A program made the translations under genes and the position numbers. This document shows, one piece after another, positions 1 through 64,000 of a stretch of DNA of 64,000 nt; the first letter of the stretch is position 1; each line of letters opens with the position of its first letter. The notes beneath the pieces are model-generated. The model saw only the letters and a program-made list of their open reading frames with translations, made no database searches and was not told the origin of the DNA. Source of the stretch: Saccharicrinis fermentans DSM 9555 = JCM 21142 (GTDB taxonomy: Bacteria; Bacteroidota; Bacteroidia; Bacteroidales; Marinilabiliaceae); NCBI RefSeq assembly GCF_000517085.1, contig NZ_KI912107.1, positions 70,425 through 134,424 on the forward strand. The letters are read 5' to 3'.

Positions 1-1
1 A

Positions 2-631
2 TTGCATCATGAAAGGATCAATATTGCTCTCTCGGGCGGAAGTACGCCTAAAGCTATTTTTGATGAACTGGCAGAGAAATATGCCAGTGTAATAAGATGG
101 GAACGGGTGTTTCTGTTCTGGGGAGACGAACGATGTGTGCCTCCTGATGATGCCCAGAGTAACTATAATATGACCAAAGAACACCTTTTGTCCAAAGTGC
201 CTATTCCCAAAGAAAATGTTTTTAGGGTGAAAGGTGAAAAGGAGCCTTCGGTGGCTTGTATGGACTATGAAGAGGTGCTCAAAAAACAATTGACGTGGAC
301 AGAGGGGGTGCCGCAGTTTGATATGGTCTTGTTAGGCATGGGAGATGATGGACATACAGCTTCTATCTTTCCCCATGAAATAGGACTGTGGAACGCACAA
401 GCTAATTGTGTGGTAGCAACGCATCCTCAGTCGGGCCAGAAACGTATTTCTTTAAGCGGAAAGGTTATTAATCACTCCAAAGAAGTGTTCTTTCTGGTAA
501 CAGGAGCTGGTAAAGCAGAAAAATTGGATGAAATCATTCATCAAAAAGAAGCGTGTACGAGTTACCCTGCTGCCTTGGTTGTAAATCCTGTATGGCTTTT
601 GGATAAGGAAGCGGCAGCTAAGTTAACCTGA
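2..631 (+). CDS. pgl: 6-phosphogluconolactonase, 5' end cut by window edge
   Basis: Hydrolyses 6-phosphogluconolactone in the oxidative pentose phosphate pathway (cytosol). The frame is open from the first bases, so the true start lies upstream. About 30 N-terminal residues of a normal protein of about 240 residues are missing. Visible family motifs are LSGGSTPK near the start, WGDERCVPPDD, the GMGDDGHTASIFP loop, and KRISLSGKVI followed by a GAGKAEKL helix. This is the DevB/SOL type, not the YbhE beta-propeller type. The TTG at position 2 is not a credible start. In many bacteria pgl follows zwf, which may lie just outside the window. Confidence 0.93.
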   Translation: MHHERINIALSGGSTPKAIFDELAEKYASVIRWERVFLFWGDERCVPPDDAQSNYNMTKEHLLSKVPIPKENVFRVKGEKEPSVACMDYEEVLKKQLTWTEGVPQFDMVLLGMGDDGHTASIFPHEIGLWNAQANCVVATHPQSGQKRISLSGKVINHSKEVFFLVTGAGKAEKLDEIIHQKEACTSYPAALVVNPVWLLDKEAAAKLT

Positions 632-873
632 GTTATTCATCAATGCTCTACTATGGATTAAAATGGCTGCCAGGAAAGTTGCCGGCTAACTGGTTTCATA
701 TTTATATTTTCTTTTAATGGTCATATGTAACTCGCCTAGATTAATCATCTCTTTGTGTAAAATAATTCCTTTTGGTTCGTTTCAATTCACCATTTAAGAT
801 AAAATCAATAGTAGTACGATTATTTAAACTTTTACGCTTAAATTTGAGGCTCATTATTAAATTCATTATTTTC

Positions 874-1737
874 ATGATGCGAATTCTATTTTTTACAATT
901 ATTTCATTTGTTTTTTCTGCAAACGTATTATTGGGTCAGGTAACCGATGTTTTTGGCAATCGTGTGCCAGCTAAAGAGGGTGCCAGTAATACCGGGGTTT
1001 CATCAAATCATAATCAAAAAGACGAACAAGGCTTAAAGCAAGGTTATTGGGAAAAGCGTTTTAGTAATGGAAAGCCAGCCTATACCGTCACGTTTAAAGA
1101 TGATAGACCGGTGGGGAAAATGATTCGTTATTACTTGAATGGAAATAAGAAAATAGAGATAGATTATGATGAAAACCAATATGGCCCTGCCATATTATAT
1201 GCTGAGAACGGTAAGATGACGGCAAAGGGTTTTTATAAGGGGACTAAAAAGGATAGCCTATGGCAGTTCTTCTCACCTGAAGGTATTTTGTATACCAATG
1301 AGTTGTATAAGGATGGTTTGAAAAATGGAATGACTACTCATTTTTTTAAGAAAGGTAACGTGGCTGAAGAAGTGGGTTGGAAAGATGGTGTGAAAGAAGG
1401 AATCTGGAAAAAGTACCATGAAAATGGACGTCTTAAGATGACTTCTTCTCATAAGAAAGGTAAGATTGATGGTGAATATGTCGTGTTCTATCCGGATGGA
1501 AAGCTAGAGGTTCAAGGTAAATTTGAAAACGGACTTGAGGAGGGAACCTGGGTGGTGTTTACGCATGCTGGTAATGTGGCCTATAAAATAAAATATAAGG
1601 AAGGTAAAACATTGAATGCTGCAGATTTTGATGAAAAACAACAGAAACTGTTTGAGGAGTTTGAAAAAAATAAAGGTAAATTGAAAGATCCCGAGGAGTT
1701 TAAGCATGATCCGGATAGTTATATGAGAGGTTTTTGA
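874..1737 (+). CDS. Secreted MORN-variant (YwqK-like) repeat protein
   Basis: No enzymatic role can be assigned. A signal peptide (MMRILFFTIISFVF, cleavage near GQ) is followed by at least six copies of a roughly 23-residue repeat with the pattern G-x-W-x-x-Y-x-x-N-G-x-x-x-x-x-x-x-Y-K-x-G. This is the toxin_YwqK/MORN-variant fold found in many Bacteroidota exported proteins. The frame is open further upstream to 772, but the signal peptide starts at the ATG of 874 (or 877), so that start is chosen. The C-terminus is lysine- and glutamate-rich. Such repeats usually form a beta-rich surface or periplasmic scaffold. The gene lies alone between pgl and the protease, with the same orientation. Confidence 0.75.
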   Translation: MMRILFFTIISFVFSANVLLGQVTDVFGNRVPAKEGASNTGVSSNHNQKDEQGLKQGYWEKRFSNGKPAYTVTFKDDRPVGKMIRYYLNGNKKIEIDYDENQYGPAILYAENGKMTAKGFYKGTKKDSLWQFFSPEGILYTNELYKDGLKNGMTTHFFKKGNVAEEVGWKDGVKEGIWKKYHENGRLKMTSSHKKGKIDGEYVVFYPDGKLEVQGKFENGLEEGTWVVFTHAGNVAYKIKYKEGKTLNAADFDEKQQKLFEEFEKNKGKLKDPEEFKHDPDSYMRGF

Positions 1738-1826
1738 CCTCATGATTGTATATTGAGGATGTGCTGGCATGTGCTGGTACCGACGCCAGAGGAGGGATGC
1801 TTGCAAAATAGGCTAACAAGGAAAAA

Positions 1827-3464
1827 ATGAACAATGGAGAATTATTCAGTTTTTTGCATCTAAGAAAGGTTGCACATATCGTTTTGTTTTTATTTGTTGC
1901 TGTTTTTTCTGGGGAAGCGCAGAAGTATTTTATTTCTTTTTCGGATAAGAATAATAATGCATACTCCATCAATGCACCTGAAAAATTCTTGAGCCAGAAA
2001 GCTATTGATCGCCGGGCGAAACACCATGTGGTGATTACAGAACAGGATTTGCCGGTTACACCATCTTATTTGGATAGTGTGAGAAATATGGGGGTGCGCG
2101 TTCTTTGGGCATCAAAATGGTTAAATGGAGCTATTGTTGAAAGTGATCATCAATCTTTAATGGATACCATTACCTCTGTTTCCTTTGTTCAAGATGTCAA
2201 AATTATTTATTCACCAACATACGGAATTCTAACAAGCAAGTTTAAGGAGTCTCAAACGGCCCAGATTACTAGTTTAAAGAGTATGGGGACGTATGGCGCT
2301 GCTTGGGATCAGACGCAAACCTTAAACGGGCATTATTTGCACCAAAATGGTTTTGAAGGCCAGGGTATAGAGGTGGCTGTTATAGATAACGGATTTTTTA
2401 AGGTGAATACCCTGCCGCTCTTTTCTCATCTTTGGAATAATGGACAGATACTTTCTTGTCGTGATTTTGTTCATCCGGGAGGAGATATCTTTCAAAGTGA
2501 TACGCATGGCACAATGGTACTGTCAGTGATGGGCGGGTACCTGAGAGACGAGTTTAAGGGGAGTGCGCCAGAAGCCAAGTATCACTTGTTGCGCACAGAA
2601 GATGGGGCTAGCGAGGCGCCTATTGAAGAATATAATTGGGTGGTGGCTGCTGAATATGCCGATAGTATTGGCGTAGATATTATCAATACATCTGTGGGCT
2701 ATTATAATTTTATAGGCGATTACAGTAACTACTCCAGGCAGGACATGGATGGTCAGACTACGATCGTGGTTCAGGGAGCAGAAATCGCTTTTTCAAAGGG
2801 AATGATGGTGGTGTGTAGTGCCGGAAATGAAGGGAATAGCCAATGGGGTAGTATTATTTCTCCCTCCGATGGAGAACATATACTGGCAGTTGCAGCTATG
2901 GGTAGAGATAGTGTGCCGGCTTCCTTTAGTGGTTATGGACCATCGGCCGATGGCAGGGTGAAGCCTGATGTGAGTGCTATGGGACTGGGTGTTATTGGGC
3001 AGGGGGTAGATGGAGATATGGTATCCTTGAATGGAACTAGTTTTTCAACGCCTCTTATCTGTGGGTTTGCAGCTTGTTTGTGGCAGGCACACCCACAACT
3101 CAAGAATACAGAGCTGCTGACCTTGATCAGAGAAAGCTCCCATTTGTTTGACGATCCTGATGATGCAATGGGGTATGGAGTTCCTGATTTTAAAAAGGCC
3201 TTGGATATGAATAGGGCAGGTGAGCTGGGACATAGTATAGCTGTGTTTCCAAATCCATTTGATACTTACCTAAAAATAAAAAGTACTTTCACTTATGTAG
3301 ATCATGTATCCATATATGATGTGGCAGGTAATAGGGTGTATCAACAAAAATCAATCGTGTTGCCATTTAAAGTGGACGGATTACAAAATTTGCCCTCGGG
3401 AATATATTTGATACAAGTAAAAGCACCGCACGCTACCTTTACAAGAAAAATAGTAAAAAAATAG
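1827..3464 (+). CDS. Secreted subtilisin-like (S8) serine protease with T9SS type A C-terminal signal
   Basis: A secreted endopeptidase. It has an N-terminal signal peptide (hydrophobic run to about residue 31, GEAQ). The S8 catalytic triad is Asp187 (VAVIDNGF), His227 (SDTHGTM) and Ser405 (NGTSFSTP), with oxyanion Asn334 in SAGNEG. The last 70 residues form a Por secretion-tail domain beginning VFPNPF and ending with a short basic tail. By family knowledge, this sends the protein through the type IX secretion system to the surface. The prodomain-like segment (residues 33-150) matches S8 proteases of Bacteroidota. xseA starts 3 bp after the stop codon, so the two may share a transcript. Confidence 0.93.
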   Translation: MNNGELFSFLHLRKVAHIVLFLFVAVFSGEAQKYFISFSDKNNNAYSINAPEKFLSQKAIDRRAKHHVVITEQDLPVTPSYLDSVRNMGVRVLWASKWLNGAIVESDHQSLMDTITSVSFVQDVKIIYSPTYGILTSKFKESQTAQITSLKSMGTYGAAWDQTQTLNGHYLHQNGFEGQGIEVAVIDNGFFKVNTLPLFSHLWNNGQILSCRDFVHPGGDIFQSDTHGTMVLSVMGGYLRDEFKGSAPEAKYHLLRTEDGASEAPIEEYNWVVAAEYADSIGVDIINTSVGYYNFIGDYSNYSRQDMDGQTTIVVQGAEIAFSKGMMVVCSAGNEGNSQWGSIISPSDGEHILAVAAMGRDSVPASFSGYGPSADGRVKPDVSAMGLGVIGQGVDGDMVSLNGTSFSTPLICGFAACLWQAHPQLKNTELLTLIRESSHLFDDPDDAMGYGVPDFKKALDMNRAGELGHSIAVFPNPFDTYLKIKSTFTYVDHVSIYDVAGNRVYQQKSIVLPFKVDGLQNLPSGIYLIQVKAPHATFTRKIVKK

Positions 3465-3467
3465 CAT

Positions 3468-4838
3468 ATGTCTGAATCTTCAATTTCTCTCTTTGAGTTA
3501 AACCAGAAAATTAAGAAAACAATCCATTCATCTTTTGCAGACACTTATTGGGTTATTGCCGAAATAAGTGAGATACGAGAAGTGCGCAAAGGGCATTGTT
3601 ATTTGGAGCTGATAGAAAAGGATGAAAGGACAGAGCAAATTATTGCCAAGTCAAGGGCTAACATATGGGCTTATACCTACCGGATGCTTAAGCCTTATTT
3701 TACTTCAGCTACCGGTCAGGAACTGGTTTCGGGTCTTAAGGTGATGGTTCGGGTGAGTATTGATTTTCAAGAGATTTATGGTTTTAGTTTAAATGTGCGG
3801 GATATCGATCCCACATATACCTTGGGTGATATGGCACAAAAGAAAAAGGCCATTCTCAATAAGTTGGGAGAAGAGGGAGTTATCCATATGAACAAGGAAT
3901 TAGAGGTGCCTTTGGTGCCACAAAAAATAGCGGTCATCTCCTCATCAACAGCTGCAGGGTATGAGGATTTCTGTAATCAGCTCAACAATAATTCGGGTAA
4001 TTACCAATTCTATGTGAAGCTTTTTTCGGCCGTCATGCAGGGAGAACAAACCGAGGCCTCGGTTATTGCTGCCCTTGATAGAATTTATGAATATGAGGAT
4101 GTGTTTGATGTGGTTGTTATTATTCGTGGAGGAGGCTCAACATCCGATTTGATGTGCTTCGATAACTATTGGATCGCCTATAATATAGCTCAGTTTCCCT
4201 TACCTGTTTTTTCAGGAATAGGGCATGAGCGTGATGAAACAGTAGTTGACTTTGTGGCACATACGCGTCTGAAAACTCCTACTGCTGTTGCCGAACATCT
4301 CGTTGAGTTGGTGGGTGCATTTGAAGGTCGTCTTACAAGTCTGCAAGATGAAGTACTGGGACTAACCCACCAAATAATTAGTGATAGCAGGACCTCCTTA
4401 GAAATGGCTTATCATAAGTTTAAGCCGGTGGTGAACCATGCGCTCTTGGTTCAAAAGAATAAAATGGACGGACTGGTGCGTCAACTGGGTAATTCTTCGC
4501 AGCGATTTATTGAAAGTAAAAAAAATAGACTAGGTCAGGCGGTTCAAAACCTAAAGTCTTCAACGCAGGGCTCTATTCAGTATCGGCGTGGTGATTTAGA
4601 TCACATTCCGGCGCAGTTAAATAGTCGAATAAACCATTTTTTTCAAACGAAAAAATCTCAGCTAAATTTGCATGAGAAGACAAACAACTTGCTTAATCCC
4701 GATAATATCCTGAAAAAAGGATACTCTATTACTTATCATAACGGAAAGGTGTTGAAAGATGCCAAAGACCTTAAAAGTGGTGATGAAATAAGTACCAGAT
4801 TTGACCAAGGAACGGTGGAAAGTATCGTTCGTAAATAG
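3468..4838 (+). CDS. xseA: Exodeoxyribonuclease VII large subunit
   Basis: Large catalytic subunit of exonuclease VII, which degrades single-stranded DNA in both directions with XseB. The OB-fold tRNA_anti-like domain (about residues 5-105, HCYLELIEK) is followed by the Exonuc_VII_L core. The signature RGGGSTSDLMCFDN, the GIGHERDETVVDFVA stretch and KTPTAVAEHL are visible, then a coiled-coil region and a C-terminal KGYSITYHNGKVL segment. The length (456 residues) is normal. The TAG stop is formed at the left junction of the 153-bp repeat element. If the element and one TA are removed, the frame continues for five codons (Y-L-T-A-K) to TAA. xseB, normally adjacent, is not found next to it. Confidence 0.95.
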   Translation: MSESSISLFELNQKIKKTIHSSFADTYWVIAEISEIREVRKGHCYLELIEKDERTEQIIAKSRANIWAYTYRMLKPYFTSATGQELVSGLKVMVRVSIDFQEIYGFSLNVRDIDPTYTLGDMAQKKKAILNKLGEEGVIHMNKELEVPLVPQKIAVISSSTAAGYEDFCNQLNNNSGNYQFYVKLFSAVMQGEQTEASVIAALDRIYEYEDVFDVVVIIRGGGSTSDLMCFDNYWIAYNIAQFPLPVFSGIGHERDETVVDFVAHTRLKTPTAVAEHLVELVGAFEGRLTSLQDEVLGLTHQIISDSRTSLEMAYHKFKPVVNHALLVQKNKMDGLVRQLGNSSQRFIESKKNRLGQAVQNLKSSTQGSIQYRRGDLDHIPAQLNSRINHFFQTKKSQLNLHEKTNNLLNPDNILKKGYSITYHNGKVLKDAKDLKSGDEISTRFDQGTVESIVRK

Positions 4839-4990
4839 TGGCTGCAAGAAAACGACCGTTTTTTCTGTCTTTGATAAGAAAGCTTCAAAGACAAGGCTTT
4901 CTATATTTTTGAAACCAAGGTGTTTACTGATTGTAAATGGCTGTTTCAAAAATGAGAATAACGCAGTATTTGGAGTTTTCTTGCAAAGAC
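4838..4990 (+). mobile_element. 153-bp MITE-like element, copy A
   Basis: About 95% identical (eight differences) to 59434-59586 in reverse orientation, and the same length. The imperfect terminal inverted repeats are AGTGGCTGCAAGAAAAC at the left and AGTCTTTGCAAGAAAAC (reverse complement of the right end), 14 of 17 matching. Both copies are bordered by TA on each side (4836-4837 and 4991-4992), the target duplication expected for IS630/Tc1-mariner relatives. Inside are two hairpins: TGTCTTTGA with TCAAAGACA, and ATTTTTGAAAC with GTTTCAAAAAT enclosing TTTAC/GTAAA. No protein is encoded. The element is placed exactly at the end of xseA. Confidence 0.85.
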
Positions 4991-5022
4991 TATTTAACAG
5001 CTAAATAAATATTTTTTTCACA

Positions 5023-5058
5023 GCCCCAACTTTGGGGCGCGATCCCAACTTCTGTTGG
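5023..5058 (+). terminator. Two short hairpins after xseA and the repeat element
   Basis: GCCCCAA pairs with TTGGGGC (5023-5029 with 5032-5038), and CCAAC pairs with GTTGG (5045-5049 with 5054-5058). There is no T tract, so this is only a possible transcription end for the xseA unit. Nothing else is seen between the element and the next terminator. Confidence 0.35.
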
Positions 5059-5087
5059 AGATTGCAATTTGCTGCTATATTGTAGGC

Positions 5088-5114
5088 AAAAAAAAAGCTG
5101 CCAGTTGGCAGCTT
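5088..5114 (-). terminator. Rho-independent terminator of the PUR-protein gene
   Basis: Read on the minus strand, AAGCTGCCA pairs with TGGCAGCTT (5095-5114), and a run of nine T follows (5088-5096 on the plus strand is all A). It starts 23 bp after the stop codon of the minus-strand gene ending at 5138. Confidence 0.85.
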
Positions 5115-5137
5115 AAATCTTTATATAAGTGAAGCTG

Positions 5138-5506
5138 TTATTCAGCTAAATCCTCAAATTCTACGTTGGTGTACTCGTTGCTGGGTATAGCCTCAACTAG
5201 TTGTTCTTCGGAGTCTTCTATAAGAGGTTGGTTTTGTTTAATGTATTCAACAGCTTCCAATAACCCATCAGAGAATTTTTCGAAATCTTCCTTATAAAGG
5301 AAAACTTTGTGTTTTTCAAAATGAAATCTTCCGTCTTGTTCAAACTTTTTTTTACTTTCTGTAATTGTTAAGTAATAATCATTTTTACGAGTAGCCTTAA
5401 CATCAAAAAAGTAGGTTCTTTTTCCTGCTCTTACTGCTTTTGAAAAGATTTCTTCTCTATCATTCTTTTCAAAACCTTCTTTTTTCTCATATCCTTCCAT
5501 CGTCAA
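5138..5506 (-). CDS. PUR family DNA/RNA-binding protein (DUF3276)
   Basis: A small nucleic-acid-binding protein of the PUR-alpha/beta/gamma fold (DUF3276) that is widespread in Bacteroidota; its cellular targets are not known. It has 122 residues. The diagnostic stretch runs from IFSKAVRAGKRTYFFDVK through YYLTITESKKKF to KHKVFLYKEDFEKF. The C-terminus is acidic (ends FEDLAE). The start could be the ATG at 5506 (MTMEGYEKK) or at 5500 (MEGYEKK). It is a single-gene unit facing away from nusB, with its own terminator. Confidence 0.9.
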   Translation of the reverse strand: MTMEGYEKKEGFEKNDREEIFSKAVRAGKRTYFFDVKATRKNDYYLTITESKKKFEQDGRFHFEKHKVFLYKEDFEKFSDGLLEAVEYIKQNQPLIEDSEEQLVEAIPSNEYTNVEFEDLAE

Positions 5507-5838
5507 TCAATTAGTTGTTTTGATATAAAATACACTAGTTTGTTGTTTGCAATCCAAAAATGGGAATTATTTTTTAATTAATCTAACCTTTATGAACAAA
5601 ATTTACTATAATCATTAATAAATGATAATAAATACTTGCTTTTTTGCGTCAATATGTACTCAATAATTGGGTAATCAATTACTAAAAGAAGGGTTGGGGC
5701 TTATTTATATTTATCGGTATGGATAATATTGTGTTATTTATTGTGTTATTTTAGAGGTTTGTATTCAAAATTGTAAAAGTATACATACTTTAATGTTTTA
5801 AAAATTCTTTTTTTTATGGTATGATATGAAAAAAGACC
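5507..5838. other. AT-rich divergent intergenic region, no gene seen
   Basis: About 330 bp of very AT-rich sequence between the divergent PUR-protein gene and nusB. I see no ORF, tRNA or strong hairpin. It should carry the promoters for both flanking genes; only the nusB one is recognisable. Confidence 0.6.
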
Positions 5839-5846
5839 TATTTTTG
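5839..5846 (+). promoter_or_regulatory. Bacteroidota-type -7 element upstream of nusB
   Basis: TATTTTTG matches the Bacteroidota primary sigma -7 consensus TAnnTTTG, 33 bp before the nusB start codon. A clear -33 TTTG is not seen; the upstream stretch is T-rich. Confidence 0.5.
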
Positions 5847-5879
5847 CCGCATAATCAATTATTAAAAGTTCTTTGAGAA

Positions 5880-6827
5880 ATGTTAAATAGAAGACTACTT
5901 AGGGTGAAAGTGATGCAGGTTTTGTATGCACACTATCAACATAATGAAACCACCATCCAAAATTCTGAGAAAGAATTATTTCACAGTATTTCCAAATCTC
6001 TTGATCTATATTATTTGTACATTCTTCTTTTGTTAGAAGTGAGAGATTATGCCATAGGTCGCATAGAGTTTGGAAAAAATAAAAAAATGGCATCCGCAGA
6101 GGAACTGAATCCGAATACTAGATTTGTAACCAATAAGGTGCTTTCTAAATTTGCAGAAAGCGAAGATGTCCGCACATTTATGGATCAAAAAGGCAACAAC
6201 TGGGCAAATTATAAGGAAGTTGTTAAGAGTCTGTATACCGAAGTGATCAATTCACAGCAGTATAAAGATTATATGTCGAATACCGAAAGTTCATTCGAGA
6301 TAGATAAGAAATTCATAACAAAGTTATTGGAAAAGGTAATCGCTTATTTTGAACCCTTATATCCAACTTTTGAGGAACAAAGTATTTACTGGAACGATGA
6401 GGTGGAATTTGTGCTGAGCATGGTGGTGAAAACCGTAAAAAGCATGGAAGAGGATGCTCCAGTGAAGGTTATGCACGAATTCAAAGATGAGGATGATGAG
6501 GCCTTTGTAAAGCAGTTGTTTAGAAAGGCAGCGGTGAACCATAACGATTATCTGGAATTAATAAAAAAACACTCCAAAAATTGGGATGTGGATCGTGTTG
6601 CTTTCATGGACATCATATTAATGCAGATTGCATTGGCTGAGATGGTGGAATTTCCGAATATACCCATTAAAGTGTCCATGAATGAATATATCGAAATTGC
6701 TAAACACTATTCCACTGAAAAGAGTGGGGTTTTTATCAATGGAATATTAGATAAGGCCATCATTGAGCTTACGGAAGCACAAAAAATAAAAAAAGTAGGA
6801 AGAGGTTTGTTGGATGGGGCAAAATAA
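5880..6827 (+). CDS. nusB: Transcription antitermination factor NusB (long Bacteroidota form)
   Basis: RNA-binding factor that, with NusE/S10, recognises boxA and promotes antitermination on rRNA operons. It begins MLNRRLLRVKVMQVLYAHYQ, the typical NusB start. The C-terminal half carries the conserved VAFMDIILMQIALAEM and IPIKVSMNEYIEIAKHYSTEKSGVFINGILDK. At 315 residues it is twice the length of E. coli NusB. The long insert (about residues 40-210) is usual in Bacteroidota. It opens a run of tightly spaced genes (DUF1573, yajC, ybbR, coaE) and overlaps the next start by 14 bp. Confidence 0.93.
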   Translation: MLNRRLLRVKVMQVLYAHYQHNETTIQNSEKELFHSISKSLDLYYLYILLLLEVRDYAIGRIEFGKNKKMASAEELNPNTRFVTNKVLSKFAESEDVRTFMDQKGNNWANYKEVVKSLYTEVINSQQYKDYMSNTESSFEIDKKFITKLLEKVIAYFEPLYPTFEEQSIYWNDEVEFVLSMVVKTVKSMEEDAPVKVMHEFKDEDDEAFVKQLFRKAAVNHNDYLELIKKHSKNWDVDRVAFMDIILMQIALAEMVEFPNIPIKVSMNEYIEIAKHYSTEKSGVFINGILDKAIIELTEAQKIKKVGRGLLDGAK

Positions 6828-7230
6828 AATCGTTTGTATTATATTAGTGCTTGCAATATTTTTGTTAGGGGGATGCCATAGTGGTGCTTCGAAGAAACAA
6901 AAAATGCCGGTGAAAAATAATACACAAGTTACTTTTGAAAAGACATCGCATGTTTTTGGCAAAGTAATTGGTGGAGAAACCGTGGGATGTTACTTTGGTT
7001 TTACCAATACAGGAAAGTATCCATTGCTTATAAATAAGGTGGATCCCGGTTGTGGATGTACAAGTGTTAAATATCCGCAAGAACCTGTGTTGCCAGGGCA
7101 AAAAGCAGAAATAGAGGTGAGGTTTGATTCCAGTGGTTTCTCCGGGTATCAATATAAAGTGATACAGGTGTATGCCAATATCGAAGATAAAATGAAAGAA
7201 TTGGTTGTTTCGGCCAATGTTATAAATTAG
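6814..7230 (+). CDS. DUF1573 lipoprotein
   Basis: A small exported lipoprotein of unknown function. The signal peptide ends in the lipobox LLGGC (Cys about residue 21). The DUF1573 domain follows, an immunoglobulin-like ASPM/SPD-2/Hydin-type fold: VTFEKTSHVFGKVIGGE, then FTNTGKYPLLINKV, the hallmark DPGCGCTSVKYP and LPGQKAEIEVRFDSSGF. The start codon lies within the last 14 bp of nusB, which implies translational coupling. The nusB-DUF1573-yajC order is common in Bacteroidota. Confidence 0.88.
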   Translation: MGQNKIVCIILVLAIFLLGGCHSGASKKQKMPVKNNTQVTFEKTSHVFGKVIGGETVGCYFGFTNTGKYPLLINKVDPGCGCTSVKYPQEPVLPGQKAEIEVRFDSSGFSGYQYKVIQVYANIEDKMKELVVSANVIN

Positions 7231-7245
7231 ATAAATTAGTTTAAA

Positions 7246-7566
7246 ATGATCTTACAAAGTATTTTTTTACAAGCTGCCCCTGCCGGAGGGCAAAATATGT
7301 TAACATCTATCTTACCATTTGTTTTAATTATTGTGGTTTTTTATTTCTTTATGATACGTCCTCAAATGAAGCGTCAAAAAGAATTGAAAAAATACCGCGA
7401 AGAACTTAAAAAGGGGGATAAAGTAATAACTACTGGTGGAATCTATGGTAAAGTGTCCGAAATTAAAGAAGGATACGTGAATGTAGAAATCGCCAATGGG
7501 GTTACTGTTAGAATCGACAAGTCCGCTATTATTATGGATATGTCAGATGCGCAAGCAAAACGATAA
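7246..7566 (+). CDS. yajC: Preprotein translocase subunit YajC
   Basis: Accessory component of the SecDF-YajC complex in the inner membrane. It has 106 residues: one N-terminal membrane segment (about residues 20-38, ILPFVLIIVVFYFFMIRPQ), the family hallmark RPQMKRQKELKKYREELKKGDKVITTGGIYG, and a short hydrophilic tail. It lies 15 bp after the DUF1573 gene and is followed by a strong terminator. Confidence 0.95.
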   Translation: MILQSIFLQAAPAGGQNMLTSILPFVLIIVVFYFFMIRPQMKRQKELKKYREELKKGDKVITTGGIYGKVSEIKEGYVNVEIANGVTVRIDKSAIIMDMSDAQAKR

Positions 7567-7585
7567 CAGATAATTTTTTTATATG

Positions 7586-7622
7586 AGGCCAATAACTAAA
7601 TTTGTGGTTATTGGCCTTTTTT
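7586..7622 (+). terminator. Strong terminator after yajC that abuts the ybbR start codon
   Basis: An 11-bp perfect stem (AGGCCAATAAC, 7586-7596, with GTTATTGGCCT, 7607-7617) is followed by a T tract to 7622. The next base begins the ATG of the YbbR gene at 7623. Either the terminator leaks, or the downstream genes are attenuated or use an internal promoter. Confidence 0.9.
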
Positions 7623-8645
7623 ATGATGGAACGTTTAAAAAGTAATATCGAAAAGTGGTTTGTCGCAACCAAAGAAACCTTTAGGTCGTTTAGGCAAAAT
7701 CGTGACCTTTTAGCATTTCTTTTGTTTCTGATATTATCCACTGGTTTATGGTTTTTAAATGCTTTGCGCAAGGAGTATACCACCACTATTACATATCCTG
7801 TAAAATATGAGGAATTTCCGGATGACTTTATTTTATTGGGAAAGCCGCAAAATAAATTGCAATTAAAAATTAAGTCTTTGGGATATAGTATATTGCCTTA
7901 TCATTTGGGTAAGATTCTTGATCCGGAACCCCTGGATGTTTCTTCGTTCCGAAGAATCAAGAATGGGAATAAGTATGGTGCTTATCTATCTACAAAAGAT
8001 TTACTGAACGATTTTAGTGATAAGTTGTCTAATGGTGTTGAATTGATGGAGATATATCCAGATACTTTATTCGTGTTTTTTGAAAAGAAGGAAAAACGAA
8101 AGGTGCCTGTTATGTTTGATGCTAAACTGAGTTTTGAACAACAGTTTTACCAATCAGGCCTTATCTCTCTTAAACCTGATAGCGTTGAAATATCCGGTCC
8201 CGCTTCATTGGTCGATTCTATTGGTTTTGTTAGAACGGAGTATACCAGTTATGTGGGATTGAAGGACTCGTTGTTGCGTAATGTGGCACTGGAAAAAATA
8301 CATAATGTGGAGCTTCATCCCAATAGGGTGGTTGTGAATATACCGGTGGAAGCTTTTACCGAAAAGAGTCTTACGGTTCCTGTTGACCAGTTAAATATAC
8401 CAGATAGCTTAACCTTAAAGAGTTTTCCAGGTGATATTCATATCACCTTTACAGTGGCAGCTAGTCGCTTTAATGATATAAAAGCCTCGGATTTTTCTGC
8501 GGTGGTTGATTTTAACCAAAGTGAGGGTATGCGATTACCGGATAGGTTAAAGATAAAACTGTTGGAGAAACCTGAAGGGGTAAAGAATGTAACATATTCA
8601 CCTCTGTTTGTGGAGTGTTTGTTTGAAAAGTCAAAAAAGAAATGA
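7623..8645 (+). CDS. YbbR/CdaR-like domain protein
   Basis: A membrane-anchored protein with YbbR-like repeats. In Firmicutes the homologue CdaR regulates the diadenylate cyclase CdaA; the role in Bacteroidota is not established. It has an N-terminal membrane segment (about residues 25-45, LLAFLLFLILSTGLWFLNA) and extracytoplasmic repeats with the VEISGPASLVDSIGFVRTEY pattern. The ATG at 7623 is chosen (an adjacent ATG lies at 7626). Its stop overlaps the coaE start in ATGA. No cdaA is visible in the window. Confidence 0.82.
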   Translation: MMERLKSNIEKWFVATKETFRSFRQNRDLLAFLLFLILSTGLWFLNALRKEYTTTITYPVKYEEFPDDFILLGKPQNKLQLKIKSLGYSILPYHLGKILDPEPLDVSSFRRIKNGNKYGAYLSTKDLLNDFSDKLSNGVELMEIYPDTLFVFFEKKEKRKVPVMFDAKLSFEQQFYQSGLISLKPDSVEISGPASLVDSIGFVRTEYTSYVGLKDSLLRNVALEKIHNVELHPNRVVVNIPVEAFTEKSLTVPVDQLNIPDSLTLKSFPGDIHITFTVAASRFNDIKASDFSAVVDFNQSEGMRLPDRLKIKLLEKPEGVKNVTYSPLFVECLFEKSKKK

Positions 8646-9232
8646 TTAAAGTCGGAATAACGGGTGGTATTGGTAGTGGAAAAACTACCGTAAGTCATAT
8701 TTTTGAGGCTTTGAAAGTGCCTGTTTATTGTGCCGATATGGAAGCAAGAAAGTTAACCGATGTGCACCCGGATATAGTAGCTGGTGTGAAAAAACTATTT
8801 GGCAATGACATTTATATAGATGGTCGGCTGGATCGTAAAAGAGTGGCTGCCTTGGTATTTGCAAATAAGAATCTTTTGTCGGAACTGAATAGTATTGTGC
8901 ACCCTCTTGTAAAAGAGCACTTCAACAACTGGGTGAAGCATTGTCATGCGAAATGTGATTATGTGTTAAAAGAAGCTGCCATATTGTTTGAGAGTGGTGG
9001 AAATCAACAAATGGATAAGGTTGTTACCGTCACAGCTCCACTGGAACTTAGAATAAAAAGGGTGATGAAACGGGATGGATTGACTGAGAAAGAAGTAAAA
9101 GATCGGATCCTTCATCAAATGCCTGAACAGGATAAAATCCGCATGTCTGATTATGTGATTCAGTGTAATGATAAGGATCTGGTGATTCCTCAGGTGCTTC
9201 AAATACATCAATTACTTTTGCGTCAATCATGA
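8642..9232 (+). CDS. coaE: Dephospho-CoA kinase
   Basis: Phosphorylates dephospho-CoA, the last step of coenzyme A synthesis. It has 196 residues. The P-loop GITGGIGSGKTTVS lies at residues 5-18, then VYCADMEARKLT (substrate Asp), RLDRKRVAALVF, and the lid segment RIKRVMKRDGLTEKEVKDRI with Q-MPEQDK. The ATG overlaps the preceding stop by 4 bp. Its presence next to ybbR is a common Bacteroidota arrangement. Confidence 0.95.
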   Translation: MIKVGITGGIGSGKTTVSHIFEALKVPVYCADMEARKLTDVHPDIVAGVKKLFGNDIYIDGRLDRKRVAALVFANKNLLSELNSIVHPLVKEHFNNWVKHCHAKCDYVLKEAAILFESGGNQQMDKVVTVTAPLELRIKRVMKRDGLTEKEVKDRILHQMPEQDKIRMSDYVIQCNDKDLVIPQVLQIHQLLLRQS

Positions 9233-9318
9233 CAGATGGATTGCTTTGGCACGAAAAATGATAAAAGAGTGATATGAATAACAGATCTTTGTATAGGATC
9301 ATTCCAATATATTGAATA

Positions 9319-10056
9319 ATGAATATTTTTAAAATTTCAGGCTCTTCATTGTTAGGGGCAGGATTGGGTTGGTGGTTCGCCGGACCCGTAGGGGCTGTCT
9401 TGGGTTTTGTACTGGGCTCTTTTGCCGAAGGGGTATCTGGAGAATTGGCTACGGAAAATAGAACAGAAGGTAATCCTAGGGATGGATTTGTGGCGTCTTT
9501 GCTGGTGCTGATTGCAGCGGTAATGAAGGCTGATGGAAAGATTGTTAAGTCGGAATTGGATTTTGTTAAAGCATATTTGCGTCAGGCTTTTAACGAAGAA
9601 AAAGCTTCGGAAGCCTTATTGATGTTGAGGGAGATATTGGAACGTGATATTCCCTTGCAGCAGGTCTGTAGGCAGATTAGTGCAAATGTGGATTATAACT
9701 CCAAGGTGCAGCTTGTACATATGTTATTTGGCGTGGCCAATGCCGATGGTGCAATACCTGCCAGTGAGCAAGATGTTATTCGTTTGATAGCAAGCGGACT
9801 GGGACTTTCGACACGCGATTTTGAATCGGTCATGAATATGTACGTAAAAAGTACTGAGTCGGCCTATAAGATATTAGAAGTGGATCCAGCGGCTAGTAAT
9901 GATGAAATAAAAAAAGCCTATCGAAAAATGGCCGTAAAGTTTCACCCTGATAAGGTAGCTCATCTGGGTGAGGAGTTTCAGGCTTCGGCCAATGAGAAGT
10001 TTCAGAAAGTGAATGAAGCTTTTGAAACCATTAAAAAACAAAGAGGCTTTAATTAG
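9319..10056 (+). CDS. TerB-like plus C-terminal J-domain protein (DjlA type)
   Basis: Probable DnaK co-chaperone. The N-terminus is glycine-rich and hydrophobic (GSSLLGAGLGWWFAGPVGAVLGFVLGSF) and likely membrane-associated. A TerB-like helical domain (about residues 55-170, with VMKADGKIVKSELDFVKAYL and NADGAIPASEQDVI) follows. A J domain occupies residues 180-245 and contains the required HPD motif (VKFHPDKVAH). The domain order equals DjlA of Proteobacteria. It lies 87 bp after coaE. Confidence 0.9.
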   Translation: MNIFKISGSSLLGAGLGWWFAGPVGAVLGFVLGSFAEGVSGELATENRTEGNPRDGFVASLLVLIAAVMKADGKIVKSELDFVKAYLRQAFNEEKASEALLMLREILERDIPLQQVCRQISANVDYNSKVQLVHMLFGVANADGAIPASEQDVIRLIASGLGLSTRDFESVMNMYVKSTESAYKILEVDPAASNDEIKKAYRKMAVKFHPDKVAHLGEEFQASANEKFQKVNEAFETIKKQRGFN

Positions 10057-10068
10057 CTTGTTAAATAA

Positions 10069-10098
10069 TTTGTAGTTCATCCTATTCTGTTATTTTTG
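10069..10098 (+). promoter_or_regulatory. Bacteroidota-type promoter for the DUF5606 gene
   Basis: TTTG at 10069-10072, an 18-bp spacer, then TATTTTTG at 10091-10098. This matches TTTG-N19-TAnnTTTG apart from one spacer base. The predicted start is near 10105, which leaves a leader of about 50 nt. Confidence 0.65.
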
Positions 10099-10155
10099 CA
10101 GTGAATTTTTAGACCCATAAAAAACAACAGGGAGTTTAATCGAAAAAAAAATGTA

Positions 10156-10608
10156 ATGAGTGAAATGTTAAAGGGAATATTGGCTGTTTCAGGACAAAGT
10201 GGATTGTTTAAAATGATTTCACAAGCAAAAAACAGCATTATAGTTGAGTCATTGGTTGATGGGAAAAGAATGCCGGCTTATGCAACATCCAGAATTAGTG
10301 CGTTGGAGGATATTTCGATTTTTACCGAAGAAGCGGATGTGAAATTGGTCGATGTTTTTAAAAGTATTTTCGAGAAAGAGAATGGAGGACCATCTATCAG
10401 TCATAAGGTATCTGCGAATGAGTTAAAAAGTTACTTTGCTGAAGTATTGCCCGATTATGATAGAGATAGGGTATATGTTTCTGATATCAAGAAGGTAATT
10501 ATGTGGTACAATTTATTGGTAGATAAGAATATCTTTAAATTTGGTGAGGAAGAGGAAGCTAATACCGAACAGTCTGTGGAAGCAGCATCGAAGGAAGCTA
10601 AAGCATAG
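10156..10608 (+). CDS. DUF5606 family protein
   Basis: A conserved cytosolic Bacteroidota protein of unknown function, 150 residues. It has a recognisable family start (MLKGILAVSGQSGLFKMISQ), the segment NSIIVESLVDGKRMPAYATSRISALEDISIFT, and the middle LKSYFAEVLPDYDRDRVYVSDIKKVIMWYN. The C-terminal tail is acidic and alanine-rich. No signal peptide or membrane segment is seen. It has its own promoter and terminator, so it is a single-gene unit. Confidence 0.85.
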   Translation: MSEMLKGILAVSGQSGLFKMISQAKNSIIVESLVDGKRMPAYATSRISALEDISIFTEEADVKLVDVFKSIFEKENGGPSISHKVSANELKSYFAEVLPDYDRDRVYVSDIKKVIMWYNLLVDKNIFKFGEEEEANTEQSVEAASKEAKA

Positions 10609-10644
10609 AAAAGAACGCAAAGCTAAATAGCTTATAAATGATAG

Positions 10645-10676
10645 CGGGTAAAATCAATAGGGTTTTGCCCGTTTTT
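10645..10676 (+). terminator. Terminator of the DUF5606 gene
   Basis: CGGGTAAAA pairs with TTTTGCCCG (one wobble) and TTTTT follows. The next 260 bp up to 10937 are AT-rich with no gene that I can see. Confidence 0.85.
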
Positions 10677-10936
10677 ATCTTAAAACACACAGATGCTTTG
10701 AAATTTTATTTGCAATATGAAGAGTAAACTTTTTGTTTCATGGCAACCTCTGTAATGTGCCTCCTTTTTTCGAAGTATATCATTAAATTCATCTTATTTA
10801 TAGGTGAAATCCAGTTAACCATCTACTTGTTTTTTTATTCCTTGTAATTTTAAATATCTTTAAAATTAGTATAATATAACGGAGTCGTAAAAAATGACCC
10901 ATAAAATAAGTTGAACTATTTTGAAACAAATACATT

Positions 10937-11512
10937 ATGAAAATATTATTAAAGACATATGTAATATCATCATTACTTTTGGTAGCACTTACATCTCAAG
11001 TATCAGCTCAATCCAGACGTTATACGAAAAATAAGAAAGAATCAAAAGTTATAATTAGTAAGAGAATTCCGAGCACAAAAGTCAAGTACAAAAAACCAAG
11101 TAGAAAGGTTGTTACAGTTCGGTCGCTTCCTGCAAAAACAGTTATTAAGCACAAAGGACGCATGTATTACTATGCTAATAATAAGTATTATACCCGATCT
11201 AGTGATCGTTATATTGTTATTGCCCCACAAGTTGGGTTTAGAATTAAGGTCTTGCCCTCAAATTTTAAAAGGGTGCATTTTAATAGCTATGATTATTTTT
11301 ATGCAAATGGGATTTTTTATACACAAATTGAGGCAGGATACGAAGTTGTTGAACCAAAAGTTGGTACCATTGTTTATGAGTTGCCGAACGATTTTGAGAA
11401 GGTAGTAATTAATGATGAAATCTATTATGAATATGCTAATATCTTATATGAAAAAGTACAAGTCGATGGTACAAGAGCCTATGAGATTGTTGGTATTATT
11501 GATATGGAATAG
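10937..11512 (+). CDS. Exported DUF6515-like protein
   Basis: An exported protein of unknown function. A signal peptide (MKILLKTYVISSLLLVALTS, cleavage near VSAQ) is followed by a very basic stretch (residues 26-60). Then come three tyrosine-rich units (MYYYANNKYYT, YDYFYANGIFYT, IYYEYANILYE), each followed by a V-x-P-x-V-G or LP segment. This matches the DUF6515 pattern I know from Bacteroidota envelope proteins. The assignment rests on pattern recognition only. No operon partner is seen. Confidence 0.65.
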   Translation: MKILLKTYVISSLLLVALTSQVSAQSRRYTKNKKESKVIISKRIPSTKVKYKKPSRKVVTVRSLPAKTVIKHKGRMYYYANNKYYTRSSDRYIVIAPQVGFRIKVLPSNFKRVHFNSYDYFYANGIFYTQIEAGYEVVEPKVGTIVYELPNDFEKVVINDEIYYEYANILYEKVQVDGTRAYEIVGIIDME

Positions 11513-11639
11513 ATAGGATATATGTGTTTAGGTTTATTACAACCCATAATTAGTAAATGTTAGTAAAATTTCTATTTGAGCTAACCGAAGATAAGGATAT
11601 TGTTAACTTCATAAATATGAAGTCATCCCTTGCGAATAC

Positions 11640-12490
11640 CAAATATGGGTAAGTGCTCCCGTACGTATAAGCTTATCATTTACTTTCAGGAAAGTTTCAT
11701 ACCTCTTTTGTTGTGGACCAGAAATACCTTTCCGTTTGGCAGTAGCTATTATTTGTTTTTTTTATTGTTTTCTCACTGTATCTTTCGGTTTAGAAATTTG
11801 CAAGAAAAACATTCAATTTTAGCCATGAGCCTTCTGGAAATAGACATGTGTTTTTCAATATTGAATTTGATGTTTGGTATCGTCAAAGAGCAGGAAGTGA
11901 CGGACACGATATAACATTAAACGTTCTTTGTAAATTTCAGGGTGTAATGTCCTATAAATAGGATGGCAAAATATATGACAAAGGAGATGTACATGTTAAT
12001 AAACTGTTTCAAGAATTTAATTCGAGAACTATTTATGTAACACCTACATTTTCAAGTAAAAAGACTTGGTCAACTATTTTACAAACTGATATTCATTAAA
12101 AGGAATACCGTATGGCTTCTCAATACAATTTAAATTCTGTTGGAAGGTTTGGCTTCTGCTTATAATATAGATGAGATCATTTCTTATTTAGAAAAAGCGA
12201 TACAATTGAATTGGAGAGCGAATCAACTTCGTAAACCTGATTTTATTGTTAACTATATGAAGGATTTAAAAAGGGAATTAGAATATTTGGATAAAATTAA
12301 ATATAGTATTTTCTTATATGTGTTTGTTAATGATAAAAATAAGTCTCCGAATCTAAATGGAATAAGACTCTTATGTTTATTGAAAGATAATAAATACATA
12401 TTACTTTTATTCCAGAAAAAGAGAAGTTGGATGTTTTTTTAGCTGTTTGGGGATTGATTTTTATATTTAACCAGATTGGCGTTGATAGGT
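11640..12490 (+). pseudogene. Decayed coding region, family not recognised
   Basis: No intact gene fills this stretch of almost 1 kb. Coding-like pieces are visible in shifting frames. A segment around 11820-12097 reads HEPSGNRHVFFNIEFDVWY, then ITLNVLCKFQGV, an in-frame TAG near 11958, then DGKIYDKGDVHVNKLFQEF. A second piece at 12140-12440 (YNIDEIISYLEKAIQLNW, KDLKRELEYLDKIKY) continues after a frameshift as TFIPEKEKLDVFLAVWGLIF up to about 12490. I read this as one or two dead genes. I could not identify the family. Confidence 0.4.
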
Positions 12491-12502
12491 AGTGTCAGAC
12501 GA

Positions 12503-13861
12503 TCAAATGTCTTCGTATTTGGGTGTTTGATGCTTGATAACACCTTTACGTTTCCATTTGCCGCTTAAATAATACATTAAGGAACCGATCATTCCAAACG
12601 TCCAACCTGCAGGTATGGCCCACCAAATGCCCTCTACACCAAATGCCCTTGAGAAGAATATGGCCAAAGGAATTCGGATGATCCAAAGTGACATCAGTGT
12701 GATAAACATCGGAATTAGGGTGGCTCCTGCACCTCTTAGGACACCATGTAATACAAACATGGTTGAGAATATAAGGTAAAAGGAGCTGACAATTAGAAGG
12801 TAACTTGAGCCATAGCCAACAACTTCAGGATTGTTGGAGAATAGGCCCATTAAAGGCTTGCTAAATAAATATGTCATCAACATGACCACAAAACTGATGC
12901 TCCATGACATGAAGAGAGTTGCCCGTAGGCCTTTTTTGATACGGTCAATCTTGTTGGCACCCAGGTTCTGACCTACAAAGGCCGATAGGGCAGAGGCCAG
13001 ATTTAAAGCCGGAAGTGCTGCCAGGGAATCAATTTGTCCGGCAACAGTATAGGCGGCTAAGACAGTGGAATCAAAATTGTTTACGATGCGTATCAGTGCC
13101 ATCATACTCAATGCAATAAAGGTTTGCTGAAATCCGGTAGGCAAACCAATACGTAAGCTCTGTTTAAACAGTTCCCAGTCAAAAACCCATTGTTTTAATT
13201 TGAATGAAATGATATGCTGTTTCTTTTCGAGATATATTATTGCCTGGGCAAAGGCAATAAATTGCGAAATGACAGTAGCTGCTGCAGCAGCTTTGATTCC
13301 CCATTTAAAGACAGCTACAAATAAAATATCTAGTATAATATTTAAGATCGTTGCAAAGATCAAAAAACGTAGAGGGGTTTTAGAGTCGCCCAGACCTCTT
13401 AGTATGGACGAAGTTCCATTAAAGCCGAAAAAGGCAATCATCCCTGTCATATAAACCGTAAAATATTCGACCGATTGTGGAAGTACATCTTCGCCCACAT
13501 TGAGAAGTCGAAAAATATCTTCACTAAAAAAAATGCCAATAAACATGAGTACTATACTGGCAAAAAATAGAAAGGTAAAAATTGTTGTGATAGCGCGCTT
13601 TACTTTTTCGGTTTCTTTGGCGCCGAAATATTGCGAAATAACGATGGTTGCACCGCTACCGATACCAATCATAAATGAGATAAGTGCATAGAAAATGGGA
13701 AACGAAGCTCCTATGGCAGCCAATGCGGTGTCGTCGATGTAACGTCCTACAATAATCCTGTCAACTACGCTATAAAGCTGTTGGAATAGATTTCCGAGTA
13801 CCATGGGTAAAGCAAAATGATAAATAAGTTTTGCTTCATTTCCTACTGTAAGGTCTTTCAT
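12503..13861 (-). CDS. MATE family efflux transporter
   Basis: Inner-membrane multidrug/toxin extrusion antiporter (12 predicted segments, 452 residues), driven by Na+ or H+. It begins MKDLTVGNEAKLIYHFALPM, then the family-typical LGNLFQQLYSVVDRIIVGRYI, ALAAIGASFPI, IGIGSGATIVISQYFGAK and, in the second half, ALPALNLASALSAFVGQNLGA. The charged tail ends HQTPKYEDI. It is likely a single-gene unit. The substrate cannot be told from sequence. Confidence 0.93.
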   Translation of the reverse strand: MKDLTVGNEAKLIYHFALPMVLGNLFQQLYSVVDRIIVGRYIDDTALAAIGASFPIFYALISFMIGIGSGATIVISQYFGAKETEKVKRAITTIFTFLFFASIVLMFIGIFFSEDIFRLLNVGEDVLPQSVEYFTVYMTGMIAFFGFNGTSSILRGLGDSKTPLRFLIFATILNIILDILFVAVFKWGIKAAAAATVISQFIAFAQAIIYLEKKQHIISFKLKQWVFDWELFKQSLRIGLPTGFQQTFIALSMMALIRIVNNFDSTVLAAYTVAGQIDSLAALPALNLASALSAFVGQNLGANKIDRIKKGLRATLFMSWSISFVVMLMTYLFSKPLMGLFSNNPEVVGYGSSYLLIVSSFYLIFSTMFVLHGVLRGAGATLIPMFITLMSLWIIRIPLAIFFSRAFGVEGIWWAIPAGWTFGMIGSLMYYLSGKWKRKGVIKHQTPKYEDI

Positions 13862-14143
13862 GCAGAAATTTGATGTTATTGAATGATCTCTAGAACTAAA
13901 TCAAAAGAAATATGTCTGTTAAAAGTTCATTTTAATGGTGCCTTCACAAAGCCTTTATGTAAATAATTAGTTTGTAAAAACTTAGAGATGGTGGTTGTCT
14001 GTGTTTTTTTTGTTCATAAGAATTTACGAAGCACGCCTACAAAGCAACACATTTAATTAGTTTCGTACAATTTATTTTTGGCCATTTTTTGAGGAAAGAG
14101 AAGTTGTGAATACGCAAAGTCAGTATGTGTTTGTTACCAATAA

Positions 14144-14177
14144 AAAACGCCTTGGCAAAAAGGCCAAAGCGTTTTTA
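14144..14177 (-). terminator. Terminator after the purine permease (bidirectional)
   Basis: AAAAACGCCTTGGC pairs with the reverse complement of GGCCAAAGCGTTTTT with one mismatch. The T run lies on either side, depending on strand. It sits just after the permease stop. The rest of 13862-14143 holds no gene I can recognise. Confidence 0.85.
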
Positions 14178-14194
14178 TGGTCTCGCGAATATGA

Positions 14195-15499
14195 TTAATC
14201 CATAAAGATGAATTTCATCACAAATAATATGGCTAAAACATAAGAGATGATTGATATCTCCTTGTATCTACCTGTAAACAGTTTTAAGATTACGTAGGAT
14301 AACATACCGAATACAATACCTTCTGCAATTGAAAATGCCAATGGCATCATAATAAGCGTGAAAAAAGCGGGTATTGATTCTGTGTAATCGTCAAAATTAA
14401 GATTTTTCACCGGGGTCATCATCATAACACCAACCAATACCAAAGCAGATGCTGTAGCGGCTGCCGGAATCATTAGAAATAAAGGCGACAAAAATAATGC
14501 TACGATGAATAAGCCTGCCGTTGTAAGTGCTGTTAGACCGGTTCTACCTCCTTCGGCGACTCCAGCAGCTGATTCCACATAGGTTGTTACGGTTGAGGTA
14601 CCCAGGGCTGCTCCCAGTGTGGTTCCGATAGAGTCGGCCATAAGTGCTTGTTTTACATTGGGTATGCGACCGTCTTTGCTTAGCATGTTGGCTTTGGTAG
14701 AAACACCAATCAAGGTGCCTACTGTGTCAAACATATCTACAAATAGAAAGGTGAATAAGACGGTAATCATAGTAAAGATACCTTCGCCCGTATTGATCCA
14801 GTCCCACTCAAATTGCCAGGCAATGGAAGAGATGGAAGGAACGGAGAAATCAAAGTGAGGTAATTCTGTTACGTGAATGGGAATACCCACAATTGTGGTA
14901 ACGATCATACCGATCAGTAAGGCTCCTCTTACTTTTAATGCCAATAGTATACCTGTGATGGCGATGCCGCCTAATGCCAGCAATACTTTAGCCGATTGCA
15001 TATCACCTAAGTGAACAAAAGTAGCTTCGTGGGCTACGATAATGCCGGCATTCTTCATTCCGATAAAAGCAATAAATAAACCAATACCCACCGAGATGGC
15101 ATTTTTCATACTTGTGGGGATGGCATTGATAATTACCTCACGTATGTTAAATACGGTCATTAGTATAAACAAAATTCCTTCAAGGAATACAGCGGTTAAT
15201 GCAAATTGCCAAGACATACCCATGCCCAGGCAAACACCAAAAGCAAAGAAAGCATTTAAGCCCATGCCCGGAGCTAGTGCAAAGGGTAATTTTGCCCATA
15301 AGGCCATGACTAAAGTACCCAGAGCTGCCGATATGGCAGTGGCTGTAAAAATAGCTCCCTTATCCATGCCTGTTGCAGAGAGGATGTCTGGGTTCACAGC
15401 TAAAATATAAGCCATGGTCATAAACGTAGTGATACCGGCAATAACTTCGGTACGTACGTTTGTCTTATTCTTTTTTAATTGAAAAAATTTCTCTAACAT
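14195..15499 (-). CDS. NCS2 family purine permease (AzgA type)
   Basis: Inner-membrane symporter for adenine, guanine or hypoxanthine. It has 434 residues and about 12-13 membrane segments. AzgA-subfamily hallmarks are the N-terminal TEVIAGITTFMTMAYILAVNP, then LPFALAPGMGLNAFFAF, IPTSMKNAISVGIGLFIAFI and GTSTVTTYVESAAGVAEGGRTG (substrate-binding Glu/Gly region). The gene begins 10 bp after the stop of the DUF5020 gene, so the two are cotranscribed. No purine riboswitch is seen upstream of the pair. Confidence 0.92.
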   Translation of the reverse strand: MLEKFFQLKKNKTNVRTEVIAGITTFMTMAYILAVNPDILSATGMDKGAIFTATAISAALGTLVMALWAKLPFALAPGMGLNAFFAFGVCLGMGMSWQFALTAVFLEGILFILMTVFNIREVIINAIPTSMKNAISVGIGLFIAFIGMKNAGIIVAHEATFVHLGDMQSAKVLLALGGIAITGILLALKVRGALLIGMIVTTIVGIPIHVTELPHFDFSVPSISSIAWQFEWDWINTGEGIFTMITVLFTFLFVDMFDTVGTLIGVSTKANMLSKDGRIPNVKQALMADSIGTTLGAALGTSTVTTYVESAAGVAEGGRTGLTALTTAGLFIVALFLSPLFLMIPAAATASALVLVGVMMMTPVKNLNFDDYTESIPAFFTLIMMPLAFSIAEGIVFGMLSYVILKLFTGRYKEISIISYVLAILFVMKFIFMD

Positions 15500-15509
15500 A
15501 TCTTGTTAA

Positions 15510-16205
15510 TTAGAAAGTCCACTTGGCGGCTAAGGTTGGATTAATTACAAATTTGTCATCTGCAAAATTATTGCTCATCTCTATTTCAGTACCCAGTGAA
15601 ATGGTTTTGTTGAAATTGTACCAAAATTGTGGTTCAGCTAGGAAAACAAATTTCTCATCATTGAAATAGTTGTCTTCTCTCCAGAAATCGGCAAAACCAG
15701 TTACAGATATTTTTCTGTCTGCAAAGTGAAGTCCCCATACTGCTGTTAACTGAAAGCCAAGAAGGTTTTCTTGAGAATAGTCTTCATTGATTTTTCCATC
15801 CTGTATATGCTTAAGGTTGGCTTGTACTGTTAGTATCTTTGAAAAATCAGCATTATTGAAAGTGTATTGAGCACCTACTAACCAGGCATTTTTAATAGCT
15901 CCGAAATAGGCATTTCCACTATTGAACTCAATACGAGGCTCAAGTTTTTGTGTCTCGTTCCATTTGAAACTTCTGGCTATCTCCATATAAGCCAAAGAAA
16001 CCCCATTGTCTACTCCTCTTTTGTCAGTATCATAGTCAAGATCAATAAAAAAGAAAGTGCTACCCATCTTGTCTGGTTTGAACATCTCAAAGGTAGTGGT
16101 GAACATTTGACGTTCTTCACCAAAATCGTAGTGCAATTGTACATTTTGGGCTTTCATGGTGCTTACAAAAGCTAAAACCAATGCAACAAATAAAAGTTTT
16201 TTCAT
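15510..16205 (-). CDS. DUF5020 outer-membrane protein, probable Tsx-like channel
   Basis: A predicted outer-membrane beta-barrel. A signal peptide (MKKLLFVALVLAFVSTMKAQ) is followed by 210 residues of alternating hydrophobic/polar strands, with the family start NVQLHYDFGEERQMFTTTFE and the end FVINPTLAAKWTF. The terminal aromatic Phe is typical of barrel proteins. DUF5020 proteins resemble Tsx-type nucleoside channels (family-level knowledge). The tight link to a purine permease fits a two-membrane nucleobase/nucleoside uptake pair. The substrate is an inference. Confidence 0.8.
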   Translation of the reverse strand: MKKLLFVALVLAFVSTMKAQNVQLHYDFGEERQMFTTTFEMFKPDKMGSTFFFIDLDYDTDKRGVDNGVSLAYMEIARSFKWNETQKLEPRIEFNSGNAYFGAIKNAWLVGAQYTFNNADFSKILTVQANLKHIQDGKINEDYSQENLLGFQLTAVWGLHFADRKISVTGFADFWREDNYFNDEKFVFLAEPQFWYNFNKTISLGTEIEMSNNFADDKFVINPTLAAKWTF

Positions 16206-16546
16206 TTTTAAAAGTTTTCTAGGCTACAGCAAACTAAAGGCAAAGGCTATTTTGTGATAAAATAACCATATTGTTAGTTTATTGTAGAAGTGTGTAATTA
16301 TTTGAGTATTAAAGGCGCAAAAATAATTTAAAATCGTCATCTTCAAAAAAATATATGGTAATTTACTGGAGGAATGTAAGGTATGGGGTGTTTTTTTTAA
16401 AAGGGATTATTGGGTAAGGTGCATGTAATAAGTACTTTAAGTTGTGATTAAAATCATTTTGTCTGCGATGAAGAATTAATTTGAATGAATCATTTTATTT
16501 GGTGTAAAATTTGTTTAGACATGGCAGTTAAATACAAATGAGCTAG

Positions 16547-16578
16547 TTGTTGGCTCGAAACAATTTTTTCTATCTTTG
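16547..16578 (+). promoter_or_regulatory. Bacteroidota-type promoter of the porin gene
   Basis: TTG at 16547 or 16550, then TATCTTTG at 16571-16578. The porin ATG lies at 16585, only 6 bp after the -7 element, so the mRNA would be leaderless or nearly so. The remaining 16206-16546 is AT-rich, divergent, and holds no gene I can see. Confidence 0.65.
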
Positions 16579-16584
16579 CGCACA

Positions 16585-18651
16585 ATGAGTAAAAAATGGA
16601 CATATTTAGTTTTTCTGTTGACTTTCGCGGTCAATGTACTTGGTCAAAGAGGTCTGTCTCCGGGAGGAAAGGGGCAGGATGAACATGAAGCGAATAACAA
16701 GGGCGTACAGGTGGCTCCTGAAGATAGATTACGGTCGTGGAGACTGTTGGATGATTTTACCTTGGTGGACTCTCTGGACATAGATACTGTTACCACCGGT
16801 TTTCAACAATACGATCCAATTTATAAAAATAGCTTCTCTAATATTCATTTAGGTAATATCGGAGGCGCTTATACATCCAATCTGTTATCGTTTAAAAATG
16901 ATGATAACGAATTTATATTCTTAAATTCGTTACAGGCTTATTTTGTACAGCCTGAAGATATTAAGTTTTACAATAGTAAAGTGCCTTATACAAACCTTAC
17001 ATATATATATGCAGGGCCAAAACGAAGGTCGGAAGAAAATGTATCCGCTTTTTTTACGCAAAATATTAATAGACGGGTGAATCTTGGTTTTCATTATAAC
17101 TTGGTTTCGTCTATTGGGTCATACAATGCGCAGCAAACAGACAATCGTAATTTTAATTTTTTTATGAGTTATAATGGCGATAAGTATAATGTGTATGGCG
17201 TGTTGGCTTATAATAAAATTGAACACTACGAAAATGGTGGACTGGATGATGATGACCATGATGTTATTTTAAATCCTGACGATTATGGATACGACCAAGC
17301 AGAAAATATTCCCATCAAATATTCTGATCAAACCAATACAATAGAAAATTATCAGTTTTTTGTAAGCCAATCCTTGGGTATAGGTAAAATCAAATTAAAC
17401 AAAGGGAGTGTTTTTCATAAGGATTCATTGACAGAAGTGTCTGCTGGATCAGAATCGGTGGAAGGGCAGGATGAAGAGGTGCAGCTACCGGTGAGTACCG
17501 TGTATCATACTATGCACCTAAGTAGCTATAAAAGAGCTTTTAAAATAGATGATTTGTCTAATTATATGGATGCCGATGGTGTACTTCCCATTTATAATAC
17601 CAACTACGATTATCCATTGACCACAGGTGATACAACCATCTTTACCAATTTTAAGAACACCTTTCAGATTAAGTTTAATGAGGAGGCTAATTCTTTGCTC
17701 CGTTTTGGAGTGCGAGCTTATGTTACCAACGAAATTAAAAATTATAAATACCAGATTGAGCCTACCATTAATGAGAGTCAGGATGAGGCAATCTATCACT
17801 ACGATACCAAGAGTTTGGTCAGTACACATATTGGGGGACAGATTTTTAAGAATATTGGTAAAAACTTTTGGTGGAATGCTGGAGGAAAGCTTTATGTGCA
17901 AGGGTATAAAGCAGGAGATATTTTATTGGAGGGGAATTTGAATACTTTATATAAAGTTTTTAAGGATACTGCAGGGTTTTATGCCAGAGGTAAAATAGAT
18001 CTCAGTCAGCCTGAGTTTCTTCTTGAGAAATATTATTCTAATCATTTTAGTTGGGATCAAGTTTTTAAACAAGAAAAAGAGGTTGATGTGGAGTTTGGAA
18101 TAAAAATACCGACACGAAACTTTAAGTTGGCATTTGAATCTAAATCCTTAACAGATTATATTTATTGGAATAACGAGGCTGTGCCAGCCCAATCGTCGGA
18201 GCTTATAAATGCCTTTCAGGTGTCACTGTATAAGAATTTTAAAGTAGGAGCCTTCCATAGCGATAATAAGTTGGCATATCAATATACTTCGCATGAAGAT
18301 CTTTATCCTCTGCCTGATTTTGCGGGACTATCTTCAAATTATTTCGATTTTTATCTAGCCAAGCGTGTTTTGAATGTTCAGATTGGGATGGATGTGAAAT
18401 ATCATACCGAATATTATACACCGACATATATGCCGGCTACCGGTCAGTTTTATCTGCAGGATAAAATGAAAATAGGAAACTATCCTTTTATGGATGCATT
18501 TATGAATCTTCAGTTAAAAAGAGCCCGTATTTTTGTGAAGTTTGATCACTTTAATCAAAGCTTAATGGATAGAAACTACTTTTTAACAGTGGGTTATCCT
18601 TATGCGCCGATTCGTTTCAAATGGGGTATCTCATGGAACTTTTACGATTAA
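16585..18651 (+). CDS. Putative outer-membrane porin (Porin_10 family)
   Basis: A Bacteroidota putative porin, 688 residues from the ATG chosen here (a TTG 9 bp upstream is not needed). The signal peptide is MSKKWTYLVFLLTFAVNVLG. The typical opening segment RLRSWRLLDDFTLVDSLDID is followed by FQQYDPIYKNSFSNIHLGN, then a long run of amphipathic beta strands. The protein ends FKWGISWNFYD with an aromatic near-terminal residue. Its role is diffusion across the outer membrane; the solute is not known. It has its own promoter. mltF follows from a separate promoter. Confidence 0.85.
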   Translation: MSKKWTYLVFLLTFAVNVLGQRGLSPGGKGQDEHEANNKGVQVAPEDRLRSWRLLDDFTLVDSLDIDTVTTGFQQYDPIYKNSFSNIHLGNIGGAYTSNLLSFKNDDNEFIFLNSLQAYFVQPEDIKFYNSKVPYTNLTYIYAGPKRRSEENVSAFFTQNINRRVNLGFHYNLVSSIGSYNAQQTDNRNFNFFMSYNGDKYNVYGVLAYNKIEHYENGGLDDDDHDVILNPDDYGYDQAENIPIKYSDQTNTIENYQFFVSQSLGIGKIKLNKGSVFHKDSLTEVSAGSESVEGQDEEVQLPVSTVYHTMHLSSYKRAFKIDDLSNYMDADGVLPIYNTNYDYPLTTGDTTIFTNFKNTFQIKFNEEANSLLRFGVRAYVTNEIKNYKYQIEPTINESQDEAIYHYDTKSLVSTHIGGQIFKNIGKNFWWNAGGKLYVQGYKAGDILLEGNLNTLYKVFKDTAGFYARGKIDLSQPEFLLEKYYSNHFSWDQVFKQEKEVDVEFGIKIPTRNFKLAFESKSLTDYIYWNNEAVPAQSSELINAFQVSLYKNFKVGAFHSDNKLAYQYTSHEDLYPLPDFAGLSSNYFDFYLAKRVLNVQIGMDVKYHTEYYTPTYMPATGQFYLQDKMKIGNYPFMDAFMNLQLKRARIFVKFDHFNQSLMDRNYFLTVGYPYAPIRFKWGISWNFYD

Positions 18652-18687
18652 AGTGTTTTTGTTTGATGTGTTGCTCGTCAAAGGTAA

Positions 18688-18718
18688 TTTGAAAACAGTG
18701 TTTTTTCGATTATATTTG
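18688..18718 (+). promoter_or_regulatory. Consensus Bacteroidota promoter of mltF
   Basis: TTTG at 18688-18691, exactly 19 bp, then TATATTTG at 18711-18718. This is a perfect match to the primary sigma consensus. The start codon is 25 bp downstream. Confidence 0.8.
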
Positions 18719-18743
18719 TCCAGCTAAAGATAAACAATTGTGT

Positions 18744-20168
18744 ATGAGACGAATTGTGAAATCATGGATTTTGCTTATGTTGGTTTTGGTAGCTTGTACT
18801 ACCGAAACAAAGAAAACAAAGCAGGTAGAGATGGATACAGAAGTGGATTTTGATTTGGAGGGTATACAAGAACGGGGTAAGCTAAAAGTGGCTACTGACT
18901 ATAATTCTACCAACTACTTTATTTATAAGGGTAGACCTATGGGATACCAACTGGAACTGTTGGAGGAGTTTTGTAATAACCTGGGTATTAAGTTGGAAGT
19001 GAAAGTTAGTAATGATGTGCATGATAATATCGCCTACCTAAAGTCCGGTAAAATAGATTTAATAGCACAAAATCTCACTGTTACGCGAGAGCGAAGCAAG
19101 GAGATACAGTTTACTGAACCGCATACTTATTCACGTCAGGTGTTAGTGCAGCGTAAACATGAGAAAAAGGACAGTGCCAAAGCAAAGATTAGGTTTAATC
19201 ATTTAATCCGTAATCAGCTCGATTTGGCCGGAAAAACCATTTATGTTCAAAAAGGTTCTTCGTATGTTACGCGTTTACGTCATCTGGCAGATGAGATAGG
19301 TGATAGTATTAATATTGTCGAAATCCCGGATTACGAAGCGGAACAGTTGATAGGACTGGTAGCCGAAGGTGAAATTGCCTATACTATATGCGATGAAAAT
19401 CTAGCCAAGGTAAATTTAAACTATTATAAGAATATTGATGTGGAAACAGCCATTAGTTTTCCGCAAAAGATAGCCTGGGGGGTGCGCAAAAACTCGCCTG
19501 ATTTGCTTCATGTGGTTAACAATTGGTTGGTACGCTTCCGAAAAACGACCAAATATAGGTTGATTTATAAAAAATATTTCGAAAATAGACGTTCTACACA
19601 TATTGTGGATTCGGGTTTTAATTCCATAAAAGGAGGTTTGGTATCTAAGTTTGATGATATCATTAAAAGAGAAAGTGCTACTATTGATTGGGATTGGCGC
19701 TTGATAGCTGCCTTGATCTATCAGGAGTCGCGGTTTTTACCTGAAATTAAAAGTTGGGCTGGAGCACAAGGCCTCATGCAGTTGATGCCGGAAACAGCCA
19801 AACGCTTTGGAGTGCACGATATCACCTCGCCTCAGGAAAATATACGTGGTGGAATACAATTCCTGAAATGGTTAGATTCTAGATTGGCCTTGCGTATCGA
19901 TGACCCTGAGGAACGGCTGAAATTTATTTTGGCTTCTTATAATGTGGGACTAGGACATGTGTTGGATGCTATGCGACTGGCTGAGAAAAATGGTAAAAAC
20001 CCCAAGGTGTGGGAAGATAATGTGGATTTTTATCTGTTGAATAAATCTAAGCCTATCTATTTTAATGATCCGGTGGTTCAGTTTGGATACTGTAGGGGTG
20101 AAGAGCCTTATTTGTATGTCACTGAGATTCTGGATCGTTATGAACATTACAAGAACTTGATGGAATAG
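18744..20168 (+). CDS. mltF: Membrane-bound lytic transglycosylase F
   Basis: A murein-cleaving lipoprotein. The lipobox LVLVAC places the lipidated Cys at about residue 18. Residues 40-270 form a periplasmic solute-binding (SBP_bac_3) domain (KLKVATDYNSTNYFIYKGRPMG, then KIDLIAQNLTVTRERS). Residues 300-450 form the SLT domain, with catalytic Glu near 328 in IYQESRFLPEIKSWAGAQGL and the motifs QLMPETAKRFG and ASYNVGLGHVLDA. The ATG at 18744 is chosen over a TTG 6 bp upstream. The last 50 bp overlap the 3' end of the convergent CoA pyrophosphatase gene. Confidence 0.93.
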   Translation: MRRIVKSWILLMLVLVACTTETKKTKQVEMDTEVDFDLEGIQERGKLKVATDYNSTNYFIYKGRPMGYQLELLEEFCNNLGIKLEVKVSNDVHDNIAYLKSGKIDLIAQNLTVTRERSKEIQFTEPHTYSRQVLVQRKHEKKDSAKAKIRFNHLIRNQLDLAGKTIYVQKGSSYVTRLRHLADEIGDSINIVEIPDYEAEQLIGLVAEGEIAYTICDENLAKVNLNYYKNIDVETAISFPQKIAWGVRKNSPDLLHVVNNWLVRFRKTTKYRLIYKKYFENRRSTHIVDSGFNSIKGGLVSKFDDIIKRESATIDWDWRLIAALIYQESRFLPEIKSWAGAQGLMQLMPETAKRFGVHDITSPQENIRGGIQFLKWLDSRLALRIDDPEERLKFILASYNVGLGHVLDAMRLAEKNGKNPKVWEDNVDFYLLNKSKPIYFNDPVVQFGYCRGEEPYLYVTEILDRYEHYKNLME

Positions 20169-20793
20169 TATCTAGCTTGCAAATAAGTTCCTTTAGTTCG
20201 CTGATTATCATGGCTGTGGCACCCCATATTTGATGGTTGTCAATGTTGAAATAGGGTGCTCTTATTTGTATGCCTTGTACTGTTTTTATAAGTAAATCAA
20301 TGGTTTCCGGAGCTATCAACTGAGTTACCCTGGCCTCTATTATATCATCTACCTCATAGGAGTCGGGTGTAAATATTGGCTGTTGTGGTAGATAAGCAAT
20401 ATAGGGCGTTACGTTAAAATTGCTGTTGGGTATGTAGGTGGGCGTTAAGCGACCGATTATTTGTAGGTTTTCTGGTCCAACTCCTATCTCTTCCCATGTT
20501 TCGCGTAATGCGGTGTCAAGTAAGTCTTTATCCTGAGGTTCAAATTTTCCGCCAGGCAAGCTTATTTGGCCACTGTGAGGTCCGTTGTATTTGGGACGCT
20601 GGATAAAAGGGATGTATAATTCATTGTTTTTTAGGTAAAATAATATTAGCACACTGCTTTCTCTGGTTGGGTGTGTATTGGGTGTCATATGACCTGTAAA
20701 ACGAATATTGGGCGACATTTTGTTTTGTGCATATGCCCCGGGTAAAGCCTCTTTTAAACGTTCTGCAAGTTGATGAATGAAATTATCTGGCAT
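20119..20793 (-). CDS. CoA pyrophosphatase (NUDIX hydrolase, NudL type)
   Basis: Predicted to hydrolyse CoA or its oxidised forms to 3',5'-ADP and phosphopantetheine. It has 224 residues. The NudL/PCD1 signature HSGQISLPGGKFEPQD precedes the Nudix helix ALRETWEEIGV. The upstream RPKYNGP fits the same family. The spacing of the first Nudix Glu is shifted, as is usual in NudL. It converges on mltF with a 50-bp tail overlap, so the two mRNAs would be antisense at their 3' ends. Confidence 0.88.
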   Translation of the reverse strand: MPDNFIHQLAERLKEALPGAYAQNKMSPNIRFTGHMTPNTHPTRESSVLILFYLKNNELYIPFIQRPKYNGPHSGQISLPGGKFEPQDKDLLDTALRETWEEIGVGPENLQIIGRLTPTYIPNSNFNVTPYIAYLPQQPIFTPDSYEVDDIIEARVTQLIAPETIDLLIKTVQGIQIRAPYFNIDNHQIWGATAMIISELKELICKLDTIPSSSCNVHNDPESQ

Positions 20794-20905
20794 ATTTATC
20801 TTATTCTTAATAGAGCAATTAATATACTAAATAAAACGGAAATATTTACACTTACTTGCTTGTTTTTATTCAATGGAATAACCTTATTGTCTTTGTTGAT
20901 GGCAA

Positions 20906-20935
20906 AAAAAATGCCGGACGTTTCCAGCATTTTTT
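20906..20935. terminator. Bidirectional hairpin in a gene-poor stretch
   Basis: AAAAAATGC (20906-20914) pairs with GCATTTTTT (20927-20935), with an inner GGA/TCC. It probably ends minus-strand transcription arriving from the permease gene above 21425. Between 20940 and 21424 I see no convincing gene. A 64-codon minus-strand frame (21101-21295) resembles no family I know. Confidence 0.6.
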
Positions 20936-21424
20936 CTCATTGTCTTGTCTTTAATTTAAACCTTTTGTATTAAATACATAGAGGGTATAAGTAAAAACCA
21001 TGCCATAAGATCTAAGTGTCTGATAAATAATTTATGTAATAGTCTGTAGTGCTTGGTGGTCAAGGTGTAGGGGTGAAAAAAAAGTTGAAGGTCAGGTTGT
21101 TTAGCTCTTGTGTGCTTCTTGTGATAAGTGTCCGATATCGTTCAGTAGGTGTACGAAGCAGAACATAACAACGGAGTGGTGTGCTAATTCTTTCTTGGTA
21201 TTAGCCTTTCGCCAATGTCGGCCTTGGGTGTATTGTTGTGGCCTGTTCTGTGGTTCATTTGTTGGTAATTGAGTATTTAAATGGGAATAACTCATTGGTT
21301 GAAAATGATTGGATACCGTTTCTATAATTAAAAGTCTACATGTGTAGTGTAAATTGTTTTAATTCATGGTATTCCCGCCTTCATGAAAAAAAACGTTAAA
21401 AAATGGGTAAATATATCACTTAAG

Positions 21425-22669
21425 TTAATCAAAGCGTATAGCTTCCACTGGTGTAATTTTTGTTGCCAGATACGATGGTGCTATCATCATTAGGTATGAG
21501 ACTACAATTGTACCCATATTAAGGTATAAAATGTGTAGTAAATTTAGGTGGATGGGAACAGTATTCAGGTAGTAATTTTCAGGATCTAATGAGATGATAC
21601 CAAAGTATTTTTGTAGAAGACAAATAGAGATGCCTATAAAATTTCCAATGAGTACGCCTTTGGCAATGATAAAGGTAGCTAGGTATATAAAAACCTTGCG
21701 TATGTTATGATTCTGCTTGCCCAGGGCTTTTAATATACCAATCATGGCGGTGCGTTCCAGTATAATAATTAGCAAACCGGAGATCATATTGAACCCGGCT
21801 ACCAAAACGATTAATATGAGTATAACAGCCACATTGGTATCCAGTAGGTTTAACCAGCCAAATATTTGTGGTTGTTGTTGTATGATGGTTGTGGTACGCA
21901 ATAAGCCGCCATCGGGAGAGATTTTAGAGGCGGCCAATAGATCTATTTGAGAGGACAGTTCAGGGATGTCATCGAACTCGTTTAATGTTACTTCGTAACC
22001 TGTAACCTGATTGTCGTTCCACTTGTTTAATTTTATGATATGGCGTATATCTACAAACAAAAATACCTTGTCAAACTCGGGTAAGCTGGAGTCGTAAATG
22101 GCAGAAATACGAAAGTTGCGCGGTCTGATTCTATCTTGGAAAAAATAAGTGGGTACTTTATCGCCTATTTTTAATTTTAGCAGACGTGCCAGTGTGCGTG
22201 AAATAATAATGTCATTGGATGTCTTTTCTTGCGTGACATCCGGTTTTTGTCCTTCTACAATAATTTGGTCAAAGTAATCCCAGTTAAAGTCCTTACCAAT
22301 GCCTTTGATAATGACCCCTTGTATGTTTTCTTTTGTTTTTAGTAATCCGGGTTTGGTTGCGAATTCTTGCACATTTTTTACTCCCGGAATTTTTAAAACT
22401 TGGTTCACAAATGCAGAGTCTCGTTCAATGGGGTTGGTTTCGTATGAAGAATTGTAGTCGTAATTGACTATTTGTATGTGGGCGCCAAATCCTATGATTT
22501 TATTTCTGATTTCCCTTTTAAAACCTGTTCCTATGGATAGAGAAAGAATCATGACTGTTATACCTAAAACAATACCAATGGTAGCAACAGTAATGATAGG
22601 ACCCGATAATTTTTTACCGGTGATTTCTCCTTTTCTGATTTTGTTGGCTATGTATAAATTGAGGTTCAA
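21425..22669 (-). CDS. LolC/LolE-like ABC transporter permease (FtsX family)
   Basis: Inner-membrane permease of the lipoprotein-release type. It has a first membrane segment near residues 20-45 (ITVATIGIVLGITVMILSLS), a periplasmic MacB_PCD domain with GFKREIRNKIIGFGAHIQI, and a C-terminal FtsX domain with three segments (NMISGLLIIILERTAMIGILKALG is the hallmark). It ends PSYLATKITPVEAIRFD. Homologues begin at NLNLYIANKI, so a TTG at 22669 fits best. An ATG at 22735 would add 22 atypical residues. The partner ATPase is not in the window. Confidence 0.88.
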   Translation of the reverse strand: MNLNLYIANKIRKGEITGKKLSGPIITVATIGIVLGITVMILSLSIGTGFKREIRNKIIGFGAHIQIVNYDYNSSYETNPIERDSAFVNQVLKIPGVKNVQEFATKPGLLKTKENIQGVIIKGIGKDFNWDYFDQIIVEGQKPDVTQEKTSNDIIISRTLARLLKLKIGDKVPTYFFQDRIRPRNFRISAIYDSSLPEFDKVFLFVDIRHIIKLNKWNDNQVTGYEVTLNEFDDIPELSSQIDLLAASKISPDGGLLRTTTIIQQQPQIFGWLNLLDTNVAVILILIVLVAGFNMISGLLIIILERTAMIGILKALGKQNHNIRKVFIYLATFIIAKGVLIGNFIGISICLLQKYFGIISLDPENYYLNTVPIHLNLLHILYLNMGTIVVSYLMMIAPSYLATKITPVEAIRFD

Positions 22670-22826
22670 AACAATGGGGCATTTTAAGTAAATACAAAAA
22701 ACACCCCAAAGATAATGATTCGTCCTTAACAACAAACATCTTCCATATGGCTTCTCTAGCTTATTTATTATCTAAGCCAAAAGTCATTGTATATTGTTTC
22801 TTATGACTGCCATGGATTCTTGTTGC

Positions 22827-24026
22827 TTAATTTATTTTTCCGGGGTATACTTCCAAGGCTTTTTCAATGACAATCAGTGCTTTTTTTAGCTCTTCTACAT
22901 TAAGAACGTACGCTATTCTGACTTCGTCTTTTCCTAGATAGCGGCTGCTGTAAAAGCCAGAACCAGGGGCCATCATGACGGTTTGACCTTGGTACTCAAA
23001 ATCACTAAGAATCCACTGGCAAAAATGCTCAGAATCTTTTACTGGTAATTTAGCCATGGTATAGAAAGCTCCCTTGGGAATCAACGATTTTACACCGGGT
23101 ATCTTATTGAGTCCTTCCACCAGTACATCCCTCCGCTGAAGATATTCTTTGTAAACATCGGCTGTGTACTTAGGTGCCACATCTAGAGAGGCGATGGCTG
23201 CTATTTGACCAAGTAGAGGAGGACTTAATCGTGCTTGCGCAAACTTTAAAGCGGATGAGATAAGTTCTTTGTTTCGGCTAACCAAAGTGCCTATGCGAAT
23301 GCCACATTCACTATAACGCTTGCTAAAAGAGTCTATGAGTACCACGTTTTCTTCAAGGCCTTTCAGGTTTAGGGCAGAGAAATGCCCTCGTTCGTCGTAA
23401 CAAAACTCCCTGTAGACTTCATCAGAGAGTAAAAATAAATTATTTTGTAATACAATATCCCTAAGCTGGTGTAATTCCTCTTTAGAATATAAATAACCGG
23501 TTGGATTATTGGGGTTGCATATGAAAATACCTTTGGTTTGTGGCGTAATTAATTTCTCAAATTTTTCAATGGTTGGAAGGGCAAAGCCCCTTTCAAAGGT
23601 TGAAGAAATGGGTTTTATGTTAATACCCATGGCATTGGCAAAGCTGCTGTAGTTTGCATAAAAAGGTTCAGGAATGATGATTTCATCGCCAGGATTAAAA
23701 CAACAGAAAAAAGCAAATATAAAGGCCTCTGATCCTCCTGTCGTTACCATAATCTCTTCCTTCGAGAGTTCAATGTTTTGTGCACGATAGTAATGGGTAA
23801 GTTTTTCACGTAAAGCAGGAATACCCGCAGAGTCGCTATATTCCAACACCTTTCGATCAATGTTTTTAATGGCATTTATTGCAACTTTAGGAGTATGGAT
23901 ATCAGGCTGACCAATGTTTAAGTGATATATTTTAATACCCCTTTGTTTTGCACTGTTTGCATAGGGTACTAGTTTGCGTATGGGCGAAGCGGGCATGTCG
24001 TACCCGCGTTTAGAAATAGATGGCAT
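22827..24026 (-). CDS. Class I/II PLP-dependent aminotransferase
   Basis: Fold-type I aminotransferase of the aspartate/alanine group, about 399 residues. Visible elements are LNIGQPDIHTPK (N-terminal substrate region), VTTGGSEA, EPFYANY, ICNPNNPTGYLYS, LLSDEVYREF and the PLP lysine in DSFSKRYSECGIRIG. The Arg that binds the alpha-carboxylate lies in the C-terminal KDEVRIAYVL. The ATG at 24026 (MPSISKRG) is chosen; an upstream ATG at 24065 would add 13 residues without family support. The amino acid substrate cannot be fixed. It diverges from the DUF5686 gene. Confidence 0.9.
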   Translation of the reverse strand: MPSISKRGYDMPASPIRKLVPYANSAKQRGIKIYHLNIGQPDIHTPKVAINAIKNIDRKVLEYSDSAGIPALREKLTHYYRAQNIELSKEEIMVTTGGSEAFIFAFFCCFNPGDEIIIPEPFYANYSSFANAMGINIKPISSTFERGFALPTIEKFEKLITPQTKGIFICNPNNPTGYLYSKEELHQLRDIVLQNNLFLLSDEVYREFCYDERGHFSALNLKGLEENVVLIDSFSKRYSECGIRIGTLVSRNKELISSALKFAQARLSPPLLGQIAAIASLDVAPKYTADVYKEYLQRRDVLVEGLNKIPGVKSLIPKGAFYTMAKLPVKDSEHFCQWILSDFEYQGQTVMMAPGSGFYSSRYLGKDEVRIAYVLNVEELKKALIVIEKALEVYPGKIN

Positions 24027-24209
24027 ATTAATTTTTATTTGTGGTGGCCAAAAATGAAGTGACAAAAGTACCTAAAACCTGTCATTTATCATATTTTTGA
24101 CGCTGAAATTTAGAAATTGTGCTTTGTTTGTTGATGTTAAGGGAAATTATCTATTATATTTATCGTGTAACTATTGGGCTGGTTATGCGTTATATTCATT
24201 GAACCTAGA

Positions 24210-26927
24210 ATGAAAATGATTGATATGCCAAGTGTGGAGTCTCCCCAGAATATAAATATTTTATTAAAAGGTCTTGTTAAACTTGATCGGAGGAAACTGA
24301 TCGTTGTGTTTTTTTTGTTTATCCTGTTTAATTTTGGTTCCTATGCTCAAACCCTGTCCGGGGTGGTTACTTCTTCCGATGGAGCTCCTATTCCTTTTGC
24401 TTCTATCTATATTAAGGAATTAACAACGGGTACCACTTCTAATTTAATGGGAGAATATAGTGTTGAACTGCCTTCGGGCATATCTCATGTGTCGTTTCAG
24501 GCCTTAAGCTTTGCAAAGGTTCAGTTGGAGGTGAATATGGAGGGGCATGATATCGTGAAAAATATTGAATTAAAGGCACAAGACTATAAGATAAAAGAAG
24601 TGAGGGTGTTTTCGGGAAACGAAGACCCAGCTTATGGAATTATCCGGAAATCCATTGGTCTGGCACCTTATTTTCTTAGACAGATCAAGCATTATAAAGC
24701 CAATGTGTATTTGAAAGGTGGCTTTGATATGAATAAGGTTCCACGTCTTTTCCGAAAACAATTGAAAGAACAAGGAATTGAAGAGGGAAAAAGTTACCTG
24801 GCCGAGTCGGTCAATGAAATTACATTTAACTCACCCAATCGTTATGTGCATAAGCAAATATCTAAACGTTCCACGATTCCTAATGATGGAGAAGATGAAG
24901 TGTTGGGTTTTTTAAATTATAGTTTTTACGACTCAGAAAGTGATTTGGCCATTTCTCCCATATCGCGTAAGGCTTTGTCTTTTTATAAATATAGGTATGA
25001 GGGCTTTTTTCAAGAGGGTGATTATTATGTAAATAAAATTAAAGTAATACCCAAGCGTAAAAACCAGAAGCTTTTTGCGGGTTATATCTACATTGTTGAT
25101 AAGCTTTGGAATTTACATTCTGTAGACCTGCTTAATGAACAGTTTTTTGGTAAGATCCGAATCAAGCAAGTGCAAGAGCAAGTGAAGGGTAAGGCCTGGC
25201 TGCCTGTGAGTCACCATTTTGATGTGGATGTAAAAATGATGGGTTTTAATGTTGAGGCCAATTATGGTGGATCGGTGAAATATGATGAGGTGGAGTTAAA
25301 TAGTGGCTTGCCTGTGCCTTCGTCGCTTAAAATAGCCTATGCCGAGGTGGAGTCGGAACAGGCCTTCTTAAGAGAAATGGAAGCGGAGAAGCCGCTGAGT
25401 AAAAATCAGCAAAAGGTGGAGGCACTCTTGAAAAAAGACGATTTGAGTAACCGCGAAATGATGAAACTATCACGCTTGATGGAAAAGGAAAATAAAAGTG
25501 TAGAGTCGCTTGGAAAGGGCTTGAGACTGGAATCTCAGGATAGTTTGTATCAAATTGTGAGAGATACCGTGAGTGCTGATGCTATTGATTGGAACGAGAT
25601 AAGACCTATTCCGCTTACTAAGAGTGAAATAGAAAGTTTTGGTATCCGCGATTCATTGACACTGGCCCTGGCAGGAATGAATGCAGACAGCGTAGACTAT
25701 GCGAAGGAGCCTTCGGCCTTTAGCAAAGGTTATGGTAAAATTTTATTCGGAGGGAAACACTACTCATCTGATTCTACGTTCAGAATAAAATATGATGGCT
25801 TGTTGAACCCAATGTCTTTTGGATTTAATGCGGTGGATGGTTTAACTTTTCATCAAAAATTTAAAATCAAAAAATTATTAGATCCCAAAGGTAGAGTGGA
25901 TTTTTTCCCTGAACTGAAATATTCCTTTGGGAGAAAAAATATGATGTGGAAGTTACGCAGTGTGTGGGGAGTCGACTATATTACGCATACTAAATTTTTT
26001 ATGGAAGGAGGACAGTGGAGCAGGGATTTTAATGGAACAAGTGGTATTTCTCCTTTTGTGAATATGGTTTCGTCGCTTTTGTTGAAGGACAATTATATGA
26101 AGTTATATAAGGATAACTATTTTTTATTAGGAGGACGCAGCTATATTGCCAATGGATTAATGTTTAATCTTCAGCTTCGTTATCAAAACCTGCATAGAAT
26201 GGAAAATAGTACCCAGTATTCTCTGGCCTATCCAGGTAGAAACTATAGAGATAATAACGAGGTATTGTATCACATGGATCCGGAGCTGTTTAGAGGGCGA
26301 AGAGCCTTGGATGTGGAAGCTCAAATAGACTATACCCCCAAGTATTATTATAGAATTAATGGTAACTATAAACGCATGGTGCATTCGGATTATCCTACTT
26401 TTATGCTGCGTTATAAGGGTGGATTTAGTGATTTGTGGAGTGCCGATTCTCGTTATGATTTGTTGGTGTTGGGTATCAGTCAGAAGTTGGAATGGAGCTT
26501 TATGTATCATTTAACTTATGACATGAGTGCCGGGTATTTTTTTGATCATTCATCCATGCATTTTTCCCATTTTAAGCATTTTAATACCAGTGAAATACCT
26601 GTTTCGTTTAAGAGCTGGGAGCGTAACTTTAATTTGTTGAATGATTATGAGTATAGTACCAATGAGTGGTATTTGGAAGGCCATTTTAGTTATTCAACCC
26701 CTTATTTGTTGATAAAAAACATACCATTTTTACAAGATAAACTTTGGAATGAAAATATCTACCTAAGTCATTTAACACAAGCTGATTTTAGAAATTATAA
26801 TGAGGTAGGTTACGGTATCAGTCAGCTCTTTTTAGTTGCCAATATTGGTGTGTTTGCCGGGTTCGAAGAGATGCAGTTTGAGCGGTGGGGATTTAGGCTT
26901 AGCTTTAATCTAGGAAGCCTGGAGTAG
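24210..26927 (+). CDS. DUF5686 outer-membrane protein with carboxypeptidase-like regulatory domain
   Basis: A large outer-membrane protein, about 905 residues. After a signal segment (KLIVVFFLFILFNFGSYAQ) comes a CarboxypepD_reg-like beta-sandwich (TLSGVVTSSDGAPIPFASIYI). The DUF5686 region follows (YGIIRKSIGLAPYFLRQIKHYKANVY), then a central linker rich in Glu/Lys and a C-terminal barrel-like half. The frame opens at 24174 and the ATG at 24210 is chosen; later ATGs are possible. Homologues are sometimes found near TonB receptors, but none is adjacent here. The function is unknown. Confidence 0.85.
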   Translation: MKMIDMPSVESPQNINILLKGLVKLDRRKLIVVFFLFILFNFGSYAQTLSGVVTSSDGAPIPFASIYIKELTTGTTSNLMGEYSVELPSGISHVSFQALSFAKVQLEVNMEGHDIVKNIELKAQDYKIKEVRVFSGNEDPAYGIIRKSIGLAPYFLRQIKHYKANVYLKGGFDMNKVPRLFRKQLKEQGIEEGKSYLAESVNEITFNSPNRYVHKQISKRSTIPNDGEDEVLGFLNYSFYDSESDLAISPISRKALSFYKYRYEGFFQEGDYYVNKIKVIPKRKNQKLFAGYIYIVDKLWNLHSVDLLNEQFFGKIRIKQVQEQVKGKAWLPVSHHFDVDVKMMGFNVEANYGGSVKYDEVELNSGLPVPSSLKIAYAEVESEQAFLREMEAEKPLSKNQQKVEALLKKDDLSNREMMKLSRLMEKENKSVESLGKGLRLESQDSLYQIVRDTVSADAIDWNEIRPIPLTKSEIESFGIRDSLTLALAGMNADSVDYAKEPSAFSKGYGKILFGGKHYSSDSTFRIKYDGLLNPMSFGFNAVDGLTFHQKFKIKKLLDPKGRVDFFPELKYSFGRKNMMWKLRSVWGVDYITHTKFFMEGGQWSRDFNGTSGISPFVNMVSSLLLKDNYMKLYKDNYFLLGGRSYIANGLMFNLQLRYQNLHRMENSTQYSLAYPGRNYRDNNEVLYHMDPELFRGRRALDVEAQIDYTPKYYYRINGNYKRMVHSDYPTFMLRYKGGFSDLWSADSRYDLLVLGISQKLEWSFMYHLTYDMSAGYFFDHSSMHFSHFKHFNTSEIPVSFKSWERNFNLLNDYEYSTNEWYLEGHFSYSTPYLLIKNIPFLQDKLWNENIYLSHLTQADFRNYNEVGYGISQLFLVANIGVFAGFEEMQFERWGFRLSFNLGSLE

Positions 26928-27157
26928 CTGAGCCTACCTTTAATGTTCCTCCTTCTTTAAGAAAAAGGTGTTAGGGTGCATTGAAACAAGTTAGCGGGTG
27001 ACTTGATTGGTAGTGGTTTTAATTTGATATAGATTTTCTAATATACTTTATGGATTAATTCCAACGATCCATGTTAAATATGTGCCTGGTTTTGACAGAA
27101 AGTAAAAAACTCCCATCAAAAGCTGGGTGGCATTATTCTCCATTCTTTTAATTTTTA

Positions 27158-27165
27158 TATTTTTG
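27158..27165 (+). promoter_or_regulatory. Candidate -7 element and leader of valS
   Basis: TATTTTTG fits the -7 consensus. The -33 element is unclear. The leader would be about 105 nt and contains three tandem copies of an ATCTAAAAA-like unit (27246-27266) just before the start codon. The rest of 26928-27157 has no gene I can see. Confidence 0.45.
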
Positions 27166-27275
27166 CAACTTATTAATGAAGCAAATAAGTTAGACGATTA
27201 TATAATAGATACTGTGGCGACCTTTATCGCACTCTTGTCTCTTATCTAAAAATCTAAAAATCTAATTAAACAAAT

Positions 27276-29903
27276 ATGGAATTAGCAAGCACGTATAATC
27301 CTGCCAACACGGAGGATAAGTGGTATAAGTATTGGATGGATCATAAATATTTTCATTCAGAACCGGATGAAAGAGAGCCATATACTGTCGTCATTCCACC
27401 ACCGAATGTAACAGGAATGTTACATATGGGGCATATGCTAAACAATACCATACAGGATATATTGGTGCGTCGTGCACGCATGATGGGTAAAAATGCGTGC
27501 TGGGTGCCCGGTACCGACCATGCTTCTATTGCGACGGAAGCTAAAGTGGTAAATAAATTGAAAAATGAGGGGATTGATAAAGCTGACCTTTCGCGTGAGG
27601 AGTTTCTAAAACATGCTTGGGACTGGACTGATAAACATGGCGGTATCATTTTGGAGCAGCTAAAGAAACTAGGTGCTTCATGTGATTGGGATCGCACTTG
27701 CTTTACCTTAGATGAAACACGCAGTGAGGCCGTTATGGATACCTTCGTAAAGCTTTATGAAAAAGGACTTATTTATCGTGGTGTTCGTATGGTGAATTGG
27801 GATCCTGCCGCTCTAACAGCTGTTTCGGACGAAGAGGTGGTTTATAAAGAAGAACATTCTAAGTTATATTATTTACTTTATAAAATAGAAGGTGAGGATG
27901 AATATGTTACTATTGCAACAACACGTCCAGAGACTATCTTAGGAGATACAGCAGTTTGTATTAATCCCAACGATGAACGCTTTCAGCATCTGAGAGGAAA
28001 AAGAGTATTGGTGCCTTTAATCAATCGTTCTATTCCTATTATTGAAGATGATTATGTGGATATGGAGTTTGGTACAGGATGTCTGAAGATTACGCCGGCT
28101 CACGATTTGCATGATTATGAAATTGGAATGCGTCATCATTTGGAAAGTATTGATATTTTAAATGATAATGGAACACTGAGTGAAGCAGCTCAGCTGTTTG
28201 TAGGTAAAGATCGCTTTGTGGTTCGTGAGGAGATTATTCCTGATTTGAAAAAAGCAGGAAACTTGTTGAAGATCGAAGACTACGATAATAAGGTGGGGTG
28301 TTCTGAAAGGACAGGTGCTGTGATTGAACCTAAGCTCTCAGCCCAATGGTTCTTGAAAATGACTGACATGGCCAAAGTGGCTTTGGATGCAGTGATGAAT
28401 GATGAGGTTAAATTTCACCCTGCCAAGTTCAAAAATGTTTACCGTCACTGGATGGAGAATGTGAAAGATTGGTGTATCTCACGCCAACTTTATTGGGGAC
28501 ACCGTATTCCGGTATATTACCTGAATAATGGCGATTTTGTGGTGGCCAAAAGTAAAGAGGAAGCCGTACGCCTAGCACAGGAGAAAAGTGGAAACACCGC
28601 ATTGACCATTGATGATTTAAGACAGGAGGAAGATGTGTTAGATACTTGGGCTTCCAGTTGGCTATGGCCTATTTCTGTATTCGACGGTTTTAACCCAGAA
28701 AAAAAAGAGATCGATTATTATTATCCCACCAGTGATTTGGTGACGGGGCATGATATTATTTTCTTCTGGGTGGCTCGTATGATCATGGCAGGTTATGAGT
28801 TTAAAGGTACCTTCCCTTTTAAAAATGTGTATTTTACAGGGATGGTACGTGATAAACAAGGTCGTAAAATGAGTAAACAGTTGGGTAACTCCCCCGATCC
28901 GTTGGATCTGATTGCTAAGTATGGAGCAGATGGCGTTCGTGTGGGTATGTTGCTTTGTTCTCCTGCCGGGGGTGATTTGCTTTTTGATGAAGGATTGACC
29001 GAGCAAGGGCGTAACTTCTCCAATAAAATCTGGAATGCCTTCCGATTGGTGAAAGGTTGGAGAGTGGATGAATCATTGGATCAGCCCGAAAGCGCAGCCA
29101 AAGGTATTGAGTGGTTTACCCATAAGTTGAATCAAACAATTACTTTGGTGAATGATCACTTTGATAAGTTTCGTATATCGGATGCTTTGATGAGTGTTTA
29201 TACTTTGTTTCGCGATGATTTCTCTTCTTGGTATCTTGAAATTGTGAAACCAGGGTATCAACAACCCATTGATAGTTGTACTTATCAGGCAACCATCGAA
29301 AATTTTGATAAAATATTACGATTGCTTCACCCTTTTATGCCTTTTATCTCGGAAGAGATATGGCAGCTATTGGATGATAGAAACGAAGGGGAGAGCGTGA
29401 TGGTGGCGGATATGCCAAAGCCCGATAAAGTGGATGAAGAGTTATTGGCAAGTTTTGAGCTAACACAGGAAGCTATTGGTGGCGTTAGAAATATTCGTAA
29501 GCAAAAAAATATCCCTCATAAAGATAGTATCGCTTTGAGTATTTTGGATAATACAGGAAGCTATGATAAGACTTTTGATGCCGTCTTGGCTAAACTGGCC
29601 AATGCTGAGGATATAACCTTTGTGAATCAAAAAGTAAATGGCGCATTGTCGTTTATGGTTAAAGCCAATGAATATTTTATTCCCATGGGCGACTTGATTG
29701 ATGTGAAAGCAGAGATTGAGCGTCTGGAAGCTGATTTAAAATATAACAAAGGCTTTTTGATTTCGGTTACCAAAAAATTGAGCAATGAACGCTTTGTAAA
29801 TAATGCCCCCGAAAAGGTAGTGGCCATTGAGAAACAAAAGCAAGCGGATGCAGAGGCCAAAATTAAAGCCTTGGAAGAAAGTATTGCCAATTTGAAGAAA
29901 TAG
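27276..29903 (+). CDS. valS: Valyl-tRNA synthetase
   Basis: Charges tRNA-Val. It has 875 residues, the usual length. The class I HIGH motif is present as HMGH at residues 50-53, inside [15 protein letters not shown]. The CP1 editing domain follows ([15 protein letters not shown] and the [12 protein letters not shown] segment). The KMSKS loop is KMSK at about residues 531-534. Then come the anticodon-binding helical domain ([17 protein letters not shown]) and the C-terminal valine-specific coiled coil ([13 protein letters not shown] to [10 protein letters not shown]). It is monocistronic, with a terminator downstream. Confidence 0.98.
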
Positions 29904-29933
29904 AAGATTATTGCCAATTTATTACAATCTGAA

Positions 29934-29966
29934 AAGAGCTGTTTCTTGCCTAAGGAGACAGCTCTT
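29934..29966 (+). terminator. Terminator-like hairpin after valS
   Basis: AAGAGCTGTTTC pairs with GAGACAGCTCTT (one mismatch, 8-9 base loop). The following T tract is weak. Confidence 0.6.
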
Positions 29967-30026
29967 GTTGGTTTGCCGTGCATGGCGAGTGACTTTAAAA
30001 TGGCGAGTTGTTAATGTTGTGGAGTT

Positions 30027-30160
30027 TTAGTAAATTGATTGGTATAAATACAATGAAGCATCAAGTGTTACAAGTTTATCTAAATCGACAATTGGGATTA
30101 CGGCTCCAATGCGACCTGTTTTGTAACCATCTACATTCAACATCGCGAACATTATTTTGG
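30027..30160 (-). pseudogene. Possible C-terminal fragment of an unknown gene
   Basis: On the minus strand a short frame reads MLNVDGYKTGRIGAVIPIVD, then LDKLVTLDASLYLYQSIY and a stop at 30027. It looks coding, but it is cut off at its N-terminal side where the transposase remnant begins on the other strand. I do not recognise the family. Confidence 0.25.
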
Positions 30161-30167
30161 TGATATA

Positions 30168-30400
30168 ATGAATAAATACAATCCAAATATCCATCATCGT
30201 AGATCAAGAATATGATTATTCGTAGGCAGGATTGTATTTCATTACCATTTGCGTAAAAAAACGTGAATGTTTGTTTGGTCATATTGATGATGATAAAAAA
30301 TAAAAAATGGAAACCATTTGACGGGAAATTATGGCAACGCAATTATTGGGAACACATCGTCCGAAACGAACAATTATTTCAAACCATTTCAAATCACATT
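30168..30400 (+). mobile_element. Remnant of a REP-associated tyrosine transposase (RAYT/TnpA_REP)
   Basis: Three pieces of one dead gene are visible. MNKYNPNIHHRRS starts at 30168. After a frameshift, YDYS-stop-AGLYFITICVKKRECLFGH follows (the stop replaces the usual Gln). After an internal deletion that removed the catalytic HUH and Tyr region, the family C-terminus KLWQRNYWEHIVRNEQLFQT appears. RAYT proteins mobilise or process REP hairpins and are single-copy, domesticated Y1 transposases. The last piece is in frame with the following acetyltransferase, so a fused reading frame exists from 30263. Confidence 0.75.
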
Positions 30401-30910
30401 ATGACTATATTTGAGACAAAGTGTTTGTTAATACGCCATCTGGAACAAACAGATTTGAGGGTCTTGTTAGAGATTTACAATAATGCCAGAAATATGCAGT
30501 TCGTTTCAAAAGGAAAGCATCACTGGACAATGGAAGAGCTTTGCGGAAAAGTAGAAGCTGTAAATAAATACGGCAAATTCGGGATGGGAATTTTCATTGT
30601 AGAAGAGAAGTCAACAGGAAATATAATTGGAGAAGCTGGACTGTTTAATTCTTTCCAAGACTGTAAAAAATTAGAGTTAGGTTATATACTTGATTTTGTT
30701 TATTGGGGAAAAGGTTATGGCAAGGAAATCTGTAGTGGATTATTGAAATATGGATTTGAAGTACTGAAAACGGAGACTTTGATTGCCAGAATGTATGCCA
30801 AGAATATCGCCTCAGTAAGGCTTTCAGAGAAGTGCGGAATGAAAAGAACAGAAGAAGGAATAGCGGAAAACGGAGAAAAGTATTTTACTTATGTAAGTTA
30901 TTGTAATTAA
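30401..30910 (+). CDS. GNAT family N-acetyltransferase
   Basis: A RimJ/RimL-like acetyl-CoA-dependent acetyltransferase (Acetyltransf_3), 169 residues. It starts MTIFETKCLLIRHLEQTDLR. Motif A is ELGYILDFVYWGKGYGKEIC (the Q/RxxGxG/A-like loop is GKGYGK). The substrate-proximal segment LIARMYAKNIASVRLSEKCG with M-K-R-T-E-E-G is typical. The frame is open upstream, but that part is transposase remnant, so the ATG at 30401 is chosen. The acetyl acceptor is not known. Its neighbours are mobile debris, which suggests recent acquisition. Confidence 0.82.
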   Translation: MTIFETKCLLIRHLEQTDLRVLLEIYNNARNMQFVSKGKHHWTMEELCGKVEAVNKYGKFGMGIFIVEEKSTGNIIGEAGLFNSFQDCKKLELGYILDFVYWGKGYGKEICSGLLKYGFEVLKTETLIARMYAKNIASVRLSEKCGMKRTEEGIAENGEKYFTYVSYCN

Positions 30911-31360
30911 AGCTTCTAAGAATAACGCAATGCCTATGTTAATGAACGAGTATGGGCAGGCAGCATAAAACTGTAAATTTTGATCTTTTAATAACTTGGC
31001 GGAAATTTCTGTTTCTGATAGAGAAAAGAATAAATTTGTAACCCAAACAAAAGCATCGACTAAGTGGGGTTGGGGGCTTTTAATCTTATATTGTTCTAGA
31101 CCTTTTGGGTTCTTTTTGTGGCAATGATAAAAAGGACGTTAACGCAAATTTCAAGAGCAAGCGATGTATCATCTATGAAGTAAAACACAATTTACTCTAA
31201 AGCGATGATTGATTATTAATTCGAGCGTAAAGAAACTTTCAGGTTTAATTCCGTTATGCCTCGTGTCAGAAAAGTCTTCTTTTATGGCCATTTCAATGCT
31301 CATAACGAAGTTCTAATACATCATATGTTTTTATAAAAAATTAAAAGTATCAAAGTAGAA
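30911..31360. other. Gene-free stretch with dispersed repeat fragments
   Basis: I see no gene. It carries a 22-bp segment (31068-31089) identical to 38992-39013. It also carries TATGCCTCGTGTCAG (31255-31269), which recurs with one change at 39531-39545. Both suggest debris of the same repeat families on either side of the 31-38 kb block. Confidence 0.5.
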
Positions 31361-32491
31361 TTAATCGGCAAAAAGTAAATTAAATCCGCTGTCTTTGCTC
31401 CATGATAGTTTTTGGTAATAATTATTCAGTTTTTCAAACTCTACTTGAGGAATATAGCAACTAAGTCCACAAAATTTATGAATTTGATTAATAGTTAGGA
31501 ATGCTTCAGTATGCTCTTTATATAGAACAGCGTTATTAAGCTGTTGTTTTACCTCCACCACAGCAGTATCCGGATAATTATTAGCTAAAAAATCTTCAAA
31601 ATCAAATGCCAGTGCACTCTCTAATAAATCCAAACGTTGAGCGATATTTTGTTTGTATTCCCATTTTTGCAGACTGTAAGAATTTAATAATTCAGAGGTT
31701 TTTGAGGCCAGTTCGTCTAAAGCATTGGTTTGGATAAGAGAAATACTTGCAGATTTATATTTTCCCGATTGAGCCATGTAATAGTCCATATACTCATTGG
31801 CAATATTTTCTAACCTTTGTTGAATGCTTTCGTTTTGGTCAAACAGTGAAGTAACGATATTTGAGTATGGAAAACCATTTGCAAGTATTTCTGTTGGTGA
31901 AGCAAGAATGTATGGTGCTTTATACCTTAACTGGTACACCACTTCTACACTCCCCATAAGACAGGCATCAAACATAATATATTCAAAGGTTTTGTCTGGA
32001 ATAGCTTCCTCCAAGTTTAAAATGTCCATTTCTAAATTTTCATCCAAACCAAAGGATTTTAACGTATTGTTAGCTGGTGGGAGCCATCCTGTGGCATGTG
32101 ACCATAAAATTAAACCATACGATTCGGAGGGGTATGACTCCATAATATCATCTATTACGGCTCTGAATACCGTGGGGCTTGCTGAGTTTTGCTCAGGGTA
32201 AGTAATAATCGTTTTACTCACGATCTTGTCTGATTGATCTGGACATACCTTAATTATTCGTGGAGCTTCTTCACCAGAGTCTATATAAACAATTAAGTTT
32301 CCGGCTTTGCTTTCAAAAAAATACTCCATTTCATTTATGTCATCAAATGCTTCATCACTTAAATCATTATCTGCTACCATATAAACAATGACTGTTTCTT
32401 TTTGTATAGTAGGATAATCATCATCTTCGCAGCTAATGAAAAAAAACGATACGAGAAAGATGAACCTAAATAACTTGAATAATGAATGCAT
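31361..32491 (-). CDS. Clostripain-family (C11) cysteine protease, lipoprotein
   Basis: Predicted surface or periplasmic cysteine endopeptidase with arginine/lysine preference (family property). The lipobox FFFISC gives the lipidated Cys21. Then VIVYMVADNDLSD, the catalytic His132 in LWSHATGW and the catalytic Cys177 in FDACLMGSVEV, followed by ILASPTEILANGFPY. The 376-residue length fits C11. It lies 118 bp downstream of the DUF4249 gene with the same orientation, and probably belongs to the TonB receptor unit or responds with it. Confidence 0.9.
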   Translation of the reverse strand: MHSLFKLFRFIFLVSFFFISCEDDDYPTIQKETVIVYMVADNDLSDEAFDDINEMEYFFESKAGNLIVYIDSGEEAPRIIKVCPDQSDKIVSKTIITYPEQNSASPTVFRAVIDDIMESYPSESYGLILWSHATGWLPPANNTLKSFGLDENLEMDILNLEEAIPDKTFEYIMFDACLMGSVEVVYQLRYKAPYILASPTEILANGFPYSNIVTSLFDQNESIQQRLENIANEYMDYYMAQSGKYKSASISLIQTNALDELASKTSELLNSYSLQKWEYKQNIAQRLDLLESALAFDFEDFLANNYPDTAVVEVKQQLNNAVLYKEHTEAFLTINQIHKFCGLSCYIPQVEFEKLNNYYQKLSWSKDSGFNLLFAD

Positions 32492-32608
32492 AGTAGAAAG
32501 TTAATGGCTTTATTATGTAAAATGATAAAAAATGTTTCGTGCTTATATTTTTGTATTGTAGCTCTTAATTATATTTTTATTGATAAAATATGCAATGATT
32601 TCACTTGG

Positions 32609-33523
32609 TTAATCGATGTTGACTATTTGTTGGTCAATTGTATATGAGCCAAAAACGCCGAATCCACCATCGATATTTGTGAATATTTTCACTGGCTCGG
32701 AAAAATTGTCTCCATTTGTGGCAAGTTCCAATGAGCGCAAATACCGATATAAATTTTCTGAAAGAGAAAGGATTTCAACTTTTACATAGTGTTCTGCATT
32801 TAATGCCGAAAAATTGTCTTTTCGTATATATACATTCAATAAATACTCTTGTCCTTGAAATAACTTGTCAGAAAAAATAGCAAAAAGACTTGTATTCGTT
32901 TCTCCAAGCGTTCCTAAAATATCTTTAAAAAGTATTTCCTGATCAACGTAAATATCAGATGTAAACCATTTTGCTTCTTCTGGACTGCTTTCCTCAAATA
33001 TAACTTTATCGTGGATGACGATACGATAGAAATTATCTTCATCAGGGATGTCTTTAATTTTAATTTTTGTACGTAAGTAAGATATACCATCCTTGATTCC
33101 GGTAAACCATTCCGGTGTTACGGCTAATATTTGAGGAGGATTGGGGACGATATCCTGTCCTTTTACATAACCGTGTGATTGCGAATCGCCTGTAACTTCA
33201 ATTTTGTCTTTGGGATTCAATGAGGCTTCAAACCTATAATAACGATGTTCATTTGTGCTATGGTCGTAAACGACTCCAACAGGCAAATTATTAATTTTTA
33301 CTTCGAGATTAGCGTCATCTATGGGTTGAGGATTTTGATTTGAGTATACGAAAACACTCTCTGAAATTTTGATAAAATGAGTGTCTTGGCTGCAATCAAT
33401 CATGGAGTTTAATACCATTTTTTTAGTATACTCTTTACCGTTATAATTCACCTCTTTTTCGCACCCGCCACAAATCAATCCTATGGCCAAAATAACTATT
33501 ATTCCAAATGTTGTTGATTTCAT
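32609..33523 (-). CDS. DUF4249 lipoprotein
   Basis: An exported lipoprotein (lipobox LICGGC, Cys about residue 21) of the DUF4249 family, 304 residues. These proteins are almost always encoded next to a TonB-dependent receptor in Bacteroidota and are presumed to cap or assist it. Features are the post-Cys segment EKEVNYNGKEYTKKMVLNSM, the DANLEVKINNLPVG strand and the EHYVKVEILSLSENLYRYLRS segment that defines the family. The gene starts 5 bp after the receptor stop codon. Confidence 0.85.
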   Translation of the reverse strand: MKSTTFGIIVILAIGLICGGCEKEVNYNGKEYTKKMVLNSMIDCSQDTHFIKISESVFVYSNQNPQPIDDANLEVKINNLPVGVVYDHSTNEHRYYRFEASLNPKDKIEVTGDSQSHGYVKGQDIVPNPPQILAVTPEWFTGIKDGISYLRTKIKIKDIPDEDNFYRIVIHDKVIFEESSPEEAKWFTSDIYVDQEILFKDILGTLGETNTSLFAIFSDKLFQGQEYLLNVYIRKDNFSALNAEHYVKVEILSLSENLYRYLRSLELATNGDNFSEPVKIFTNIDGGFGVFGSYTIDQQIVNID

Positions 33524-33528
33524 ACAAG

Positions 33529-35964
33529 CTAAAATTTATACGTATGTGATATAGAAGGTATAATCGGAAAAAGAGTCACTTGTTTAAGTTTTTTAGTGTA
33601 AACAAGTTTTCCTACATCATTTCTCGACACATCTACCTCTTCATATAATTTAAAAGCATTCTTTTGGTTATAGATGTTGTAGATGCTGAAATTCCAAATT
33701 CCACCTTTGTTTTTCGTTTTTTTGCGCGTATAATTTATCCCTACATCAAGTCTGTGGAATGCAGGCATCCTGTAGTTATTCCGATTCTCAAGTTGAGTCA
33801 ATTCGTCAAATTTACCGGGATAATAAGGGATATCAGGTGTTACAACACTGTTTACCGGTATGGTAATCATATTACCGGAGGAGTATACCCAATTTAATGT
33901 AAAGTCAATTTTGGAGTTTAGTTTGTGCATAACTAATAGGTTGATATTGTGCCTGCGGTCGTACTTTGATGGAAACCAATCGCCAGAATTAATCTTGTTA
34001 AATTTTTTTTCTGTTTTAGATAGGGTATACGATAGTGTCCCTGTAGTCTTACCTAAATTTTTCTCCAATGAAAATTCAGCTCCGTAGGCTCGACCAATAC
34101 CACTTTCTACTTTTTCTTCCCAACCTGAAGAAGTGCCAGAGAATGAAGCTCCATCTTTGTATTCAATAACATTATTCATGTTTTTATAGTAACTGGCAAA
34201 AGAAAAAGTGAGTTGTGAAGTAATAGTCTGATTAACTCCCAATGAAAGCTGACGAGCTCGCATTGGTTTTATGGAACTGGTAGATGACATCCATAAATCT
34301 GTTTGAAGCAATAATGAGTTATTTGAAAGCATGTGAATATATTGCTCCATGTGTGTATAATCGGCGACTATCGATAGCTTATTAGTCAACATATACCTCA
34401 ATGAAAGACGAGGGTCAAAGGCATTGTACATTATACCATCTACGTTGAATAAAGAGAATCTTGTCCCAATATTGGCTTTCAATTTCTTTGATATACTCCA
34501 TATATCTTCAATGTAAAAAGAGTATTCCCGGCTAAGTACTTTCTGAGATGGTTGGGTATTGGGAGTGGTTGCTTCATTTCCGCTTGAATGAAGCAATAAA
34601 ATTTCCGGAAAAAAATCATGATAAATAAATTGTAAACCACTTCTCAAAAAATGTTTATTAGAAGGCGTATATTCACAATTTAATGAAATAGAATAATCAT
34701 TAACACCCGACGAATAATTCAACGCATCAATAACATTGACACTATCATTAGCAAAGCTATTATCCACTGTTGTTTCATACTGGTATTTATTATAAGAAAC
34801 GGTAGTGTTGAGAAACATATTAGACCTAACGGCACTGTTTAAACGAATAGCGTATATAGTGTTTCCCCATTTCCAATCTTGCTCTGATATTGAATTTGAG
34901 ATTTTTTGATTAGGAATATTGTTCAGAACAGAATTGCCATTTCGATCCGGAATATCATCTTGATTGATGGAAATATCATTATTACCAGTTCTGTTCATTA
35001 GTTTATCCCTTCCGTTATAAAGCATAGTATATATAGAAGTTTTATCACTTATCTTATGATGAATTTTAGCATTAATATCAGAAAAACTAAAATTCGTCCT
35101 GTTTGTCTCAAAATCATCAGCATTTGCTTGTTCTTGAAGCCCCATAAGATAAAGGTCAATTAAAGAACGCCTTGCGGAAAAGAAGAATGATGTTCTGTCT
35201 TTGACAATTGGACCTTCAAAATTAACACTGCCAGCCAGTAAGCCCAGAGTTGCTGAGCCGGCCAGAGCTTCCTTGTTCCCATCCTTAGTGTTTATATCAA
35301 TAACTGATGAAAGCCGTCCACCAAAACGGGCTGGGTAGCCGGATTTATACAAAGTGACATTTTTAAGAGCTTCTGTATTAAAAACTGATAAAAAGCCAAA
35401 AGCATGATCTGCATTATAGATTGGAATATCATCAAGTAGTATTAAATTTTGGTCTGGGCTGCCTCCTCGAATGGTTAAATTGCTCTTTCCTTCTGCTGTT
35501 TGTTGCACACCAGGAATAAATTGAAGCGACTTCATCAAATCGCTCTCACCAAATAACTTAGGTCTATTTTTTATTGTTGAGATAGGAACTGTGATAATAC
35601 CTAAGCCTTTATCCATTCTGGTATTGCTTTTGTTTGCAATTATTTCCACACTGGAAATCTCGAGTATTATAGGAGATAACTGTATGTTAATCGTTGTGTC
35701 TTTGGTTAAACATAAATCAATTACTACAGTTTCATAACCTAAATATGAACAAAGTAACTGCACATTACCTTTAGGATGCTCAAAAGAAAAAAAACCGTAT
35801 GAATTAGTAACTACACCAAAGGATGCTTCATTATTGCTGATAGTTGCGCCAATCAGAACTTCTTTAGTTTTTATGTCTGTTACACAACCATTAATGCGTA
35901 ACACTTGAGCTTTTACTGCAAAAGAAAAAATACAAAAAAAGAGGAAGGTAACTACAATGCGCAT
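33529..35964 (-). CDS. TonB-dependent receptor with carboxypeptidase-like domain
   Basis: An outer-membrane active transporter, 811 residues. It has a signal peptide (to about residue 19, VKAQ). A CarboxypepD_reg-like domain follows (residues 22-105: INGCVTDIKTKEVLIGATIS). The plug (about 120-230) contains MKSLQFIPGVQQTAEGKSNL, TIRGGSPDQNLILLDDIPIY and SGYPARFGGRLSSVIDINTK. The barrel ends ISHTYKF with a terminal Phe. It belongs to the subgroup paired with DUF4249 rather than SusD, so polysaccharide uptake is not implied. The ligand is not known. Confidence 0.93.
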   Translation of the reverse strand: MRIVVTFLFFCIFSFAVKAQVLRINGCVTDIKTKEVLIGATISNNEASFGVVTNSYGFFSFEHPKGNVQLLCSYLGYETVVIDLCLTKDTTINIQLSPIILEISSVEIIANKSNTRMDKGLGIITVPISTIKNRPKLFGESDLMKSLQFIPGVQQTAEGKSNLTIRGGSPDQNLILLDDIPIYNADHAFGFLSVFNTEALKNVTLYKSGYPARFGGRLSSVIDINTKDGNKEALAGSATLGLLAGSVNFEGPIVKDRTSFFFSARRSLIDLYLMGLQEQANADDFETNRTNFSFSDINAKIHHKISDKTSIYTMLYNGRDKLMNRTGNNDISINQDDIPDRNGNSVLNNIPNQKISNSISEQDWKWGNTIYAIRLNSAVRSNMFLNTTVSYNKYQYETTVDNSFANDSVNVIDALNYSSGVNDYSISLNCEYTPSNKHFLRSGLQFIYHDFFPEILLLHSSGNEATTPNTQPSQKVLSREYSFYIEDIWSISKKLKANIGTRFSLFNVDGIMYNAFDPRLSLRYMLTNKLSIVADYTHMEQYIHMLSNNSLLLQTDLWMSSTSSIKPMRARQLSLGVNQTITSQLTFSFASYYKNMNNVIEYKDGASFSGTSSGWEEKVESGIGRAYGAEFSLEKNLGKTTGTLSYTLSKTEKKFNKINSGDWFPSKYDRRHNINLLVMHKLNSKIDFTLNWVYSSGNMITIPVNSVVTPDIPYYPGKFDELTQLENRNNYRMPAFHRLDVGINYTRKKTKNKGGIWNFSIYNIYNQKNAFKLYEEVDVSRNDVGKLVYTKKLKQVTLFPIIPSISHTYKF

Positions 35965-35968
35965 AAAG

Positions 35969-36343
35969 TTAATTCTGAATTAGTGTAATTGTCTTTGCTT
36001 GGTTTCCATATTCGATATGAAGTTCGATATTATTATTTTTAGAATCTTCTTTTGTAGTGATGGTGATAGTGGCATTTCCCACACCATATACAGGTGAAAT
36101 TCGAAACCAGTTAGTTTCTGCAAAATTTCCTCCATATGAATGGGATAATTCGGCAGAAGTTATATTCCATTCTTCAGAAGCTGTAATTTCGAATGACTTT
36201 GTTTCAGCTCCCGGCTGAAAAATCAACGTACTTTGATTTACTTCGATGGTTATACCAGGATCACTATCCTTAGAACAAGAGAAAAACGATATGCAAAATA
36301 AAAAAAATGTCAGTTTTACTATTCTTATTAATAAAGTTTTCAT
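35969..36343 (-). CDS. Small BACON-like domain lipoprotein
   Basis: About 124 residues. The signal peptide ends in lipobox ISFFSC. One beta-sandwich with the BACON pattern follows (IEVNQSTLIFQPGAETKSFE, EEWNITSAELSHS, NWFRISPVYGVGNATITITT, then AKTITLIQN). BACON domains bind carbohydrate or mucin-like ligands or act as spacers. The ATG at 36343 is chosen because the signal peptide starts there; the frame is open to 36385. It is the first gene of the unit BACON, TonB receptor (4-bp gap), DUF4249 and C11 protease. Confidence 0.75.
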   Translation of the reverse strand: MKTLLIRIVKLTFFLFCISFFSCSKDSDPGITIEVNQSTLIFQPGAETKSFEITASEEWNITSAELSHSYGGNFAETNWFRISPVYGVGNATITITTKEDSKNNNIELHIEYGNQAKTITLIQN

Positions 36344-36607
36344 GTGTTTAAATTTATTTTTCAGTGGCCATATGGAACTCGTCAAAATTAATCATTCTTC
36401 TGTATGTGAACACGTTCTCATAGCTCGTTTTATGTTAATTAATTTTTAATTTCTCATCCGGTAAATACCAATATAACAATGCACTCTCTATGCTTACGAA
36501 GTATTCAATATTATAATTGTTCTACAAGTTTTAGTCAGAATAAGGCTTTGCCCTCTTTTTATTAAAAAGGTGTTAAGCTCATCGTATTTCTTTATAGAAT
36601 TTAGGAT

Positions 36608-36648
36608 ACACAAAAACCATGGAAAGATAATATTCCATGGTTTTGTGT
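36608..36648 (-). terminator. Long hairpin after the C10 protease gene
   Basis: A 16-bp stem of ACACAAAAACCATGGAA with TTCCATGGTTTTGTGT (one bulged A) directly downstream of the minus-strand stop at 36659. There is no long T tract. The remaining 36344-36607 contains no gene I can see. Confidence 0.6.
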
Positions 36649-36658
36649 AAGATGTCGT

Positions 36659-37903
36659 TTAACGTGGGAATAAATCATACCACATTATTCTGCTATTGTT
36701 GTATGAAGGCCAGCTTTCTTGATCAATCCAACCATTACTAGAGCCATACCAACCCCAATTCATGTATATGTGATCAGAATATTCGTACCATGTTTTAACC
36801 GTAATACCTAAAAACTTTCTTGTAACTTTCCATTTAGTCTCTGAATAACCATCTGCAATCCAAATATGGCCACCAGTATTTGTAAAACCACCTAACAAAA
36901 CAGGATACCAATCTTCAATATTGCTATATACAGTATTGAAGTCATATGAAGTTGACTTAGCGGAATTGTAGCCAAGAGTTTTAAGCCCAGTGAGTATTCC
37001 AGCTTGACTGGCTCCACTGCCTCCGCTTGCTGCAGTACCCCAACTATAACCAGGAATTACATCCGCGATATCTCTAAACATTCTTGAAATAGGATTAGAA
37101 TCGGTGGTGGGAGCCAGGCTATTGGGCATTGCTGCATAATCAAATCCTCGGTCGCTTGGATACTTCCATGTCTTACACAATAACCCTACTGCTACGGCAG
37201 GGCATCCAGCAAGATCGATGTTGGGGCGTTTTGCATCAGCATTGTAGCCATTTGCTTGTCCCCACACACAATATTGGATAGTACTCGATGGCCCAATTGG
37301 CGTCAAGCCCCATGACCCTTTATGTTTACCTTTGGTTGTGGAAGCTGAGTTGTTTACAACCAGCTCTATTTCAATCTCTTCGCCATCGCTCTCATTTCCT
37401 AAGCTTTCCCACATGTTATAGTTTTCGTCATCTACATTTATTGTTTTGTCTATGTCTTTCGTTATTTTTTCTATTTGTTCATCGATCATCGATCTCATGG
37501 GAGAGTTTGGATTCATTTCATCTAAGTCTAACTTCCCAGTTGTATTGAATGCAATTAGTGAACTTTGGGATTCCTTGTCAGCGGACAGTAGCATATAGCC
37601 TTGGTTGTCACCAAAGTTAACGATATACATAACAGGGACATTGTCCTCATTTTTGATGGTCTCAATGTCACAAGATTGAGTAGATGCAGTAGAGCGTGTT
37701 TGAGGAGTTTCTGTTGCTTGAATGGCAGCATACATTTTTTCCGCAAAAATCAGACCTTGCTCCTCAGAAACAACTCGCGTAGTTGGACTAATTTCAGGAG
37801 CGTTCCCATTTGGTTGTAGATTTGAATTATCAAGATCTTCTGAGCAACTTGAAAAAAATATCAGCACGAAGCTAATAACTATTAGAAAAAAATTCTTAAT
37901 CAT
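36659..37903 (-). CDS. Streptopain-like (C10) cysteine protease, lipoprotein
   Basis: A secreted papain-fold protease of family C10, like SpeB and the Bacteroides fragilis Bfp proteases. It has 414 residues. The lipobox is FFSSC (Cys20). A Spi-type propeptide inhibitor domain (about residues 40-140: AEKMYAAIQ, VMYIVNFGDNQGYMLLSADK) precedes the catalytic domain. The catalytic Cys234 lies in LAGCPAVAVGLL, His346 in TGGHIWIADGY, and the terminal MNWGWYGSSNGW loop is typical. Translation starts 47 bp after the upstream lipoprotein gene, so the two are probably cotranscribed. Confidence 0.92.
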   Translation of the reverse strand: MIKNFFLIVISFVLIFFSSCSEDLDNSNLQPNGNAPEISPTTRVVSEEQGLIFAEKMYAAIQATETPQTRSTASTQSCDIETIKNEDNVPVMYIVNFGDNQGYMLLSADKESQSSLIAFNTTGKLDLDEMNPNSPMRSMIDEQIEKITKDIDKTINVDDENYNMWESLGNESDGEEIEIELVVNNSASTTKGKHKGSWGLTPIGPSSTIQYCVWGQANGYNADAKRPNIDLAGCPAVAVGLLCKTWKYPSDRGFDYAAMPNSLAPTTDSNPISRMFRDIADVIPGYSWGTAASGGSGASQAGILTGLKTLGYNSAKSTSYDFNTVYSNIEDWYPVLLGGFTNTGGHIWIADGYSETKWKVTRKFLGITVKTWYEYSDHIYMNWGWYGSSNGWIDQESWPSYNNSRIMWYDLFPR

Positions 37904-37950
37904 AATAATAATTGTTAAAAAGTTAATAGGTTTTAAATGTTAATAAACAT

Positions 37951-38448
37951 TTATAAATCAACTGTTTGAACACGAGGGGTTACTGTTGTATTATTAGAAG
38001 ATTCCCAAATTAGCAGGTCGTTAAACCATATTCTTTCTTTGGCAATAGTGCCTCCTCCAAATGTTTGGTTTACTGAATCAGGAATTGAGATATAAAAATC
38101 GGTCTTTATCCTAATTATTTTCCCTTTATTAAATCTGACATAAGTGGAAGAGTGCGAATCGCCTATAGAAGGGAGATTTAAAAAAATACGAATACTATAG
38201 TCAGAATTAATTACATATCCATTAGGAGCATAACTTAGAGGGTCGTAGAATTTAACAAACCTCCTGCGTTTAGGGGTTAATACTTCAAAATTTCTTTTCC
38301 CTTGATACTCCGGAGCGAATACGTTTTCTCCCTTTTCATCTATTAGATATACATCAATGTGACTATCCACATTAGATGCGGTCTGCACTTTGTCCTTAGA
38401 AAAACACATAGAAAAGCTTATTAATAAAATTATTAGTAACTGTTTCAT
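37951..38448 (-). CDS. Unknown small lipoprotein upstream of the C10 protease
   Basis: I do not recognise the family. It has 165 residues. The signal peptide MKQLLIILLISFSMC gives a lipobox ending at Cys15. The mature part is rich in beta strands (HIDVYLIDEKGENVFAP, RRRFVKFYDPLSYAPNGY, YSIRIFLNLPSIG, KGKIIRIKTDFYISI). C10 proteases of B. fragilis are often encoded next to small inhibitors (known for Bfp/Bfi). This protein sits in that position, but it shows no visible similarity to a Spi propeptide, so an inhibitor role is only a guess. Confidence 0.6.
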   Translation of the reverse strand: MKQLLIILLISFSMCFSKDKVQTASNVDSHIDVYLIDEKGENVFAPEYQGKRNFEVLTPKRRRFVKFYDPLSYAPNGYVINSDYSIRIFLNLPSIGDSHSSTYVRFNKGKIIRIKTDFYISIPDSVNQTFGGGTIAKERIWFNDLLIWESSNNTTVTPRVQTVDL

Positions 38449-39437
38449 TCGCCATTTTTTTGCTAGTATAAATATACCACTTCGTTTAGTTTTTCTTGTC
38501 TACTACAACATAAAAAATTGACTTTATAATTTTCATATAAACAAAATAAAAGCTATTGAAATTGAACTTGCAGCAATAGAAAAATAGCTAAATATACCCG
38601 TTTCATATTCTTTGTGCGACTTAGAGTCTAACTGGTATTGAGACCAGAATCGTTAACTCTCGTGGGATCATGTGATTTATCATTCCTCTTGGCTTTTAGG
38701 AAGGAAGGTAGCCAGCCTATTTTCTCTTTTTATTTCATCATAGGCATTGTTATTTAAAGGTTTTGTAAACTGTGTAATAACAAAGAAAGTAAAAATTATA
38801 ATAAATACACTATTTTCTATAAAATAAATTGTATTACTTTATGTTATTTAAGGAATTTACAATCCTACTAAGTAAACCTCTCTTTAGGGATGATTCTGTT
38901 GATTGCATTTTCTGAGGAAGGGGCTTTGGGGATACTTTTTTTATTAGCTATTTGACCAAATTCATTAGTCAGTTCATTTTCGGGTGATGGTGGTTGGGGG
39001 CTTTTAATCTTATTGGGTTTTTGTTGACTTTTAATAAGCAGAGCTTTGTATTTTGCCTGCATCTTTTGTTAAAGGATTTATTATAGCTTCGTGGATGAAG
39101 GAGCTAGTTTTAGATTGGCATCCATCGATAGGCCCCAGAGTAAGTTGTAGGAAAGGAGAGGTGGGCTAATATTCTGTTAATTAAACGATTCCACGTTTTA
39201 TATGTAGTTATTATTCATGAAAATTTTGTTTTGAGATGGCGAGTTGTTTAAGTTGTTAGATAGTTAGGTCGTTAGCTTGTTAGCTTGTTAGGATGGCGAG
39301 TTGGTAAAATCATGGAGTTGTTGAGTTGTGTTTTTCAATTAATCGACATCTTTCATTTGTATAAGAGGTTGTCAGCTAGTGGATTGCAGTGTTGGCCAGA
39401 ACAATAGCCCCGTGGCCGGCGGTGGAGAGAAAGCTAT
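38449..39437. other. About 1 kb without a recognisable gene, with low-complexity repeats
   Basis: AT-rich, with no gene I can defend. A 64-codon minus-strand frame (38868-39062, proline/lysine-rich) is of doubtful status. The 22-bp repeat shared with 31068-31089 lies at 38992-39013. Around 39236-39303, ATGGCGAGTTG occurs twice and encloses a run of GTTAG units. The same ATGGCGAGTTG motif occurs at 30000-30010, with a partial copy at 29982. Confidence 0.55.
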
Positions 39438-39545
39438 AACCCGGAAAATGCATTAGAAAATCTATTACGCCTTAAAATGGCTTCAAAAGAAGTCACTTCG
39501 TTACTTTTCTTCAACTTACCATAGCGGTGCTATGCCTCGTTTCAG
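39438..39545 (+). repeat. Repeat fragment at the edge of the reductase remnant
   Basis: Positions 39438-39465 match the reverse complement of 51536-51563 at 26 of 28 bases (core AACCCGGAAAATGCATTAG). Then comes a short stretch with CATAGC-GGT-GCTATG (39519-39533 hairpin) and TATGCCTCGTTTCAG (39531-39545), which recurs at 31255. The aldo/keto reductase homology begins directly after this, so the repeat marks a breakpoint. Confidence 0.6.
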
Positions 39546-40195
39546 TAAATTCCAATGATCATCTGTATTTCAATATGAAACATAATGTTATTCCAATAGC
39601 TAAAGCTAAAGGCCTTGGTGTTGTTGGGATGAAAGTATTTGGAGCCGGAACCATGTACAAAGAAGTTCCTGGATTCTCAAGAAGACCTGACCAAATTTAT
39701 CGTGAAGTAGGTTCTGTAGATTTACCAAGTCATGAACTTATAGAATATGTTCTAACCACACCAGGTGTAGATACTTTAATTATAGACATTGGTCATATAG
39801 ATGAAGATCCGCTTAAATGTCAGTTAACTCAAAATTATTATGCTTCTCAAGTTAGGCCTGATGCAATGTCAGATGAGAAAAGACGAGAAATAGAAGCAAA
39901 AACAGCACAGGTAGCAGGAGAAAGAACAAATTTCTTTCAGCTTGATAAAATAGACATGACACCACCTAGAGATTTAAAACAAGAAGCTGTTGATGGAACA
40001 ACTAAAATCACTTGGCAAACCGCCTATGCAGCTGAGCATGCAATTTCTCATTATGAAATTGTTTTAAACGATAATATTATTGGAAAAGTAGCGCATAAAC
40101 CTCAGGTGCTTAAAGAATCTCCGTTTGTTTTTGAAACTGCAGAAACTGGAACTTTTAAAGTTTATACTGTAGATGCAGCCGGAAATAGAGCATAA
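39546..40195 (+). pseudogene. Truncated aldo/keto reductase, N-terminal half missing
   Basis: Only the C-terminal part of an aldo/keto reductase of the exported type is left. Visible are PIAKAKGLGVVGMKVFGAGT, HELIEYVLTTPGVDTLIIDIGH and a C-terminal fibronectin-like tail (PPRDLKQEAVDGTTKITWQT to KVYTVDAAGNRA). The catalytic Asp/Tyr/Lys half and the NADPH-binding start are absent. The sequence before 39546 is repeat DNA, not coding. The frame is open from a TTG at 39527, but this start is artificial. It converges on the mevalonate kinase gene (18-bp gap). Confidence 0.75.
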
Positions 40196-40213
40196 AAAAA
40201 TGCTCATAACACT

Positions 40214-41170
40214 TTAAAACTCCTGATAAACAGGTATCACCTCCAGACCTTGGTCTGTCAATTCTTTTTTTACCTTGCTGAAATTTCGAGTAAAACCAAG
40301 TAGGTAGCCACCACCTCCTGATCCACATAGTTTTAGTAAGTAATCGTTCTTTTTAAATCCCTCTTCCCAATGTTTTAAATACTCGCTGGGTATCATCTCT
40401 TTTAAATATTGAAACTGAAACTTAGAAAGTTGTTTTAGATGTGTGTAAAAACTATTTAAATCACCTGCCAATAAGGAATGAATACATTTATTGGTTGTTG
40501 GTATCAAATCGTTTTTTATTCGGTCGATATATTTAGGGTTGAGACATTTGGTCATGAATAAATCTACCAGAGGTCCTGTTTTACCTGTCTGTTTGGTATT
40601 GACAATAAATACGGCATCATCTGATTTTATATTTTCTCGGGATATACCAATGGAAGAAATATTTTTTTGATCCTTAATAAAAAGCGGGTACTTCAGATAG
40701 CAAATGAGCGGGTCGATGCCCGAGCTTTTACCATGGAAGTAGGACTCTAAGATCGAAAATGTTCTTTTGAGTTCTTGTGTTTCTTTGTTTGAGAGCCCAG
40801 CTTTGGCTTCAATGCGATTTTTACCGTACTTTTTATAGAAGGCAGCTACCAGAGCACCACTACTTCCTAAACCATAACCTTCGGGAATAGAAGATTCAAA
40901 ATATAAGCCCTTTGCAACATCCGCATTAATTTGATCAATATGCACTAGATCAATGGCTTTTTCTTGCAGGTATGCCGAATACTTTTTTAGTTGCTCGTTG
41001 GATTTCTTTGCGAAGTCCAAATCGGTATAACTGGTTGAGTTTATGAAATCAAGTGTCCCGTTAAAATGTGCGTACGGGATGGTTAATCCATTGGAATCAA
41101 AAAGGATAGAGTATTCTCCGAAAAGAAGAACCTTAGAATAAAAAATGCTGTTTTTATTGTTTATAGACAT
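40214..41170 (-). CDS. Mevalonate kinase (GHMP family)
   Basis: Phosphorylates mevalonate, the first step after HMG-CoA reductase. It has 318 residues. GHMP motif 1 is KVLLFGEYSILFDSNGLTIP, motif 2 is IPEGYGLGSSGALVAAFY (ATP-binding glycine/serine loop), FHGKSSGIDPLICY carries the catalytic Asp, and motif 3 is LCGSGGGGYLLGF. It is the last gene of the lower mevalonate block, and starts 3 bp after the decarboxylase stop codon. The paralogue upstream (GYDIA type) also binds a mevalonate-type substrate, so which kinase does which step is an inference from family resemblance. Confidence 0.85.
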   Translation of the reverse strand: MSINNKNSIFYSKVLLFGEYSILFDSNGLTIPYAHFNGTLDFINSTSYTDLDFAKKSNEQLKKYSAYLQEKAIDLVHIDQINADVAKGLYFESSIPEGYGLGSSGALVAAFYKKYGKNRIEAKAGLSNKETQELKRTFSILESYFHGKSSGIDPLICYLKYPLFIKDQKNISSIGISRENIKSDDAVFIVNTKQTGKTGPLVDLFMTKCLNPKYIDRIKNDLIPTTNKCIHSLLAGDLNSFYTHLKQLSKFQFQYLKEMIPSEYLKHWEEGFKKNDYLLKLCGSGGGGYLLGFTRNFSKVKKELTDQGLEVIPVYQEF

Positions 41171-41173
41171 CTA

Positions 41174-42229
41174 TTATAATATTTCTGCTGGTCCATCGCC
41201 CAACTCATCATGTATTAAATTTCCTTGAACACAGTATGACATCAAATTATTGTGAATAAACTCCTGAACTTGCTTTTTGTTCGCAGCCGGATATAAAACA
41301 TGAATATTAGGACCGGCATCGATGGTGAAACAGACTGGAATATTGTTTTGTTCACGAAATATTCTAATTTGTTGAACAATATTCAGGGAGTTAGGCAAAA
41401 GTAAGGTGTAATTGGGTGTGGAGCTCATCATTAAAGCATGAAGGCTTAGTGCTTCCGTTTCTGCCAAGGTGACAAAAGCATTCCAATCGCCTGTTTTTAA
41501 AATAGTGAACAATTTATTTGTATGCTCATTGGCTTGTTGTATTCTTCCTTCTCTATAGGGATGGCCTTCCATTAATTGGTGCCCTAGGGTACTGCTCACT
41601 TTTTTTTGATCTTCGCTGACAATAAGTATGCTGTCTTGGATGTTTGTAAAGCTTGGGTGTATATTGTCTTGTAGGTGAATCGCATGCATATTACTGCTCT
41701 GTTTTAGCTTTGATTTACCCCACGAATTCCAACCACCATATATCGATCGACAGGCACTACCGGAGCCCAGACGAGCCACATTGGATATTTGTTGCTCGGA
41801 TAGTTGCTGGCCGGTTATTTGTTGATGTATTTTACTTAAACATATGGCCAAGGCTGCATAACTACTGGCCGAAGAGGCTATTCCTGACGAATGAGGAAAA
41901 GTGTTTTTACTTTCGATATTCAGATGAAAATTTACTAACCAGGGAAATATCTGTAAGATCCTTTTGAAAAATACCTCTGTTTTCTTTTTAAATGTAGTGT
42001 TCTCCTTACCCGCAAAGATCAAACGGAAGGAGATGTTTTCCTGACCAGGATGAAAGGTGTAACTGATCGAGGTGTCGGTGATGGAATGTTTTAAACTGAA
42101 ACTGACAGAAGGATTTAAGGGAATTTGCATTCCCGTTTTTCCCCAATATTTAACAATGGCTATGTTCGAAGGACTGGTAACATGAATTTTACTACCTTCA
42201 CTTAAATCTTGTTTCTCAGTTATTGTCAT
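41174..42229 (-). CDS. mvaD: Diphosphomevalonate decarboxylase
   Basis: ATP-dependent decarboxylation of mevalonate 5-diphosphate to isopentenyl diphosphate. It has 351 residues. The signature SPSNIAIVKYWGKTGMQIPL is followed by NPSVSFSLKHS, SKNTFPHSSGIASSASSYAA (phosphate-binding loop) and RLGSGSACRSIYGGWNSWG, where the Arg and the preceding Ser are conserved. DAGPNIHVLYP near the C-terminus carries the catalytic Asp. A phosphomevalonate decarboxylase activity cannot be excluded from sequence alone. It is tightly linked to the kinases on each side. Confidence 0.92.
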   Translation of the reverse strand: MTITEKQDLSEGSKIHVTSPSNIAIVKYWGKTGMQIPLNPSVSFSLKHSITDTSISYTFHPGQENISFRLIFAGKENTTFKKKTEVFFKRILQIFPWLVNFHLNIESKNTFPHSSGIASSASSYAALAICLSKIHQQITGQQLSEQQISNVARLGSGSACRSIYGGWNSWGKSKLKQSSNMHAIHLQDNIHPSFTNIQDSILIVSEDQKKVSSTLGHQLMEGHPYREGRIQQANEHTNKLFTILKTGDWNAFVTLAETEALSLHALMMSSTPNYTLLLPNSLNIVQQIRIFREQNNIPVCFTIDAGPNIHVLYPAANKKQVQEFIHNNLMSYCVQGNLIHDELGDGPAEIL

Positions 42230-42272
42230 TATTTATGGATAAATGAGAGCTCATTTTACTTTGTACGTTACT

Positions 42273-43220
42273 TTACCTGCAAGGGTTATTTAAAACCAAT
42301 TCTTCGTACTTATATATGGTATTTAATTTTTTATTGCCAAAGTAATCAAAAACATATTCGTCTGTTTGTTTACTTACAGCCATCACAAAATCGCCACCCC
42401 AAGCTCCCAGTGATTTGATAGAACCATCAAAGTCGCTAAAATGTTCTTGTTTAACGGGCGTTTTATCTATTATTCTGCCAATGATATCTTCGTGCTCGTT
42501 TATGAGTTCTTGAAAATCAGTTAATTCGGTGCATACCGCCATGTATGTAGATATGGCGCTTATTTTGACAATATCTTCAGAAGAAATATTTCTTTTATGA
42601 AAGCCTTTAATGGAAGCTTTTGAATTTTGTTTTCTACCGGTATAAACAAAGTAAATGTTATTTTTAAAAATAGGATCAAAGTTGATTTCAACACTTTTGG
42701 GCTTATCATCTATGAGCAGAAAGAAGATAGCCATTGAGTTGGCTGCGTTGGCGATGTCATAGCCAGATCCTTTAAATGTTGTTTGCAGAAGCTTATAGGG
42801 ATCAATTTTAAAAAAAACAGAAAGGTTATATAGCAGTGTAGAGCTACTGCCAAGTCCCCATTGTGGCATAAATTCCAAATGAGTTACAGCTCTCTTTTCT
42901 AGTATATCAGCTAGTTGGAGTGGGCTTAATTTGATGGCTTTTCTAATGATTTTTTGCAGTTGTTTTGCAAATGCGTCATCGGTACAGCTGGTAATAGTAA
43001 GTTTATCATTGAATTTAACGGTGTTCCAGTCTCCGTCGGCATGCGTGGCCTCCCAGATAAATCCATTTTCTTTGGATTCATAAATGTCCAGACTTTGTCC
43101 TAACTTTAATGGTAATGATAATGCTTTTGCGCCCTTTAATACTAAATATTCTCCAGACAACATTAGCTTGCCGTTGCCTCTGGAAGAAAAAACGGGGCTT
43201 GGTTTTATTTCTTTGTTCAT
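42273..43220 (-). CDS. GYDIA family GHMP kinase, probable phosphomevalonate kinase
   Basis: A GHMP-fold kinase of the Bacteroidota GYDIA group, 315 residues. Features are NGKLMLSGEYLVLKGAKALS (motif 1), PQWGLGSSSTLLYNL (motif 2), the name-giving GSGYDIANAAN and a degenerate motif 3 near SIKSLGAWGGDFVMAV. By pathway logic it should supply the phosphomevalonate kinase step between mevalonate kinase and MvaD. It lies between HMG-CoA reductase and mvaD with gaps of 44-47 bp. The biochemical activity of this group is assigned by context, not by residues I can read. Confidence 0.8.
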   Translation of the reverse strand: MNKEIKPSPVFSSRGNGKLMLSGEYLVLKGAKALSLPLKLGQSLDIYESKENGFIWEATHADGDWNTVKFNDKLTITSCTDDAFAKQLQKIIRKAIKLSPLQLADILEKRAVTHLEFMPQWGLGSSSTLLYNLSVFFKIDPYKLLQTTFKGSGYDIANAANSMAIFFLLIDDKPKSVEINFDPIFKNNIYFVYTGRKQNSKASIKGFHKRNISSEDIVKISAISTYMAVCTELTDFQELINEHEDIIGRIIDKTPVKQEHFSDFDGSIKSLGAWGGDFVMAVSKQTDEYVFDYFGNKKLNTIYKYEELVLNNPCR

Positions 43221-43266
43221 ATTTACTGCCTGCTACTTAACTGAAAAGAATGTGGTAATAGCTTTT

Positions 43267-44655
43267 CTATATTTCGTTATCTGTATGTCTCTCAGATTCG
43301 AGAAACTGTTTTACTGCCGAGTGACTAACGGTATGGTTGTTGAAATAGTTGAAGGCTTTTGCTTTCTCATCATCGGACGCATTAAAAGTAAATAAAATAT
43401 TTGATAAATGCATTTTCATATGCCCCTGTTGGATGCCGGAAGTAACCAATGCTGCTATTGCCGAAAAATTATTGGCCATTCCTGCAGATGCAATGATTTG
43501 CATTAATTCGTATGCTGAAGGATTTCCCAGAAGCGCCAGTGAAAAATGAGCCAAAGGATGGATCTTGGTGAGGCCTCCAACAGTGCCTAAAGCCAATGGT
43601 AGGGTTAATGTGTAGGTGAATAGTTCATCTGTTAGGGTAATGTTAGTGAGTGAGCTGTACTTGCCTGACCTGGCAGCGTAGGCATGTACCCCGGCTTCAA
43701 TGGCTCTATAATCGTTGCCAGTGGCCATAACAACTGCATCAACACCATTCATAATGCCTTTATTATGGGTTACAGCGCGTGGTGTATTGTGTTTGGCCAA
43801 TAAAACAGCTTTCTCGAAACGCCGGGCAAACTCTTGAGAGGTATAATTTCCGGCATAGGCTCCTAAAGAGTGGATAGGACAGGAGATTGTACATTCTACC
43901 ATACAGCTGGGGGTGTAGTTGGATAAAATGGCCATGTCGATTGTTACTTGTTTTGTTTTGTTTTTATCCTCTAGTATGGTACAGAGATGGTTTCCCATCC
44001 TTTCGAGGCATGTGTTGATGAAATTTGCCCCCATGGAGTCAGCTGTTTCGAAATGAACCTGCAGGCAGTAGGATTGGTCGTCGATATCTGTTATGGGAAT
44101 TAGCTGCATATCTACAATGCCACCTCCCCGTTGCTCCATGGATTGCGTAAGGTCAGTAATGCCTTGGATTAGTGCAGTGTGGATATATGGCATGTGTTCT
44201 TTCAGTTCCCCGAATTTCCAATCGCTTGTAAAAAAAAGCTGCCCCTCTTTTATGGATGAAATTACTTTTGTTTGGAATCCACCTAACCTACTCCAAAATT
44301 TAGCTGCTTTGGCTGCTGCTGCTACCACAGAGCTTTCTTCAATAGCCATGGGAATGGCATATTCTTTTTGGTTGATGATGAAGTTTGGTGCAACACCGTA
44401 AGGTAGGTAAAAGTTACTGACGGTGTTTTCGGAGAATTGATTGTATGTGTCTTGTAAGTTTTTGTGAAGGTGAGAGTTGAGGGTTTGTTTGAGGGATGAT
44501 GGTAGCTTAAAGTTATTTAGTAGGATGTCTACTTTTTCTTCTTGAGAGCGTTTTGAAAAACCTTGGATCATAGTATTTGTTGGTATTTTGCTTTGTGCCA
44601 TCAATACATCATGTATATGGCCTAAAAAATAGTGTTCATTTAAAGAAGACTCCAT
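43267..44655 (-). CDS. HMG-CoA reductase, class II type
   Basis: Interconverts HMG-CoA and mevalonate. It has 462 residues with no membrane anchor, so a cytosolic class II enzyme. Visible are the N-terminal IQGFSKRSQEEKVDIL, ENTVSNFYLPYGVAPNFIIN, AIPMAIEESSVVAAAAKAAK (catalytic Glu), MGANFINTCLE, HNKGIMNGVDAVVMATGNDY (catalytic Lys/Asp region) and TLPLALGTVGGLTKIHPLA. The class is often called degradative, but here it sits with isomerase and GHMP kinases, so synthesis of mevalonate is the likely direction. No HMG-CoA synthase gene is nearby. Confidence 0.94.
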   Translation of the reverse strand: MESSLNEHYFLGHIHDVLMAQSKIPTNTMIQGFSKRSQEEKVDILLNNFKLPSSLKQTLNSHLHKNLQDTYNQFSENTVSNFYLPYGVAPNFIINQKEYAIPMAIEESSVVAAAAKAAKFWSRLGGFQTKVISSIKEGQLFFTSDWKFGELKEHMPYIHTALIQGITDLTQSMEQRGGGIVDMQLIPITDIDDQSYCLQVHFETADSMGANFINTCLERMGNHLCTILEDKNKTKQVTIDMAILSNYTPSCMVECTISCPIHSLGAYAGNYTSQEFARRFEKAVLLAKHNTPRAVTHNKGIMNGVDAVVMATGNDYRAIEAGVHAYAARSGKYSSLTNITLTDELFTYTLTLPLALGTVGGLTKIHPLAHFSLALLGNPSAYELMQIIASAGMANNFSAIAALVTSGIQQGHMKMHLSNILFTFNASDDEKAKAFNYFNNHTVSHSAVKQFLESERHTDNEI

Positions 44656-44704
44656 GAAAACACAGAGCCTTTATTCGATGTTAATGGTTATTTGAACTGC
44701 AGTT

Positions 44705-45691
44705 TTATTTAATTTTCAGATAGGCTTCGGCCAGTTGCCATGCATTAATCATATTTTTAACAAATGTTTGTAGCTCCTGATAGTCTTTGAGGGCATAATT
44801 TAAAAAAGCACTACCCATTCCTAATACAGCGGGTAGCTTGCTTATCTTGGTCAGATAATAGCCATCTAAGAGGGATTTGATGCCTCCCGATATGATAATT
44901 TGCTTGCATTGCGTATTGCCTTCTTCAACAATTTGATTGACCATGCGTGTCATTTCTTCGGCAGTATGGCCAACAGTTGTAAAGCTTTCGAAAATAGAGG
45001 AGATATCTAATCTGCGCATTTGTTCCAGCTTGGTAAAGTTTGTGCCCCCAAGTGCTCCAAACTCAATTGCTGCAATATTCATATTTAGTAAGGCTCTTAG
45101 GCTCTCTAGCCCCATTCCCTGTCCTACTTCTTTAACAATAATAGGAGACTCAACCTGCTCCAGCAGTTCCTGGATACATTCAATTGGTGGGCGTTTTAAT
45201 ACATCGCCTTCGGGTTGAAATGCTTCTTGCAGAGGGTTGATGTGTATGATGGTACCATCTGTTTTCAGCTGTTTGTTCAGGTAGTCGATTTTTTCACTCT
45301 CCTTGTTTTTTAGTAGTTGCTCTAGTTGGGCAATGCCCAAGTTGGCATAAAAAGGATAATCATCTCCTATCCAAGAGCGTACATTAAAATCCTCCCAGTA
45401 ATCATCTGATTCAAAAAGACCACGACATGATCCCAGTCCCATGCCCAATCCAAATTCACCGGTAGCTTTTGCTAATTTTACATTAATGGCTGCGGCGCGC
45501 TGTGTTCCACCAGTCATGGACGAAATCCAGAAAGGGTGGTTCATCTTTTTGCCTAAAAATGAAAAAGGCTTTACCTCTCCATTGGGATGGGCCGACAATA
45601 ATGGTTCGTACATAAACCGAGGGTCTGCTTGGGCCCGGCTTACAGTGGCTTCAAAAGCTAAATGAAGATGCTCTTTTTTTCTGTCTTCCAT
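44705..45691 (-). CDS. fni: Type 2 isopentenyl-diphosphate delta-isomerase
   Basis: FMN- and NADPH-dependent isomerisation of IPP to DMAPP. It has 328 residues from the ATG at 45691 (MEDRKKEHLHLAFEA), which matches where the family begins; the frame is open to 45772. Features are FWISSMTGGTQRAAAIN (FMN contact), GLGMGLGSCRGLF, HINPLQEAFQPEGD (catalytic His/Gln region), IIVKEVGQGM (Lys/Glu) and IEFGALGGTNFTKLE. It is preceded by a recognisable promoter, which suggests that it can open the mevalonate half of the cluster independently. Confidence 0.93.
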   Translation of the reverse strand: MEDRKKEHLHLAFEATVSRAQADPRFMYEPLLSAHPNGEVKPFSFLGKKMNHPFWISSMTGGTQRAAAINVKLAKATGEFGLGMGLGSCRGLFESDDYWEDFNVRSWIGDDYPFYANLGIAQLEQLLKNKESEKIDYLNKQLKTDGTIIHINPLQEAFQPEGDVLKRPPIECIQELLEQVESPIIVKEVGQGMGLESLRALLNMNIAAIEFGALGGTNFTKLEQMRRLDISSIFESFTTVGHTAEEMTRMVNQIVEEGNTQCKQIIISGGIKSLLDGYYLTKISKLPAVLGMGSAFLNYALKDYQELQTFVKNMINAWQLAEAYLKIK

Positions 45692-45769
45692 AGGATAAAA
45701 AAACAAGGTTTTATGAGGACGAATCGAATTTACGCCAAAAAAATAGATGATACAAGCCCCGTACCGGAA

Positions 45770-45777
45770 CAAATATA
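45770..45777 (-). promoter_or_regulatory. Candidate -7 element upstream of fni
   Basis: Minus-strand TATATTTG, a full match to TAnnTTTG, 78 bp before the fni start, in the gap between the acyl-CoA dehydrogenase and fni genes. No clear -33 TTTG at the right distance. If active, it separates the leucine half from the mevalonate half. Confidence 0.5.
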
Positions 45778-45829
45778 AATTAGAGCCTCAGGTTTGGGGT
45801 ATCATTATTTTAATGACAATGTGCGCTTA

Positions 45830-46972
45830 TTACATGAGATGACGAGAGATCACCAACTTAAGTATCTCGGATGTTCCTTCTCCAATACGTAAAATACGAT
45901 GGTCACGATAAAACCGTTCCATATCATGATTTTTAAATAAACCTGCTCCAGCCAATATTTGCATTCCTTCGTCAGATACTTCAGCGGCTACCTCGCTGCA
46001 ATATAATTTTGCCATAGCAGCTTCTTTGCCAAAAGGTTGGTGATTGTCTTTTAGCCAGCAGGCTTTGTATAGTAGGTTTCTGGCTAGTTCTATTTTTAGA
46101 TCCATATCGGCCAGTTTAAATTGTATGGCCTGAAAACCTGCAATTTTTTTTCCGAATTGTTCTCTTTGTTGGGCATAGTCTAAAGCCATTTCAAAAGCAC
46201 CTTGTGCCAAGCCTAAGCCCATAGCTGCAATGGACAGTCTTCCACTATCCAAGGTTTGAAGCATTTGAGATAAACCTTTTTCGGGTGTTCCCAGTATATC
46301 ACTATCTTTTATAAGACAGTTATTAAATGTTATTTCGGCAGTGTCAGAGGCTCTCCACATCATTTTTCCCAGTGTGCGCTTTGTTGAAAAGCCAGGACTG
46401 TCTCTCTTAACAATAAAGGTAGAATAGGTGGGTTTGCCATTTTTTGTTCCGGTTTTTGCCAAAACGGTGATGCCTGCCATGAGTTCGTTACTGCCGTTGG
46501 TGATATATCTTTTGGAACCATTGATGCTCCATCCGTCATCCGTCTTGGTGGCTTCTGAGGCAACACCCCTGGCATCAGAACCGGCTGTTATTTCGGTAAG
46601 ACCAAAGGCCCAGAGTTTATTTCCGTTCAGGAGATCCGGGAGCATGGATGTTTTTTGTTCTTCGGTGCCAAAATGGTATATAGGAGAAGCGCCTAGCGAA
46701 TTGTGTGCAGCGAGCGTGGCTGCTTGTGAGCCATCTACCCTGGCTATTTCTTCCACAGCAATAATGTATGAGATAGTATCCTTGCCTTGTCCGCCATATT
46801 TTTGAGGTATGTCAATGCCAAATAAACCTTGTTGTCCCATTTTTTTGGTTAACTCAACCGAAAAAGTTTCCTGGGCATCTAATGCTTGTGCAAGAGGTTT
46901 AATTTCAGTTTCAGCAAATTCTCTTACCTTTTTTCTGAATTCTTCTTTTTCTCCGCTGTAATATGGATTCAT
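45830..46972 (-). CDS. Acyl-CoA dehydrogenase, probable isovaleryl-CoA dehydrogenase by context
   Basis: A FAD-dependent acyl-CoA dehydrogenase, 380 residues. It has the N-terminal helical domain (FAETEIKPLAQALDAQETF), FGLTEITAGSDARG (FAD contact), INGSKRYITNGSNELM, YAQQREQFGKKIAGFQAIQF and the C-terminal IGEGTSEILKLVISRHLM. The context (MCC subunits and a methylglutaconyl-CoA hydratase) points to isovaleryl-CoA. However, classical isovaleryl-CoA dehydrogenases have Ala at the Glu of GEGTSE, so by residues this resembles short-chain/butyryl-type enzymes. The substrate is therefore open. It lies 60 bp after the biotin subunit gene. Confidence 0.88.
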   Translation of the reverse strand: MNPYYSGEKEEFRKKVREFAETEIKPLAQALDAQETFSVELTKKMGQQGLFGIDIPQKYGGQGKDTISYIIAVEEIARVDGSQAATLAAHNSLGASPIYHFGTEEQKTSMLPDLLNGNKLWAFGLTEITAGSDARGVASEATKTDDGWSINGSKRYITNGSNELMAGITVLAKTGTKNGKPTYSTFIVKRDSPGFSTKRTLGKMMWRASDTAEITFNNCLIKDSDILGTPEKGLSQMLQTLDSGRLSIAAMGLGLAQGAFEMALDYAQQREQFGKKIAGFQAIQFKLADMDLKIELARNLLYKACWLKDNHQPFGKEAAMAKLYCSEVAAEVSDEGMQILAGAGLFKNHDMERFYRDHRILRIGEGTSEILKLVISRHLM

Positions 46973-47031
46973 ACTTTACTTATTTGTTGTTTGTCAATAG
47001 TCAATAATGGTTGTTTGCTCTTGTCTGTGTA

Positions 47032-49011
47032 TTATTCTGTTTCTAATAATAGCTGGTTTAACTGTACCTGTTGACCTTTATCAACTGCAATTTTTTTAAC
47101 CACAGTGTCCTTCCAAGCATGAATGCTGTTTTCTGTTTTCATGGCTTCCAACACCATGAGGGTATCTCCCTTTTTTATGGCTTTACCTTCTTTTGCCATA
47201 ATTTCGATTATTCTTCCCGGCATGGGAGCTTTCATTGTTTTTATAGCCTCCACATTATCTGTGTCATTATTTCTTTTTATTCGTTCAGGTATATCGCTAA
47301 TAATTCTTTTTCGTCCATTATGCTGGATGTGATAAAGGCCATCGTTCGCCACCAGATAATTGACCCAAAAATGTTTTTCGTTAATAATGAATGAGAGTTC
47401 ATTTTGTTCAATTCTGATGCAAGAAATTTCAATAGGTTTTTCTTGATCTATTTGAATAGTGATGGTTTCGGTATTGATGTTGATGAGGTCAATGGTTAGT
47501 TTATGTCCTTCAAAATATATTTGGTGTTGTTGGTATAATCGCCAGTAGCCAAGGGTGTTCCATATATTGTCTGATGGTATTTTAGTGTGATGTTTCAGGG
47601 TAATAAAGGCGGCTGCAATGATTTCCAGTTCAGCACTTAACACAGGCGTCTTGGATAAGAGGTAGTCTTGCTTGGCTTCGAAAAAAGAGGTGGAATAGTT
47701 TCCTTGTTGGAAATCGGGATCTTTCAGAGCCTTTAGTATGAATTCTCTGTTGGATTCAACGCCAAAAAGAGCGAAGTTATTCAAGAACTTTTGTAGGCGC
47801 AGGATGGCTTGGTTGCGATCTTGACCGTAGGCAATTACTTTTTTTAGTAAGGGATCGAAGTTGGGGTTGAGGTTCTCTTGTGATTGTGCACCACCATCAA
47901 TTCTAATATGGGGGTGGGAAGGAATATGGGTGCCCATTATCTTTCCAAAGGAGGGAGCGAAGCTGTCACTGGGGTCTTCAGCGTATATGCGTGCTTCAAT
48001 GGCGTGTCCGTGATATTCAATCTCATTTTGCTGATAGGAGAGGGGCATGCCTGCCGCAATTTGTATTTGCTCCTTGACAATGTCGATGCCTGTTATGAGT
48101 TCAGTAACAGGGTGCTCTACCTGTATACGGGTATTCATTTCCAGAAAAAAGTGCTTTTGATCGGTTGTCAATAAAAATTCTACCGTTCCTGCGTTTGTAT
48201 AACCGATATGTTGGGCAAGCTTCAAGGCATCTTCTATTATTTTTTGTTTTGTGGTGTTATCCAGATTGGGAGCAGGACTTTCTTCTATCACTTTTTGATG
48301 GCGCCTCTGTATGGAGCATTCCCGCTCAAATAAATGAACCGTGTTTCCATGATGATCGCCCAGTATTTGTACTTCTATGTGTCTGGGGTTTTGGATGTAT
48401 TCTTCTATGTAAACTGAAGCATTTCCAAAATATCTAAGAGCTTCGGATGCGGCGCGTTTAATTTCTCTTTCTAATTCGTTTAAGTGGTGAACGACGCGCA
48501 TTCCTTTACCTCCGCCTCCTGCAGACGCTTTGATAACAATGGGTAGGCTTAGTGTTTTTGCGCCTTTCAGTATTTGTGCAACAGAACCATTTATTTTTTG
48601 CAGCAATGGTATTTCGCAGCGTGCAGCTATCTTATTGGCCGCCTCTTTGTTTCCCATCATTTTAATATGGCGGGCTTCGGGGCCGATAAAAACAATATTG
48701 TGTTGATTACATAGCTCGGCAAATACTTCATTCTCAGATAAAAATCCGTAGCCGGGATGGATGGCATCTACCTGGTAGCGTTGTGCCAGAGCAATGATTT
48801 GATGCGCGTTCAGATAGGTTTCCTCAAGCCTTGTTCCATTCATCAAGGCTTTTAGGTCTGCTTTCTCAACATGCAGGGCATCTTTCTCCTCGGTTGTATA
48901 AATGGCCACCGTTTCCAATCCCATTTCTTTGGCCGTTTTTATGATTCTTACGGCTATTTCGCCTCTGTTGGCAATGAGTATCCTATTAAACTGATGGTAT
49001 ATTTTCTTCAT
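47032..49011 (-). CDS. liuD: 3-methylcrotonyl-CoA carboxylase alpha (biotin) subunit
   Basis: Biotin carboxylase plus biotin carrier, about 659 residues. It starts MKKIYHQFNRILIANRGEIA; the frame is open 78 bp further but without family support. Features are HPGYGFLSENEVFAE, KASAGGGGKGMRVVH (ATP-grasp loop), ERECSIQRRHQKVIEESPAP, FLEMNTRIQVEHPVTELITG (catalytic Arg/Glu) and the carrier motif LEAMKTEN with the biotin Lys 34 residues from the C-terminus. The start overlaps the hydratase gene by 26 bp. Its role as the methylcrotonyl rather than propionyl subunit follows from the adjacent beta subunit and hydratase. Confidence 0.92.
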   Translation of the reverse strand: MKKIYHQFNRILIANRGEIAVRIIKTAKEMGLETVAIYTTEEKDALHVEKADLKALMNGTRLEETYLNAHQIIALAQRYQVDAIHPGYGFLSENEVFAELCNQHNIVFIGPEARHIKMMGNKEAANKIAARCEIPLLQKINGSVAQILKGAKTLSLPIVIKASAGGGGKGMRVVHHLNELEREIKRAASEALRYFGNASVYIEEYIQNPRHIEVQILGDHHGNTVHLFERECSIQRRHQKVIEESPAPNLDNTTKQKIIEDALKLAQHIGYTNAGTVEFLLTTDQKHFFLEMNTRIQVEHPVTELITGIDIVKEQIQIAAGMPLSYQQNEIEYHGHAIEARIYAEDPSDSFAPSFGKIMGTHIPSHPHIRIDGGAQSQENLNPNFDPLLKKVIAYGQDRNQAILRLQKFLNNFALFGVESNREFILKALKDPDFQQGNYSTSFFEAKQDYLLSKTPVLSAELEIIAAAFITLKHHTKIPSDNIWNTLGYWRLYQQHQIYFEGHKLTIDLININTETITIQIDQEKPIEISCIRIEQNELSFIINEKHFWVNYLVANDGLYHIQHNGRKRIISDIPERIKRNNDTDNVEAIKTMKAPMPGRIIEIMAKEGKAIKKGDTLMVLEAMKTENSIHAWKDTVVKKIAVDKGQQVQLNQLLLETE

Positions 49012-49786
49012 TGTTCCATGCTGGTTTTCGTTTTTCAAAAAATGCTTTAACACCTTCCTGGCCTTCGCTGGAGATCCGTGCATTGGCAATCATTCGTGCA
49101 CAAAATAAAAAGGCCGATTCATCATCTACACATTCTTCTAGACGTTGTATGAGGGCTTTGGTTTGTATCAGTGCATCGGGAGCACCTTGCGCAACGGCTT
49201 GTGCAATGCTGAGTGTCTTTTCTCGGATAGGAACGTTGTCGGCAATGAAGTGCACCAATGATTCAGCTTGTGCTTCTTTTGCAGTAAACGGATTGGGTAT
49301 TAAAAGACGCTTGCGTGCGTTGCTGTTGCCCATCTTAGAGATAATGTAAGGCGCTATGGTGGCTGGAATAATGCCTAGCTTTACCTCCGGGAATGCAAAT
49401 GTAGAGCAGGCTTCGCACACTACGATATCAGCGCTTGCCATTAGTCCTACGGCTCCTCCAAATGCCGATTTCTTGACTTCACAGATCACTGGCGTTGGAA
49501 AGGTGTGAATGCTCTCGAATAAGGTGTTGAATAGTTTGGCATCGTCGATGTTTTCGGTTTTGGATTGTTGTATCCCGGCTTTCATCCATTCTAAGTCGGC
49601 TCCTGAGCAAAAATGATCACTTTCACCATAGATCACCAGTACCCTGAAATTTCTGTTGGCTTTATTTTCTGCGAGGGTGCCAATTATTTCTTCTATCATC
49701 GTTTTATTGATGGCGTTTTTCTTTTCGGGTCTGTTTAAACCTAAAAAAGCAATTCGATCTTCAATATAAAATTTGATTGTTTTCAT
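48986..49786 (-). CDS. liuC: Methylglutaconyl-CoA hydratase (enoyl-CoA hydratase family)
   Basis: Adds water to 3-methylglutaconyl-CoA to give HMG-CoA in leucine breakdown. It has 266 residues. Crotonase motifs are NRPEKKNAINKTMIEEI, DHFCSGADLEWMK (first oxyanion loop), KKSAFGGAVGLMASADIVV (second oxyanion loop) and the LiuC/AUH-type catalytic segment FAFPEVKLGIIPATIAPYII. The last motif separates this subgroup from ordinary enoyl-CoA hydratases. It starts 5 bp after the beta subunit stop and overlaps liuD at its end, so the three genes are translationally coupled. Confidence 0.9.
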   Translation of the reverse strand: MKTIKFYIEDRIAFLGLNRPEKKNAINKTMIEEIIGTLAENKANRNFRVLVIYGESDHFCSGADLEWMKAGIQQSKTENIDDAKLFNTLFESIHTFPTPVICEVKKSAFGGAVGLMASADIVVCEACSTFAFPEVKLGIIPATIAPYIISKMGNSNARKRLLIPNPFTAKEAQAESLVHFIADNVPIREKTLSIAQAVAQGAPDALIQTKALIQRLEECVDDESAFLFCARMIANARISSEGQEGVKAFFEKRKPAWNNEENIPSV

Positions 49787-49791
49787 GGAGC

Positions 49792-51387
49792 TTACATTCT
49801 GAAAATACCGTAAGTAGAAGTATTGTTGGGTTTATTTTGTGCAATAGTTAAGCCAATGGTCAGAATCATTCTGGTATCGGCAGGGTCAATAATACCATCA
49901 TCCCATAGTCGGCTGGTGGCATAATAAGGAGAGGCTTCTTTCTCAAAGCCTTGTCGGGTTTTATTTTTAAGCTGGTTTAATTCATCTTCTGATATTTCTA
50001 CACCTGCCGCTTTGGCCTGGTCTTTTTTTACGGTGGCCAACACATCGGCTGCCTGTCGGGGACCCATTACCGATATACTTGAGTTGGGCCAGGTAAACAA
50101 TAGGCGAGGGCCAAATGCCCGTCCTCCCATGGCGTAGTTGCCTGCACCATAACTTCCACCTGTGATGATGGTGAAAAAAGGTACCCGGGAGTTGGCCAGT
50201 GCATTGACCATTTTAGCGCCATCTTTGGCAATGCCCCGTTTCTCATATTCCTTGCCAACCATAAATCCAGCTATATTTTGCAAAAATATCATAGGGAGGT
50301 TGCGGTTATTGCATAGTTGAATAAAATGGGCTCCTTTCTGTGCTGACTCTGAAAACAAAATGCCATTGTTGGCTAGTATCCCAACCGAAAATCCATTGAT
50401 ATTCGCATATCCGGTCACTAAGGTAGAACCGTAATCAGGTTTAAATTCATTGAATTCGCTATGGTCTGTAAGACACTTAATCAATGGCCGTACATCTCTT
50501 TGTTTACTGCCAATGTTGGGTATCTCATTATAAATAGCTTCTCGTGGGTATTGAGGAGGAGCCTCTTGAGTACGTTTGTAGTTCTCCTTAGAGGGGTGTG
50601 GTAGAGATTTGAATATTTCTCTGCATATTTCAATGGCATGGTGATCGTCGTCTGCTAAATGATCTGCCACTCCCGATTCTGAGGTGTGTAGTTTTCCTCC
50701 TCCTAGTTCTTCGGCCGTAACATCTTCTCCGGTAGCTGCTTTTACCAAGGGGGGGCCTCCGAGGAATATGGTGCCTTGGTTTTTAACGATAATGGTTTCG
50801 TCACTCATGGCTGGAATGTATGCTCCTCCTGCGGTACATGATCCCATCACAATGCTGATTTGTGGAATACCCATGGATGATAATCGGGCTTGATTATAAA
50901 AGATCCTCCCAAAGTCTTCTTTGTCGGGAAACACCTGGGCTTGTTCGGGTAAAAATATACCACCAGAATCAACCAGGTAGACACAGGCTAAATTATTTTG
51001 TTCGGCAATCTCCTGTGCCCTCAGATGTTTTTTGATAGTTTCCTTAACGTAAGTGCCTCCCTTGGTGCATGCGTCATTGGCGATAATAATTGATTCGCGT
51101 CCTTGTATAATGCCGATACCAGTGATGATTCCGGCGGAAGGAAAACTATCATTATATTGGCCGTATGCTGCCAATGGTGATAACTCAACAAACGGTGTTT
51201 GCTTGTCAATCAATAGGTTGATCCGCTCGTGAGCAAGTAGTTTGCCTCGCTTTTTGTGACGCTCTTTTTGCTTGGTGTTTAGTTGATTGAGGCTTTGTAT
51301 GATTTGATTAAATTTACTTATCTCCAAATTCACCTCGGGGTGATTGGGAATGGTGTTATTGTTTCTGATACTCGTCATTTTTGTCAT
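49792..51387 (-). CDS. liuB: 3-methylcrotonyl-CoA carboxylase beta (carboxyltransferase) subunit
   Basis: Transfers CO2 from carboxybiotin to 3-methylcrotonyl-CoA. It has 531 residues. It shows the two crotonase-fold carboxyltransferase halves, with MCC-specific segments DSGGIFLPEQAQVFPDKEDF, GRIFYNQARLSSMGIPQI, GSCTAGGAYIPAMSDE, GGGKLHTSESGVADHLADDD, and NRNLPMIFLQNIAGFMVGKE with SYGAGNYAMGGRAFGPRLL. It is the first gene of the minus-strand cluster. The ATG at 51387 or the one at 51378 may be used. Confidence 0.94.
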   Translation of the reverse strand: MTKMTSIRNNNTIPNHPEVNLEISKFNQIIQSLNQLNTKQKERHKKRGKLLAHERINLLIDKQTPFVELSPLAAYGQYNDSFPSAGIITGIGIIQGRESIIIANDACTKGGTYVKETIKKHLRAQEIAEQNNLACVYLVDSGGIFLPEQAQVFPDKEDFGRIFYNQARLSSMGIPQISIVMGSCTAGGAYIPAMSDETIIVKNQGTIFLGGPPLVKAATGEDVTAEELGGGKLHTSESGVADHLADDDHHAIEICREIFKSLPHPSKENYKRTQEAPPQYPREAIYNEIPNIGSKQRDVRPLIKCLTDHSEFNEFKPDYGSTLVTGYANINGFSVGILANNGILFSESAQKGAHFIQLCNNRNLPMIFLQNIAGFMVGKEYEKRGIAKDGAKMVNALANSRVPFFTIITGGSYGAGNYAMGGRAFGPRLLFTWPNSSISVMGPRQAADVLATVKKDQAKAAGVEISEDELNQLKNKTRQGFEKEASPYYATSRLWDDGIIDPADTRMILTIGLTIAQNKPNNTSTYGIFRM

Positions 51388-51504
51388 GAATAAAAAGGCA
51401 TGCTTAAATAACCATGGGATCTGAAAAATGTTTGCACGTTGCTAAATTTATCAAAGTATTTAGGTATTCTGTAGGGCCAGCATTTTTCTACCTCATAGGT
51501 ACGG

Positions 51505-51567
51505 TTTAACCCGGATAATGTATCAGATCTTCGTTATAAATTTTCTAATGCATTTTCTGGGTTTAAA
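51505..51567. repeat. Imperfect palindromic element upstream of the liu-mva cluster
   Basis: TTTAACCCGGATAATG (51505-51520) is the near reverse complement of CATTTTCTGGGTTTAAA (51551-51567): one bulge and two mismatches. The right half (51536-51563) recurs in opposite orientation at 39438-39465, at the far side of the gene cluster. No coding capacity. The rest of 51388-51661 shows no gene. Confidence 0.6.
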
Positions 51568-51661
51568 ATATCTACTGTAAAATACTAATTTATTTTGAAT
51601 GTAAAGCGCATTATTTATGATCTTTACAGGGGCGGAGTCGTTGGTCTTATGTGGGGGCATA

Positions 51662-51697
51662 AAAAAAGTGCGAAAGTTTTAGCCTTCGCACTTTTTT
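51662..51697 (-). terminator. Strong terminator of the zinc-ribbon gene (bidirectional)
   Basis: A 13-bp perfect stem of AAAAAAGTGCGAA with TTCGCACTTTTTT, 10-base loop, T tract on both strands. It lies 20 bp after the minus-strand stop at 51717. Confidence 0.9.
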
Positions 51698-51716
51698 ATT
51701 TATAATGGAGTGGTGT

Positions 51717-52049
51717 TTATATTGTACTGGAAAAGGCGATGGCAATGGATAGGAAAGCGATAATAATAAGTCCAGAAAAATGCCAAAAAGGCAGTCTTAC
51801 TTCGCTTTTCATCTCTCTAAACTGTCGATCAATATTTTCTGGCATGTGCTTAGGTTCATAGATATGGTTGCATTTGACACACCTGGATGCTCCTTTTTTT
51901 CCCAGAGAGAAAGTGGGAATCCAGAAAAAATGAAAATATTTTCCGTAAAAACTGTTCTCGATGCCACCTTTTTCATGACAATTGGGGCATGTGATGTTTT
52001 TAGATTGTAGTGTTTTAATGTGAGACGAGCGCCATCCGTATATAATCAT
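51717..52049 (-). CDS. Zinc-ribbon protein with C-terminal membrane segment
   Basis: A small protein, 110 residues, of unknown role. Two CxxC knuckles (CPNC at about residue 21 and CVKC at about 57) form a zinc ribbon. Between them is an aromatic stretch (YGKYFHFFWIPTFSLGKKG) seen in the zinc-ribbon_15-type family. A hydrophobic C-terminal segment (about residues 90-108, FSGLIIIAFLSIAIAF) probably anchors it in the membrane. It is a single gene with its own terminator, divergent from the helicase. Confidence 0.78.
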   Translation of the reverse strand: MIIYGWRSSHIKTLQSKNITCPNCHEKGGIENSFYGKYFHFFWIPTFSLGKKGASRCVKCNHIYEPKHMPENIDRQFREMKSEVRLPFWHFSGLIIIAFLSIAIAFSSTI

Positions 52050-52190
52050 ATTTTACTTTTTTGTTTTAAAGTAGCTATAACGTAAATGTCTTGGTATGGT
52101 TACAGATAAATTTAAGCCCATAGCTTATAATTAAATTTTGAAGTGTTAATTTCGCCATTCAATCATTTGAATTATTCTATGAGTAGGATT

Positions 52191-54095
52191 ATGAAGGAAC
52201 TTCAAAAAATACATGCACTTCTATTGAAGGAAAAGGAAGAAGACTTGCTTCAGTATAAACGTAAGGTGTCTGATACTTCTGTTGTTGAACGAAGAAGGGA
52301 AGGAGTGTGTTGGTATCCCTTAGGCATTGAGCGTACAAAATTTGATGCGGGAGAACGTTTGTTGGTGAAAGTATCCAGACCTAAGGAACACCGAGAGTCA
52401 CACCTTTTTCAGTCAGGAAAATTGGTTTCCTTATTTTCCAATTCGGGCAATAATAATGAAAATAAACATGCGGTTAGTGGAGTGGTGAATAGAGCAAATG
52501 ATAGCGAAATGATGATTACACTCAATAGCGATGAGGAACCTCAATGGTTGCACGATGGTAATGTGGGTGTTCAATTGATGTTCGATGAGAATGCTTATTT
52601 GGAGATGGAGAGAGCCTTGGGTATCGTGATGCATCCTCAGGATGATCGTTTGATGTATCTGAGAAGTTTGTTGCTGGAATCGCAAGAAGCCACATTTGCA
52701 GATAAACAAGAAGTGGTGATACCCCATTTGAATGAAAGTCAAAATAGAGCTCTGAATCGTATCTTGTCGGCCAATGATTTGGCCATTGTGCATGGCCCTC
52801 CAGGTACCGGAAAAACAACGACTTTGGTGGAGAGTATTTACCATACATTAAAGTCAGAGAGCCAGGTGCTGGTATGTGCTCCCAGCAATGCAGCCATCGA
52901 TTTATTGTGCGAGAAGTTAGGAAATAAAGGGTTGCGCGTGGTACGTATTGGACATCCGGCAAGGGTGACACAGGAGATTTTAAGTAAAACGCTTGATGCC
53001 AATATTGCGCACCATAGTAATTATAAAGATTTAAAGGCACTAAAGAAACAGAGCGAAGAATACTATCGTACAGCCATGAAATACAAACGTAATTTCGGGC
53101 ATGAAGAACGTCAGCAAAGAAGGTTGTTGTTGCAGGAATCCAGTAAGCTGAAAAAGGAGGTGGAACAGTTAGAGTATTATATTATCAATGATATTTTGGG
53201 CAGTGCTCAGGTGATTGCCAGCACTATGGTGGGCGCTTCTAATTATCATATTAGAGACCGAAGATTTAATACTGTTTTTATTGATGAGGCTGCACAGGGA
53301 TTGGAACCTGCCACTTGGATTCCTATATTAAAGGCCAATCGTGTTGTTTTTGCCGGTGACCATTGTCAGTTGCCTCCAACGATTAAATCTTTTGAAGCAG
53401 CCAAGGCTGGTCTGGATGAGACCTTATTCGAAAAGGCCATCAAGCGTAATAAGGTGGACGTAATGTTGCAGGAGCAATATCGTATGAACAAAGATATTAT
53501 GCGCTTCTCAAGTCGTTATTTTTATGGTGACCGATTAAAGGCCAATGAGCAAGTGGAAAACTGGACTTGTTTTGAAGGCGATGTGGCCATTGAATTTGTA
53601 GATACGGCAGGCTGTGGTTTTTTTGAGCAGATGGATAAGGAGCGTAAAAGCTCATTTAATCCGGAGGAGGGAGATTTGGTGCTAAAGCATTTTAGGGAAT
53701 ATTTTAGCACCTTGGCAAGTCAGTTAAAGGATACTGAAATTAGTGTTGGGGTAATATCACCTTATAAAGCACAAGTTAATTTACTACAAGAGAATTTTAA
53801 AGACGTGGATGAGGAGTTTGATGGATGTAAACTTCAGCTGTCGGTGAATACCATTGATTCTTTTCAAGGGCAAGAAAGGGATGTGATATACATCAGTTTG
53901 GTGAGAAGCAATGAAAAAGGCGAAATCGGATTTCTCTCAGATACACGACGAATGAATGTTGCCATGACCAGAGCGCGAAAGAAAATGGTGATAGTGGGAG
54001 ATAGTGCAACTGTGGGACAGCATAAGTTTTATGGGCAGTTTTTGGATTATATAAACGAAATTGGGGCTTATAGAAGTGCTTTTGAATGGATGTAG
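52191..54095 (+). CDS. Superfamily 1 helicase, IGHMBP2/DNA2-NAM7-like
   Basis: An ATP-dependent DNA or RNA helicase, about 634 residues from the ATG at 52191; the frame opens at a GTG at 52143 and another ATG lies at 52179. After a short N-terminal barrel-like part come motif I VHGPPGTGKTTTLVES, motif II FIDEAAQGLEP, motif III AGDHCQLPPTI, motif IV/QxxYRM EQYRMN, motif V TIDSFQGQERDVIYISLVRS and motif VI RRMNVAMTRARKKMVIVGD. This is the Upf1-like SF1B set, found in free-standing housekeeping helicases of many Bacteroidota. No nuclease domain or defence partner is adjacent. Confidence 0.92.
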   Translation: MKELQKIHALLLKEKEEDLLQYKRKVSDTSVVERRREGVCWYPLGIERTKFDAGERLLVKVSRPKEHRESHLFQSGKLVSLFSNSGNNNENKHAVSGVVNRANDSEMMITLNSDEEPQWLHDGNVGVQLMFDENAYLEMERALGIVMHPQDDRLMYLRSLLLESQEATFADKQEVVIPHLNESQNRALNRILSANDLAIVHGPPGTGKTTTLVESIYHTLKSESQVLVCAPSNAAIDLLCEKLGNKGLRVVRIGHPARVTQEILSKTLDANIAHHSNYKDLKALKKQSEEYYRTAMKYKRNFGHEERQQRRLLLQESSKLKKEVEQLEYYIINDILGSAQVIASTMVGASNYHIRDRRFNTVFIDEAAQGLEPATWIPILKANRVVFAGDHCQLPPTIKSFEAAKAGLDETLFEKAIKRNKVDVMLQEQYRMNKDIMRFSSRYFYGDRLKANEQVENWTCFEGDVAIEFVDTAGCGFFEQMDKERKSSFNPEEGDLVLKHFREYFSTLASQLKDTEISVGVISPYKAQVNLLQENFKDVDEEFDGCKLQLSVNTIDSFQGQERDVIYISLVRSNEKGEIGFLSDTRRMNVAMTRARKKMVIVGDSATVGQHKFYGQFLDYINEIGAYRSAFEWM

Positions 54096-54306
54096 TAAGA
54101 GTGATAAGTTATTTTTGTTGTACTTATTTGACTTGGCAGGGACTTGTATTGGTGGGGAACTTATAAATTTAACATTATTTAGCTGTTGATGGTTTACCCC
54201 AATGGTAAGGCTTTGGGTGCTTATGGCTTTGTTATGATAATATGTAGTAAGAACTTTTTGAAACCTTTTGGTGTTTTTTTAATAGAATAAAGCAAAAGAG
54301 GACGGT

Positions 54307-54957
54307 ATGAAGCTGAAGGACATCACAACAAGTATCAAAAATTTAATTTTTCTTTCATCCATTCCCATTAGCGGAAAGGTACAAACCAACAAAAATAATT
54401 ATTGGCAAAGAGGTTCATTGAAAGTGGATGCTGTTTTCAAAGATAATTATCTGCAAAATTTTCTGGTTCCTTATATTCAATTTGAAGATTTGCACGCTTG
54501 TAAGATACGAATCAAAACCAAAAAATTAAAGACAACGATGACAGCTCGTCCTGGATTTGCTTCTTTATTTATGGGGAAAAAGAATCGTCAATATATTATT
54601 CATGTAAATACCGATGAGGCTTTTAAAGGCGTGTTGTTAGCCAATGTGCCGGAAGAAGCGCGTATTGGTTTGTTTGCTCATGAATTAATGCATATTCGTG
54701 ATTATGAAAGCAGAAAAGTGACAGGAGTCCTTAAGAGAGGTTTGCAATATCTTTCAAAAAATGGTAAACGGAATGTAGAACACTATACTGATAGCCTGAC
54801 CATATCTGCCGGTTTTGGTGAGCAACTTTTTCAATGGGCTGCTTATGTGTTATATGATTCAGAAGCATCTGAAGATTATAAGGCTTTTAAATCCGATATC
54901 TATATGTCGCCCATTACCATTTATAATAAAATGAACCGGCTCGACTGGAATAAATAA
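54307..54957 (+). CDS. Unknown HExxH putative metalloprotease
   Basis: 216 residues, without a signal peptide or clear membrane segment. A zinc-binding HELMH motif lies at residues 125-129 (GLFAHELMHIRDYES), and a candidate third ligand at residues 158-162 in VEHYTDSLTI, as in gluzincin-like folds. N-terminal strands KVDAVFKDNYLQNFLVP and KIRIKTKKLKTTMTARPGF precede it. I do not recognise a named family. A cytosolic metallopeptidase is the most direct reading. It stands alone, with a hairpin region downstream. Confidence 0.65.
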   Translation: MKLKDITTSIKNLIFLSSIPISGKVQTNKNNYWQRGSLKVDAVFKDNYLQNFLVPYIQFEDLHACKIRIKTKKLKTTMTARPGFASLFMGKKNRQYIIHVNTDEAFKGVLLANVPEEARIGLFAHELMHIRDYESRKVTGVLKRGLQYLSKNGKRNVEHYTDSLTISAGFGEQLFQWAAYVLYDSEASEDYKAFKSDIYMSPITIYNKMNRLDWNK

Positions 54958-54960
54958 CAG

Positions 54961-55005
54961 AACATTTGTACTGTAGTGACCAACATTTGTATCACTAAGT
55001 ACAAA
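54961..55005. promoter_or_regulatory. Inverted and direct repeats between the HExxH gene and the sulfatase gene
   Basis: AACATTTGTA occurs twice (54961-54970 and 54982-54991). TTTGTACTGTAGTGA (54965-54979) pairs with TCACTAAGTACAAA (54992-55005). It could be an operator for the sulfatase or a terminator for the upstream gene; no T tract follows. A TATTTTTG at 55025-55032 and a TATCTTTG at 55058-55065 are -7 candidates downstream of it. Confidence 0.45.
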
Positions 55006-55236
55006 ACACCCCCTATTATTTGTGTATTTTTGTCTGTCATTCAATGGTGAATTATTTTATCTTTGAGCTACTTTAATAAAAGTGGCTAGATAGCAGAATT
55101 TTTCACATAAATTAATACACATAAAAACCGATAGTACAGGTGCTAAATAATCAGATCACACATGTCATACTGTTGTGGGTGGCGGTGTGGTTAGAATATT
55201 GCATCGGTATTGTAGGCTTTACAAATTTTTAAACAC

Positions 55237-56796
55237 ATGAAAAAATCAAATTTGATTTACTCGTTTTTGTTTGTCTTAGCGATGATGGTAGGTTGTGCAC
55301 CTGCTGGAAATAAACAAGCAAAAGACAGTGAAACATCTAAAAAACCAAACATCGTGGTTATTTATCTAGATGATTTGGGTTATGGTGATCTTGGGGCCTA
55401 TGGAGCAACAGAAATACCGACTCCTAATATTGACAACCTGGCCAAAGGTGGCGTTAAGTTTACCAATGGTTATGCTACCTCGGCCACTTGTACGCCCAGT
55501 AGATATGGTTTACTAACAGGTACTTATCCTTGGCGTAATAAAGACGCGAAGATATTGCCAGGAACAGCTCCTTTATTAATAGGAACTGAGCAGATGACTA
55601 TTCCTAAAATGTTGCGTCCTGCCGGTTACCATACTGGTGTAGTTGGTAAATGGCACTTAGGATTAGGTGAAGGTCACGTGAACTGGAATGAGCGAGTAAG
55701 TCCGGGACCTAATGAAGTAGGTTTTGATTATGCCTATATTATGGCTGCCACTCAAGATCGTGTTCCTACCGTGTACATTGATAATGGACATGTGGATAAC
55801 CTGGATAAAAACGACCCCATAGAAGTTGATTATAAAAAGAATTTTGATGGCCAACCAACAGGAAAAGATCATCCTGAGTTATGTGATATGAAATGGCATC
55901 ATGGACATAATAATACCATTGTGAATGGTATTCCTCGTATTGGATATATGAAAGGTGGAGAAGCAGCCCGTTGGAAAGATGAGGAAATGGCAGATCACTT
56001 TTTGGCAAAAGCACAGGCGTATGTGAAGGCTCATAAAAATGAAACTTTCTTTTTGTATTATGCCATGCAACAACCTCATGTCCCTCGTACTCCAAGTCCT
56101 CGTTTTGTGGGAGCTACCAATTTAGGACCTCGAGGTGATGTGATTGTGGAAGCAGACTGGTGTGTGGGTGAGTTTATCAAGACACTGGAAGAGGAAGGAT
56201 TGTTGGAGAATACTTTGATTGTATTTTCAAGTGACAACGGACCCGTTTTAAATGATGGTTATTATGATGAGGCTGTGGAGAAGCTGGGTGGTCATAAACC
56301 TACCGGTGGATTAAGAGGTGGAAAGTATAGTTTGTTTGAGGCAGGAACACGTGTGCCATTTATTACTTACTGGAAAGGTACTATTCAACCTAAGGTGTCG
56401 GATGCATTGGTGTGTCAGATGGATTTGATGGCTTCTTTTGCTTCCTTAGCTGGTATAGAAGCACCTAAAGCAGATAGTGAAAATATGTTGGATGTGTTGT
56501 TAGGAAAAACAGACAACGGTCGTGATGACTTGGTGCTTGAAGCTAATTCAAAAACAGCCTACCGCAGTGGAGATTGGGTTATGATTCCTCCTTATAAAGG
56601 CAATCCTGTCAATAAACAAGTTAATATAGAGTTGGGTAACTCCAACGAATATCAACTCTACAATATTAAGGATGATAAGGAGCAAAAAAACAACCTAGCC
56701 GATGCGCAACCTGAGAAATTGAAAGAGCTTCAAGAGGCTTTTGAAGCCATCAGAGGTAATGCGCACGAAGGGGTAGAGCAATTGGAGTTGCATTAA
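55237..56796 (+). CDS. Formylglycine-dependent sulfatase (S1 family), lipoprotein
   Basis: Hydrolyses sulfate esters, probably on a glycan or an aryl compound. It has 519 residues. The lipobox MMVGC places the lipidated Cys20. The metal-binding start NIVVIYLDDLGYGDLGAYG is followed by the sulfatase signature with FGly-precursor Cys85 in TCTPSRYGLLTG, then GKWHLGLGEG, FFLYYAMQQPHVPRTP and VFSSDNGPVL. Conversion of Cys85 needs an anaerobic or aerobic maturase that is not in the window. There is no polysaccharide locus around it, so the substrate is unknown. Confidence 0.93.
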   Translation: MKKSNLIYSFLFVLAMMVGCAPAGNKQAKDSETSKKPNIVVIYLDDLGYGDLGAYGATEIPTPNIDNLAKGGVKFTNGYATSATCTPSRYGLLTGTYPWRNKDAKILPGTAPLLIGTEQMTIPKMLRPAGYHTGVVGKWHLGLGEGHVNWNERVSPGPNEVGFDYAYIMAATQDRVPTVYIDNGHVDNLDKNDPIEVDYKKNFDGQPTGKDHPELCDMKWHHGHNNTIVNGIPRIGYMKGGEAARWKDEEMADHFLAKAQAYVKAHKNETFFLYYAMQQPHVPRTPSPRFVGATNLGPRGDVIVEADWCVGEFIKTLEEEGLLENTLIVFSSDNGPVLNDGYYDEAVEKLGGHKPTGGLRGGKYSLFEAGTRVPFITYWKGTIQPKVSDALVCQMDLMASFASLAGIEAPKADSENMLDVLLGKTDNGRDDLVLEANSKTAYRSGDWVMIPPYKGNPVNKQVNIELGNSNEYQLYNIKDDKEQKNNLADAQPEKLKELQEAFEAIRGNAHEGVEQLELH

Positions 56797-56863
56797 AATG
56801 TAATGTGTATTTTAGAAGCATTGTAATGTATCTTCTAATATAAATAATATGTCATTTGAGTTG

Positions 56864-56892
56864 AAGAGTGTTCGAAAGAGCACTCTTTTTTT
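56864..56892 (+). terminator. Terminator of the sulfatase gene
   Basis: AAGAGTG (56864-56870) pairs with CACTCTT (56881-56887), and the T run continues to 56892. It lies 68 bp after the stop codon. Apart from the remnants listed separately, 56893-57556 has no intact gene. Confidence 0.85.
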
Positions 56893-57065
56893 GTACATTA
56901 ACTTATCTGATGATGACTATTCGTATCCTACCATGTGTATATGCCTCATCTCAACAAGCTCTTGATTGGTTGTACTTTTAATGTAAGTCTTCGGTCTTTC
57001 ACAGATCGCGACTTTCATACTAGAGCTGTTTCTTTGATGACAAAAAATGAGGATGACATTAACAA

Positions 57066-57215
57066 TATGTAAGTGTTTGGCTTACGGATGTATTTTCTAA
57101 GATTGCGTTATACAACAGCAATTATGATTTAGACTTGGCTGATCTTTTGCCGCACAATTGGAAAAAGTCTAATAGTTGTCAGAATATTCCAAAAACACCC
57201 ACTAATTTCGATTAA
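57066..57215 (+). mobile_element. C-terminal remnant of an IS66-type transposase
   Basis: The frame reads VWLTDVFSKIALYNSNYDLD, then LADLLPHNWKKSNS and a stop at 57213. This is the end of the IS66 transposase (the WL-x-DVL-x-x-I ... DLLP-x-x-WK signature of the IS66 C-terminal domain). No upstream catalytic domain is left. Confidence 0.6.
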
Positions 57216-57252
57216 TTCCAAAAGATTCCAGTAAAACTTAGAGAATTCCAAC

Positions 57253-57286
57253 GCTCCAATCGACATCCGGATTGGAGCATTTTTTT
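57253..57286 (+). terminator. Hairpin with T tract in the remnant region
   Basis: GCTCCAATC pairs with GATTGGAGC (9-bp perfect stem, 8-base loop) and TTTTTTT follows. No intact gene precedes it. It may have ended the lost transposon gene. Confidence 0.6.
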
Positions 57287-57439
57287 ACTTTGCAATATGT
57301 AGCAGACCGCATATTTACTATGGAATAAACAAAATGTGTGTGCCCTGCATGTGCTGCAGTATACCCACACCCGAAGTTGTTGAAAAAGTTTGGAAATACA
57401 AATTATCTTCAATAAACTTCGGTTTTAGGGTGTATTATT

Positions 57440-57545
57440 TTATCCAGAGGGTGAAACGAAGTTTCCTGTACGTACTTTTTATGGCGTAAAAAGTCGTGGT
57501 GAGAGGCTCTCCGCTAGGCTAATGGCCTAGCGGTAGTCTAGTCGA
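57440..57545 (+). ncRNA. Possible 3' end fragment of a group II intron
   Basis: The stretch has GTGAGAGGCTCT, then a perfect 9-bp hairpin CCGCTAGGC-TAATG-GCCTAGCGG (57511-57533), then TAGTCTAGTCGAT. This resembles the domain VI and 3' splice end of bacterial group II introns (GTGAGAGG ... CTACTCGAT). A second hairpin, CTTTTTA with TAAAAAG, lies just upstream. A canonical domain V triad is not visible and there is no reverse transcriptase gene, so this is at best a relic. Confidence 0.3.
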
Positions 57546-57556
57546 TTGTGCGTTTG

Positions 57557-58720
57557 TTATTTTATGTTCTCAATTAATTCAAAAAATGTTTCATTCGCCA
57601 ACTGCCCAAACCAATTTCCTCCACTTGATGATAAAAATACCAAACCTACATTTTTTTCTGGTGAGAAATAGTAATCACTACTAAATCCATCTGCATCTCC
57701 ATCGTGCTCATAATATTTCCAATTTTTATTTTGTGAAAATTCAAATAAGCCAAATCCATAAGCAATGTCTTTTTTCTGTCTTCTTGTATAAGCTTTATTT
57801 GAAAAACTAGGTGGAACCAGGTCATTTTTGTTTTGGCTTCTAAAAGATTTTATTTGTAAATCCATCAACCCTAAAAGGTCTTCAGTAGTTGAATAAACAC
57901 CGCTTGCTGGTGTTTGTTTTCCAAATTTAAATTCTCGTTGTTCAATTGTTCTATCTCCATTATCGATGTAAGAAGTCACTATTCTATTTTTGAATTTTCG
58001 AGAATCAATGAAAGTATTTTTTAGATTATATGTTTGGGCTAAAATTTCATTAACTAAATCTGCATAAGTTTTTTCGTTTACCAATTCAAGAATATAACCT
58101 AAAACAGTATATCCTAAATTAGAATATTCAAAGGTTGTACCTGCTTGGTTTTCGAGCTGTATTTGATTTAGCTCTTTAATCAAATCGCTTTCTGATAAAT
58201 AATTAATCCCATTCACAGCGTCAAATTCAACCTCTCCATTTTCCCGAGATTCTCTTATTTTAGGGTCTCTTGGTAGTCCACTTGTATGGTGAAGTAAATC
58301 AGAAACTTTAACCTCACTTAGTTTTTCAATGGCTTGTTTATTTAGCTTATGCGATAAATAGTTTGTAATGGGTTCATCAAGTTTAAGTTTTCCTTCGAGA
58401 ATAGAATTGTTGGCAATAATTCCAGTTATCATCTTGCTTAAAGAAGCAATTTGATAAATAGATTCTCTATTCACTTTAATGTCATTGCTTCTGTTCATTG
58501 TACCAAAAGACTTATAGCTTCGCTTTCCATTTTTAATGATACCAATGGACAGAGAAGGAACATTATTGGTTTTTAAAACATTCTCAATTTTATTGAAGAT
58601 TTGATTGTATTCATCGGAATTATGTTCTTTTGGAGTTACCGTGTTTTTTTGATTCGTTGTTTCAGTTTTACAGTTTGTTAAAAGTAAAATTCCAAATACT
58701 ATTATTATTGATTTTTTCAT
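57557..58720 (-). CDS. Serine hydrolase of the beta-lactamase/class C family, lipoprotein
   Basis: A penicillin-binding-fold serine hydrolase (esterase, D-aminopeptidase or similar; resistance is not implied). It has 387 residues. The lipobox LLLTNC gives Cys17. The active site SxxK is Ser93-Leu-Ser-Lys96 (QIASLSKMITG), YxN is Tyr199-Ser-Asn201 (FEYSNLGYTVLGYIL), and the third motif is HDGDADGF. DLLHHTSGLP is also typical. It is the only intact gene in the 56.8-60.8 kb remnant region, with a cassette-like flank upstream, so it may have been acquired horizontally. Confidence 0.88.
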   Translation of the reverse strand: MKKSIIIVFGILLLTNCKTETTNQKNTVTPKEHNSDEYNQIFNKIENVLKTNNVPSLSIGIIKNGKRSYKSFGTMNRSNDIKVNRESIYQIASLSKMITGIIANNSILEGKLKLDEPITNYLSHKLNKQAIEKLSEVKVSDLLHHTSGLPRDPKIRESRENGEVEFDAVNGINYLSESDLIKELNQIQLENQAGTTFEYSNLGYTVLGYILELVNEKTYADLVNEILAQTYNLKNTFIDSRKFKNRIVTSYIDNGDRTIEQREFKFGKQTPASGVYSTTEDLLGLMDLQIKSFRSQNKNDLVPPSFSNKAYTRRQKKDIAYGFGLFEFSQNKNWKYYEHDGDADGFSSDYYFSPEKNVGLVFLSSSGGNWFGQLANETFFELIENIK

Positions 58721-58741
58721 TTTTAAGGTCGATTTGTTTTA

Positions 58742-58896
58742 ATGACGCACAACGTTTAGCTAAACGACAGTGTGGATTTAACAACTTGTATGTTCCATTT
58801 TGGCGCTTAGCAAATTTATTTACCGAACACAATTTACATAATTTTCTCTCCATGAGGAAATAAAATTTGCGGGGCTTACAAACACATTGTTAGATT
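58742..58896 (-). repeat. attC-like cassette end (candidate)
   Basis: Read on the minus strand, TCTAACAATGTGTTTGTAAG opens the segment, and GTTTAGCTAAAC followed by GTTGTGCGTC closes it. The ends are roughly complementary, as in integron attC sites (RYYYAAC ... GTTRRRY), with a long non-coding middle. GTTTAGCTAAAC is a perfect palindrome. The closing core deviates from consensus and no integrase is in the window, so this is a weak candidate. Confidence 0.3.
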
Positions 58897-58946
58897 CAGC
58901 TTAAACCTTTGCCCACATTGCGTTTGAGCTGTTGTTGAACTAAAAC

Positions 58947-58981
58947 CCCCGCTACCACACGTGGCACGTGCGGCAGCGGGG
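58947..58981 (-). repeat. Long GC-rich hairpin overlapping the glycosylase 3' end
   Basis: CCCCGCTGCCGCACGTG pairs with the mirrored CACGTGTGGTAGCGGGG with two G-T wobbles. This is a nearly perfect 17-bp stem, strikingly GC-rich in an AT-rich region. It may be a terminator (GGGGG then TTTT on the minus strand), a REP-like unit or part of a cassette recombination site. Confidence 0.6.
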
Positions 58982-59284
58982 AGAAATTTGGATGTTTCGA
59001 AACAAGTGATTAGTTTCATACTTAATTTGCCCATCTGTAACGGTAATAGTTTTAATGTTATCAACTTTATACCCTCTCTTATTCGCTTCTTTCCATACTA
59101 TCTGTAAATAATAATTGATAGATACTAGAGCATTTTGACTTTCTTTAAATCGAATTAATTGTGGGTGATTGATATACCCTTTTGTATTTCCTTGCAATAC
59201 ATTTTTGGCTAGAAGTGTTTCTCGCCAAAGGGCAACGATACCTTTTGTGTCTAAGTATTTAGGGTGTATTGTCCATATCCTCAT
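58952..59284 (-). CDS. Pyrimidine-dimer DNA glycosylase-like protein, C-terminus probably truncated
   Basis: 110 residues. The N-terminal part fits the Pyr_excise/DUF family: MRIWTIHPKYLDTKGIVALW, RETLLAKNVLQGNTKGYINH, PQLIRFKESQNALVSINYYL and KEANKRGYKVD. Related proteins are about 140-160 residues and end in a conserved EHL-x-K-x-L region. Here the frame runs from YETNHLFRN into the GC-rich hairpin (ISPRCRTCHVW), which suggests that the end was replaced. Activity is therefore doubtful. Confidence 0.6.
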   Translation of the reverse strand: MRIWTIHPKYLDTKGIVALWRETLLAKNVLQGNTKGYINHPQLIRFKESQNALVSINYYLQIVWKEANKRGYKVDNIKTITVTDGQIKYETNHLFRNIQISPRCRTCHVW

Positions 59285-59308
59285 ATAAAATATTTTTCTA
59301 TAAATACA

Positions 59309-60190
59309 TCATTTACCCCTTAATCGTTCATAAGCAGGCATTATAGTGTTAACTAAAAAATATGTGATTAATGAAAGGAGTATTCCATAAATATTAGCGT
59401 CTAATTCAAGAGGCAAATCAATTTTAGTAATTAGTCTTTGCAAGAAAACTCCAAATACTGCGTTATTCTCATTTTTGAAACAGTCATTTACAATCAGTAA
59501 ACTCCTAATTTTCAAAAATATCGAAGGCCTTGTCTTTGAAGCTTTCTTATCAAAGACAGAAAAAACAGTCGTTTTCTTGCAGCCACTAATTATTAGCAAA
59601 ACAGGTAAGCCCATTTCTGCATCAAGGTTTGCTATCGTATAACCTTCCAAAATACCTTGTTCAAGAGCCACGCGTGAAAGCATTCCTAATAAAACCCCAA
59701 CAAATGTCATAATAGGATATTCAAATAACCCGGCAATGAACCATCCTTTTTGAGCAGTTTTTGTGTCTTTTGCTGCATATATTCGTTGTTATAAAGTCAT
59801 GCCAATAAACAAAATAGGAATAATGGTAAACATCCAATTAATAATCTCATGCCAACTTATTGCGGTTAAACTTAAAAATGATGGGTCAAGTGTTGTCTTT
59901 ATTGCTTCCATGCCTCCAAGTTACATATAGGCAAATGGCAACCCTATAAATATCTAACCTGCCATTAGTACAATCCATTGCACCGTACCTGTATAAATTA
60001 CAGCTTTAAGACCACCAATAACAGTATAAACAACTGCTACAATACCCCTAACCCAAAGTGCCTGAGTTAAGGATAAGGTTAGAAAAGTAGAAGAAGCTAG
60101 TCTTGCTTCAGTTAATATTTGTGAACTTGTAACACCGATGTGGCCAATTGTTGAGATTATACCAGCAACCAAAGCAACTCTTTTACCCAA
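59309..60190 (-). pseudogene. Sodium:solute symporter (SSS) remnant, three nonsense codons plus element insertion
   Basis: One reading frame carries SSS homology but is broken. From the N-terminal side: GIISTIGHIGVTSSQILTEA, VYTVIGGLKAVIYTGTVQWI, a TAG at 59954, FIGLPFAYM then TAA at 59921, a segment with IINWMFTIIPILFIGMTL then TAA at 59789, RIYAAKDTKTAQKGWFIAGL, MTFVGVLLGMLSRVALEQG, then the 153-bp element and DLPLELDANIYGILLSLITY. The first third of the gene is missing where it meets marC. The solute is unknown. Confidence 0.85.
59434..59586 (-). mobile_element. 153-bp MITE-like element, copy B
   Basis: Same length as 4838-4990 and about 95% identical, in reverse orientation, with the same inverted ends and TA on both sides (59432-59433 and 59587-59588). 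It lies inside the dead symporter gene. The frame happens to stay open through it, which gives a meaningless 50-residue insert beginning SGCKKTTVFSVFDKK. The internal hairpins are kept; one base pair of the second is lost. Confidence 0.85.
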
Positions 60191-60783
60191 AAGATAAGCC
60201 CGGACATAATTAATTCGATAGAAACTGTTCCTAATAAAAGTGCTATTACCCTGCCGGATATATCAATATACTGCTCTATTAACTCTTCTTTTTTCCCATG
60301 TATCTTGTCATGCAATCTTTTTAGTAACATGATTATTGAAATGCATATAATAATAGTGAAGGCAATTACAAGCATCGCATTTGTTTTACTCAATCGCTCA
60401 CCGATCAAAACGCTATAGCTAATTGTTCATGGGCCTATGAAAATAGGCATGGCAATTGCTCCTACAATGTGTTTGGATTCACCTCTTAACGATTCTATAG
60501 ATGCACTTCCCTTGAAAACAAATTGAATTCCTGTAATTAATAATACTATTCCCCCAAAAATTTGAAACGAGGCAAAATTAGCATTGAATACATGTTGAAA
60601 GATAGTATCTCCTAATAGGGCAAAGAGTGTAAAAACAGTAAAGCTGTTTAGTCCAGCCCGAATCAAAATTTTTGAGAACTCCTTGGTCTGTTTCTTTTTT
60701 ACAATATCAATAAGGTAAACAATAATCAAAAAAGGATTAAGCAGAATCAACAAGAGGATTATAGAATGCAAAATATCGTACAT
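60157..60783 (-). pseudogene. MarC family membrane protein interrupted by a single TGA
   Basis: A MarC/UPF0056 inner-membrane protein of about 208 codons, the normal family length, in one frame. It begins MYDILHSIILLLILLNPFLI and contains FQIFGGIVLLITGIQFVFKG and GAIAMPIFIGP. Then comes a TGA (60427-60429) exactly where MarC proteins have the Gly of GPG-T/A-I, followed in the same frame by TISYSVLIGERLSKTNAMLV and ISGRVIALLLGTVSIELIMS. A single GGA-to-TGA change explains this. It is the last gene of the abl operon and starts 2 bp after the wHTH gene. Confidence 0.8.
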
Positions 60784-60785
60784 AC

Positions 60786-60998
60786 TTATATTTCAATAGC
60801 TAATTCATAATATGAAGAACGCTCAGCATTCTTTATATAACCTTTATTTGTTAATGAATAAATAACCTCTGCACCCTTTGTTTGCGCCATATTCAATTCT
60901 TTGAAGATATTGCCATATAGGCACTTTCCCTTTTCTTGCAACAGTACAAGCACTTGTTTTTCCTCTTCTGTAACATTAATCTTATCTATTTTTGACAT
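60786..60998 (-). CDS. Small winged-helix-like protein in the abl operon
   Basis: 70 residues. It reads like a single winged helix: VTEEEKQVLVLLQEKGKCLY, GNIFKELNMAQTKGAEVIYS, LTNKGYIKNAERSSYYELAI. This resembles the DNA-binding core of MarR/PadR/Lrp-like regulators without a dimerisation domain. The start overlaps the end of the Cys-rich gene by 17 bp, and marC begins 2 bp after its stop. No named family is recognised. A local regulator is an inference. Confidence 0.6.
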   Translation of the reverse strand: MSKIDKINVTEEEKQVLVLLQEKGKCLYGNIFKELNMAQTKGAEVIYSLTNKGYIKNAERSSYYELAIEI

Positions 60999-61185
60999 TA
61001 AAACTTGTATTTTTTGATAGTGAGTTTACTTTAAATTCTAAATATTGCTCGCAATTATTCCAGCCCTTATCGCCTCTACGACAAAATACATTTCTATAAA
61101 TACTCAAAGGAGTACCATTAATAGCAACCTCACCTTTAAATACGGGGCATGTTTTAGTGTATTTACACAGTTTAAAATTTGACAT
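60982..61185 (-). CDS. Cysteine-rich small protein in the abl operon
   Basis: 67 residues with four cysteines at 7, 13, 35 and 45: LCKYTKTCPVFKGEV and YRNVFCRRGDKGWNNCEQY. The C-x5-C ... C-x9-C pattern with N-V-F-C-x-x-G-x-x-G-W suggests binding of zinc or an iron-sulfur cluster. No signal peptide. It begins 1 bp after the ablB stop and overlaps the wHTH gene. I have seen this kind of YRNVFC motif in small bacterial proteins, but I cannot name its function. Confidence 0.6.
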   Translation of the reverse strand: MSNFKLCKYTKTCPVFKGEVAINGTPLSIYRNVFCRRGDKGWNNCEQYLEFKVNSLSKNTSFNVKNR

Positions 61186-61186
61186 A

Positions 61187-62014
61187 CTAAAGGTGTTTAT
61201 AATAGACGTTCATACTTTCTATTTGCCCTCCAATATTCGTATTCTTTATAAGTGTGCCTGAATACTCATAAGCGAATCTTAAAAAGGTTAGGTTCATAGG
61301 AATAGAGTTTAATCTAGCAATGGTATATACGGTTTTTATTCCCTGTTTTTTCATTGTTTTCTCCATAGCCTCGAGCAATACACTTGATAAATTATTTCCT
61401 TGATGACTAAAATGTGTTGCAAAATCTGTCATTTCTGCATTTTTACCATCTAAGTCGATTTCGGCTGCTGATAAAGCAACCAGCTTACCCTTGTATTCAA
61501 CACCATAATATTGGAGATTTTCGTCCATTGTCTTTATAATGTAGTCCGGTTCATGTATTGGAAAGGGATATGTGGTAAAAACATCTTGGTATATTTTTGT
61601 TATTTGTTGTACATCTGATGTATTAAGTGTTCTAGCCTTATATCCCTTGGGTATTTTCTTTTTCGTTGGTTGTTTTACTAGAAGTTTATTTAAACCAATC
61701 AATTGTTTGTTCTCTATATTTAATAATCGGTCTGCGTTTAAAAATTTTGAAACGAAAAACACATCTTCTTTACCACTATAAAATTTTGGTATAAAAGCCT
61801 CTAGCAAAAATCCATTTGCAAAAAATACTGGTGCAGCACTTTTGGGTACTTTACAAAATAATTTTGAGTATTTATTAAGGCTAGCAAGTTGTTGTATTTT
61901 TTGAATCGTTAATACCGGATTTCCTTTTAACGACATAAGATATACTCTGTCATTTCCCTTGCCATGCTGTATTAATGAACCTTCAGTAATTTCTTCAATA
62001 ATGTCATTATTCAT
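61187..62014 (-). CDS. ablB: Beta-lysine N6-acetyltransferase
   Basis: Acetylates beta-lysine to N-epsilon-acetyl-beta-lysine, a compatible solute. It has 275 residues. The N-terminal half is AblB-specific ([35 protein letters not shown]). The C-terminal half is a GNAT domain ([60 protein letters not shown]). The ATG at 62014 is chosen because GGAGG stands 7 bases before it, a clear Shine-Dalgarno site, unusual in this window. It overlaps the ablA stop by 8 bp. Confidence 0.9.
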
Positions 62015-63320
62015 TCTCATCCCTCCTTTGTAATCTTTCATTATCTTCAGGAACAAGAGAAATGGTATCGCAGGAATCAGATAGTAATTTCTCTATACCA
62101 ATAGATTCACTTTCGTCAATTTCACTAAGGTTTAAGTCTAAATCGCAATTCCCACAATCTCTATCACACATTTTAGGCTCATAACTGTCAGGTTCTTTAT
62201 AGGTAGTAATTACACCTTCGTAGTTTCTTAGAACCACCTTGTTTGTTGACCATGAAATAATATAATTAGGCATGACAGGTATTTTTCCACCACCACCAGG
62301 GGCATCAATAACATAGGTAGGTCGAGCAAAGCCACTGGTGTGACCAATTAAACTTTCCATTATCTCAATTCCTTTTCCAATAGGCGTTCTAAAGTGAGAT
62401 AAGCCTTCAGATAAATCACATTGGTACAAATAATAAGGACGCACTCTATTTTGAACTAGTTTGTGTAGCAACGATTTCATTATTCGGGGACAATCATTAA
62501 CGTCGGCTAATAGTACAGATTGATTACCCAAAGGAAAACCACCATCTGCTAATTTAGCCAAAGACTCTTTTGCTGAGGCTGTTATTTCATTAGGGTGATT
62601 AAAATGCGTATTAATCCATAGTGGATGATACTTCTTTAAGATGGAAATAAGGTTGTCTGTTATTCTGTAAGGAAGTACAACGGGCATTCTAGTTCCTATA
62701 CGAATTAATTCAACGTGAGGTATTTGACTAATTTCAGATAACAGCCAATCTAACTTGTCGTCAGGTAACATTAGTGGGTCACCACCCGATAATAAAACAT
62801 CTCTAACTTGAGGAGTGTTTTTTATATACTCTATTCCTGCTGATAATTGGTCTTTAGATGGTACGAAGTCAATATCTCCAACTTTTCTTTTTCTTGTACA
62901 GTGGCGACAATACATGGAACATATATTACTCACATGAAATAAAACTCGGTCTGGGTATCTGTGCGTAATGCCTTCTACAGGGCTATCTTTATCTTCTGAC
63001 AACGGGTCAGCATGTTCCGATTCTAAGGTTGTTAACTCTTCAATGCCACCAAAAGCCTGTTTAAATACAGGGTCGTTTTTGTAGTTTTTTTTATCAATTA
63101 CCGATAAGTAATAGGGGGTAATTGAAAGTGGGAATTTTTCAAATGTTTTTTCAAGATTCTTCCTTTCTTCTTTGTCGAATTTAATATCTGTTAAGTATTC
63201 AAACTTCTCTAAGGACTTAATAGAGTGTTTAATCTGCCATTTCCAATCTTTCCAATTTGATACCTGTGGTTCTTTTTCAATCTTATGCGCAATCTCTTTT
63301 TGAACGTTGTTGTAAATCAT
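62007..63320 (-). CDS. ablA: Lysine 2,3-aminomutase
   Basis: A radical SAM, PLP-dependent enzyme that converts L-lysine to L-beta-lysine. It has 437 residues. The [4Fe-4S] motif CSMYCRHC has Cys134, Cys138 and Cys141. The PLP lysine is Lys346 in [16 protein letters not shown]-terminal zinc-type cysteine cluster (Cys385, 389, 392: CDRDCGNC) is present. The lysine-catabolic KamDE genes are absent and ablB follows with an overlap, so the product is the osmolyte, not a fermentation intermediate. The 260 bp upstream (63321-63581) are AT-rich with a purine-rich leader and no gene. Confidence 0.96.
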
Positions 63321-63581
63321 ATATTATTTTCCCTTTTTTATTCTGCTTTTATGCTTTGGAAACCTATGTTTCATCTTGGTCTTCGTGGTATCGCACTTAA
63401 TTTCTTTTGCGCAAGGATATATCTCCTCTCTTTCTCTGTCTCTTTCTTTTATTCTATAATATGCAATTACACTATGCCAACAATTCATAAAAATAAAATA
63501 GTTTCTATGCGAACAAAACTACAAAAAGGATATGAGAATGCTAATATTATTCTGATAAATTTAGAATAAAGCATTTTTGAA

Positions 63582-64000
63582 CTATAATAGGAAGGGTTCC
63601 TTTAAGTCCGCTTCAGTATCTTCAATACCTTCTAAGACAATATATAAGGTTATTAAAGGAGAGGCTTCTATTTGTTCTATTTCTAATAATCTAACTAAAG
63701 TTTCTAAACTATCTTCAACTTTTGCTATTTCGGTTTCATCTAACTTTTGAAGCTTTTCTAATAATTGTTCGTGTAGAATCGATGGGATTGTACCTAGTGG
63801 CTTATCGCCTGCTGAGGTAAAGGCAATTGTAACAATTCTTTTATCTCCTGATTTTGGAAGTCGGGCAAGAAGCCCTTTTTTTCAAGTCTTTTAATAATAC
63901 CACTTACGGTACTTGAATTTAGATTAAGAAAGTTTTTGATTTCACTCAGTGTGGCTTGATAATTCATAGATTCATGCAAGAAGCTTAAACACAAAACTTG
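63582..64000 (-). CDS. MarR family regulator, frameshifted and cut by window edge
   Basis: The N-terminal part lies beyond the window. The winged helix is visible: LSEIKNFLNLNSSTVSGIIK, RLEKKG. At A-AAA-AAG (about 63883-63889 on the minus strand) the frame must shift by -1 to continue as LLARLPKSGDKRIVTIAFTS, AGDKPLGTIPSILHEQLLEK and so on to the TAG at 63582. Without the shift the protein ends at 63794. Causes could be a lost A in the homopolymer, a sequencing error or programmed frameshifting. It lies upstream of ablA with the same orientation and could regulate that operon. Confidence 0.75.

Follow-up and report, generated by a model that had tools for sequence, protein, structure and literature searches.

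From which carbon source does a mevalonate pathway draw its HMG-CoA when its genes are joined to liu genes of leucine degradation, and when neither HMG-CoA synthase nor HMG-CoA lyase is encoded in the same block? This question is raised by a stretch of 64,000 nucleotides (the window, from contig NZ_KI912107.1) of Saccharicrinis fermentans DSM 9555 = JCM 21142, in which nine open reading frames (ORFs) follow one another on the minus strand at positions 40214-51387. An initial annotation had described this row as liuB, liuC, liuD, an acyl-CoA dehydrogenase gene, HMG-CoA reductase (HMGR), two GHMP kinases, mvaD and fni; indeed, all nine ORFs are open where it had placed them, and family matches were found for the whole enzyme set.

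Borders and enzymes of the nine-gene block

The nine genes are probably transcribed together as a single transcript. A putative intrinsic terminator (51662..51697, minus strand, 15-bp stem, -18.4 kcal/mol, z = -6.42) separates them from the upstream zinc-ribbon ORF; its T run is seen directly in the sequence, and it is missing from the list of the consensus terminator scan. The promoter scan returned 25 sites, fewer than the 33.2 of the shuffles, and no promoter is claimed. Note that three starts depart from the ORF list: hmgR begins at 44571 (44655 in the list), a later start that is conserved in relatives, and the sequence points to likely starts at 49011 for liuD (listed at 49089) and at 45691 for fni (listed at 45772).

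Enzyme families for all steps from isovaleryl-CoA to HMG-CoA occur in the block, as judged by Pfam and solved-structure matches, with the substrate of the dehydrogenase presumed from its context. For LiuB (49792..51387), the beta (carboxyltransferase) subunit of 3-methylcrotonyl-CoA carboxylase, PF01039 gave 488.6 bits; among solved chains, the eight closest score 538-651 bits and are labelled methylcrotonyl-CoA carboxylase (five), AccD1, propionyl-CoA carboxylase beta (9tps) and an unnamed carboxyltransferase; propionyl-type chains other than 9tps reached at most 259 bits. LiuC (48986..49786), a 3-methylglutaconyl-CoA hydratase of the crotonase family (PF00378, 142.6 bits), displays the GGAxG and EVK motifs, which are also present in LiuC of lyase-type liu clusters. 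LiuD (47032..49011), the alpha subunit of 3-methylcrotonyl-CoA carboxylase (biotin carboxylase and biotin carrier; PF02786, PF00289, PF02785 and PF00364), contains the biotin motif EAMK. The acyl-CoA dehydrogenase (45830..46972; PF00441, PF02771 and PF02770), presumably an isovaleryl-CoA dehydrogenase, is nearest to the solved chain 5ol2 (321 bits), with named isovaleryl-CoA dehydrogenases at 217-224 bits. Pfam domains of these four proteins exceed their cut-offs, and none of the four exceeds the cut-off of an NCBIfam model among those shown; the top model for the dehydrogenase, acryloyl-CoA reductase, stays far below it (363.3 versus 640 bits).

These scores bear on whether the liu half might instead handle longer acyclic terpenoid CoA esters of the geranyl-CoA type and recycle isoprenoid carbon into the mevalonate pathway. 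The second-best NCBIfam model for LiuC is gamma-carboxygeranoyl-CoA hydratase (187.4 versus a cut-off of 426 bits), and two members of the order carry an AtuA-family gene between liuD and the dehydrogenase gene. However, the window cluster is without an atuA gene, and LiuB is nearer to the methylcrotonyl-type beta chains than to the beta chain of geranyl-CoA carboxylase (422 bits), so that we regard geranyl-type recycling as very unlikely.

The enzyme set leading from HMGR to IPP is complete in the block, with the mevalonate-kinase-like protein and the isomerase under their cut-offs. The class II HMGR (hmgR, 43267..44571; PF00368, 289.7 bits) falls just under the TIGR00532 cut-off (250.8 versus 259.95 bits), is nearest to the solved chain 7n7s_A (413.7 bits) and has intact HMGR motifs, with E107, K299, D315 and H412 (numbering of the listed ORF) invariant across 27 sequences. 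The GYDIA-family GHMP kinase (42273..43220) exceeds the NF040656 cut-off (322.9 versus 225 bits) and is a candidate phosphomevalonate kinase, since the ten best fold matches of its AlphaFold2 model (pLDDT 94.7) are mevalonate and phosphomevalonate kinases. MvaD (41174..42229), the diphosphomevalonate decarboxylase, is likewise over the TIGR01240 cut-off (190.8 versus 171.35 bits) and matches solved enzymes of this kind with up to 144 bits. The mevalonate-kinase-like GHMP kinase (40214..41170) remains under the TIGR00549 cut-off (73.5 versus 163.05 bits), and its sole solved chain at E <= 0.1 is the mevalonate kinase 2x7i (E 8.3e-6). Fni (44705..45691), the type 2 isopentenyl-diphosphate isomerase, is under the TIGR02151 cut-off (186.2 versus 281.3 bits), shows no Pfam domain at E 0.001 and matches solved type 2 isomerases with up to 103 bits.

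Searches for HMG-CoA synthase and lyase

The block had been described as free of HMG-CoA synthase and lyase, which is correct, and neither was found in the whole genome (5.98 Mb, rated 100% complete), where the initial annotation had proposed to look for them and where the presence of both would have spoken against its reading. In this genome, no HMG-CoA synthase was matched by TIGR01833, by PF08540 or by A2, a profile that we built from 15 of the 21 Bacteroidota synthase ORFs found with PF08540. The synthase on which the canonical mevalonate pathway depends, and equally the MvaS of the myxobacterial Aib pathway, therefore have no counterpart among these matches. TIGR01833 is unspecific, with matches in 7 of 14 control genomes including E. 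coli (none over its cut-off); on three Bacteroidota synthases it gives 143-154 bits, i.e., under the curated cut-off but well clear of the E limit applied. HMG-CoA synthase models rank first for all three in NCBIfam, none over its curated cut-off. PF08540 (matches in 4 of 14 control genomes) is insensitive, as Bacteroidota synthases reach only about 58-66 bits and 21 of 296 phylum genomes were matched. A2 gave 34 matches in these 296 genomes, 13 at 19-67 bits and 21 at 652-869 bits, the latter being the genomes already found with PF08540, most of which supplied the profile, so that this control is partly circular. Among the 119 relatives sampled, its four matches (66.6 bits in G082, 63.4 in G116, 27.2 in G096 and 20.8 in G040) all fall in genomes without HMGR, and none of the 57 HMGR-positive genomes of the order was matched.

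An unrecognised HMG-CoA synthase (e.g., KAS III-like) could nevertheless feed an ordinary mevalonate pathway, in which case the liu genes would only degrade leucine and be co-transcribed by chance. In favour of this reading, PF08540 is weak when used alone, and the phylum sample includes ten genomes with synthase-like ORFs of 351-397 aa at 55-67 bits; all ten, like G082 and G116, are however without HMGR. A2, built to meet the weakness of PF08540, gave no match in this genome, TIGR01833 found none despite its scores on Bacteroidota synthases, and leucine degradation by the liu genes would have no known catabolic end without a lyase. A hidden synthase thus appears improbable.

The HMG-CoA lyase that ends the liu degradation pathway was not found in this genome. 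Its three weak matches to NF004283 (51-63 bits), whose ORFs were named individually, are LeuA, a CimA-like protein and a homocitrate-synthase-like protein. Across the 119 genomes of the order, no match exceeded the curated cut-off of 246 bits, and we termed lyase-grade the 18 matches (62-203 bits) in the nine genomes whose best match is at least 174 bits (best per genome, 174-203 bits); for the three matches that were checked, the lyase model ranks first.

Gene order and co-occurrence among relatives

The 119 relatives belong to the same order and comprise the window's family and 48 other families, one genome each. Among 59 HMGR neighbourhoods, 54 (53 genomes) match the window's HMGR, and gene order differs in none of them, one (L080) having HMGR alone and being uninformative on order; all nine genes are present in 35 of the 54. 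The complete set in this order is carried, e.g., by Marinilabilia salmonicolor JCM 21150 (L155) and Thermophagus xiamenensis DSM 19012 (L108). This order is kept across the window's family and three more families (represented by G090, G101 and G111). Where the recurrence of the liu-mevalonate fusion had been put forward for counting, we found 39 fused clusters among the 119 members, none of them in a genome with a lyase-grade match.

A liuB orthologue (E <= 1e-100) occurs in 62 of the 119 genomes, and its distribution follows that of HMGR: both genes in 56, HMGR only in 1, liuB only in 6 and neither in 56. The corresponding counts are 41, 0, 0 and 30 in the window's family, and 15, 1, 6 and 26 in the 48 other families. 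Of the 56 genomes that have both genes, linkage of liuD to hmgR was not seen in 17; some of these stop at a contig edge, G080, G086 and G104 show no match to the window's HMGR, and the truly split ones are G004, G013, G031 and G100. A lyase-grade match occurs in 4 of these 17. At three loci (L220, L223 and L227), the place that the mevalonate genes occupy in the window cluster is taken, after liuBCD, by a lyase gene, and in the first two the dehydrogenase gene also accompanies liuBCD and the lyase.

The tree of 59 LiuB sequences comprises 41 from HMGR neighbourhoods (three being duplicates under a second locus), 12 split and 6 near a lyase; for the split rows L221 and L226, the genome does have a lyase-grade gene, but on a different contig. 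The fused state needs 3 changes on this tree, which is compatible with one old origin followed by losses or with several origins and does not decide between them. Variant clusters without liu genes were also inspected for another source of HMG-CoA, and their neighbours looked unrelated; from their first residues, we take them to be, e.g., GroEL and adenine deaminase.

Proposed leucine shunt and known systems

Altogether, the nine genes likely form a single operon that serves a dedicated shunt from leucine to isoprenoids, and every step after isovaleryl-CoA has a family match in the block. Substrates, direction and flux would be as follows. Leucine, or its precursor 2-ketoisocaproate, would yield isovaleryl-CoA, which the dehydrogenase would oxidise to 3-methylcrotonyl-CoA; LiuB/LiuD would carboxylate the latter to 3-methylglutaconyl-CoA, and LiuC would hydrate this to HMG-CoA. 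HMGR would then form mevalonate, the two GHMP kinases mevalonate diphosphate, MvaD IPP, and Fni DMAPP. The carboxylate introduced by the carboxylase would be the C1 carboxylate lost at MvaD; since the same carboxylate is added and removed, CO2 would act as a transient handle, and the isovaleryl group would pass with all its five carbons into one isoprene unit. Such an operon would replace acetoacetyl-CoA thiolase and HMG-CoA synthase, and would explain an HMGR otherwise without a substrate source.

This routing, already proposed in the initial annotation, is partly supported, namely by the missing synthase and lyase matches, the conserved order and the co-occurrence of HMGR and liuB. Counter-points are the 9tps label, the dehydrogenase being nearer to 5ol2 than to named isovaleryl-CoA dehydrogenases, several family scores below their cut-offs, the 17 genomes in which liuD and hmgR were not seen linked, and the MEP markers dxr and ispH, which make the MEP pathway another likely source of IPP; the shunt would here probably be a second route to IPP beside it. 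Leucine supply is indicated by ilvC, leuA, leuC and leuB, all over their cut-offs in this genome. More tentatively, and with somewhat greater doubt than confidence, leucine and not acetyl-CoA may be the standing carbon source of this bacterial mevalonate pathway, with ilv/leu, ketoisocaproate, isovaleryl-CoA and HMG-CoA leading from pyruvate to IPP as a third route, which may be the sole isoprenoid source in some relatives without an ispH match (G100, G101 and G115). The same tentative proposal extends this habit to the phylum, as suggested by the 47 of 68 HMGR-positive genomes in the 296-genome sample that have no clear HMG-CoA synthase.

Kinases and decarboxylase of the mevalonate pathway work only in the direction of IPP. 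Together with the lack of another HMG-CoA source among our matches, this makes flow from the mevalonate pathway towards isovaleryl-CoA unlikely, in agreement with the earlier judgement. Such an Aib-like flow has a precedent in myxobacteria, where MvaS, LiuC and AibABC lead from the mevalonate pathway to isovaleryl-CoA (PMC9131029, in part), and the acryloyl-CoA reductase score of the dehydrogenase would fit it. It requires, however, MvaS and the AibAB decarboxylase, in whose place a biotin carboxylase is found here, and leaves the kinases, MvaD and Fni without a role; we hold it to be highly improbable.

The leucine shunt proposed here is compared with four known systems. In Leishmania mexicana, Trypanosoma brucei and Halobacterium salinarum, leucine is likewise converted through HMG-CoA to mevalonate (PMC8791446, PMC5993337); the excerpts of these papers describe no gene cluster, whereas here there is one bacterial cluster, and T. 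brucei is described therein as also having an HMG-CoA synthase gene, unlike the window's genome, where none was found. The myxobacterial Aib pathway also joins HMG-CoA and isovaleryl-CoA via LiuC, but, in the part of PMC9131029 concerned, runs in the opposite direction with MvaS and AibA/AibB/AibC and without a carboxylase step; no AibA, AibB or AibC gene occurs in the nine-gene block. The lyase-bearing liu degradation clusters (L220 and L223) share the order liuB-liuC-liuD-dehydrogenase, whereas in the window no lyase was found and fni, HMGR, the kinases and mvaD come next instead. With the canonical bacterial mevalonate pathway, the cluster shares HMGR, two kinases, MvaD and the type 2 isomerase, but not HMG-CoA synthase, for which the genome gave no match.

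In open-licence papers, preprints excluded, we found no description of such an operon, in line with the initial view that no compact cluster of this form was known, and a review from 2026 on isoprenoid pathways in bacteria (PMC13001223) contains neither 'leucine' nor 'bacteroid'. The authors of a 2021 review (PMC8791446) state, in the part concerned, that they knew of no E. coli in which the leucine shunt had been constructed for terpenoid production. The operon looks like a natural exception, with gene order kept across a bacterial family, and would offer a ready-made nine-gene module from isovalerate to isoprenoids without HMG-CoA synthase. It also lends itself to a clear-cut isotope experiment, in which leucine should yield M+5 isoprene units. 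In addition, surveys of isoprenoid evolution can be misled if they take HMGR to prove that a mevalonate pathway is fed by acetyl-CoA.

Cluster layout and enzyme assignments

Nine minus-strand genes (40214-51387) lie in a row in the window, namely liuB, liuC, liuD, an acyl-CoA dehydrogenase gene, fni, hmgR, a GYDIA GHMP kinase gene, mvaD and a mevalonate-kinase-like (MK) gene, and plausibly form a single transcript. When the hmgR start conserved in relatives and the likely liuD and fni starts read from the sequence are used, intergenic spacing ranges from a 26-nt overlap to ~140 nt. Upstream, a minus-strand zinc-ribbon ORF (51717-52049; PF17032, 29.4 bits vs a cut-off of 28.9) is closed by a strong terminator hairpin on the same strand (51662-51697; -18.4 kcal/mol, z -6.42), and plus-strand ORFs flank this arrangement, one next past the zinc-ribbon ORF and one downstream of the cluster. 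Note that 36659-37903 encodes a Peptidase C10 domain (PF01640) with an N-terminal Spi-type inhibitor domain (PF13734).

The eight solved chains nearest to LiuB (538-651 bits) comprise five labelled 3-methylcrotonyl-CoA carboxylase, AccD1, one chain bearing the label propionyl-CoA carboxylase beta (9tps) and one unnamed carboxyltransferase; a geranyl-CoA carboxylase beta chain comes next (422 bits), and the remaining propionyl-type solved chains reach at most 259 bits. The E, K, D and H residues of the HMG-CoA reductase (HMGR), which are catalytic in class II reductases, do not vary across 27 aligned sequences, and MvaD exceeds its NCBIfam cut-off and carries the TIDAGPN motif. The GYDIA kinase belongs to an NCBIfam family without assigned function; the ten best fold matches of its structure model (pLDDT 94.7, from a 34-sequence alignment) are mevalonate and phosphomevalonate kinases that share 13-16% identity with it; a heptokinase and galactokinases rank just after. 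Of the 34 family members, 33 match a mevalonate kinase model weakly (E up to 1). The acyl-CoA dehydrogenase, which is over no NCBIfam cut-off, is the least secure assignment among the cluster enzymes, with isovaleryl-CoA as its presumed substrate.

Occurrence of HMG-CoA synthase, HMG-CoA lyase and MEP markers

No HMG-CoA synthase match at E 0.001 was found in the own genome (5.98 Mb in 4 contigs, completeness rated 100%) with TIGR01833, PF08540 or a profile of 15 Bacteroidota synthases, and the TIGR01833 result is meaningful since three Bacteroidota synthases reach 143-154 bits with this model. Three matches there to the HMG-CoA lyase model NF004283 (51-63 bits) were rejected as lyases: their ORFs are instead named LeuA (739 bits, which passes the cut-off), CimA-like (641 bits) and homocitrate-synthase-like (438 bits), the last two falling below theirs. 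Best matches per genome of 174-203 bits in nine other order members were taken as lyases; the curated cut-off (246) was reached by none of 119 genomes. The own genome also carries the MEP markers dxr and ispH.

These 119 genomes, own included, comprise 71 Marinilabiliaceae and one member of each of 48 other Bacteroidales families. HMGR (PF00368) was found in 57 and liuB (E 1e-100) in 62, with both in 56, HMGR alone in 1, liuB alone in 6 and neither in 56. Within the family the corresponding counts are 41, 0, 0 and 30, and across the 48 other families 15, 1, 6 and 26 (Fisher p = 6.6e-7, a guide only, the genomes being related). PF08540 matched in none of the 119, and the synthase profile gave 4 weak matches, none among HMGR-positive genomes. 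In the phylum sample (296 genomes, own included), a synthase-profile match above 20 bits was absent from 47 of the 68 HMGR-positive genomes (23 of the 44 in Bacteroidia and all 24 outside), a count in which a synthase unlike the profile could escape.

Across the order, dxr occurs in 116 and ispH in 108 of the 119 genomes, one ispH being a fragment (the only one seen in HMGR-positive G083). Four HMGR-positive genomes (G018, G100, G101, G115) had no ispH match, G115 lacking a dxr match too, and possibly depend on the leucine-fed route; their assemblies (80-390 contigs) may be incomplete, and ispH is also missing from some HMGR-negative genomes. Two further genomes, G082 and G116 (L213, L214), have liuB and a 355-368 aa HMG-CoA-synthase-like ORF (63-67 bits), and HMGR, lyase and ispH were not found in them.

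Gene order in relatives

Among 59 HMGR neighbourhoods fetched, the window's HMGR was without a match in 5, and a non-matching HMGR is the sole one in G080, G086 and G104. In none of the 54 others (53 genomes) does gene order differ, as judged by the best same-strand match per gene, with other ORFs intervening in some loci. All nine genes are present in 35; liuD to hmgR stay together with an end missing in 3, and 16 hold shorter runs, one being HMGR alone. In G004 the cluster is broken between fni and hmgR, both parts being retained. Counting the window, 39 fused clusters (liuD to hmgR together) were found, and none lies in a genome with a lyase-grade match.

From at least 590 matches, 80 named loci were kept, of which 6, labelled Bacteroidales, Thermophagus, Marinilabilia or Mariniphaga, have liu genes adjoining HMGR (three of these contigs also figure in the tally above, as G025, G033 and G038). 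In two loci from Ancylomarina only the dehydrogenase and fni are present. The other 72 lack a close liu gene; some of them lie on short contigs, and three show only a distant crotonase or dehydrogenase match.

Several neighbourhoods show additional features. ORFs named from sequence reading as P-II-like (116 aa) and ammonium-transporter-like (439-452 aa) recur next to the cluster, by the MK gene (L047, L056, L062, L064, L066, L068, L069). An AtuA-family gene (PF07287, ~482 bits) separates liuD from the dehydrogenase gene in L219:13377-15176 and L231:6870-8684, and fni-HMGR-GYDIA-mvaD-MK runs occur on two contigs labelled Bacteriovoracaceae (L129, L184), by label outside Bacteroidota.

Probable fate of leucine-derived HMG-CoA and comparison with the leucine shunt

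Eight genomes have liuB together with a lyase-grade match. In five the lyase follows or is close to the liu genes (L220, which also carries both subunits of a 3-oxoacid CoA-transferase, L223, L224, L225 and L227), in G115 (L222) it lies ~10 kb away on the same contig, and in two it is on a separate contig. Outside the family, the 21 liuB-positive genomes divide into HMGR without lyase (11), both (4), lyase only (4) and neither (2). Leucine-derived HMG-CoA therefore seems to go either to acetoacetate or to mevalonate, a few genomes keeping both.

By established chemistry, the carboxylase would add CO2 onto the gamma carbon of 3-methylcrotonyl-CoA, and this carboxylate would remain free in HMG-CoA, become mevalonate C1 and be lost through MvaD. 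Since the carboxylate added would be the one that MvaD removes, the five isovaleryl carbons would enter IPP intact. The conversion would consume four ATP and two reduced nicotinamide cofactors, and the dehydrogenase reaction would yield one electron pair. Outside leucine would not be required, because ilvC, leuA, leuC and leuB are over their cut-offs in the own genome.

The leucine shunt itself is known: a review covers it in Halobacterium salinarum and Leishmania mexicana (PMC8791446), it has been demonstrated genetically in T. brucei (PMC5993337), and it is cited for halophilic archaea (PMC6832408). The window cluster is probably a variant of this shunt, and differs from it in a way that is new as far as literature searches reach: with HMG-CoA synthase not found, a conserved bacterial cluster unites the leucine shunt with the lower mevalonate pathway.
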